Position numbers and translations under genes: made by a program
Assembly: GCA_902760345.1 (NCBI GenBank)
Contig: CACWFY010000028.1
Span: forward strand, 1-33,417
Direction of reading: 5' to 3'
Length of the DNA stretch: 33,417 nt
Source: an uncultured Bacteroidales bacterium
GTDB taxonomy: Bacteria > Bacteroidota > Bacteroidia > Bacteroidales > Bacteroidaceae
Part shown: piece by piece, positions 1 through 33,417 of the stretch
How the letters are laid out: every line of letters starts with the position of its first letter
Numbering within the stretch: position 1 is the first letter of the stretch
Notes under the pieces: model-generated
What the model saw: only the letters and a program-made list of their open reading frames with translations
Databases searched by the model: none
What the model was told of the DNA's origin: nothing

Positions 1-1
1 A

Positions 2-226
2 TATCTCAAATACCTGCAGAAATATGATATGCAACCAGATGAGAATCCACCTATCGGTCTTCTGCTATGCAGCGAAGGTAATACAGAACATATTGAACTT
101 ATGATGCTGAACGAGGATCACATCAAAGTGGCTCAATACCTTACCTGCTTACCAGATAAACAGTGGTTTATTGACAAACTCAATCGTTCAATACTCATTG
201 CTAAGGAATATAATGACAATCGCTAA
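2..226 (+). CDS. DUF1016/YhcG-type protein, C-terminal end (partial)
   Basis: The frame is open from the left edge and stops at TAA 224-226, so only about 74 C-terminal residues are visible. The stretches YLKYLQKYD, NPPIGLLLCSEG and a later LPDKQWFIDKL match my knowledge of the C-terminal PD-(D/E)xK-type domain of DUF1016 (YhcG) proteins, in which an ENPPIG-I-LC motif is typical. These proteins are often found near restriction-modification or other defence genes; their exact function is not settled. The ATG at 29 is internal, not the start, because coding sequence continues upstream of it. The rest of the gene is outside the window. Confidence 0.7.
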   Translation, partial: YLKYLQKYDMQPDENPPIGLLLCSEGNTEHIELMMLNEDHIKVAQYLTCLPDKQWFIDKLNRSILIAKEYNDNR

Positions 227-354
227 GGAATATCCGCACAGTCGTTGGGTAATAGGACGTAGCCTAATACGCACTTTTCTAGCAAGTGCCACACAAAATG
301 CCGCAATCAGTTCAAGAGCGTTGAGCAAGCTCAAAAGAAAAAGTTGATCCCTGA

Positions 355-386
355 TTTGTTCAGTTCGAAGAAATTATGTACCTTTG
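355..386 (+). promoter_or_regulatory. Bacteroidetes-type promoter
   Basis: A TTTG at 355-358 is followed by a 20-bp spacer and TACCTTTG at 379-386, a full match to the Bacteroidetes -33/-7 pattern. Transcription would start near 390, at the foot of a strong hairpin. The nearest rightward gene starts at 729 and has its own promoter, so the transcript may be a small RNA or a very long leader. Confidence 0.55.
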
Positions 387-432
387 CACCCGATGATGAG
401 TCATAGTACGGTTGCTGGCTCAGCATCGGGTG
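387..432 (+). repeat. Hairpin at the transcript start
   Basis: CACCCGATG at 387-395 pairs exactly with CATCGGGTG at 424-432. Inside it, TGAG (397-400) pairs with CTCA (419-422), giving a 13-bp stem with one A/G mismatch and an 18-nt loop. It starts one base after the -7 box, so it would cap the 5' end of the RNA. A 15-codon frame (ATG 393, TGA 438-440) lies within it. It could be a stabilising 5' hairpin, a small RNA or part of a dispersed repeat. Confidence 0.5.
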
Positions 433-547
433 TTCTTTGATGCAGTTTATAGCAGAATGTGGAATTGAGTACGGTCTCCAATTCGTAACCCAGTTTTTCC
501 TCAATTCCCCAGACTGCCTTTATACAAAGAAAAGCTGAGAATTCTTC

Positions 548-595
548 CAAAGTTACGAAAAGTCGAGCGAAATACAAAACAAACGCGTTTGTTTT
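548..595 (-). promoter_or_regulatory. Leftward promoter with 20-bp palindrome
   Basis: On the minus strand TTTTG (575-579) is followed by a 19-bp spacer and TAACTTTG (548-555), a very good Bacteroidetes promoter. Its -33 end overlaps the perfect palindrome AAAACAAACGCGTTTGTTTT at 576-595. A palindrome here could bind a dimeric regulator, or it may be part of a promoter-bearing dispersed repeat. No clear gene follows to the left before the DUF1016-type gene. Confidence 0.5.
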
Positions 596-635
596 TATTT
601 GACGTGTACTGAATATATTAAAATAATGTGTGACT

Positions 636-680
636 TTTCGTACGAAAGTGTTTATGTGTGGTATTTATTTCGTAACTTTG
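636..680 (+). promoter_or_regulatory. Probable promoter of the C10 protease gene
   Basis: TAACTTTG at 673-680 is a full -7 match. The -33 region at 650-654 (GTTTA) is a weaker match, 19 bp upstream. The perfect 12-bp palindrome TTTCGTACGAAA at 636-647 sits just upstream of the -33 position and could be an operator. The transcript would have a leader of about 45 nt before the ATG at 729. Confidence 0.5.
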
Positions 681-728
681 CGCGCAGAAAATCGCGAGTA
701 TAAAAAGAACAAATAAACCTTCACATCA

Positions 729-3323
729 ATGAAAAAGATTCTAATGACGTTGACCTGCGGTCGAGCCTGCTCATACTCGGCAAAACGAACAGATTCGTTT
801 TGCGCTCGCTCAATCGCAGCCTTGGCAGTCTTCTTTTGCTGCATTTTAACGCTCCATGCACAACCCATCAGCGAGCAGCTGGCGATGGAGCGCGCCCTGC
901 AATACATGAACAGCAACCGCTCGTCGGCCAACGCCCGACGGATGGCAGCGCCCGCCCTCAAGGGTAGCAAGGCGCTCATGCCGGCCCCGACGGAGGCGAC
1001 GAAAATTTATGCGTTCAACATCGAAGGCGGCGGCTTCGTCATCGCCTCGGGCGATCAGCGCACGCTGCCAGTGCTGGGCTACAGCACGACGGGCAGCATC
1101 GACTGGAGCCGGATGCCGGAGAACATGCGTTCATGGCTGAAACTGTACGACGAGGCCATCGCCACGCTCGACGGCCATACGGGCTTCCGTGACGGCGAAC
1201 AGACCGCCACACCGTCGTATGGCCAAGGCACAGCCACTGCGCAATTGTCACGCCGTGCCGCGCGCGTGGCGGTGGAACCGCTTATCACGACGCATTGGGA
1301 TCAGGGTGCACCCTACTGGGACCAGGTTCCGACCTACCAGGGGCCGGAACCGTCTCTGCGTAACAAGCAGTGCTACGCGGGCTGCGTGGCTACGGCCATG
1401 GCGCAGGTCATGAACTACTGGCAGTGGCCCAACACAGTACCCAACGAAATACCCGATTACGACTATAACATCCAATATAACGGTCAGAATTACACGTGGC
1501 ATTTCGATGCCCTTCCCCCGACGAAGTTCGAATGGGAATTGATGCTCAACGACTATGACGTGTGGAACCCCGAAACCAAACAATACGAGCCATTAGGTAC
1601 CGACGAGCAGCGCAGGGCCGTAGCCGCGCTGATGCGCTACTGCGGGCAGTCTTTAGACATGAAGTATGGACCGGCTGAGAAAGGCGGTTCTGAGGCATAT
1701 TACTGGAAAGTTGCACGGGCTCTCGTCAACAACTTCGACTACAGTGCCGCACAATTTATCGAGCACAGATTCTTCCCCAGTATCGACGAATGGGAGGAGA
1801 TCATCTACGGTGAATTGGCCGCAGGGCGTCCAGTGGTTTATGGCGGCCAAAGCGATTCGGGCGGTCATGCCTTCGTGTGCGACGGCTACGACGGCAATGG
1901 ACTGTTCCACATCAACTGGGGCTGGAGCGGCGAGTGCGATGCCTATTTCGCGCTCGCCGTGCTCAATCCCTACAACAACACCAGTGCGGGCAGTGGCAGC
2001 AGCGGCATCGGCTATTGCATCGACGAGAATGCCACCATCTACATCGACCCGAAGATGGAGCCGCAGCCCTTCAGGAACGGCGAAAGCGTGGGCCGCATCT
2101 ACCAATACGTACCTTGCGAATATAAAGATAACGAAGTAGGGTGCTATTATTCGTTCTTTGGACAGGACAACGAGGAAGCCGACTTTGCCTTTGGCATCAT
2201 AGATGCCAAGGGACAACTGCAACCCTTGTTCATGAGCGATGAAGAATACAGTACCGTCGTGCCTTACAATGTGATTCCCAACAAAGGCTTTGTCGTTACA
2301 ATCGACGCCACGATGTTCACCGCCGGGCAGGCTGTCAACCTCTATCCCATGCTGCGCTTCCGCCATCCGGGCGAGCAGTGGCAGATCATCCCCCCGATGG
2401 AGCAGAGCGTGACCGTGGGGCGCGACTACGAGGGCAACTTCTTCATACGCCCGAACCTGAAGACCTATAACATGCAACTCACTGGCATCGCTATCACCAA
2501 GGGCACCGGCCGACTGGGTGAGCGCAGCGACCTCACCATCCGTGTCCGCAACTACGGGTCGTCTGACTACATCCGCGAACTCTATCTCCGCCCCATCTAT
2601 CTCGGCCACATCAAGCCGGAGGAGTATGGCGCCGCTCCCGTTCTGGCTCAGGGTCCGATGATGAAATGTGGAGCCTACATCCCAGCCAACGGCGAGGCTG
2701 ATGTCACCTTCAGTTTTGTACCCGAATACGGCGGCATGGTGTCCTTCTGTGCCTACACCGATAACCAATACATCGGCGAGCTGCCGTACCAACTCAATAA
2801 CGACACCCTGACCAACTACCATAACTACATAGAGAACAATAGCTATCTCTCGCACGACGGCGACCAGTGGTACTGGAACGTAGAACTGGCTGACCGCCAA
2901 GGCGTGAAGATGCCACACTGGATTCCGTCCGACAATCTCTTCCTGAACATCACATTCGCAGTCAACAAGAACTTGGTGCAGAGGTTGATGCTGAAGCAGG
3001 AACTGCACGACTATCTCCTTGCCCTGCCCGACAACATCGGCACCGGCAACTACACCTTCACCTACCAGATGCCTGTCGATGTCAGCAAGCCGGGTGAATA
3101 TTACTTTGACTCCTACATTGCTGAGGTTGTGAACAACAAGCTGATCAGCTACTGCTGCGCCAATACCTATAGCTTCACCATCGACGATCCTACGGGCATC
3201 GAGGAAGTGAAAAGCGAGAATGGCGCTGGCACAGTGTTTGACCTACAGGGACGTCCACTCAGCGGCAAACCCAGTCGCCGTGGCCTCTATATCCAAGGCA
3301 ACAAGAAGATATTCGTTAGATAA
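729..3323 (+). CDS. Secreted C10-family cysteine protease (streptopain-like)
   Basis: 864 residues. The N-terminus is a long signal peptide: basic start, hydrophobic core ALAVFFCCIL and likely cleavage near HA|QP (residues 44/45). A Spi-type propeptide follows to about residue 180. The peptidase domain has the active-site cysteine in CYAGCVATAMAQVM (Cys219) and the histidine in SGGHAFVCDGY (His380), then INWGWSG, all typical of peptidase family C10 (streptopain, interpain, periodontain). The remaining 450 residues are probably beta-rich. The tail has FDLQGR and GLYIQGNKKIFV, a common ending of exported Prevotella proteins and probably a sorting/anchoring tail. It likely degrades host or dietary protein outside the cell. 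An imperfect palindrome is embedded in the signal-peptide coding sequence. Start ATG 729 lies about 45 bp after a -7 box. Confidence 0.85.
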   Translation: MKKILMTLTCGRACSYSAKRTDSFCARSIAALAVFFCCILTLHAQPISEQLAMERALQYMNSNRSSANARRMAAPALKGSKALMPAPTEATKIYAFNIEGGGFVIASGDQRTLPVLGYSTTGSIDWSRMPENMRSWLKLYDEAIATLDGHTGFRDGEQTATPSYGQGTATAQLSRRAARVAVEPLITTHWDQGAPYWDQVPTYQGPEPSLRNKQCYAGCVATAMAQVMNYWQWPNTVPNEIPDYDYNIQYNGQNYTWHFDALPPTKFEWELMLNDYDVWNPETKQYEPLGTDEQRRAVAALMRYCGQSLDMKYGPAEKGGSEAYYWKVARALVNNFDYSAAQFIEHRFFPSIDEWEEIIYGELAAGRPVVYGGQSDSGGHAFVCDGYDGNGLFHINWGWSGECDAYFALAVLNPYNNTSAGSGSSGIGYCIDENATIYIDPKMEPQPFRNGESVGRIYQYVPCEYKDNEVGCYYSFFGQDNEEADFAFGIIDAKGQLQPLFMSDEEYSTVVPYNVIPNKGFVVTIDATMFTAGQAVNLYPMLRFRHPGEQWQIIPPMEQSVTVGRDYEGNFFIRPNLKTYNMQLTGIAITKGTGRLGERSDLTIRVRNYGSSDYIRELYLRPIYLGHIKPEEYGAAPVLAQGPMMKCGAYIPANGEADVTFSFVPEYGGMVSFCAYTDNQYIGELPYQLNNDTLTNYHNYIENNSYLSHDGDQWYWNVELADRQGVKMPHWIPSDNLFLNITFAVNKNLVQRLMLKQELHDYLLALPDNIGTGNYTFTYQMPVDVSKPGEYYFDSYIAEVVNNKLISYCCANTYSFTIDDPTGIEEVKSENGAGTVFDLQGRPLSGKPSRRGLYIQGNKKIFVR
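756..818. repeat. Imperfect palindrome inside the signal-peptide coding region
   Basis: The core GCAAAACGAA (780-789) and TTCGTTTTGC (794-803) form a perfect 10-bp stem with a CAGA loop. Outer arms TGCGGTCGAG (756-765) and CTCAATCGCA (809-818) pair at 8 of 10 positions. It encodes about residues 10-30 of the protease, the unusually Cys/Arg-rich stretch before the hydrophobic core. It looks like a REP-type dispersed repeat that became part of the coding sequence. Confidence 0.55.
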
Positions 3324-3336
3324 TAATCGACGTTGT

Positions 3337-3421
3337 GTCAAAGTTGCGTTTTCGCGCTGTCAATCCTATGTTTTCACCTCGTGAATCCTATGCTTTGACA
3401 ATGTGAAAACGCAACTTTGAC
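3337..3421. repeat. Long hairpin downstream of the protease
   Basis: GTCAAAGTTGCGTTTTC (3337-3353) is perfectly inverted at 3405-3421, a 17-bp stem. The interior repeats AATCCTATG twice, followed by TTTCACCTCGTG and CTTTGACAATGTG. It lies 14 bp after the protease stop codon. It could end or protect the protease mRNA, though no T-run follows, so it may instead be a dispersed palindromic repeat. Confidence 0.55.
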
Positions 3422-3490
3422 CGCGTCGATGTGGCACATGATGACCAGCGATGTGGGACATGATCGACGAAAAAGTGTTACCTCTTACCT

Positions 3491-3567
3491 GAGAGTTACC
3501 TTTCCGTATGCCCTTTCTACAAAGGCATTCCAAGAGATTTAGTTAACAGTTAGGTCTTTTTGCGAAA
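3491..3567 (+). repeat. 77-bp dispersed repeat, left copy
   Basis: This segment, starting GAGAGTTACCTTTC and ending GTCTTTTTGCGAAA, recurs inverted at 33228-33304 with no gaps and 6 mismatches in 77 bp by my alignment. A looser match may continue upstream. It carries no gene and lies between two genes, as expected of a REP- or MITE-like repeat. Confidence 0.75.
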
Positions 3568-3740
3568 TCCCCTGCTTCTGACATTTCTGTTAATGAAACG
3601 ACTACTATCAAGGCTGTGTCAAAAAAGAGTGGTTACTTTAGAAATGTGGTAGAGGCAACATATACTATAGATCCACACCTTCGTGCTTTCTCTTGGGATT
3701 TGAGGTATGTCTTTGGGATGCTTACAACAAGTGCTTGATC

Positions 3741-4007
3741 TTAGAAGAACAGTATCGGTAACGAGTTCTTTTGCTTCTGTGATAGTTCGTCCTTCATGCG
3801 AGTGATGGCCGTCTTGAAGAAGAAAGCAATGAGGTGTTCGTCGGTGCCTTCTGTGTGAATTTGCTTGAGGGCAGAAATGTAGGCAGAGTGAGCAGAGAAC
3901 AGAATCTCGTTGTATTCCATCCACTGCTGTCGTCCCATCTTGTCAGCTATCTGCTGCTGATATTCTTTGCGGACGCTCTCGTACTCTTCGATTTCCTTCT
4001 CGAACAT
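3741..4007 (-). pseudogene. Fic family protein remnant with internal deletion
   Basis: 88 residues from ATG 4007. The first half (FEKEIEEYE, then MEYNEILFSAHS) matches the N-terminus of Bacteroidales Fic proteins, where I would expect an IEGNSF-type inhibitory motif next. Instead the frame passes directly into YISALKQIHTEGTDEHLIAF and MKDELSQKQK, which matches the C-terminus of the same family. The Fic core with HPFxDGNGR is absent, so AMP transfer is impossible. The join is in frame, and a good promoter remains just upstream (4013-4042), so a short peptide may still be made. A frame open to 4046 includes residues encoded upstream of the transcription start, so 4007 is preferred; the mRNA would be nearly leaderless. 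Confidence 0.7.
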
Positions 4008-4012
4008 GTGTG

Positions 4013-4042
4013 CAAAGATACTAATAATTTTCGAATCAGCAA
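4013..4042 (-). promoter_or_regulatory. Promoter of the Fic remnant
   Basis: Minus strand: TTG (4040-4042), a 19-bp spacer, TATCTTTG (4013-4020), then CACAC and the ATG at 4007. The start codon lies only 5 nt after the -7 box, which implies a leaderless or nearly leaderless mRNA. Confidence 0.5.
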
Positions 4043-4103
4043 GCATTTGCAGTAAAAATGAATCTTTTATTAGCTTTCTCTTCGTTTAATCAAAATTTTG
4101 TAC

Positions 4104-4111
4104 TATCTTTG
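4104..4111 (+). promoter_or_regulatory. -7 box of the K+ channel gene
   Basis: TATCTTTG at 4104-4111 matches the Bacteroidetes -7 consensus, 30 bp before the ATG at 4142. No strong TTTG is seen at -33. Confidence 0.5.
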
Positions 4112-4141
4112 CAAAGTAATAACCGATAAAAACCTTGTGTG

Positions 4142-4888
4142 ATGAAAAGACTACTCGTACATATCAACAACATCATTGAGCCGTTTAACGACAATAAGAT
4201 GTCGCGCATTTACGATTGGGTGATGTTGATAGCCATCGTTATTGGCATATTCCCTTTGCTGTTTCGCATGCACCACGAACTGTTCTGGTATTTCGACCTG
4301 GTATCGTGCGTATGCTTCATTGTGGACTATCTGCTGCGCTGGGTGACGAGCGTGATACGGTCTGAGAAGCACTCGTGGGTGGCGGCAGTGCGCTATCCGT
4401 TTACGCCGATGGCCATCATAGACCTGCTGTCGATACTGCCTACCATCAACCTGCTGACGCCGACGTTCAAGGTGGCCCGTGTGTCGCGTCTGCTTAGACT
4501 GTTGAGGGTGGTTAAGGTGATACGCTACTTTGAGCCGTTGGAAATCATTATTACTGTCATCAAGAAACAGATGAAGATATTGCAGGCTGTCCTTTCTGTA
4601 GCGCTATTCTACATCTTTGTGACGGCGATGATTATGTTCAACGCCGAGGAGGACATCAATCCGGAAACGGGCGAATATCTGTTCGAGAGTTTCTTTGATG
4701 CCTTCTATTGGGCATCATGCACGCTGACCACGGTAGGCTATGGTGACCTGTATCCCATCTCGACGACGGGTCGCGTGATTAGCATCATCTCGTCGATGGT
4801 GGGTATAGCCATCATTGCATTGCCCTCGGGTGTGATTACTGCGGGCTATCTGGACGAGCTGCGAGAGCGGAAGAAGAATGAAGAATGA
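4142..4888 (+). CDS. Voltage-gated K+ channel (six-TM ion transporter family)
   Basis: 248 residues. An inner-membrane channel with a voltage-sensor domain (S1-S4) and a pore domain. S4 carries regularly spaced arginines (RVSRLLRLLRVVKVIRYF, about residues 113-130). The pore helix ends in the K+ selectivity filter TTVGYGD (about 196-202), and S6 contains GIAIIALPSGVITAGY. The short charged C-terminus ends without a regulatory domain. Length fits bacterial Kv channels. A GTG at 4139 is also in frame, but ATG 4142 is the more natural start. It converges with the LuxR-type gene, whose stop codon is directly adjacent. It probably sets or senses membrane potential; its physiological role is unknown. 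Confidence 0.85.
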   Translation: MKRLLVHINNIIEPFNDNKMSRIYDWVMLIAIVIGIFPLLFRMHHELFWYFDLVSCVCFIVDYLLRWVTSVIRSEKHSWVAAVRYPFTPMAIIDLLSILPTINLLTPTFKVARVSRLLRLLRVVKVIRYFEPLEIIITVIKKQMKILQAVLSVALFYIFVTAMIMFNAEEDINPETGEYLFESFFDAFYWASCTLTTVGYGDLYPISTTGRVISIISSMVGIAIIALPSGVITAGYLDELRERKKNEE

Positions 4889-5497
4889 TCAGTTGTGCAG
4901 ACTGGTGATGTCTACATAGCCGTGGGTGACAGCATAGATGGTGAGGGCAGAGAGACTCTTGATGCCCAGTTTATCGGTAATGTTTTTGCGATGTGTGATG
5001 ACTGTCGACAGGCTGATGTGTAGCCTATCGGCCACTTCTTTGTTGATGTGTCCCTGAACAATAAGGCTTAGCACCTCGACCTCGCGTTTGCTAAGCACAG
5101 GGGTGACTTCTGTCTGGACATCGTGTGGCAGGTTGCGCCCGTGGCTGTGGGCATGCTGCTGGAGTGCAAGTATCGAATGGATGAGTTTCTGCTCGGGCTG
5201 GTCAATGCGCAGACAGTGAAAGTCGGCTGTAAGTTCGTTGCCGGACGACGAGAGTACGATGGTCTTCCGCTTGCGTTCGTCGAAGAACGGCCTGTTGGCA
5301 ACGACAATCTCAGCAGCGACGAAATAGTGGGCGTATTGGTCAGGGTCGTTGTCTGCCAGTTCGGCAAAAGAAATGAAGGTGTCGACCTTCATCACAGGCA
5401 TCACTAACTGAAGAATCTGCCTTAATCCGAGGAGTGACAGCGTATTGCCATCTATGATGGCGATGTTGGGGTTTACGGTTCTTTTCGTCTCTGGCAT
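4889..5497 (-). CDS. LuxR-type regulator with degenerate receiver
   Basis: 202 residues. The C-terminal third is a clear LuxR/GerE helix-turn-helix (about 135-182: LSKREVEVLSLIVQGHINKE, then THRKNITDKLGI). The N-terminal 120 residues resemble a response-regulator receiver (NIAIIDGN at the first strand), but the strand that should carry the phospho-acceptor aspartate reads EIVVANRP, with no Asp. It is therefore probably not controlled by ordinary phosphotransfer. Last gene of the minus-strand signalling operon, 8 bp after the alarmone synthetase stop codon. It is a good candidate for the transcriptional output of that module, although its targets are unknown. Confidence 0.75.
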   Translation of the reverse strand: MPETKRTVNPNIAIIDGNTLSLLGLRQILQLVMPVMKVDTFISFAELADNDPDQYAHYFVAAEIVVANRPFFDERKRKTIVLSSSGNELTADFHCLRIDQPEQKLIHSILALQQHAHSHGRNLPHDVQTEVTPVLSKREVEVLSLIVQGHINKEVADRLHISLSTVITHRKNITDKLGIKSLSALTIYAVTHGYVDITSLHN

Positions 5498-5505
5498 AGG
5501 TGGAT

Positions 5506-6600
5506 TTATTGGTGCATGAACGACAGGCGACTGGCCTGTTCGGTGATGGTTGTCGCCAGGAATTCGTTCTGTGGCATCTTGCCGTTGATGGTGTCGAAGA
5601 GTTGAATGACTCCCGGCTTGCCGCCTCCGGATTTGAGAATGTATACGATGCAGAGGTTTTGCAAGCCAATGGTCTCTGCGAGGATGTCAATATCGGTACT
5701 GCCCAACTGGAAGAGGGCGAGCTGGTAGGCGTCGTCAGCACAGTCGCTAATCATTCTCTCTACGTCGCCCAGCGTTTCCATGCCGATAGTGCGTAGCACG
5801 GTAAGATACGGCATGAACGGTGCTTCCTGCAATTCTGCCTGTGTGATGGCTGCTATCTGCTGATTGAGTTGGTCGAAGGGTCTTAGTTGCAGGTAGCTGC
5901 GGAAGGTGTCGCCATCGAGCGAAACCTCTGACAGTTCACCGCTCTGCACCAGCTTCTGCGCTCTGCGGCGGTAGTCACTGATGGAATTGCGAATGCGGCT
6001 GAACTCATTGTCAGCGAGTTCAAGCATACCTGCCAGTCGGCTCAGGTCGCGATGATACTTGAGCGGGGTCTCAATCTCACTCTTGTAGCCGATGTCGTGC
6101 TGGATGACCGACCATACGTGTTGTAGGGCGGTACGCATCTGAAGCTCGAAACGGATCTCGTTGAGTTCGGGCATGGCCTCGTCGTAGTAGCGCGAACGCG
6201 GAAGTCTGCAGATATAGTGCAGCGAGTTGTATCCGAAGCTGTCGAACTGGTGCATCTTTCGCTTGTCTACGGAGTTCTGCCAATCTACATCGAACAGACT
6301 CTCGGCCATAGAGGCTATGCGGTCGACATCTTCGTTGTAGAACATGATAATGCGGACACCTAGAATGTCGGTAATGTCTTTCAGCGTCTGGTATTTATGG
6401 CCCTTACGCTCCAGCTTTCCGGCCAGTGATACCTCGCCTTTGATACGCGACTCCATGGAGTTGACTTCAATGCCGCATCCTTTGACAGCCTCTGTCAGTT
6501 TTTCCATGACGACCTGTCGCAGCCGGCGAAAAGAAGGTTGCTGCTGGCGGTATTCCTCCAGCAGCAACTCTCCATGTAGGTTGAGTCCGTAGTCGTTCAC
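5506..6600 (-). CDS. RelA/SpoT-type (p)ppGpp synthetase
   Basis: 364 residues, cytoplasmic. The region of about residues 45-200 is a Rel/SpoT synthetase domain: SRIKGEVSLAGKLERKG (ATP-side basic residues), DITDILGVRI (Mg-binding Asp), FGYNSLHYI (the GYxSLH motif) and ELQMRTALQHVW. It should transfer pyrophosphate from ATP to GDP or GTP. There is no HD hydrolase domain before it and no TGS/ACT region after it, so it is a small alarmone synthetase with an unrecognised helical C-terminal extension of about 150 residues. GTG start at 6598-6600, 3 bp after the STAS gene's stop codon, which implies translational coupling. Its place next to STAS suggests alarmone synthesis is linked to the partner switch (inference). 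Confidence 0.8.
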   Translation of the reverse strand: MNDYGLNLHGELLLEEYRQQQPSFRRLRQVVMEKLTEAVKGCGIEVNSMESRIKGEVSLAGKLERKGHKYQTLKDITDILGVRIIMFYNEDVDRIASMAESLFDVDWQNSVDKRKMHQFDSFGYNSLHYICRLPRSRYYDEAMPELNEIRFELQMRTALQHVWSVIQHDIGYKSEIETPLKYHRDLSRLAGMLELADNEFSRIRNSISDYRRRAQKLVQSGELSEVSLDGDTFRSYLQLRPFDQLNQQIAAITQAELQEAPFMPYLTVLRTIGMETLGDVERMISDCADDAYQLALFQLGSTDIDILAETIGLQNLCIVYILKSGGGKPGVIQLFDTINGKMPQNEFLATTITEQASRLSFMHQ

Positions 6601-6603
6601 AGC

Positions 6604-6906
6604 TTATCTGATCTCAAATAGGTTAAAGAAGCCAGTCATCATAAAGACCTTCTTGATATCATCATTGATGTTCTCGATGATGACCTTGCCGCCTTTGGCT
6701 GCGGCTTCCTTGCGAATGGTGAGGAACAGACGCAAGCCGGAACTACTGATGTATTCCAGTGAGGAGCAATCCAGCGTGATGGCCTGGTCGGCATGCTCCA
6801 ACAGGGGTGCAATTTCCTGCTGTGCCTTTACGGCTGCCGGCGTGTCAAGGCGACCAGAGACGGTGGCCAGCATTGCTCCATTGTTTTCTTTTACGTCGAA
6901 TATCAT
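6604..6906 (-). CDS. STAS-domain anti-anti-sigma factor-like protein
   Basis: 100 residues, a single STAS domain of the SpoIIAA/RsbV type. The key loop LDCSSLEYISSSGLRLFL contains the serine cluster that is phosphorylated by RsbW-type kinases in this family. The ending FFNLFEIR is also typical. It likely switches partners with the RsbW-like ATPase encoded at the head of the same strand (10759-11214), binding it when unphosphorylated. It sits between the lipoprotein gene and the alarmone synthetase with 3-bp gaps on both sides. No matching PP2C phosphatase (RsbU/SpoIIE) gene is visible here. Confidence 0.85.
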   Translation of the reverse strand: MIFDVKENNGAMLATVSGRLDTPAAVKAQQEIAPLLEHADQAITLDCSSLEYISSSGLRLFLTIRKEAAAKGGKVIIENINDDIKKVFMMTGFFNLFEIR

Positions 6907-6909
6907 AGA

Positions 6910-7716
6910 TTAATTCTTGATAAGAGCCTTACGGGCATTTTCAATATTTTCCTTAGCTTCGGCCAACTGAGACTTCAGCTCGTCGACGGTGGTGGCGTTA
7001 AGAACGTCCAGAGGTGCTACAGCCTCGGCAACGGGCTTGATCTCGGGGTCGTACTGAGAGAGACGGTTCAGGGCGTCGAGAATCAGGACAATACGGAACG
7101 TTACGTTAGCAGCAGCTTCGTCGTTGAAGGTGCTCAGGAACTTGTCTGAATTCTGGTTGACGATGTAGAGCTCCTCAACGAGAGAAGCGGCGGCTAGCTG
7201 CCAGAAGTAGTTGATGCGGCCGTTCTCGTTCATGGCGTCATACAGCTCAGAAGTGGTCTTGAAGATGTCGCCAGTCTTCTCAACAGCCTTGAAAGAAGGA
7301 TCATTGATGTCGGCAGCCAGTTTGCCAATGGCCTTGTCGTAGTCCTCGATAGGCATCTCGTAGAGCTTGGCAATGTTCTTATCAACAGTCAGGGCGCTGA
7401 GTGCGCGATACTTCTCTGCCAGTGTGGTGGCTTCCTCAGCAATGTTGGCATTCAGCAGATAGTCGGGCTTCACCTGCTTCTCTTCCTTGGTCAGGGTGAT
7501 GGTGTTGCCTTCCTCTTTTACGAAGTCGGGCTGCTGCAGCTTGCTGATCTCTGATGCGATACTGTCGAAGTGCATTTTGATGCTGGCTTCAATCTGTTCC
7601 TGCTCGAAACTCTTCAGAGAGTCGGCCTCCTCTGCATTGTTTGCACTCTTGTTGCCTGTGCAGGCTGCGAAAAGAACTGCTGCGAAAGCGACAGCGAAAA
7701 TCGAAAATTTCTTCAT
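6910..7716 (-). CDS. Lipoprotein of unknown function
   Basis: 268 residues. The N-terminus is a lipoprotein signal peptide with lipobox FAAC (Cys19), followed by a polar linker NKSANNAEEAD. The mature part is rich in Glu, Ala and Lys and probably all-helical, with no motif I recognise. It should be anchored in the periplasm or outer membrane. It is 44 bp downstream of the ABC transporter and 3 bp upstream of STAS, so it may be the periplasmic sensor or partner of the signalling operon; that role is inferred from position only. Confidence 0.75.
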   Translation of the reverse strand: MKKFSIFAVAFAAVLFAACTGNKSANNAEEADSLKSFEQEQIEASIKMHFDSIASEISKLQQPDFVKEEGNTITLTKEEKQVKPDYLLNANIAEEATTLAEKYRALSALTVDKNIAKLYEMPIEDYDKAIGKLAADINDPSFKAVEKTGDIFKTTSELYDAMNENGRINYFWQLAAASLVEELYIVNQNSDKFLSTFNDEAAANVTFRIVLILDALNRLSQYDPEIKPVAEAVAPLDVLNATTVDELKSQLAEAKENIENARKALIKN

Positions 7717-7760
7717 TGTTTAAATGTTTTTATTGTTATTAATTAAGTTGTTGTTATTCG

Positions 7761-10658
7761 TCAATCTTGTTGTTTCCTAATCAACCGCCCTGGCCAGTCG
7801 TTGAGTAGCAGCGTCGCGGCAATGATGCACATGAGCAGCAATACCGACATGTTGAACCAAAGGGTCTTGATATGGTAGGGACCGAGTATCTTCTCGCTAC
7901 TGTAGAAGGGTGCACGGCCCATCTTGCTGGCTGGCGTCAGGAATATCAGTCCTGAGCGCGGCACGATATGGTGGTCGACGACGTCGAGCATTCGCTGCTG
8001 GTCGGCTCCGATGACAAAGTCTTCCAGTTTGTTGTTATGGTTGTTACGCTTCAGTTCGAGTACGGCATCCTTGCCGATGTCGCGCAGCATCTGCGACATG
8101 ATGTTGTCGGCTTGCAGCGTCGCTTTGTTGCAGCGCTTGGCCAGTATGCGTTCTGCTTCCTGCATATAATCGTACAGCGACTGGTAGGAGTAGTCGCCCG
8201 TATAGGGCTCCATCTCACAGAACGTCGTGAGTATGGGCAGGTTGGCCTGAATAGTCTTCAGGTGTTCTGGCTTCACCTCCTTGCCGCGCTTTTCCTCGTC
8301 CTTCATGGTTTCCAGCTGTGACTGCAACTCATAGAGGAATCCAACGTTGAAGAACTGGTTCTCGTATTTCTCCTTGTCTGTCTGGAAGAATGGCTTTTTA
8401 TAGGGGTTGTCTGTAAACGAGGTAACGGCCAGGGCCTCGTACGACCATCGCGAGGGAATGAGGTCGCCAATGATGGGTACATTGCCTGTAGTGCTCTTAG
8501 GTGTGAGGTCTGAGAAGCTGACCACCAGTCCGCAGAGCAGTATCTGCGGGATGAGCAGCATGGGGATGCTGATATAGATGGCTACTACGGAGTTCAGACA
8601 TTGTGACAGCAGCAAGCCTGTGAGGTTAGCCAGCAGGGCCGTCATAAAGAGTATCAGCCACCAGACACCAAAGAGTCCGTGCAATCCCATGATGGCGTTG
8701 CCTATCACGATGAACAACAGCGTCTGGATGAGTGATACGCCAGCCATATAGACCATCTTCGACCAGATGTAGCTGCCGTATGACAGGTGGAGGAAGCGCT
8801 CACGCTTCAGCAGGGCGCGGTCCTTGATGATTTCCTCGGCACTGCCGCTCATGCCTATGAAGGTAGCGACAATCACCGCCATGAAGAAGTAGCTGACCAG
8901 ATTCTTGTTGTCCATCACGCTGTAGCCTTCTGGTGGTGCATAGCGCGTCAGGAACGCACAGACCACCGCCAAGATGGGGGCTTCCAGCAGGGTGATACAC
9001 AAATATTGCAGGTTGGTGACCTTGGTCTTGATGTTACGATGCAGGAAGATGGCAAACTGCTTCAATGCGCCAGGCTTGCGCTGGTCTGACGGCGGCACGT
9101 CGCTGACAGCAGGCTCTCGCAGGTCTTTTGCCTCTTGCCGCTTCAGGTAGAGCTCATGCCACTCCTGTGGGGTTATCTTTCGTTCGTCAGACAGTTCACC
9201 ACTGCTGTTCAGCGATTTCTCGTCGATGATGTTCAGCACAATCTCCGGATTCACGTTACCGCAGGTCGGACAGGCGCTGGTCTCTGCATCGGCATAGTTG
9301 GCCGTCTCCTTGAAATAGGTAATGGCGTCGATGGGGTTGCCGTCAAACACGGGGTAGCCGCCCTTGTCTAACAGCCACAGACGGTCGAAGAGCTTGTAGA
9401 CGTCGCTTGATGGCTGGTGGATGTTGACAATGATGAGCTTGCCCTTCAGCGTCTGCTCTTTCAGCAGGTTGATTACCTTTTCAGTATCTGCCGAAGACAG
9501 GCCGGACGTCGGCTCGTCGAGGAACAGAATGGCTGGCTCGCGAATCAGCTCCAGGGCGATATTCAGGCGTTTGCGCTGGCCTCCTGAGATGTATTTGTTG
9601 ATGGCACTGCCCACCTTCAAGTCTTTGGCTGCATCCAGTCCCAGGTCCTTCAACGTCTTCATGACACGACGGTCTATGTCCTGTGGCGACATGCCCTCAA
9701 AGCACAGCTTGGCGGTAAACCACAGATTCTGGTAGACTGTCAGCTCCTCTATCAGCAGGTCGTCCTGTGGCACGAAGCCTATCAGGGCTTTTGCTGCAGG
9801 TTCGGCAATGTCGTGTCCGTTGATGGTGATAGTGCCTTCCTGAGGCATGAGACTGCCATTTAAAATGCTGAGGAGCGTGGTCTTTCCCGTTCCCGAGCCA
9901 CCCATGATGGCCAGCAGCTCTCCGTTGTGCATCGTAAAGCTGAGGTCGTGCATGCCGTTGTCGCTGTTAGGGAAGCGGAAGTTGATATTGCGTCCGCAGA
10001 ATTCTACGGCTTGCGTTTGGTCTTGGTCAGTCTGGTAGGTCCTGATGATGGACGAGTAGTAGACGGGCTTGCCGTTGCTGACTTTCAGCACGCTGCTCTG
10101 AATCCATATCTGATAGGCGCCGGCCAGTACGGGCACGTCGTTCAGCAATACGGTGTCGCTGCCGTCATAGGTGAAAATCAGCTGCCCCGTCTGTGGGTCG
10201 AGCAGGGTTTTCAGTTGTCCGTTCAGCCCTTCTATCTTGTGGAACTTGACGTGTTCGGTGGGCTTGTTGGTGACAAAGTCGAGGTAGTTGTTGTATTGCT
10301 CGTCAGAAATGTCGAACTTCTCGGCCATGGTTCGGAACATGGCATTGGCTTGAAGACCATCTTCGCTACAGAACTCCATGAGACGCAGCAGCAGCAATGC
10401 ACCCTCGTTAGCCAAGATCTTTCCGTGCAAGCTGGAACAGATGGCCGTAACGGTATCCTGACTGTTCAGGTCGTCCGTCATCTCGTAGGCCATGCGCATG
10501 TCGCTGTACAGGTCGAGGTAGAGATCGGTGTTTCGGATGCCGAAGTGATGACGCAAATAGCTCACGAGCATGTCCTTTGCCCGTGTTTCATCCACTTGCT
10601 CCTCTTTGCCAAACATGGCAAACAGGCTGATGAAGCTGGATAATATAATATCTGTCAT
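7761..10658 (-). CDS. ABCG-type ABC transporter with N-terminal extension
   Basis: 965 residues. The first 130 residues form a helical domain that may be TerB-like (tentative), followed by a beta-rich segment. The ABC ATPase comes next: Walker A GGSGTGKTT (about 253-261), signature ISGGQRKR (about 357-364), Walker B ILFLDEPTSGL and H-loop IHQPS. A CPTCG pair lies in the linker. The C-terminal half has about six membrane segments in the ATPase-then-membrane order of ABCG exporters, with a long hydrophilic loop before the last helix. One polypeptide thus holds half a transporter, and a homodimer is expected. Substrate unknown. It is encoded between an RsbW-like ATPase and a lipoprotein/STAS pair, suggesting it is a regulated output or a signal input. 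Confidence 0.85.
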   Translation of the reverse strand: MTDIILSSFISLFAMFGKEEQVDETRAKDMLVSYLRHHFGIRNTDLYLDLYSDMRMAYEMTDDLNSQDTVTAICSSLHGKILANEGALLLLRLMEFCSEDGLQANAMFRTMAEKFDISDEQYNNYLDFVTNKPTEHVKFHKIEGLNGQLKTLLDPQTGQLIFTYDGSDTVLLNDVPVLAGAYQIWIQSSVLKVSNGKPVYYSSIIRTYQTDQDQTQAVEFCGRNINFRFPNSDNGMHDLSFTMHNGELLAIMGGSGTGKTTLLSILNGSLMPQEGTITINGHDIAEPAAKALIGFVPQDDLLIEELTVYQNLWFTAKLCFEGMSPQDIDRRVMKTLKDLGLDAAKDLKVGSAINKYISGGQRKRLNIALELIREPAILFLDEPTSGLSSADTEKVINLLKEQTLKGKLIIVNIHQPSSDVYKLFDRLWLLDKGGYPVFDGNPIDAITYFKETANYADAETSACPTCGNVNPEIVLNIIDEKSLNSSGELSDERKITPQEWHELYLKRQEAKDLREPAVSDVPPSDQRKPGALKQFAIFLHRNIKTKVTNLQYLCITLLEAPILAVVCAFLTRYAPPEGYSVMDNKNLVSYFFMAVIVATFIGMSGSAEEIIKDRALLKRERFLHLSYGSYIWSKMVYMAGVSLIQTLLFIVIGNAIMGLHGLFGVWWLILFMTALLANLTGLLLSQCLNSVVAIYISIPMLLIPQILLCGLVVSFSDLTPKSTTGNVPIIGDLIPSRWSYEALAVTSFTDNPYKKPFFQTDKEKYENQFFNVGFLYELQSQLETMKDEEKRGKEVKPEHLKTIQANLPILTTFCEMEPYTGDYSYQSLYDYMQEAERILAKRCNKATLQADNIMSQMLRDIGKDAVLELKRNNHNNKLEDFVIGADQQRMLDVVDHHIVPRSGLIFLTPASKMGRAPFYSSEKILGPYHIKTLWFNMSVLLLMCIIAATLLLNDWPGRLIRKQQD

Positions 10659-10716
10659 CTCTTTCTATCTCTTCTCCTGCATGTGCAGACAGTTTGCCTG
10701 TGCGCACATTATTCTG

Positions 10717-10724
10717 CAAAATTA
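10717..10724 (-). promoter_or_regulatory. Possible internal promoter before the ABC gene
   Basis: TAATTTTG on the minus strand matches TAnnTTTG and lies 58 bp upstream of the ABC start codon. No TTTG is seen at -33. Just upstream, ACTGCG and CGCAGT can form a small hairpin followed by ATTTTT after the ATPase gene, so partial termination and re-initiation is possible. Confidence 0.3.
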
Positions 10725-10758
10725 TTAAAAATCTCAGACTGCGGTCTCATAGTCGCAG

Positions 10759-11214
10759 TTAAAAATCATTAAATATGTCTTTTTCGTCGCCCGTACTTTG
10801 GTGCTGGTTCAACTTTTTCGTTAGTGTTAGGACGTTCTTTCCGTCAATGCGCTCGTAGTCGACGCTGTCCATCAGCTGTCTTACCAGATGGATTCCCAGT
10901 CCGCCAATAGGACGCTCTTCAGCTGACAGCGTTATGTCTACCTCCTTTTTCCCTGTTGGATCGAAGGGGGTGCCGCTGTCTGTAATGACGACTGTCAGGA
11001 GCTCTTCGTTGGTGTCTATGTCTATACAGACGTTGCCACTAGTGCCTGCTGGGTAGGCATAGTTCATCACGTTGACGACAGCTTCCTCGATGGCAAGGTT
11101 CAACTGCATAACAATATGCATGTCTATACCTGTCTCCTCGCAGACTTCGTCCACGAATACCGCCAATTTAGGTACTTCGTCTATGTCGTTCGACAATGTA
11201 ATACTGCGTCGCAT
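10759..11214 (-). CDS. RsbW-like anti-sigma/serine kinase ATPase
   Basis: 151 residues, a single GHKL (HATPase_c_2) domain. The N-box is QLNLAIEEAVVNVMNYAYP, the G1 box ITDSGTPFDP and the G2 box GGLGIHLVRQLMD. Proteins of this kind bind ATP and either phosphorylate a STAS protein or sequester a target. The STAS protein at 6604-6906 on the same strand is the obvious partner. First gene of the signalling block, 100 bp ahead of the ABC gene, with its own -7 box at 11252-11259. The classical sigma-B target is not expected in Bacteroidetes, so the real target is unknown. Confidence 0.85.
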   Translation of the reverse strand: MRRSITLSNDIDEVPKLAVFVDEVCEETGIDMHIVMQLNLAIEEAVVNVMNYAYPAGTSGNVCIDIDTNEELLTVVITDSGTPFDPTGKKEVDITLSAEERPIGGLGIHLVRQLMDSVDYERIDGKNVLTLTKKLNQHQSTGDEKDIFNDF

Positions 11215-11251
11215 CCGTTCGTCGTTTTAGCTTAAATAGGTATTTTGGCCA

Positions 11252-11289
11252 CAAAGATACGAATTATTCTTAAAAACTTTGTATCTTTG
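11252..11289. promoter_or_regulatory. Divergent promoter pair
   Basis: CAAAGATAC (11252-11260) and GTATCTTTG (11281-11289) are perfect inverted repeats and supply a TATCTTTG -7 box in each direction. The leftward one serves the RsbW-like gene (start 11214), the rightward one the exported protein (start 11309). The two boxes are only 22 bp apart, so polymerases would compete. No clear TTTG -33 element is seen for either. Confidence 0.5.
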
Positions 11290-11308
11290 CACCCAAATTT
11301 TAACGTAA

Positions 11309-11977
11309 ATGGTAAGAAATCGTCTGATAAAGGTGTTCCTGCTGGCTTTTCTGCCCTTGATGGCAGTGGCTCAGAAGCATACCGAGTTTGTGGGATTGTC
11401 GTTGGAGATGGCTCCCGACTCGTTGGCTGAACTGCTGGCCGACAAGGGGCTTCAGGAAGAAGATAACTACGAGCTCTCGGGGCGTATTGCGGGCTTGGAC
11501 ACCTGGATACATATAGAAGCAAACAAGGATACGACGGGGTGTAACTGTCTGGTGCTGAGTACTCAGGAACAGCAGGGCCATAGTCTGAACGACGACTACA
11601 AGGCCTTGATGCACTGGATGCAGAAGCATTATGGCAAGCCTACGTGGGAGGGTCATGTACGCTCGCATCCCTTTGCCCGCTGGATAGTAGACTTCGACCG
11701 TGATATTGTGATGATTGCCACCGCCTCGTCAGGTGTGGAGATATGGTTTTACGAGAACCATCGGGTGCGCCATATCGACTATTACGCCATATTGAAGTAT
11801 TGTGAGCGTCATCCCATTCTCGGCATTCCGTTTTATACGGCTCAAGAACAGGTTACGTGGCAGAGTACCGCTCCGCCGGTCGTAACCTCCAAGAAAAAGG
11901 TGACGAAACGCCCCAAGACCCGTCGCAAAAAGTCTCATCGTGCGACGCGCCGTACGAAGCGCCACCGCCGCCGTTGA
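11309..11977 (+). CDS. Exported protein with basic C-terminal tail, unknown function
   Basis: 222 residues. A signal peptide (VFLLAFLPLMAVAQ, cleavage near residue 21) is followed by a domain of about 150 residues I do not recognise. The last 35 residues are almost entirely Lys, Arg and Thr (KKKVTKRPKTRRKK and onward), which should bind nucleic acid, phosphate-rich glycans or the membrane. The start at 11309 is supported by the -7 box 19 bp upstream. It is transcribed alone and converges with the deoxynucleoside kinase gene, with 3 bp between the stop codons. Confidence 0.65.
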   Translation: MVRNRLIKVFLLAFLPLMAVAQKHTEFVGLSLEMAPDSLAELLADKGLQEEDNYELSGRIAGLDTWIHIEANKDTTGCNCLVLSTQEQQGHSLNDDYKALMHWMQKHYGKPTWEGHVRSHPFARWIVDFDRDIVMIATASSGVEIWFYENHRVRHIDYYAILKYCERHPILGIPFYTAQEQVTWQSTAPPVVTSKKKVTKRPKTRRKKSHRATRRTKRHRRR

Positions 11978-11980
11978 CGG

Positions 11981-12601
11981 CTACTCCATGGGGAACAGTC
12001 CGTACAGCTTGGCGTCTATCATATCGGTGACCTGCTTGAAGTCCTCGGGGTTGTCGCCAAACTTACATGTGTCGCCCTCAATGATGATGAGCTGTCCTTT
12101 GTAGCCGCTGATCCACTCTTCGTAACGCTTGCTCAGTCCCTCCAGGTAGTCCAGTCGCATGGTCTGCTCATAGTCGCGTCCGCGCTTCTGAATCTGCGCC
12201 ACCAGCGTAGGAATGCTCGAACGGATGTAGATCATCAGGTCTGGCAACTTCACCAGCGACATCATCAGGTCAAACAAGTCGGTATAGTTCTGGAAATCGC
12301 GGTCCGACATCATGCCCTGTCCGTGAAGGTTGGGCGCAAAGATGCGTGCATCCTCGAAGATAGTGCGGTCCTGGATGATGGTATCCTTTGACTTCGAGAT
12401 TTCCACCACCTCCTTGAAGCGCTTGTTCAGGAAGTACACCTGCAGGTTGAATGACCAGCGGGGCATGTCGGCATAGAAGTCGGCCAGATAGGGGTTGTTG
12501 TCTACGGGTTCGAAGCGCGGCGTCCATCCGTAACGGTGGGCCAGCATCTTGGTCAGGGTGGTCTTGCCACTTCCGATGTTTCCTGCTACTGCTATATGCA
12601 T
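11981..12601 (-). CDS. Deoxynucleoside kinase (second of tandem pair)
   Basis: 206 residues. P-loop GNIGSGKTTLTK (about 7-18), DRTIFED motif (the DRS-like catalytic/specificity region) and arginine-rich lid QKRGRDYEQ match the dCK/dGK/dAK family. It phosphorylates deoxynucleosides with ATP for nucleotide salvage. It is very similar along its length to the next gene upstream, so the pair arose by duplication; the exact substrates cannot be told from sequence. 26 bp of AT-rich repeated sequence (ATTATGAATTATG) separates the two. Confidence 0.85.
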   Translation of the reverse strand: MHIAVAGNIGSGKTTLTKMLAHRYGWTPRFEPVDNNPYLADFYADMPRWSFNLQVYFLNKRFKEVVEISKSKDTIIQDRTIFEDARIFAPNLHGQGMMSDRDFQNYTDLFDLMMSLVKLPDLMIYIRSSIPTLVAQIQKRGRDYEQTMRLDYLEGLSKRYEEWISGYKGQLIIIEGDTCKFGDNPEDFKQVTDMIDAKLYGLFPME

Positions 12602-12627
12602 GGTAATTATGAATTATGCATTATAAA

Positions 12628-13251
12628 TTATGAATTAGGGAAGAGTCCGAAGAGGTTGCTGTCGATGCGGTCGATGATCTGTGCCAGGTCTTTCGGATTG
12701 TTCTGGTAGTCCAGCTGGTCTTTCTCTATCGTCATCACCTTGCCGGGATATTTGTTGTAGATAAAGTCGTCGTAGCGCGTGTTCAGGTTCTGCAGATACT
12801 CCAGCTGGATGCTCTGCTCGTACTCCCTGCCGCGCTTCTGTATGTTGCCAACCAGATGAGGCACCGATGCCCTGAGGTAAATCATTAGCTCGGGTGGGCG
12901 CACCACCGTCATCATCTGTTCGAATAATTCCATATACGTCTCGTAGTCGCGGTCCGACAGGTGACCCATGGCTTTGTTGTTGGCCATGAATACATAGACG
13001 CCCTCATAGATGGTGCGGTCCTGGATGATGGTATGGTCGGCCTTGGCGATGTCTATCAGGTCGCGGAAACGCTCTTTCAGGAAGTACACCTCCAGATTGA
13101 ACGACCATCGATAGATGTCGCGATAGTAGTCCTCCAGATAGGGGTTGTGGTCGACAGCCTCGAAGCGTGCCTCCCATCCGTAGTGCTTAGCCAACAGCCT
13201 CGTCAGCGTTGACTTTCCGCTACCAATATTTCCTGCTACTGCAATATGCAT
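12628..13251 (-). CDS. Deoxynucleoside kinase (first of tandem pair)
   Basis: 207 residues from ATG 13251. P-loop GNIGSGKSTLTR, motif DRTIYEG and lid QKRGREYEQ define a deoxynucleoside kinase. A TTG at 13281 would extend the frame, but it overlaps the -7 box TACCTTTG (13271-13278) and so lies before the transcript start. Tandem kinases of this family form heterodimers with split specificity (dAK/dGK, dAK/dCK) in some lactobacilli; whether that holds here is open. Confidence 0.85.
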   Translation of the reverse strand: MHIAVAGNIGSGKSTLTRLLAKHYGWEARFEAVDHNPYLEDYYRDIYRWSFNLEVYFLKERFRDLIDIAKADHTIIQDRTIYEGVYVFMANNKAMGHLSDRDYETYMELFEQMMTVVRPPELMIYLRASVPHLVGNIQKRGREYEQSIQLEYLQNLNTRYDDFIYNKYPGKVMTIEKDQLDYQNNPKDLAQIIDRIDSNLFGLFPNS

Positions 13252-13270
13252 GGTTTTAGATTTAATGCCA

Positions 13271-13278
13271 CAAAGGTA
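13271..13278 (-). promoter_or_regulatory. -7 box of the kinase operon
   Basis: TACCTTTG on the minus strand, 19 bp before the ATG at 13251, matches the Bacteroidetes -7 consensus. It also decides the start of the kinase gene, because the longer frame would begin upstream of the transcript. Confidence 0.55.
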
Positions 13279-13363
13279 CAAAATTAAATCGGCAATCCCA
13301 CAAGATTACCGATTTTTTTTGTAAAATTTACTATACTGGCTGCTTATATAAATTAATAAGGTG

Positions 13364-14515
13364 TTATGCCAGGAAACCGAGCAGGGCACCGGCAGCAACT
13401 GCCGAGCCGATGACGCCAGCGACGTTGGGTCCCATGGCGTGCATAAGCAGAAAGTTATGGCGGTCATACTCCAGACCGAGGTTGTTGGAGATACGTGCGG
13501 CCATAGGCACAGCACTCACACCAGCGTTACCAATTAGTGGATTAAGCTTCTTGTCTTTTGGTAGGAAGAGGTTCATCAACTTGACAAAGCAGACACCACT
13601 CATGGTAGCAATAATGAAGGCACCTGCGCCAATGGCGAAGATGTAGATGGTGTTCATCGTGAGGAACTCGGAAGCCTGCGTAGAGCATCCGACGGTCAGA
13701 CCCAGCAACATGACCACGATATCATTCAGCGCGGCTCCTGCGGTCTTGGCCAGACGGGTGGTCTTGCCGCTTTCTTTCAGCAAGTTGCCAAAGAACAGCA
13801 TACCTAGCAAGGGGAGGCCAGAGGGCACGATGAATGTCGTGAGCAGCAGTCCGATGATGGGGAAAAGGATACGCTCTGTCTGGCTGACCTCACGAGCAGG
13901 CTTCATCTTGATAAGGCGTTCTTTCTTCGTGGTCAGCAGTCTCATCAATGGGGGCTGAATCAGGGGGACCAATGCCATGTATGAGTATGCGCATACTGCG
14001 ATGGCACCCATCAAGTTGGGCGACAGCTTGCTACTGAGGAAGATGGCCGTAGGTCCGTCGGCACCACCGATGATGGCGATACCTGCAGCCTGATTGGGCT
14101 CGAAGCCCAGCGCCAGCGCAAACATATATGCACCAAAAATGCCAAACTGCGCAGCGGCACCAATCAACATCAGCTTCGGATTAGCCAGTAGGGCCGAGAA
14201 GTCGGTCATGGCGCCGATGCCAAGGAAGATGAGTGGCGGATACCACCCTTGGCGCACACCTTGATAGAAGATGTTCAGTACTGAGTTGTCTTCATACAGG
14301 CCAATCTCCAGTCCGGCATCAGCACGGAAGGGAATGTTGCCCAAAATAATGCCCAGTCCGATGGGGATGAGCAGCAGGGGCTCAAAGTCCTTCTTGATGG
14401 CGAGCCATATAAAGAAAGCGCCCACAACTATCATGATGAGGTTGCCTGCCGACACGTTGACAAAGCCTGTATAGGTCAGGAACTCATTGAAGTTTTCTAC
14501 GATAAATTGCCACAT
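13364..14515 (-). CDS. Na+-translocating decarboxylase beta subunit (OadB/MmdB type)
   Basis: 383 residues, an inner-membrane protein with about nine to eleven hydrophobic segments. Conserved family signatures are IGGADGPTAIFLSSKLSP and GNAGVSAVPMAARI, which line the sodium and proton path in OadB. It decarboxylates carboxybiotin and pumps Na+ out. With the biotin carrier and OadG just upstream and methylmalonyl-CoA mutase nearby, the natural substrate is probably methylmalonyl-CoA, giving propionyl-CoA. Last gene of its operon, 30 bp after the biotin carrier. Confidence 0.9.
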   Translation of the reverse strand: MWQFIVENFNEFLTYTGFVNVSAGNLIMIVVGAFFIWLAIKKDFEPLLLIPIGLGIILGNIPFRADAGLEIGLYEDNSVLNIFYQGVRQGWYPPLIFLGIGAMTDFSALLANPKLMLIGAAAQFGIFGAYMFALALGFEPNQAAGIAIIGGADGPTAIFLSSKLSPNLMGAIAVCAYSYMALVPLIQPPLMRLLTTKKERLIKMKPAREVSQTERILFPIIGLLLTTFIVPSGLPLLGMLFFGNLLKESGKTTRLAKTAGAALNDIVVMLLGLTVGCSTQASEFLTMNTIYIFAIGAGAFIIATMSGVCFVKLMNLFLPKDKKLNPLIGNAGVSAVPMAARISNNLGLEYDRHNFLLMHAMGPNVAGVIGSAVAAGALLGFLA

Positions 14516-14545
14516 AATTCTTTCTGATGTTTCGTAGTTTCGATA

Positions 14546-15028
14546 TTACCCGATGGTCAGCATGACGGCACCCTCCATAACGGAATCACCTGGGTTAACA
14601 AGGATAGAGGTCACGGTACCGGCACTTTCAGCTTCGATGTTGTTCTGCATCTTCATAGCCTCCAATACGATGACCACGTCGCCTACTGCAACGGTATCGC
14701 CCACCTTTACATTGATGGCGTTGATAGTGCCAGGCAGTGGAGCCTTGACGGGTGTGCCGGCACCTGCTGCAGCGGCTGGTTGTGTGGGGTGCGTCTGAAC
14801 GGCAACAGACTGGACAGCAGCAGCGGGTGCAATGGGGGCAGGAGCAGTAGCCGCAGCGGCTGTTCTCTTGGTAGCTGCCAGCGCGGGGTGCTTAGCGGCA
14901 TTGATAGGTTTCTGCATCTCTATCTCAAATGGGATGCCGTTGACGTTTACTCTGGCGATTTTTCCTTCTACTTCGACGATTTCTACCTCGTAGTCAACGC
15001 CTTGTACTTTATACTGATATGTTTTCAT
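14546..15028 (-). CDS. Biotin carboxyl carrier protein
   Basis: 160 residues. A short N-terminal domain (to about residue 45) is joined by an Ala/Pro/Thr-rich flexible linker (about 46-90) to a biotinyl domain of about 70 residues. The biotinylated lysine lies in VLEAMKMQNN. It carries CO2 as carboxybiotin from the carboxyltransferase subunit to the membrane beta subunit. Lies 30 bp after the OadG gene and 30 bp before the OadB gene in one operon. The linker resembles that of MmdC and oxaloacetate decarboxylase carriers. Confidence 0.9.
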   Translation of the reverse strand: MKTYQYKVQGVDYEVEIVEVEGKIARVNVNGIPFEIEMQKPINAAKHPALAATKRTAAAATAPAPIAPAAAVQSVAVQTHPTQPAAAAGAGTPVKAPLPGTINAINVKVGDTVAVGDVVIVLEAMKMQNNIEAESAGTVTSILVNPGDSVMEGAVMLTIG

Positions 15029-15058
15029 TGCTATTTTCTGTTTTTAGTGAACCGGATT

Positions 15059-16096
15059 TTAGTGCAGCTCTGGATTTTTGGGAATGTTTTGAGTAGTGGG
15101 ATTTGTAGGGATGAATGCCTCGTGCAGATGCGTCATTTGACTGTATTCATCGTCCCAGCCCGTATCTTTCGGTTTGATGGTGATGACACCACTCTCCACG
15201 TCGTGTATGTCGTCTTCATACTGGCGCAGGGCTAAGCCGATAACAGCCATATACACCTCACGATCGATACCCTTCGTGTTAAGACCTTCTTTCAGGATGA
15301 TACCCGTCTTATGACCCACCTCCATCGTCTTCTCTACCGTCTTGGTGATAGGCTTGATAGGCTGTTTGTTGGCCACCTTCTTTGCTGTATCCATGTGGCG
15401 CATTAGCATGCCGAATAGCGTGAAAGTAATCCACAATAGTGCCAGGCACGAGAATACAATGCCCATCGCCATCAGAGCCATACCGAAACCATAGGGGTCT
15501 TCGCGTTTGAACTTATCCACCTTCGACTCGCTTACTGTAGTCACGTTGGCAATGCCTGGAGTCACACGGTCAGCCGACTTTACCTCCCAGTCCTTTGCCG
15601 TTCCGTTGTTGGCTATGCGGGCAAACGACTGGTCCTGTCCCAATACGGGCACTGTGATAGAGTCTATTAGCTGAGTGGCATTACCGTTGTAGAGCGCAAT
15701 CCAAACGGGTTGGGTCGCGTCAATGCGAGTCGTGAGATGCAGAGAGCCCAGATGAGGCTGACTGTTTAAGAATAGAACCAGGTGCTGCTGTCCGCTCAGG
15801 TTGGTGCGCTCATCGCCATTGGGGATGATGCTCATTCGCTTGATACGCTCTGGCACGCTCATGTTGTGGTCTAATACGGAACGGTCTGTGGTAATGTACA
15901 TACCACGGATGTTGTAGGTGGAGTAAGAGTTGTTCTCAATCTCCAGCCACGCTTCGTGCTGTCCGTATTCGTCTTGTAGACTGGTGCCATTATTGGTCAT
16001 CACCTCGTTCAGTTTGATGCTTTTGTCCATCTGGGCGTGCATCTTCGGGGTGGCTGCCAACAGCAGGAAACCAGTCAGTAGTCCGAATTTGTTCAT
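15059..16096 (-). CDS. OadG-type subunit fused to an exported N-terminal domain
   Basis: 345 residues. It has a signal peptide (LLTGFLLLAATPKMHAQ) followed by a periplasmic domain of about 165 residues that reads like a lamin-tail (LTD) beta-sandwich: IKLNEVMTNN, EAWLEIENNS and a later GIANV. A single membrane helix follows (about 205-230, ALMAMGIVFSCLALLWITF), then a cytoplasmic tail. The membrane helix plus tail is the usual extent of OadG, which holds the decarboxylase complex together. Ordinary OadG is under 100 residues, so this is a long fused form, which I believe is common in Bacteroidetes. The periplasmic domain's role is unknown. Confidence 0.75.
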   Translation of the reverse strand: MNKFGLLTGFLLLAATPKMHAQMDKSIKLNEVMTNNGTSLQDEYGQHEAWLEIENNSYSTYNIRGMYITTDRSVLDHNMSVPERIKRMSIIPNGDERTNLSGQQHLVLFLNSQPHLGSLHLTTRIDATQPVWIALYNGNATQLIDSITVPVLGQDQSFARIANNGTAKDWEVKSADRVTPGIANVTTVSESKVDKFKREDPYGFGMALMAMGIVFSCLALLWITFTLFGMLMRHMDTAKKVANKQPIKPITKTVEKTMEVGHKTGIILKEGLNTKGIDREVYMAVIGLALRQYEDDIHDVESGVITIKPKDTGWDDEYSQMTHLHEAFIPTNPTTQNIPKNPELH

Positions 16097-16118
16097 TGTG
16101 TTGTTGTGTATTATTATA

Positions 16119-16136
16119 GGTCTTATGGGTCTTATG
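16119..16136. repeat. Short tandem repeat between operon genes
   Basis: GGTCTTATG occurs twice in tandem in the 42-bp gap between the AspT-type carrier and OadG. It may be unstable in copy number and change the spacing, but it is too short to say more. Confidence 0.35.
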
Positions 16137-16138
16137 GG

Positions 16139-17830
16139 TTATCCGCAGAAGAACAGCACCACGATTTGGGCTGTAAAGATGCGGAGAAACATGGATAGCG
16201 GATATACCGTCGAATAGCCCAGCGCAGGAGCCTCCTTCGAGCAGATACTGTTGGAGTAGGCCAGGGCAGGGGGATCGGTATAAGTGCCGGCTATCATACC
16301 TGCGATGGTGAAGTAGTTGAAATGGTACTTCAGACGGGCGATGGGTCCCACAATCAGAATAGGAATGATAGTGATGAGGAAACCCGTCAGCACATAGAGC
16401 AGTCCGTCACCGTCTATCACCGTGTCGAAGAAGTTGGCTCCTGCCTTGATACCCACCGAGGCCAGAAAGAGCACCAGTCCTATCTCGCGTAACATCATAT
16501 TCGCCGATGTCGTCGTGTAGGTCACCAGATGAATCTTATAGCCATATCGGCCAATGAGGATGGCGATAATCAACGGACCACCAGCCAGACCCAGTTTTAC
16601 AGGTACGGGCATGCCGGGGATGCTCAATGGGAACATGCCGAAGATGAGGCCGAGGAAGATGCCCACAAAGATGGTGGCGATATTAGGCGCATTCAGTCGG
16701 CGTACGCTGTTGCCCATCTTGTTGGCCACACGGTCGACAGCGTCCTCAGGACCAACGACCATAATCTTGTCGCCCACCTGCAGGGGGAGTCCGGCAGAGG
16801 CAAAGAGGTCGATACCCTGACGGGTGACGCGGGTTACGTTGACACCATGCATACTTGAGAAATGCATGGAAGCCAGTGACTTACCATTGATTTTCGGGTT
16901 GGTAATCAAGATACGCTTTGAGACCAATGGCTGGTCCTGCTGTTCAAAGTCGATATTGAGCTTTGGACCAATGAAGGCCATAATAGCCTCCTGGTCGGCC
17001 TCGGCACATACGACCAGCATCTGGTCGCCGACATGGAACACGGTATCGCGGTTGGGAATGCTGAGTTCACCCTCGTGAACGATGCGCGACACCACGAAGT
17101 CGCGGTTCAGGAAGTCGTGAACCTGCAACAGCGTCTTGCCCTCGAGGTATTTGTTGCTCACCTCAAGGTGCATCTTATAAGGCTTCTTGTTGGCAGCCGT
17201 CTCTTCGCTGGCCTTCAGGCGGGCCTCTTCTTTCTCCAGTTTAATGCCGCAAATGTAGCGGATGAGAATAATCGCACCAATGATACCCAGCACACCTAAC
17301 GGATAAGCACAGGCATAGGCCGATGCAATCTGGGGCGCGTTCTGTCCGAAGACAGTACCCAAGGCTTCGTTAGCAGCACCAAGACCTGGGGTGTTGGTGA
17401 CGGCGCCATACAGCGTTCCTACCATCATCGGCAGGTTCATCTTGTTGCTGGTGTCGAAGAAAATGAAGTAGCAGGCAAACATCACGAGGATGTTCAGCAG
17501 GATGGCTGTGGCTGCCAGTCCGTTGAGCTTGATGCCCTGTGTACCGAAACTCTCGAAGAAACCAGGCCCGACCTGTAATCCAATCATGTAGACAAACAAA
17601 ATCAGTCCGAAGTCCTGTACGAACGACAGAATGGGCGTAGGTGCCGTAAATCCGATGTGTCCGGCTACGATACCTGCAAACAATACGAAGGTGACGCCCA
17701 GTGAAACACCTCCAATCTTAATTTTACCTAAATACACGCCCACAGCAATGACGACGGCATAGAGCAACGTGATGTGCGCTACGGAATCAGTTGTCGTGAA
17801 CAAATCTTTTAACCATAGAAATGATTCCAT
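16139..17830 (-). CDS. Aspartate:alanine exchanger family transporter (AspT/YidE/SucE type)
   Basis: 563 residues from ATG 17830. Two hydrophobic halves of about five to six helices flank two cytoplasmic RCK_C/TrkA_C-like domains (about 205-370, with [10 protein letters not shown] and [13 protein letters not shown]), the hallmark of the AAE family. That family includes AspT and the succinate exporter SucE of Corynebacterium. Since the next genes deal with methylmalonyl-CoA and succinyl-CoA, a C4-dicarboxylate such as succinate is a reasonable substrate guess (inference). ATG 17830 is preferred because an AGGGAAAG sequence precedes it; the ATG at 17854 falls at the predicted transcript start. 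Confidence 0.8.
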
Positions 17831-17855
17831 CTTTCCCTTATTTTTATTTCGCATG

Positions 17856-17863
17856 CAAAGGTA
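17856..17863 (-). promoter_or_regulatory. -7 box of the AspT/OadGCB operon
   Basis: TACCTTTG on the minus strand, 25 bp before the ATG at 17830. The transcript probably runs through carrier, OadG, biotin carrier and OadB. Confidence 0.55.
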
Positions 17864-17958
17864 CTAAAAAATGGCACAACTTCAATACTTTTGTGCAACA
17901 TATTTTTTTAAATAGAGAATTTTTTCACTTTTTATTCGTCTTTTAAAAGAATAATGAC

Positions 17959-17966
17959 TACCTTTG
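17959..17966 (+). promoter_or_regulatory. -7 box of mutA-mutB
   Basis: TACCTTTG, 59 bp before the mutA ATG. It lies about 95 bp from the opposed promoter of the AspT-type operon, with AT-rich DNA between, so the two operons could share control. Confidence 0.55.
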
Positions 17967-18025
17967 CATAATAAAAATCTAAGCATTAGAGAAATCTAAA
18001 ACACTTATATAATAAAACACAATTT

Positions 18026-19888
18026 ATGGCAAACAAAGAAAAACTCTTTACCGAGTTTACTGCACCGACCAAACAAGAATGGTTGGACAAGATTGAAGTC
18101 GATTTGAAAGGTGCCGACTTCCAGAAACGACTCGTGTGGAGAACAAACGAAGGTTTTAATGTACAGCCCTTCTATCGTCGTGAGGATTTGAAAGACCTCA
18201 AGACTCCTGATTCGTTGCCTGGCGAATTCCCATTCGTTCGTGGCAACAAGAAAGATTCTAATGTGTGGTATGTCCGTCAAAACATTATTGTGGATGACCC
18301 CAAGGCTGCAAATGCCAAGGCGCTTGACATTCTGAACAAGGGTATCGACTCTATTGGCTTCAAGGTGCCTGGAAAGCTGGTTTCGATGAATACCATTGAG
18401 ACGCTGCTCGAAGGAATCTTCTGCGAATGCATCGAGGTGAACTTCATGACCTGTCAGCGCCATTCGCTTGAGTTGGCTGAGATACTGAAGAGTTACTGGC
18501 AGAAGAAGGGCTACGACAAGGAGAAGATTGTGGGCTCTATCGAGTGGGACCCCATGAAGAAGATGGTGCTCAAGGGCAAGGATGTATCGCCTGTGCTGGC
18601 CTTCGGACCCAAACTGGCCGAGTCGCTCAAGGAGTATCCAAACTTCCGTGGCATCGTGGTTCATAGCGATGCACTCAACAATGCTGGTGCCTACATCGTT
18701 CAGGAGTTGGGCTATGCGCTGGCTTGGGGTAACGAGTATCTGCAGCAGTTGACAGATGCTGGTGTCGATGTGGATTTGGCTGCCAAGAGCATCAAGTTCA
18801 ACATGGGCGTAAGCGAGAACTACTTCATGGAGATAGCCAAGTTCCGTGCAGCACGCCTGTTGTGGGCTCAGATTGTGAAGCAGTACGAGCCCAAGTGCGA
18901 CTGCGCTTGCAAGATGATTATTAATGCTACCACCTCTACCTATAATCAGACGCTGTTTGATAGCTATGTGAACCTGCTCCGTTCGCAGACCGAGGCTATG
19001 AGTGCCGCTCTGGGTAGTGTTCACTCGATGGTGGTTACTCCGTTCGATGCACCTTATGAGGAGGCTACCGATTTCTCTGAGCGTATTGCTCGCAACCAGC
19101 AACTCATCATCAAGGAGGAGAGCCATTTCGACCGTATTGTTGACCCAGGTGCCGGTTCTTACTACATCGAGCACCTGACCGATGCTTTGGCTCAGGAGGC
19201 TTGGAAGATTTTCCTAAAGGTAGAAGAGGAGGGAGGCTTTCTTGCTGCTGTCAAGGCTGGCACCATTCAGGACGATATCAATGCTACCAACGTTAAGCGT
19301 CATGGCGATGCTGCCAAGCGTAAAGAGTTCCTGTTGGGTACCAACCAGTTCCCGAACTTCACCGAAAAGAGTGAGGGAAAGCGCGCCTACAAGCACCAGT
19401 GTGGTTGTGGTGGTGTACACCATCAGGGCGAAGAGAGTGTAGCTTTCAAGGCTATTGAGACTACTCGCTTGGCTGCCGACTTTGAGGATCTGCGCATCCA
19501 TACTGAGGAGACCAAGGTTCCTGTGGCATTCATGCTTACCATTGGTAATCTGGCCATGCGTCAGGCTCGTGCACAGTTCTCGTGCAACTTCCTGGCTTGC
19601 GCTGGATATAAGGTAATTGACAACCTCGGATTCAAGACCGTTGAAGAGGGTGTTGATGCCGCTTTGGAGGCTAAGGCCGATATCGTGGTTATCTGCTCGA
19701 GCGACGATGAGTATGCCGAGTATGCTATCCCTGCCTTTAAGTACCTCGATGGTCGTGCCATGTTTGTTGTGGCTGGTGCTCCTGCTTGCATGGAAGACCT
19801 GAAGGCCGCTGGCATCGAGAACTTTGTTCACGTAAAATGCAACGTGCTTGAGACTTTGAAAGAATATAATCAGAAACTTGGTATTTAA
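18026..19888 (+). CDS. mutA: Methylmalonyl-CoA mutase small (beta) subunit
   Basis: 620 residues. The TIM-barrel half is recognisable (IEWDPMKKM, MGVSENYFMEIAKFRAARLLWAQI, ending at DPGAGSYYIEHLTDALAQEAW). The C-terminal B12-like fold lacks the DxHxxG cobalamin motif, as expected for the non-catalytic small subunit. It pairs with MutB to convert succinyl-CoA and (R)-methylmalonyl-CoA into each other in propionate formation or use. A Cys/His-rich patch HQCGCGGVHHQGE lies in the linker around residues 455-467. The mutB gene follows after 19 bp. Confidence 0.93.
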   Translation: MANKEKLFTEFTAPTKQEWLDKIEVDLKGADFQKRLVWRTNEGFNVQPFYRREDLKDLKTPDSLPGEFPFVRGNKKDSNVWYVRQNIIVDDPKAANAKALDILNKGIDSIGFKVPGKLVSMNTIETLLEGIFCECIEVNFMTCQRHSLELAEILKSYWQKKGYDKEKIVGSIEWDPMKKMVLKGKDVSPVLAFGPKLAESLKEYPNFRGIVVHSDALNNAGAYIVQELGYALAWGNEYLQQLTDAGVDVDLAAKSIKFNMGVSENYFMEIAKFRAARLLWAQIVKQYEPKCDCACKMIINATTSTYNQTLFDSYVNLLRSQTEAMSAALGSVHSMVVTPFDAPYEEATDFSERIARNQQLIIKEESHFDRIVDPGAGSYYIEHLTDALAQEAWKIFLKVEEEGGFLAAVKAGTIQDDINATNVKRHGDAAKRKEFLLGTNQFPNFTEKSEGKRAYKHQCGCGGVHHQGEESVAFKAIETTRLAADFEDLRIHTEETKVPVAFMLTIGNLAMRQARAQFSCNFLACAGYKVIDNLGFKTVEEGVDAALEAKADIVVICSSDDEYAEYAIPAFKYLDGRAMFVVAGAPACMEDLKAAGIENFVHVKCNVLETLKEYNQKLGI

Positions 19889-19907
19889 AGAATAGGAGAC
19901 TTGAATT

Positions 19908-22073
19908 ATGCGTAAACAATTTAAAGATATCGATATCTATGCAGGCATCAAGGCTCAAGATGGTGCCAAGTGGATTGCCGATAATAAGATTGAGGCTAAC
20001 TGGAAAACCCCAGAGCACATTGAGGTTCGCCCAGTTTATACAAAGGAAGACCTCGAAGGTATGGAGCACCTCGACTTTACAGCTGGTATTCCTCCCTATC
20101 TGCGTGGTCCTTACTCTATGATGTATCCCTTCAAGCCTTGGACTATCCGTCAGTATGCCGGATTCTCTACAGCAGAAGAGTCAAACGCATTCTATCGCCG
20201 TAACCTGGCTTCTGGTCAGAAGGGACTTTCTGTAGCCTTCGACCTGCCTACTCATCGTGGTTACGACCCCGATAATGCTCGTGTTGTGGGCGATGTTGGT
20301 AAGGCTGGTGTATCAATCTGTAACGAGGAGAACATGAAGGTGCTCTTCTCTGGTATCCCCTTGAACAAGATGTCTGTGTCTATGACTATGAACGGTGCCG
20401 TATTGCCTATCCTGGCATTCTACATCGTAGCAGGTCTGGAGCAGGGCGCTCAGCTCGAGGAGATGGCAGGTACTATCCAGAACGATATTCTGAAGGAGTT
20501 CATGGTGCGTAATACATATATCTACCCACCTGCATTCTCAATGAAGATTATCGCTGATATTTTCGAGTACACCTCGCAGAAGATGCCTAAGTTCAACTCA
20601 ATCTCTATCTCAGGTTATCACATGCAGGAGGCTGGTGCTACTGCTGATATCGAGCTTGCTTACACCTTGGCCGATGGTATGGACTACCTGCGTACTGGTG
20701 TTAATGCTGGTATCGATGTTGATGCTTTCGCTCCACGACTCTCATTCTTCTGGGCTATCGGTATGAATCACTTCATGGAGATTGCCAAGATGCGTGCTGG
20801 TCGACTGTTGTGGGCTAAGATTGTGAAGAGCTTTGGCGCTAAGAATCCTAAGTCTTTGGCTCTGCGTACCCACTCGCAGACTTCTGGTTGGTCACTCACA
20901 GAGCAGGATCCATTCAATAACGTAGGTCGTACCTGTATCGAGGCTATGGCTGCCGTTCTTGGTCACACCCAGTCTCTGCACACCAACGCTCTTGATGAGG
21001 CTATCGCCCTGCCTACCGACTTCTCGGCTCGTATCGCCCGTAACACCCAGATCTACATTCAGAACGAGACCAAGGTGTGCAAGCAGATTGACCCATGGGC
21101 TGGTAGCTACTACGTTGAGACGCTGACTAACGAGCTGGTTCACAAGGCTTGGGAGCACATTCAGGAGATTGAGAAGCTGGGCGGTATGGCTAAGGCTATC
21201 GAGACGGGTCTGCCAAAGATGCGTATCGAGGAGGCAGCTGCCCGTACTCAGGCTCGTATCGACTCAGGCGTTCAGACCATTGTGGGTACCAATAAGTATC
21301 GTCTGGAGCATGAGGATCCTATCGATATCCTTGAGGTGGACAACACCGCCGTGCGCAAGCAGCAGGAGGAGAGTCTCAAGGAGGTTCGCAGCAAGCGCGA
21401 TGAAGCTGCTTGTCAGGCAGCCCTGAAGGCTATCACGGATTGCGTTCGCGACTTCAACGAGGGTCGCAAGAGCGAGAATAACCTCCTCGACCTCGCCGTC
21501 AAGGCTGCCCAGTTGCGTTGTACGTTGGGTGAGATTTCAGATGCCTGCGAGGAGATCGTGGGCCGTTATAAAGCAGTAATCAGAACAATTTCAGGCGTGT
21601 ATAGTTCAGAATCAAAGAACGATAGCGACTTCGAGTTGGCTTGCAAGCTGACCGATGAGTTCGCAGAGAAGGAAGGTCGCCGTCCTCGTATCTTCATCGC
21701 CAAGATGGGTCAGGATGGTCACGACCGTGGTGCAAAGGTAGTAGCAACGGGTTATGCCGATTGTGGATTCGACGTGGATATGGGACCACTGTTCCAGACG
21801 CCAGCCGAGGCCGCTCGTGAGGCTGTAGAGAACGACGTACATTGCGTTGGAGCCTCTTCGCTCGCAGCTGGACACAAGACGCTGATCCCACAGCTCATCG
21901 AGGAACTTAAGAAACTGGGACGCGACGACATCATGGTTATCGCTGGTGGCGTTATCCCTGCTCAGGACTACGACTTCCTCTACAAGGCTGGCGTAGCTGC
22001 CATCTTCGGCCCAGGTACTTCTGTAGCTAAAGCCGCCGTCGAGATGATGAAGATTCTGTTGGATAAGGAGTAA
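19908..22073 (+). CDS. mutB: Methylmalonyl-CoA mutase large (alpha) subunit
   Basis: 721 residues, full length for the catalytic subunit. The barrel contains [29 protein letters not shown] and [20 protein letters not shown]. The C-terminal cobalamin domain has [20 protein letters not shown], with the DxHxxG motif whose histidine ligates cobalt. Requires adenosylcobalamin. An AGGAGA stretch lies about 9 nt before the ATG, a better-than-usual ribosome site for this group. Co-transcribed with mutA and ended by a strong terminator at 22093. It provides the methylmalonyl-CoA that the Na+-pumping decarboxylase on the opposite side of the divergent promoter would use. Confidence 0.95.
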
Positions 22074-22092
22074 TCAACATCATAACAAAGAG

Positions 22093-22124
22093 AAATCCCC
22101 AACCGTTGCGGCTGGGGATTTTTT
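22093..22124. terminator. Intrinsic terminator after mutB
   Basis: AAATCCCCA (22093-22101) pairs with TGGGGATTT (22113-22121) around an 11-nt loop and runs into TTTTTT. The opposite strand reads into AAATCCCC with a weaker T-run, so it may also serve the convergent peptidase gene. Confidence 0.85.
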
Positions 22125-22144
22125 CATTCTCTCATCTTCATCTT

Positions 22145-24241
22145 TCATTTCTTCATGTTGTACAAGATGAATGAGTAGATGTCGGCCTGTTCCTCGAGAA
22201 CTTTGGCCAGGGGCTTGCCACCACCGTGACCAGCCTTGGTGTCGATGCGGATGAGCACGGGGTTCTGACCTGCCTGGCACTCCTGCAGGGTTGCTGCGAA
22301 CTTAAACGAGTGGGCAGGCACCACGCGGTCGTCGTGGTCGGCAGTAGTGACCAGCGTAGCAGGGTAGGAGACACCCTTCTTCAGATTGTGCAGGGGTGAG
22401 TAGCCTTTCAGGTATTCAAACATCTCCTTTGAGTCCTCGCTGGTGCCGTAGTCGCTGGCCCAGTTCCAGCCGATGGTGAACTTATGGTAGCGTAGCATGT
22501 CCATCACACCTACCTCGGGGATGGCTACGCGGAAGAGGTCAGGACGCTGGGTCATGCAGGCGCCGACGAGCAGTCCGCCATTGGAACCGCCCACGATGGC
22601 CAGCTTCTCCTTAGAGGTGTAGCCCTCGCTGATGAGGTATTCGGCAGCAGCTATGAAGTCATCGAACACGTTCTGTTTCTGCATCTTCGTACCTGCCAGA
22701 TGCCACTCCTCACCATATTCGCTACCACCACGCAGGTTCACCTGCGCATAGATGCCGCCTTGCTCTAGGAACGGAATGCGTGTGGCCGAGAAGCCAGGAC
22801 CTAACGCAATATTGAAACCGCCGTAGCCATAGAGGTAGACGGGATTCTTGCCGTCCAGCTTCAGTCCTTTCTTATAAGTAATAAACATAGGTACGCGCGT
22901 ACCATCTTTACTATTAAAGAACAGCTGCTTGCTCTCGTAGTCCTGCTGCTTGAATTTTACGTTCGGCTGTGCGTAGAGGGTGCTCTCGTTCTTGTCCATG
23001 TCGTAGCGATAGATGGTGCCAGGCATGGTAAACGACGTGAAGGTATAGAAACACTCGGGTTGCTTCTCGTCGCCCGTAAAGCCTACGCTACCCACCATCG
23101 GCAACTTGATTTCGTGGCGCAGTTTTCCGTCCAGACCATACACGAAGGCGTGGTCGCAGGCATCCTGCGAATAGTTCAGAATCAGCTGGCGGTTGATGAC
23201 GTCCACACCGTTCAGCATATTCTGCTGTTCAGCAATCAGCTCCTGCCAGTCTTTTAGTCCCGGCTTCTTGATGTCGGCCGTCATAATGCGTCCCTTGGGA
23301 GCGCCGAAGTTGGTATAGATGTATATCTTGTCGCCTTCGTTATAGATGGGCGAATACTGGTAGTCCATGTTGTCGGTCAGCTGGATGAACTGCGAGTTCT
23401 GTTGGCGCAAGTCTCTCACAAACAGGTTGTTGCCCGCACCGGCACCAGCCTCGTACATGTACATCAGCGTCTCTTCCTCGTTGACGCTTACCTCATAGAA
23501 GCGCTTGGGCTGTGTGGGGTTCTGGTAGAACAGCACGTCCTCTGCCTGCGGGGTGCCCATCTTGTGATAGTATATCTTCATGCCCTCGTTGACATTCGAG
23601 AACTCCTTGCCCTCTGTAGGACGGTCGTACGAGCTGTAGTAGAAGCCGTCACCCTGCCAGGCTGCCCCTGAGAACTTCGCCCACTCGATGTGGTCGCTGG
23701 TCAGCTGGCCCGTCTTCAGGTCTATGACGTAGAACTCCTGCCAGTCAGAGCCCGAGCGCGAGATGGCGTAAGCTGCCCACTTGCCATTGTTCGAGAAGTA
23801 GACCCCCTTCAGGGCCACCGTACCGTCGGTGCTCAGCGTGTTGGGGTCGAGGAATACACGCGGCTTGCTGCCCAGCTCGTCCATCTGATAGAGCACGTAC
23901 TGGTTCTGCAGACCGTCGTTTTTATAGAAGTACCACTTGCCGTGACGCTTGCGTGGTGCACCAATCTTCTCGTAGTTGGCCAGTTCTGTCAGTCGCTTCA
24001 GCAACTTGCCGCGGAAGGGAATCTTGTTCAGATAGTCAAACGTTACCTTATTCTCAGCCTCTACCCATGCGGCTGTCTGTGCTGAGGTGTCATTTTCTAA
24101 CCAACGGTAGGGGTCGGCAACCTTTACGCCGAAGTATTCATCTACGGTGTTGTCTTTGGCGGCTTTCGGATAGTGTAGCTGCTGCGCCATAGCAGCTGAT
24201 GTGGCTACCAATGCCATTGTCATAAATAGTGTCCTTTTCAT
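22145..24241 (-). CDS. Prolyl oligopeptidase (S9A family), exported
   Basis: 698 residues. A signal peptide (LFMTMALVATSAAMAQQ) is followed by the S9A pattern: an N-terminal piece (DPYRWLENDTS), a beta-propeller with repeated beta-strand blocks, and a C-terminal alpha/beta-hydrolase. The catalytic triad is visible: Ser in GGSNGGLLVGAC (about residue 553), Asp in DHDDRVVP and His in AGHGGGKP. It cleaves short peptides after proline and probably acts in the periplasm. Length fits the family. It converges with mutB across a shared terminator. Confidence 0.9.
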   Translation of the reverse strand: MKRTLFMTMALVATSAAMAQQLHYPKAAKDNTVDEYFGVKVADPYRWLENDTSAQTAAWVEAENKVTFDYLNKIPFRGKLLKRLTELANYEKIGAPRKRHGKWYFYKNDGLQNQYVLYQMDELGSKPRVFLDPNTLSTDGTVALKGVYFSNNGKWAAYAISRSGSDWQEFYVIDLKTGQLTSDHIEWAKFSGAAWQGDGFYYSSYDRPTEGKEFSNVNEGMKIYYHKMGTPQAEDVLFYQNPTQPKRFYEVSVNEEETLMYMYEAGAGAGNNLFVRDLRQQNSQFIQLTDNMDYQYSPIYNEGDKIYIYTNFGAPKGRIMTADIKKPGLKDWQELIAEQQNMLNGVDVINRQLILNYSQDACDHAFVYGLDGKLRHEIKLPMVGSVGFTGDEKQPECFYTFTSFTMPGTIYRYDMDKNESTLYAQPNVKFKQQDYESKQLFFNSKDGTRVPMFITYKKGLKLDGKNPVYLYGYGGFNIALGPGFSATRIPFLEQGGIYAQVNLRGGSEYGEEWHLAGTKMQKQNVFDDFIAAAEYLISEGYTSKEKLAIVGGSNGGLLVGACMTQRPDLFRVAIPEVGVMDMLRYHKFTIGWNWASDYGTSEDSKEMFEYLKGYSPLHNLKKGVSYPATLVTTADHDDRVVPAHSFKFAATLQECQAGQNPVLIRIDTKAGHGGGKPLAKVLEEQADIYSFILYNMKK

Positions 24242-24274
24242 ATAATTTCAAAATTCTTCTAACTTCTTCTAATC

Positions 24275-24490
24275 CTACAATTTCTCGCCGCAATGCGAGC
24301 AATACCGGTCTTCCTCGCGCACCATAGCATCACAACGCGGACAGTGGCCGTCCTTCGGCTTTTCTCTCGTCTCGTCAATGATGTTGGCCGTAACAATACC
24401 TGTTGGCACAGCAATGATGGTATAACCCAGCAACATGACGAATGCCGAAAGCAGACGTCCTATGGGGGTTACTGGCGTGATGCCATTGGT
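24275..24490 (-). pseudogene. C-terminal remnant of a second K+ channel, with zinc ribbon
   Basis: An open frame of 71 codons with no start, preceded directly by an in-frame TAA (24491-24493). It reads ITPVTPIGRLLSAF, then TIIAVPTGIVTANI, which is the segment right after the TVGYGD filter plus the S6 helix of a Kv-type channel. It then ends in a zinc ribbon with CPRC and CSHC pairs. The voltage sensor, pore helix and filter are missing. It lies upstream of the prolyl oligopeptidase start and just after the putative antitoxin gene, so the arrival of the accessory island may have cut the channel gene. Confidence 0.75.
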
Positions 24491-24530
24491 TTACCCCTAT
24501 GTCTTAACGAGACGGTCGATTTCTGTTTTA

Positions 24531-24839
24531 TTATGGCTCGGCTGCCACCATGGGTTCAAACTCGTAGGCTGGTGAGTGATACACCTCAACAATAGGGGCA
24601 TCAAGGGCATCCTCAATAGATACAAGTGTATCTATCGTGAAATTATGCGTGCCACGCATCCACTTACTGATTTCTGCTTCGCTCTTGCCCAATTTCAGAG
24701 CAAGGTCCTTCTGCTTCAGACCCTTTTCTTCCAGAATACCATGTATTCTGTCAACAATACGGAAAGACAAGGCTACTGACCCACGGGTCTCAGGATTCAC
24801 CCGCTTGCGCCTCTCCTCTAATACTCTACTCCTCCTCAT
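24531..24839 (-). CDS. XRE-family helix-turn-helix protein, likely antitoxin
   Basis: 102 residues. The HTH reads GLKQKDLALKLGKSEAEISK, followed by WMRGTHNFTIDTLVSIEDAL (about 38-77), typical XRE/Cro. A basic N-terminus (RRSRVLEERRKR) precedes it. The gene overlaps the end of the upstream 162-residue gene by 14 nt, the usual layout of a HigBA-like toxin-antitoxin operon with the toxin first. It would bind the operon promoter, where two palindromes are present, and neutralise the partner. Confidence 0.75.
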   Translation of the reverse strand: MRRSRVLEERRKRVNPETRGSVALSFRIVDRIHGILEEKGLKQKDLALKLGKSEAEISKWMRGTHNFTIDTLVSIEDALDAPIVEVYHSPAYEFEPMVAAEP

Positions 24840-25314
24840 ATCTCGTAAAATTTAAGTTTCCAACTATTTCTTTATCCACAAGCACCATCGTGCCATCCTT
24901 GATTCTTGACGTTATGAAACGGCTTGTATCCACCAGCAGCTTCACGTATGGAGCCAATGTTTCACTTTCCTGCCAAGTTTTCGCATCCTTTACGCCTCCG
25001 TTCCCGAATACGATAATTTTGTCCGACAATCGCAGACAGTACAATCTGAGTTTATTCCCAACATCAATAGGAATAACTCCAACACCATCGCCATAATTGC
25101 CCTCAGGACGGAAGTAGCGTTCCAAAGCCCCACGTTCTGCAATCTGATCTATCCAAGAAATGATGACATCTATCTCATCGTCATATTCGCAGCCCTCTGG
25201 GAATTTTTCGAAGAAAGCCTCCAGTTCAGTCAACTCCTCTCCAGCCATTCTAATACTGTAGAAGTTAACGTTGTCATATTCTTCCAGCAATTCTATGCTG
25301 TACTCTTGCTTCAT
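24826..25314 (-). CDS. Putative toxin partner of the XRE protein
   Basis: 162 residues. I do not recognise the family with certainty. The middle (NKLRLYCLRLSDKIIVFGNG, about 86-105) resembles the RelE/HigB beta-sheet core, in which basic and aromatic residues follow a KxRxYCxR pattern. The N-terminal half is very acidic (GEELTELEAFFEKF, CEYDDEIDV). It overlaps the antitoxin gene and shares its promoter. If correct, it would be a ribosome-dependent or free mRNase; a regulatory role without toxicity cannot be excluded. Confidence 0.5.
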   Translation of the reverse strand: MKQEYSIELLEEYDNVNFYSIRMAGEELTELEAFFEKFPEGCEYDDEIDVIISWIDQIAERGALERYFRPEGNYGDGVGVIPIDVGNKLRLYCLRLSDKIIVFGNGGVKDAKTWQESETLAPYVKLLVDTSRFITSRIKDGTMVLVDKEIVGNLNFTRYEEE

Positions 25315-25323
25315 GCCAAATCT

Positions 25324-25397
25324 TAACTTTTAAGTTATCTGCGGCAAAGATACAAACTTTAATTGAAACTACCAAATAATTAACTTAAAAATTAAGT
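25324..25397 (-). promoter_or_regulatory. Toxin-antitoxin promoter with two operator-like palindromes
   Basis: TATCTTTG on the minus strand (25345-25352) is the -7 box. TAACTTTTAAGTTA (25324-25337) lies between the transcript start and the ATG at 25314. ACTTAAAAATTAAGT (25383-25397) lies upstream of the -33 position. Both carry the half-site ACTT/AAGT in inverted order, which suits autorepression by the XRE protein through two sites with looping or blocking. Confidence 0.6.
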
Positions 25398-25601
25398 AGT
25401 TCTTTGTGATTTCTCATTTTATTAAATTATTCAGGCTTCCTTTCTTTTTTTCTTTTTTCCTTCATTTTCCCCTTAAATGGAGTGTGAAATGAATTAAAAC
25501 AAATGGCAATGGAAGAAAAGTTGGCATAAAGAATTAAGAATCAATAACCAGTCCCTTCTATGATTCTTAGAAATTTATTTCGATAATCAAAAAAAACTTT
25601 G
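25398..25601. other. AT-rich gap between divergent genes
   Basis: This stretch contains a pyrimidine run (TTTCTTTTTTTC, 25440-25470 region) and no reading frame or hairpin that I can support. It separates the leftward toxin-antitoxin promoter from the rightward promoter of the small unknown gene. Confidence 0.5.
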
Positions 25602-25802
25602 TAACTTTGCACCCGAAGCATCAAGAGCAGACGCTCGCAAGAGCGGACTCGCCAACCGAGTTATGGAAACCACGGTGGTCAGTACGATGTGGAAGTTATG
25701 ACGAGCCGAACGCAGTATCAAACTCGTTTGAATATTGCTGAGGCGAGGATTTAACTCGATGAAAATCAAGTTACATTATTCACTTCAAAAACATTCCAAG
25801 TT
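25602..25802 (+). promoter_or_regulatory. Promoter and structured leader of the small unknown gene
   Basis: TAACTTTG at 25602-25609 is a full -7 match. The leader is then about 190 nt. It includes CGCTCGCAAGAGCG near 25640 (5-bp stem closed by a GCAA tetraloop), the small palindrome CCACGGTGG near 25675, and a long-range pair CGAGTT / AACTCG (about 25658 and 25754). Such a leader before an 85-codon gene suggests RNA-level control or a dispersed leader family. I do not recognise a known riboswitch. Confidence 0.45.
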
Positions 25803-26060
25803 ATGCAACAACACATTTATTACATCCGTTTTGCGCTGCGTTTCGCAGACATGCAAATCCAAGAGTTATTAACCGTTTTCAATGCCCAGGTGCAAAACCG
25901 AGGCTGGTCCAGTATGCGAGCCTACCACGACCAAGCGCTCCTCGACGAGTTCCATCGTCGCGGCATTGACACTTCAGCTATTAATGATGGCAGGGCCATC
26001 TCCTTCGCCCATCCTGTAAGATATGACTTACCCGATAACAAGTTAATTGCCATCGGGTAA
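25803..26060 (+). CDS. Small protein of unknown function
   Basis: 85 residues, starting QQHIYYIRFALRF. It contains LDEFHRRGIDTSAINDG and ends ISFAHPVRYDLPDNKLIAIG. No membrane segment, Cys pair or known motif. The composition is protein-like, and the gene has a promoter and a terminator of its own, so I take it as real. It lies alone between the toxin-antitoxin pair and the restriction operon, converging with the latter. A role in defence or counter-defence is possible but rests on position only. Confidence 0.55.
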   Translation: MQQHIYYIRFALRFADMQIQELLTVFNAQVQNRGWSSMRAYHDQALLDEFHRRGIDTSAINDGRAISFAHPVRYDLPDNKLIAIG

Positions 26061-26073
26061 ACACTCTCAATGT

Positions 26074-26116
26074 ACTCTGCCCTTGCTGTCTGCTCTTCGC
26101 AAGGGTGGAGTCTTTT
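26074..26116 (+). terminator. Intrinsic terminator between convergent genes
   Basis: ACTC-TG-CCCTTGC (26074-26086) pairs with GCAAGGG-TG-GAGT (26099-26111): 11 paired bases with a symmetric TG/TG internal loop, followed by CTTTTCTT. It ends the small gene and lies just beyond the stop of the restriction nuclease gene. Confidence 0.65.
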
Positions 26117-26127
26117 CTTGTCATACG

Positions 26128-28452
26128 TTATTTTTTAAACGAGATCAACTCCTTGCCTCTTTTAAAAATAGGAGTTCCATACCACTTCTTTTCCCATCCC
26201 TCTTCTAAGGTACCTTCTTTACGTCTACTTTCCATTTCCTCTATTCGGGCAGCCTCAATGATGTTCCTAACATCAACGGGGGTAAAATTACGCGACATCG
26301 GTTTTATATCATACACCACGTAGTTTCCATCAGGCCTGACATAATTCATCTTCCGCATGTACTCTTCGCCACGAAGGTTATGTCCATCTAAACGATAAAC
26401 CTCATACGATGGAGAGTCTGCTCCAATCTCATATAATATAAGATACTTTGCAGAAACAACATCTATATCCCCCTTCTTAAACGCGCCACTACGCTGGGTC
26501 TTGCTACTCTTTCTACGGATGTTATACATCATGTTTTGGTGAATCCATTCCTGTTGATTCTTGTCTTTACGCCAGCCGCCAATAAGGAATACCTCATTGG
26601 CAACCTCTTCAAACTCTATGAATTCTTTATTGGCAGATGGAGAACTATCCAACTCTACCTCCAACTGATATAGTTTGTTAAGTTCATCTGTAGGATTCGT
26701 GTTAAGGGTATAGTGGCGTATGGTGAAGTCTTTGCTCAACTCAGCCAATAACCTATGATTATCTTCATAGAATTTGTCATTGTTTTCCAATCCTACATAC
26801 ATGAATTTCTCATCACTATAAGGACGGAACACTTTACCTATACTACTGCGGAAATGTTTTTCTATGGCCCTGTGCATCCCGTCAAGTATGTTCTCGTCAT
26901 TGTCGCCCTCATCTTTGTCAGCCTTTGGCTTTAGCTGAAGCGAGAAGAATGCATAATCCTTCTTTAGGAAAGATAGTACATTCTTTCTGAAACGTTCTTT
27001 TGTCCTTTCCTTGAACTCTTTCTTTAGCCCATCGTTACTTTGTGCATAAAGAGACAACACGAAAAGGAAATTGATGTCATAGTGTTGCAGCAGAAGAGTG
27101 TCTCTGTCAAACAAGCGATTCTCAAAATGCCTTATGCTCTTAATCCCGTCTCTCGCCTGAAGTTTGTCTTCATAATACCCTCTGTCTTCTTCCTTCTCGC
27201 TAATACGGGCAGAGATAAAGAAGTTAGGAGTTATGCTATACCCGTCGGTATCCTCATCTCTATATATAAGGTATGTCTTTCCTATATTCTTACGTCTTCC
27301 ATGTGCATCCTTTTCATCCTCAAGGAACAATCTCAAATTATGCTGTATTACGTTCCTTGCATACGTATATTGTTTGTATTCAGAATATTCAGCTACGGGC
27401 GCACCAATTCCATAATATTTTGAGTCACCGATATAGTATATCTTGTTTTTGTTTATCAAGCCCTGGTAAGCATATATGTGGTCAACTCTCTTTCCGTCCT
27501 CCTGTGCTTTCAAATCATCTACATCAAGCCCCTTGTCTGACAACAACTCATCTACCATTGATTCGAAAACAACGTGGTAGTTCTCCACAATTAGGTAGTC
27601 TTTATACTGTTTGTCACTATGAATACTCGTTGCTCTCTCAAAGAAATCATTGCATAGTGTCCATAATTGAAGGTCTTTGTCTGAGAAGTACTTGTATCGT
27701 ATCTGTTTTAATCGGACCTCTCCATAATAATCTATCCAATTTTCAAACTCCATATCGGTCAACAGCTCATAGTTGTAATTGATATTTACCTCAAAGCCGA
27801 ATGCCCTTCTCATGTAGTTCAGGATAGAATAGAATATCACTAAAAGTTCTTCATCGAAATTTATCTGTCTTTTCTTGTTTATAAGGCTAAGGTATATTGG
27901 GGTACCATTCTGTATTATTGCACTTTCATGGCTTACAGTCTTTGTCCAATTCACCTTGTTCATGCCACTATGCATATTCTTCACTATAAATGTGAAGTAG
28001 TCAGGATTCTCTTCCTGAAATTTCTGCAACGACAACATGATGTCCAGATAGGTATTCGACACCTTGTCTCCTTGCATGCCAACTGCACTAATATCCTTCA
28101 TCTTTACGATGCTGGACTTGGGGTTCAACCTCACAAACTCTTTCAGACCCCGATAAAGCCAAACGGTAAATCCATACAAGAAACTATAGTCACTTGTACC
28201 ATAGTGGGGGTTCTCCAACAACTTCTCAACATTTACTACTTCATTGGGGTTATACCTGCCGAACAACAGTCCATTTTTGTCAAGCACCACTTTAGGAAGG
28301 AAGAAAACGCAATCAGCAAGCTGTGCGCTATAGTAATAGCCCACATAGTCCTTGCTCTTTGTGCCATCCCTCCACGTCAAGTCACCCATCAGTCGCCCAA
28401 GCGACTTGATAGCTTCAGGACTGTAATGATAACCCTCTATCAGTAGTTTCAT
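26128..28452 (-). CDS. LlaJI/McrC-like restriction nuclease subunit (R2)
   Basis: 774 residues. About residues 150-350 resemble the LlaJI restriction nuclease family: NWTKTVSHESAIIQNGTPIY, VIVE-like FESMVDELL (Glu297), then RVDHIYAY (Asp324) and YYIGDSKYY (Asp343, Lys345), a plausible PD-(D/E)xK active site. A second half of about 400 residues has no motif I know, except a late GGWRKD and YVVYDIKPM, and makes the protein large for this role. It would cut DNA when driven by the McrB-like motor. Its start overlaps the motor gene's stop by 4 nt (ATGA), so the two are translated together. Last gene of the operon. Confidence 0.8.
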   Translation of the reverse strand: MKLLIEGYHYSPEAIKSLGRLMGDLTWRDGTKSKDYVGYYYSAQLADCVFFLPKVVLDKNGLLFGRYNPNEVVNVEKLLENPHYGTSDYSFLYGFTVWLYRGLKEFVRLNPKSSIVKMKDISAVGMQGDKVSNTYLDIMLSLQKFQEENPDYFTFIVKNMHSGMNKVNWTKTVSHESAIIQNGTPIYLSLINKKRQINFDEELLVIFYSILNYMRRAFGFEVNINYNYELLTDMEFENWIDYYGEVRLKQIRYKYFSDKDLQLWTLCNDFFERATSIHSDKQYKDYLIVENYHVVFESMVDELLSDKGLDVDDLKAQEDGKRVDHIYAYQGLINKNKIYYIGDSKYYGIGAPVAEYSEYKQYTYARNVIQHNLRLFLEDEKDAHGRRKNIGKTYLIYRDEDTDGYSITPNFFISARISEKEEDRGYYEDKLQARDGIKSIRHFENRLFDRDTLLLQHYDINFLFVLSLYAQSNDGLKKEFKERTKERFRKNVLSFLKKDYAFFSLQLKPKADKDEGDNDENILDGMHRAIEKHFRSSIGKVFRPYSDEKFMYVGLENNDKFYEDNHRLLAELSKDFTIRHYTLNTNPTDELNKLYQLEVELDSSPSANKEFIEFEEVANEVFLIGGWRKDKNQQEWIHQNMMYNIRRKSSKTQRSGAFKKGDIDVVSAKYLILYEIGADSPSYEVYRLDGHNLRGEEYMRKMNYVRPDGNYVVYDIKPMSRNFTPVDVRNIIEAARIEEMESRRKEGTLEEGWEKKWYGTPIFKRGKELISFKK

Positions 28453-30233
28453 GCCTCCGTTTCGCTTTCTTCGCTTATTTCTTCAGTTTCATTAGAGGCA
28501 TCACCGTTGGAGTTTTTCTTTGGAGCTTTTGCCATCACGTTCTTCACGAAAACGCTCATGGTTTCTTCGTTCACAGAACCATCATCCTTGTAGAAGCTCT
28601 TAAATGTGATCTTTTCTGTTTTGTCGTCCTTTCCTTTCTTGTCGAATATCTCAGACTTAAAACCATACACTTTAAACACGTCGTTCCACAAGTAGAAGAC
28701 CACCTTGTTTACAAATGTTGCTTTCTTTATCACTCCGTCTTGGTCTTTACAGAAGAAGAAACCTAATTTCTTGTCCTCACTATGCGTGGTCACGTCGATT
28801 ACCTCGTTAATGCCTTGTAAAAAAGTCCACCAAGAGTTCTCTCCCTGTCCTTCTATTTGCCATTCCATTAAGTTTCCATTCTCATCCTTGCCCTGAGCTA
28901 TTGGGGTATATTTCCACTCCCAACGACGCTTGAAAGCCGAGTCAATTGGAAATAGACTCTGGTCAGAAGTATTCATCGTGGCCCAAATATAGAGGTTCGA
29001 GGGAAGTTTCAGCTTCGTACCATTCTTCACCTCTGCAGGAATATCTTCACGTTTGGATTCTGCCAATGCTGTTTGTAGATAATCAGCAAGAGAAGAGTCC
29101 GCATCTACAGGATACTCTGATTCGCCATTCTTGCGATCGAGTAATTGGAATAAATCTCCGAATATTTGTGCGCAGTTACCTCTGTTAATCTCTTCGACAA
29201 TCAGATATACATCATCTTTGGCCTTCCAAGCCTGTACATAGGCATTAGTGAAGGCCTGAGGTTCGAAATTATACACAATCTTCTCCTCAGTTGTTGTTTC
29301 ACCATCTTTAGTAATAGTACTCCGTTTCATCTTTGGTTTATAGCATCCCACAAAGGTTGAGTAGTCGCTATCGGGATGGAAAGTGGTACGGTAATTGAGT
29401 TTCCCCTTGTCGTCTACTTCTCTCTTTATGGTGTTTGATTTACCTGTACCAGGAGCGCCGTAGAAGATTTGTTGAAGAGGTACTTCTTTGGAATTATCTT
29501 CCTCGTCTTCTTGTTCCGAAACGAATCTTATCTTTTCGGTATTTTTAATTCTAAGATTAATTAAAGCATCCGAATATTTGAGCAATACCCTATCGCTAAT
29601 GGTATTATCATCGGAATTGAAAAATCCCCAGTTTTTTAGCGCAGTTATTGGCTTGGGGTCATTCCATTTCTTTGCGCCTTCTGTTGGATAGGTTTTTATA
29701 CCTCTTAACCTATTTACTTTAATATGAAAGATAGTATCAGAGAAGTCGACACCACTCAATTCCATTAACCCTAAAATGAATGCAAACTCATTGTTATTCA
29801 AACCACCCAAGAGTAGTGATGCTTTAATAAACACATTTGGTGCTTCAATGTCAGAGTCGGAGTCACAGCCTATGACATTTCTACCAAAAGTACAAGTACT
29901 TAGGGATTCTATCAAGACCTCAATAACTTTATCTGTGTCCCCAGTTAAACGGGCCTCATAAAACTTTTTTCCTAAGTCCGTAATACGTCTAGCCGATTGG
30001 CTATTAGTCACATCCTGCCATGTAATGAATCCAAAATATGCTAAAACCTGTGTTTTCTTTGTATAACTTTGGGGTTCCTTCTTTTCATCTTCTATACCCA
30101 AATCATCCAATGCTGCCGATAATCTATTTATTAAATCAGCATTTTGAACCCAATCATTGGTATCATAGTAGATTTTCAGAGTTGCATCAAGTGTTTGAGC
30201 ATCTGCATTGTTTTTAGGAATTATTAGTGCCAT
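28449..30233 (-). CDS. McrB-like AAA+ GTPase of the restriction complex (R1)
   Basis: 594 residues. The N-terminal 240 residues include a winged-helix-like segment (about 10-95) and probably read the target site. The motor domain has Walker A YGAPGTGKSNT (about 258-268), Walker B VYLIVEEINRGNCAQIFGDL (the McrB-type EINRG motif) and the sensor region ATMNTSDQSLFPIDSAFKRR. McrB-family motors use GTP to move DNA and activate the nuclease partner. The acidic C-terminus (ETEEISEESETEA) is disordered. Starts 1 bp after the second methyltransferase gene. Confidence 0.85.
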   Translation of the reverse strand: MALIIPKNNADAQTLDATLKIYYDTNDWVQNADLINRLSAALDDLGIEDEKKEPQSYTKKTQVLAYFGFITWQDVTNSQSARRITDLGKKFYEARLTGDTDKVIEVLIESLSTCTFGRNVIGCDSDSDIEAPNVFIKASLLLGGLNNNEFAFILGLMELSGVDFSDTIFHIKVNRLRGIKTYPTEGAKKWNDPKPITALKNWGFFNSDDNTISDRVLLKYSDALINLRIKNTEKIRFVSEQEDEEDNSKEVPLQQIFYGAPGTGKSNTIKREVDDKGKLNYRTTFHPDSDYSTFVGCYKPKMKRSTITKDGETTTEEKIVYNFEPQAFTNAYVQAWKAKDDVYLIVEEINRGNCAQIFGDLFQLLDRKNGESEYPVDADSSLADYLQTALAESKREDIPAEVKNGTKLKLPSNLYIWATMNTSDQSLFPIDSAFKRRWEWKYTPIAQGKDENGNLMEWQIEGQGENSWWTFLQGINEVIDVTTHSEDKKLGFFFCKDQDGVIKKATFVNKVVFYLWNDVFKVYGFKSEIFDKKGKDDKTEKITFKSFYKDDGSVNEETMSVFVKNVMAKAPKKNSNGDASNETEEISEESETEA

Positions 30234-30234
30234 A

Positions 30235-31371
30235 TTATAGTTGTTTTAAGAGCTGTTCAACAATAACTGTAATTAATCTTGATGGAATACCTTCCCCTAT
30301 CACTTTTCTGATAAAGGTTTCTTTTGCCCATATCGGTATTTGCCAGTCAAGAGGAAGTGAAGAAACTATTAGTAGTTCATATATCGATAATACCCTAGGG
30401 TCAGAATATAGAATCTCTCCATTTTGTTCGTATGGTCTTCCTGGATGAACGCATGCGAGCGAAGATATGACTCCATTGTTTTGCGTAATAGTTCTTGAAG
30501 GTTTTTCCCATGCCATCCTTCTGTAATGATTATGATGTGCCACAATATGCACCCCTCCTTCTTTTTGTGGGTAATAAACAGGATTATATATAGCAGACTT
30601 GCCACTAGGTGTATGCATCATCCATTCTACCTGTTTCCACGAGTGTGTAGGAGGGTAATGCCATTTTGATATTTTTAGACCTTCTTCCTTCTTCTTCTCA
30701 AAATTTGGAAACTTCTCTAAAGTAAAATCTAAACCTTCTCGTAACATCGGGTCTAAACTTGGTAAGTTTCCTATTGCATCACGAAGAGTTACCACAGGCT
30801 CTTTGTCAGGAAATGTCCATGTAATGTTTATGTCTCTCCTTACGAGCAAATATATGTTTCTTTCTCTCATTTGGGGAATCCCATGATCCATTGCTTTAAT
30901 GAGACTCTCTTCATTAAAGCAATAATCGCATAGAACACTTTTCAAATAATCAGGGATAAGCATTACCTCCCCATTAATAACGACCTTTGTATGCAGTATA
31001 GTTGGAACATTCTCGATAATAGCGAATTCTGGTTTTACCCTTCGTATAACGTCAACAGCATGAGTTATTAATTGGTTGCGTTCGTCAAATTCTAGTCTAT
31101 TACCAGCTTCACTCATTCCTTGACAGGGAGGTGTTGCAAGGATGAAATTGACATTACTCTCTATTGCTTTGTTCACAATAAGAGTACGTGTTTCGTCATT
31201 TGTTATATCACCCTGTAACATCTTTGTTTTTGGATGAACACATGAATAGAAATCAGCCCTATCTTTCAACAGTTCATTGGCATATATCATTTCCACGTCG
31301 CGTAAAGCATCGAGACCAGCTTCTGCTATGCCTACATTAGAGAACAGTGACAATCCTCGCAACTTCTTCAT
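30235..31371 (-). CDS. C5-cytosine DNA methyltransferase 2 of LlaJI-type system
   Basis: 378 residues. C5-methyltransferase motifs are present in order: I (LSLFSNVGIAEAGLD), IV (ATPPCQGMS with the catalytic Cys), VI (AIIENVP), VIII (PQMRERNIY), a target-recognition region around 200-300, IX (PSRTITQNNG) and X (VIGEGIPSRL). The FSNVG form of motif I is unusual against the common FAGIGG. LlaJI-type systems have two such enzymes, one per strand of an asymmetric site (GACGC in LlaJI). The start ATG overlaps the stop of the first methyltransferase (ATGA). Low GC compared with the flanking housekeeping genes. Confidence 0.88.
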   Translation of the reverse strand: MKKLRGLSLFSNVGIAEAGLDALRDVEMIYANELLKDRADFYSCVHPKTKMLQGDITNDETRTLIVNKAIESNVNFILATPPCQGMSEAGNRLEFDERNQLITHAVDVIRRVKPEFAIIENVPTILHTKVVINGEVMLIPDYLKSVLCDYCFNEESLIKAMDHGIPQMRERNIYLLVRRDINITWTFPDKEPVVTLRDAIGNLPSLDPMLREGLDFTLEKFPNFEKKKEEGLKISKWHYPPTHSWKQVEWMMHTPSGKSAIYNPVYYPQKEGGVHIVAHHNHYRRMAWEKPSRTITQNNGVISSLACVHPGRPYEQNGEILYSDPRVLSIYELLIVSSLPLDWQIPIWAKETFIRKVIGEGIPSRLITVIVEQLLKQL

Positions 31372-32516
31372 TTTGGTAAGTTTTTAAATAGTTTTTGAAC
31401 GAACAAAGGTGGAATACCTTCGCCAATTATTCGTCTGACAAAAGCTTCTCCTGTGTTTGGTGGTAGTGGCCAACTGTCAGGAATACTCATGATTCGCATT
31501 AACTCATATAGAGTCAAAGTCCTCGCATCAGAATAAATTACTTCATCATTTTCATCCTTACCAATCAATCTACCAGGATGAACATTTCCTTGAGATGATA
31601 TCTTGCGATTATCCATTGTTACAGTAAAGGCTGGTGTATCCCATCTTTGGCGAGAATAGGTATTGTGATACCCTTTAACGAAAGTGCCATCATCTTTCAT
31701 TGGCCTATGTTGGGGACTGTTATCAAAGGCACTCTTACCGGTTGGAGTATATTGCATCGCCTTTACCTGCCTGTATATGTGTACTGGTGGAATGTTCCAT
31801 CTTGAAATAGCCAAAGCTTTTAACTTACGTTCTTCATAGAGTGGAAATAATTTCTTGAAGTCATCTTCGGATAAATCTTTAACAAAAGGGTCTATACAGG
31901 GAATCCAACCTATAGCATCTTCCATTGTTACCTTCGTTTTATCCTTTGGAGGTATTTGCCATTTTGAACTCATGTCCTTTCTTGTCATAAGGATTATCAC
32001 CCTTTCTCTAGATTGGGGGACACAAAAGTCTTCTGTGTTGATAATTTCAATTGATATGCTGTAATCAACTGATAGTTCCTTTTTGATTATTTCTGTCAAT
32101 AGTTTCCTGTTCCCTTCGTATTCGATTTTGGTGTTTATATAATTAGGTACATTCTCTATTGCGACGTATTGAGGCGACAAGTCTTTTATAGCTTGTATTA
32201 CAGGAAGTGTCAGGTAATTCCTTTCATCATCTTCATCTTGTTGTCCAACTGTGCTCATTCCCTGACAAGGTGGGGTGGCTAGAATTACATTTACTCCTTC
32301 TTTTTCAGATTGTCTTATAATCGATTGATATATGTTAGGGTTCGTTATATCCCCACAAATCATCTTGCTTTGGGGATATATCTTTTGGTATAAATCGGCT
32401 CTTCTCTTAATAAGCTCATTAGCAACGGGTACAGCCACATTTATATCTTCCAGCATTGCTTCTGCAACACCTATATTGGCGAACAGAGATAAAACCTTAT
32501 ATTTTTTCTTTGACAT
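31368..32516 (-). CDS. C5-cytosine DNA methyltransferase 1 of LlaJI-type system
   Basis: 382 residues from ATG 32516. Motifs: I (LSLFANIGVAEAMLE), IV (ATPPCQGMS), VI (VAIENVP), VIII (PQSRERVIIL), IX (PAFTVTMDN) and X (IIGEGIPPLF). It is a divergent paralogue of the next gene, differing most in the recognition region, as expected if each methylates one strand. A TTG at 32573 opens a longer frame, but ATG 32516 is preceded by GAGAGGG at 7 nt spacing, and the extra codons would pass through a terminator hairpin. First gene of the four-gene operon, behind an attenuator-like leader. Confidence 0.88.
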   Translation of the reverse strand: MSKKKYKVLSLFANIGVAEAMLEDINVAVPVANELIKRRADLYQKIYPQSKMICGDITNPNIYQSIIRQSEKEGVNVILATPPCQGMSTVGQQDEDDERNYLTLPVIQAIKDLSPQYVAIENVPNYINTKIEYEGNRKLLTEIIKKELSVDYSISIEIINTEDFCVPQSRERVIILMTRKDMSSKWQIPPKDKTKVTMEDAIGWIPCIDPFVKDLSEDDFKKLFPLYEERKLKALAISRWNIPPVHIYRQVKAMQYTPTGKSAFDNSPQHRPMKDDGTFVKGYHNTYSRQRWDTPAFTVTMDNRKISSQGNVHPGRLIGKDENDEVIYSDARTLTLYELMRIMSIPDSWPLPPNTGEAFVRRIIGEGIPPLFVQKLFKNLPK

Positions 32517-32549
32517 GAAAAAGCCCTCTCTTCGTTTCGAAAAGGGGGC
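32517..32549 (-). terminator. Attenuator-like terminator that hides the first methyltransferase RBS
   Basis: In transcript direction GCCCCCTTTTCG (32549 to 32538), loop AAA, CGAAGAGAGGGC (32534 to 32523): 11 of 12 positions pair (one C/A mismatch, one wobble). TTTTTC follows, then the ATG at 32516. The likely ribosome site GAGAGGG is in the right arm. The hairpin could therefore stop transcription before the operon or block translation of the methyltransferase. Confidence 0.7.
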
Positions 32550-32565
32550 GTGGTAAATGAAGTGC

Positions 32566-32685
32566 TTAACCAAGGCTTAGGACAGCCCACATCAGACAAC
32601 TATCACTCAGTCCACGCCCATATGAGCGAGAACATCCTGAAGCCTGTCTGACTGATGTGTTTCCTGAGGTCCTAATTCTGGTTAA
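32566..32685 (-). promoter_or_regulatory. Leader hairpin with antiterminator segment
   Basis: Three blocks pair across 120 nt: TTAACCA (32566-32572) with TGGTTAA (32679-32685), TTAGGAC (32577-32583) with GTCCTAA (32669-32675), and CACATCAG (32588-32595) with CTGATGTG (32652-32659). Its loop contains CCACGCCC (32612-32619, plus strand), the exact complement of GGGCGTGG (32546-32553), which overlaps the left arm of the terminator. Pairing of these two would open the terminator, so the two folds exclude each other. I know no riboswitch class that matches. Confidence 0.6.
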
Positions 32686-32759
32686 TCAGTCAATCAAGGA
32701 TGTCAAAGACTCTGTATTTCCTTATTCGTTATTTTTGTTTACGTTCTCTTCTAATTAAG

Positions 32760-32808
32760 AGTTGTCCGCAAACACCCTGTGCGAACGGGTTAAAAACTAT
32801 CGGCAACT
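32760..32808 (-). repeat. Hairpin between leader RNA and attenuator
   Basis: AGTTGTCCG (32760-32768) pairs with CGGCAACT (32801-32808) with one bulge. Inside, ACCC and GGGT pair around a short loop. No T-run follows on the minus strand. It may be another domain of a continuous 620-nt leader. Confidence 0.4.
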
Positions 32809-33112
32809 ACAAATAAAAAACGCGGGTGCTTGCATCTGCCTGTTCGATATTCAGGCCTACCACAGCCTTAGAGATAAACAGACAGAGAAACATCCCACGT
32901 TGAGGTATATAGACACCCGTAAAGTGTGCGTTGAGGATACCCGACCCTCGCAGCACACTACGGAGAGTATATACTACACCCCGTGGAGTTACCTCTTCAA
33001 TGTTTTTGATCTCTAATCGATTGTGGTAGTTCGAATATCCAAAAACAAAGCGACGTAACGCCTTCTAATATGTAGTGCTCCACCCATCGGCTCCATCATC
33101 CTCAGATGACAT
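32807..33112 (-). pseudogene. Possible small gene with one in-frame TAG
   Basis: From ATG 33112 the frame reads SSEDDGADGWSTTY, then TAG (33065-33067), then 85 open codons to a TAG at 32807-32809, including RRFVFGYSNYHNRLEIKN and GLNIEQADASTRVFYL. The composition after the stop is protein-like. It has no ATG until late, so it would need readthrough, re-initiation or a lost start. The same bases fold into the RNA described for 32812-33137, and the opposite strand is open too, so the frame may be chance. Confidence 0.3.
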
Positions 33113-33137
33113 CGCTGCCGTAACAGGCAGATGCAAA
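32812..33137 (-). ncRNA. Putative structured RNA of about 325 nt upstream of the restriction operon
   Basis: A promoter at 33140-33171 starts transcription near 33137. The 5' end TTGCATCTGCCTGTT (33136 to 33122) pairs perfectly over 15 bp with the 3' part AACAGGCAGATGCAA (32844 to 32830). TTTTTT follows at 32820 to 32815 after a GC-rich CACCCGCG. Inner helices include TCATC-TGAG-GATGA, GTTTTTG with CAAAAAC, GTATATA with TATATAC, and CCGTA-GTGTGC with GCACAC-TT-TACGG, giving a rod with side arms. It has no RNase P, tmRNA, SRP or 6S signature that I know. It may be a separate RNA or the front of the operon leader. Confidence 0.5.
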
Positions 33138-33139
33138 TG

Positions 33140-33171
33140 CAAAGATATAGAATATTTTTGAAACAAACAAG
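33140..33171 (-). promoter_or_regulatory. Promoter upstream of the structured RNA
   Basis: Minus strand: TTG (33168-33170), a 20-bp spacer, TATCTTTG (33140-33147), a full -7 match. It is the best promoter upstream of the restriction operon; between it and the first methyltransferase only a weak AGTCTTTG near 32710 was seen. Confidence 0.55.
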
Positions 33172-33227
33172 GAAACTACAAGATATTTTCAAGGAATAGC
33201 TCGCTGATAGCTCAAGAAAAAGGACAT

Positions 33228-33304
33228 TTTCGCAAAAAGACCTAACTGTTACCTAAATCGCTGGGAACGCCTTTGTAGAAAGGGGATACAGAAAGGTAAC
33301 TCTC
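33228..33304 (-). repeat. 77-bp dispersed repeat, right copy
   Basis: Inverted copy of 3491-3567 with 71 of 77 identical bases and no gap. It is followed at once by the hairpin of 33294-33330 and then the Abi_2-like fragment, so this copy has extra palindromic sequence that the left one mostly lacks. Confidence 0.75.
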
Positions 33305-33347
33305 AGAAAAGACTTACTTGAGAGTTACCTGACACCTAACTGTTAGG
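33294..33347. repeat. Palindromes at the edge of the right repeat copy
   Basis: AGGTAACTCTC (33294-33304) pairs perfectly with GAGAGTTACCT (33320-33330). CCTAACTGTTAGG (33335-33347) is a second, self-complementary block. CCTAACTGTTA also occurs in the 77-bp unit, so this looks like the terminal region of a REP/MITE-like element. Confidence 0.55.
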
Positions 33348-33417
33348 CAACTCCTCCGCTCAAGAGGAATAGCATTCAGCAATGAAGAGGAAGCCAAGCA
33401 GTGTTTGGCGCACATCA
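33333..33417 (+). CDS. Abi_2-like (AbiD/AbiF type) protein, start-less 5' fragment
   Basis: From an in-frame TGA at 33330-33332 the frame is open to the window edge and reads RQLLRSRGIAFSNEEEAKQC, then LAHI. In Abi_2 proteins a QIxLLxSRGxxxxxExxAxxxLxxI block, normally 10-20 residues from the start and followed by YYRL, looks just like this. No ATG precedes it: the upstream codons belong to the repeat. The gene seems to have lost its start by repeat insertion or recombination, unless a rare start codon is used. These proteins are phage abortive-infection factors. Confidence 0.5.

What the first reader, a model, noticed from the sequence alone, without database searches (positions are those of the whole stretch)
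32517..32685. Attenuator with mutually exclusive folds ahead of the restriction-modification operon
A terminator hairpin (11 of 12 positions paired, TTTTTC tail) ends directly before the ATG of the first methyltransferase and includes its likely ribosome site. An exact 8-bp complement to the terminator's left arm lies within the loop of an upstream three-block hairpin. The sequence thus has terminator, antiterminator and a third fold that could hold the antiterminator. RNA attenuation controlling methyltransferase and nuclease levels would differ from C-protein or methylation-based control known for restriction systems.
Basis: partly seen in the sequence, partly recalled or inferred. Interest (0 to 1): 0.8.

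Follow-up and report, generated by a model that had tools for sequence, protein, structure and literature searches.

The report
RNA switch leader of restriction operons
The stretch in front of this bacterium's DNA-restriction genes encodes a folded RNA that recurs in front of many unrelated restriction and anti-phage genes in gut and rumen Bacteroidales, and it looks like an uncatalogued RNA switch that decides whether those defence genes are read.

Summary
The leader (minus strand, 32703-32518) is a structured RNA with strong covariation (67 distinct sequences: 97.8% of cells paired; 273 double-change cells against 66.8 in shuffles). The 8-bp antiterminator pairing forms in 528 of 528 cells, with a few compensatory changes. 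Its 3' partner shares 4 nt with a terminator hairpin found by a simple rule in 60 of 66 leaders. No leader searched reaches a gathering score of any Rfam 15 family.

In 398 genomes of the genus it occurs 68 times in 62 genomes. It precedes non-homologous genes: 61 of 66 readable first genes are restriction-modification or annotated defence genes, and 36 of 38 in a second set. Leaders 98% identical can precede unrelated genes.

A related RNA lies in tandem upstream (to 33147), with a promoter box before it. Distant relatives occur elsewhere in Bacteroidia, mostly before other genes.

Best reading: a cis-acting, riboswitch-like transcription attenuator of an uncatalogued class. Folds and association are shown by comparison. 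Transcription, termination, polarity and signal are inferred. In distant relatives the same pairing abuts the U-tract and may itself be the terminator.

The parts
32542..32703 (-). conserved core of the leader RNA
   Evidence: model R1/R2 matches; covariation
32698..32703 (-). 5' strand a (ACATCC), pairs with a' GGATGT
   Evidence: 97.7% of cells paired, 2 of 6 pairs with double changes
32632..32637 (-). strand a' (GGATGT)
32679..32685 (-). helix P1, 5' strand (3' strand 32566-32572)
   Evidence: 7 of 7 pairs with double changes
32669..32675 (-). helix P2, 5' strand (3' strand 32577-32583)
   Evidence: 6 of 7 pairs with double changes, 99.8% paired
32644..32659 (-). helix P3 (two parts), 5' strands (3' strands 32588-32599)
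   Evidence: 10 of the 11 pairs counted show double changes
32610..32633 (-). hairpin P4, which holds strand b (the 'third fold')
   Evidence: RNAalifold and counts; -10.4 kcal/mol
32612..32619 (-). strand b (GGGCGTGG)
   Evidence: pairs with b' in 528 of 528 cells
32546..32553 (-). strand b' (CCACGCCC); its last 4 bases are the base of the terminator's left arm
32523..32549 (-). terminator hairpin T2
   Evidence: 60 of 66 leaders have one at <= -5 kcal/mol with a T-rich tail (no shuffle control)
32518..32522 (-). T-tract of the terminator, directly before the start codon
   Evidence: sequence
32822..33056 (-). upstream tandem RNA ('U'), core matched by the same model
   Evidence: R2 match E 7e-7, 38.1 bits; R2's training set held one such element (L103), first found with R1
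33122..33136 (-). 15-nt arm closing U; the other arm is 32830-32844
   Evidence: perfect inverted repeat
32815..32820 (-). T-tract at the end of U
   Evidence: sequence
33140..33147 (-). TATCTTTG, Bacteroidota-type -7 promoter box (consensus TAnnTTTG recalled)
   Evidence: box 400-560 nt upstream of the leader in 24 of 33 U-bearing loci, 2.5 expected from shuffles
31368..32516 (-). first C5-cytosine methyltransferase
   Evidence: PF00145; MTase_II PDLC03384
30235..31371 (-). second C5-cytosine methyltransferase
   Evidence: PF00145; PDLC03384
28449..30233 (-). AAA-type restriction subunit (McrB-like)
   Evidence: AAA_5; REase_II PDLC03547
26128..28452 (-). putative second restriction subunit, no family match
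   Evidence: no match; assigned from operon position only

Best explanation
The element is a cis-acting, riboswitch-like transcription attenuator of an uncatalogued structured-RNA class, used as a common gate for restriction-modification and related defence operons in Prevotella-like Bacteroidales. Transcription starts upstream of the leader, here before the tandem RNA U. The leader folds into one long arm (P1-P2-P3) capped by hairpin P4, with a 5' strand (a) paired beside P4. Strand b, the 3' side of P4, can leave P4 to pair with b' just past P1. When b pairs with b', the overlapping terminator hairpin cannot form and RNA polymerase reads on into the methyltransferase and nuclease genes. When b stays in P4, the terminator forms and transcription stops just before the start codon. 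Some cellular signal (ligand, protein, trans RNA or elongation speed) sets the balance. Shown by comparison: the folds, their overlap, their conservation and the association with defence genes. Inferred: transcription, termination, the direction of the switch and the signal.
For: Covariation in 67 distinct sequences: 97.8% paired, 26 of 38 pairs with double changes, 273 double-change cells against 66.8 in shuffles, 0 of 500 shuffles as high, slid controls at most 42.7% paired. b:b' pairs in 528 of 528 cells, 3 of 8 pairs with double changes. Terminator by a simple rule in 60 of 66, starting at the GCCC end of b' in 57 of those 60. In L121, L122 and L125 a C-to-U change in b' keeps b:b' as G-U and is matched by an A in the terminator's 3' arm. 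On the sense strand G-U pairs outnumber A-C mismatches 260 to 31 over the named helices, 85 to 30 without P4, which points to RNA of that strand. The promoter box TAnnTTTG lies within 120 nt of the leader in 17 of 30 loci without U (2.5 expected) and 400-560 nt away in 24 of 33 with U (2.5 expected), 0 of 300 shuffles as high in each. Association: 61 of 66 and 36 of 38 first genes are restriction-modification or annotated defence genes. No leader searched reaches an Rfam 15 gathering score.
Against: No transcript, terminated product or reporter result was available. In distant relatives b' is followed directly by a U-tract and b:b' is a long helix, so there it looks like the terminator stem. 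A few window-clade leaders (L111, L115, L036) also have T-runs right after b'. Four of 66 leaders gave no terminator by the rule used (L105, L034, L108, L110; L034 has a hairpin with only a short T-run), and L113 and L115 only weak ones. b is nearly invariant, so its covariation rests on few events. No ligand or trans factor is known.
Confidence: 0.72

Rival explanations
1. Same RNA, opposite polarity: b:b' is the terminator stem, as it appears to be in the wider superfamily, and P4 plus P3 is the antiterminator. The local hairpin before the ATG is a second terminator or a start-site blocker.
For: In distant relatives b' is followed directly by T-runs and b:b' is a long helix: own pairs average -22.6 kcal/mol against -15.8 for pairs swapped between sequences, 0 of 10000 permutations as good, own pair in the best tenth for 27 of 44, with 44 of 53 sequences usable. 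In U of the window the equivalent stem, read by eye, ends in GTTTTTT.
Against: In the window and its close relatives b' is followed by CCTTTTC, a poor U-tract, and a separate hairpin with a good U-tract uses part of b'.
Confidence: 0.25
2. The leader is mainly a small RNA gene (a stable RNA of about 170-200 nt ending at the terminator) that acts in trans; the downstream gene is expressed from read-through.
For: Compact fold with its own terminator. Promoter boxes 29-30 nt upstream in L117 and L036.
Against: In many close relatives the T-tract and the start codon are separated by a base or two, and the first codons (MSKKK-like) are part of the conserved stretch. Conserved competing folds at the terminator fit a switch better.
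Confidence: 0.12
3. The leader is conserved chiefly as a DNA recombination anchor through which defence cassettes are swapped.
For: 113 leader pairs are at least 90% identical, and 88 of them precede first proteins under 35% identical or under 50% covered; for example L032 (MutH/Sau3AI-like) against L073 and L075 (C5 methyltransferases) at 98.1% leader identity.
Against: Compensatory changes in P1-P3 and the excess of G-U over A-C show selection on RNA folding, which recombination alone would not produce. Both roles may coexist.
Confidence: 0.08
4. Ribosome-mediated attenuation through a short upstream reading frame.
For: An ATG lies in GGATGT in 49 of 65 leaders tested.
Against: Frames from that ATG range from 4 to over 100 codons (10 in the window), 16 leaders lack it, and only 10 leaders have an ATG frame of 10 or more codons starting between -60 and +50.
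Confidence: 0.05

Closest known systems
Riboswitches and attenuators with overlapping terminator and antiterminator (general kind, recalled)
   Same: Likely 5' position, conserved arm, a pairing that excludes a terminator, U-tract before the gene
   Different: No Rfam 15 family matches, ligand unknown, and the genes behind it are defence genes of unrelated families
Known control of restriction-modification systems: C proteins, methyltransferase repression, promoter methylation, antisense RNA (reviews PMC3874152 and PMC12707154, passages found by word search)
   Same: Purpose: to balance methyltransferase and nuclease
   Different: Those act by DNA-binding proteins, methylation or antisense transcripts. 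The word search gave riboswitch 0 and 0, attenuat* 1 (context not shown) and 0. PMC12707154 does mention antisense RNAs or hairpins that limit access to REase start sites
AbiF with RNA RCd22 (PMC12373285, abstract and outline seen)
   Same: Structured RNA beside an anti-phage gene that lowers its expression
   Different: There the RNA binds the toxic protein, like a type III antitoxin. Here the downstream proteins are unrelated to each other, so a shared protein partner encoded by them is unlikely
FopS sRNA family of Bacteroides (PMC11697453, passages seen)
   Same: Multicopy structured RNA family in Bacteroidota
   Different: FopS is a single-stranded 5' stretch plus a terminator hairpin; this RNA has a multi-helix arm directly before genes
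LlaJI restriction-modification system
   Same: Two C5 methyltransferases and an McrB-like AAA subunit in one operon
   Different: The leader is not a LlaJI trait: it precedes many other systems

Membership tests
Any Rfam 15 family (4227 models) | score at or above the gathering score on the leader | tested here: not met
   Best match on the leader: PyrG leader, 21.8 bits against 65; none on the leaders, which include 8 and 20 other loci
T-box leader | match to the T-box covariance model | tested here: not met
   Not among the matches up to E 10 on the 251-base leader
Transcription attenuator / riboswitch (kind) | conserved mutually exclusive terminator and antiterminator folds | tested here: met
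Transcription attenuator / riboswitch (kind) | lies in the 5' untranslated region, start upstream | tested here: inconclusive
   Promoter boxes upstream well above shuffles; no transcript data
Transcription attenuator / riboswitch (kind) | condition-dependent termination, or ligand binding | not testable with these tools
   needs transcription and binding assays
Ribosome-mediated attenuator | conserved leader peptide | tested here: not met
C-protein-controlled restriction-modification system | C gene with HTH upstream of or within the operon | tested here: not met
   No ORF of 80 aa or more on the operon strand between the leader and the methyltransferase. The HTH gene 24531-24839 lies beyond the operon and matches PDC-M64
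LlaJI-type system | two C5 methyltransferases plus McrB-like subunit | tested here: met
LlaJI-type system | McrC-like nuclease subunit | tested here: inconclusive
   26128-28452 is in the right position but has no family match

The most novel reading that the evidence does not exclude
A large, uncatalogued class of Bacteroidota RNA switches, one branch of which forms a common immune gate: a single RNA design, often in tandem behind its own promoter, sits in front of interchangeable restriction and anti-phage systems and turns them on or off together in response to one cellular signal, so that the defence arsenal behaves as a regulon controlled by RNA.
Probability: 0.45. Interest if true: 0.93.

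Novelty: new variant of a known kind. Interest (0 to 1): 0.85.

Why it matters
How restriction systems avoid killing a new host, and when they are made at all, is usually explained by proteins, methylation or antisense RNA. A shared RNA leader in front of dozens of unrelated systems would give a common, testable control layer. It would let genomes be searched for new defence genes by the leader alone (for example the unknown first genes in L189/L211 and the TPR-MazG-Schlafen-helicase operon in L108), and would add a structured-RNA class in Bacteroidota. It makes two questions testable: what signal turns restriction on, and whether the leader lets defence genes be swapped while regulation is kept.

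Tried and rejected
Tried and rejected: (1) That the leader is a dispersed repeat: one significant match in its own genome, itself; the repeat copies belong to 33341-33138 upstream. (2) That it is carried by phages or plasmids: no match; the one viral match, L233, was dropped as chance because the leader's 5' blocks were not seen before it. (3) Known RNA families. (4) L037 and L038 are short chance matches and were dropped before any count. (5) Ribosome-mediated attenuation. (6) Sigma-70 consensus promoter scan: 2 found, 1.6 expected. (7) The first automatic b:b' test chose some wrong U-tracts (empty strands give the 100000 values); it was replaced. Four of the 35 loci (L240, L241, L256, L259) were left out before both tests, and could not place 9 of the remaining 53. 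(8) Literature: ten searches listed no description of this RNA; the library is open-access PubMed Central only. Supplementary tables of PMC8040213, which lists thousands of candidate RNAs, could not be read, so the RNA may be listed there or elsewhere.

Limits: R2's training set includes one U element (L103), so R2 hits on U are partly circular; the first hit on U in L103, with R1, is not. Alignment A4 was fitted to the model's structure, which favours it; A2 was made by MAFFT without structure and agrees. The terminator rule had no shuffle control. In the first-gene counts, L121, L124 and L125 are counted by homology to tested proteins, L174 on a weak restriction-enzyme match, and L115 on a match just above its cut-off. 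Of 44 weak matches, 22 were fetched. Of the distant relatives only six downstream genes were run against libraries (L127, L139, L237, L242, L254, and L015 of the own genome) besides L128; the rest were judged from the printed start of the protein.

Full report
WHAT IS THERE. On the minus strand, directly before the ATG (32516) of the first methyltransferase, lies the hairpin 32549-32523 followed by TTTTTC. The base of its left arm is the last four bases of the 8-mer CCACGCCC (b', 32553-32546), whose exact complement GGGCGTGG (b, 32619-32612) sits inside an upstream hairpin arm. The 190-nt leader folds better than all 200 shuffles; the 135-nt core alone is beaten by 2 of 200. The four genes downstream form a LlaJI-like operon: two C5 methyltransferases, an McrB-like AAA subunit, and a fourth gene without family match.

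CONSERVATION. A DNA search in 60 relatives gave matches in 10 genomes at E <= 0.01, the own genome included; two of the ten (L037, L038) are chance matches. The rest stand before different genes. A covariance model R1 from nine leaders was run on 398 genomes of the genus: 94 have a match at E <= 0.01. Of these matches I treat 68 in 62 genomes (69 bits or more) as the leader itself (recounted); 44 weaker ones (22-40 bits) are set apart. A pattern scan of named genomes gave 84 stretches, 80 of them listed as loci. Titles name Prevotella, Xylanibacter, Alloprevotella, Duncaniella and unnamed Bacteroidaceae or Bacteroidales, most of them metagenome assemblies. They include the genomes of Xylanibacter brevis ATCC 19188 and Prevotella sp. 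tc2-28, whose titles do not mark them as metagenome-assembled, so an assembly artefact is unlikely. Of 81 loci examined, the viral one included, 40 duplicate loci already held.

STRUCTURE. On nine MAFFT-aligned leaders, 39 pairs were counted: 98.0% paired, 27 double-change cells against 8.2 in shuffles. RNAalifold alone predicts the same arm P1-P4. On 67 distinct sequences: 97.8% paired, 273 double-change cells against 66.8, and partners slid by 1-3 columns pair in at most 42.7% of cells. P1, P2 and P3 vary with compensation. P4 is rich in G-U and varies mostly on one side. The 5' strand ACATCC pairs with GGATGT next to P4 in 97.7% of cells. The b:b' pairing is intact in 528 of 528 cells with three doubly changed pairs, for example L105 (GCGCGG with CCGCGC) and L120 (GGGAGCGTGG with CCACGCTCCC). 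G-U pairs outnumber A-C mismatches 260 to 31 on the sense strand (summed; 85 to 30 without P4), so the selected molecule is most likely RNA of the sense strand. The terminator is present by a simple rule in 60 of 66 leaders and starts at the GCCC end of b' in 57 of the 60. In the window the energies are comparable: P4 -10.4, b:b' (8 bp) -15.9, terminator -14.0 kcal/mol.

WHAT IT STANDS BEFORE. Of the 68 leaders, 66 have a readable first gene. By Pfam 43 are C5 methyltransferases and one is a D12 adenine methyltransferase. Seven are nucleases by Pfam: BstXI type twice, Alw26I, MjaI, MutH/Sau3AI type, HNH_2, and an ICEA match just above its cut-off. Nine are PADLOC type II restriction enzymes: six tested and three (L121, L124, L125) by homology to tested ones. 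One is AIPR. That makes 61 of 66. In two more (L116, L092) a restriction or methyltransferase gene is second or third. The last three (L105, L108, L110) begin with a TPR protein; in L108 a MazG-like protein and a Schlafen-group-3 helicase follow. In a second set of 38 first genes from the pattern scan, 30 are C5 methyltransferases, one each D12, Alw26I, MutH and AIPR/MzaE, one an AAA protein with a weak restriction-enzyme match (L174), one a restriction enzyme (L159), and two are unknown (L189 and L211, alike in sequence; no Pfam or PADLOC match). So 97 of 104 first genes are restriction-modification or annotated defence genes. Leaders and genes reassort: among 113 leader pairs at least 90% identical, 88 precede proteins under 35% identical or under 50% covered. 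In many close relatives the codons for MSKKK belong to the shared stretch.

TANDEM RNA AND PROMOTER. R1 also found, in L103, a second weak match just upstream of the leader. R2, trained on a set including that one, finds a second element upstream in 33 of 64 loci, in the window at 32822-33056. There it ends in a T-tract and is closed by a perfect 15-bp repeat. The TAnnTTTG box (Bacteroidota promoter, consensus recalled) lies 400-560 nt upstream of the leader in 24 of these 33 loci, in the window at 33147-33140, against 2.5 expected from shuffles. Among 30 loci without the element and with enough upstream DNA, 17 have the box within 120 nt of the leader, against 2.5 expected. In the 33 loci with the element none has it there. 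Transcription through the leader is therefore likely.

SUPERFAMILY. Weak and distant matches share the same plan, read by eye: arm P1-P3 with conserved junctions, a GCGTGG-type hairpin, and a downstream strand complementary to its 3' side before a T-run. R2 matches occur in 22 of 295 genomes of the order and 8 of 395 of the class, the own genome included in both. The complementarity is specific to each sequence in the aggregate: 0 of 10000 permutations as good, own pair in the best tenth for 27 of 44. Most printed first proteins look like lipoproteins or unknowns. Among the few that I ran against libraries are restriction or candidate defence genes: L127 Tsp45I, L254 EcoRI-type methyltransferase, L139 type II methyltransferase, L242 (a full-strength leader, 132 bits, in another family) and L015 with DUF2971 genes that match candidate system PDC-S31, and L237 with a weak DrmC match. 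These were picked for looking like defence genes, so they are no sample. The strong defence association is a trait of the window's branch. No Rfam family reaches its gathering score on the relatives searched.

MECHANISM. The economical reading is a riboswitch-like attenuator: b in P4 lets the terminator form, and b with b' prevents it. Caution: in distant relatives b' lies directly before the T-run, so there b:b' itself looks like the terminator. The window's branch has a poorer T-run there and a local hairpin further on, which would reverse the role of b:b'. I give the antiterminator role about 0.6 within the switch reading. The signal is unknown; because the downstream proteins are unrelated, feedback by the gene products themselves is unlikely.

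KNOWN OR NEW. Two reviews of restriction-system regulation (passages found by word search) describe C proteins, methyltransferase repressors, promoter methylation and antisense RNA, plus hairpins limiting nuclease translation. The search gave no riboswitch hit in either and one attenuat* hit (PMC3874152, context not shown). In PMC8040213 and PMC2864571 a word search gave 0 for restriction and 0 for methyltransferase in the main texts; supplements were not read. FopS RNAs have a different build. The kind (attenuator) is known; the RNA class and its use before interchangeable defence systems appear to be new, within the limits of the library searched.

Noticed in passing
window 25613-25735 (+): SAM-I/IV riboswitch-like sequence, 37 bits against a gathering score of 41.1, with an 85-aa open frame after it, facing the end of the restriction operon; perhaps a remnant.
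   Followed up: no
window 24531-25314 (-): Two-gene unit downstream of the restriction operon that matches PADLOC candidate defence system PDC-M64 (HTH gene 24531-24839 and partner 24826-25314).
   Followed up: partly
window 33138-33341 (-): Dispersed repeat, pieces 75-95% identical at about ten other places of the genome (E below 1e-4), ending at the promoter box of the tandem RNA.
   Followed up: partly
L015:1501-2841 (own genome, contig C12): The same repeat end and promoter box leads into another RNA of similar look (by eye; not found by R2) and a DUF2971 gene that matches PDC-S31, as does the gene behind the strong leader L242.
   Followed up: partly
L105, L108, L110: Leader precedes an operon beginning with a TPR protein, in L108 followed by a MazG-like protein and a Schlafen-group-3 helicase: a possible undescribed defence system.
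   Followed up: partly
L189:2642-3802 (Duncaniella) and L211:1-603 (Bacteroidaceae assembly): Alike first genes behind the leader with no Pfam or PADLOC match: candidates for an unknown restriction or defence protein.
   Followed up: partly
L133-L138, L141, L143-L146, L238: A separate branch of the superfamily with a near-constant ACCGCC...GGCGGTA core before diverse short, lipoprotein-like genes.
   Followed up: no
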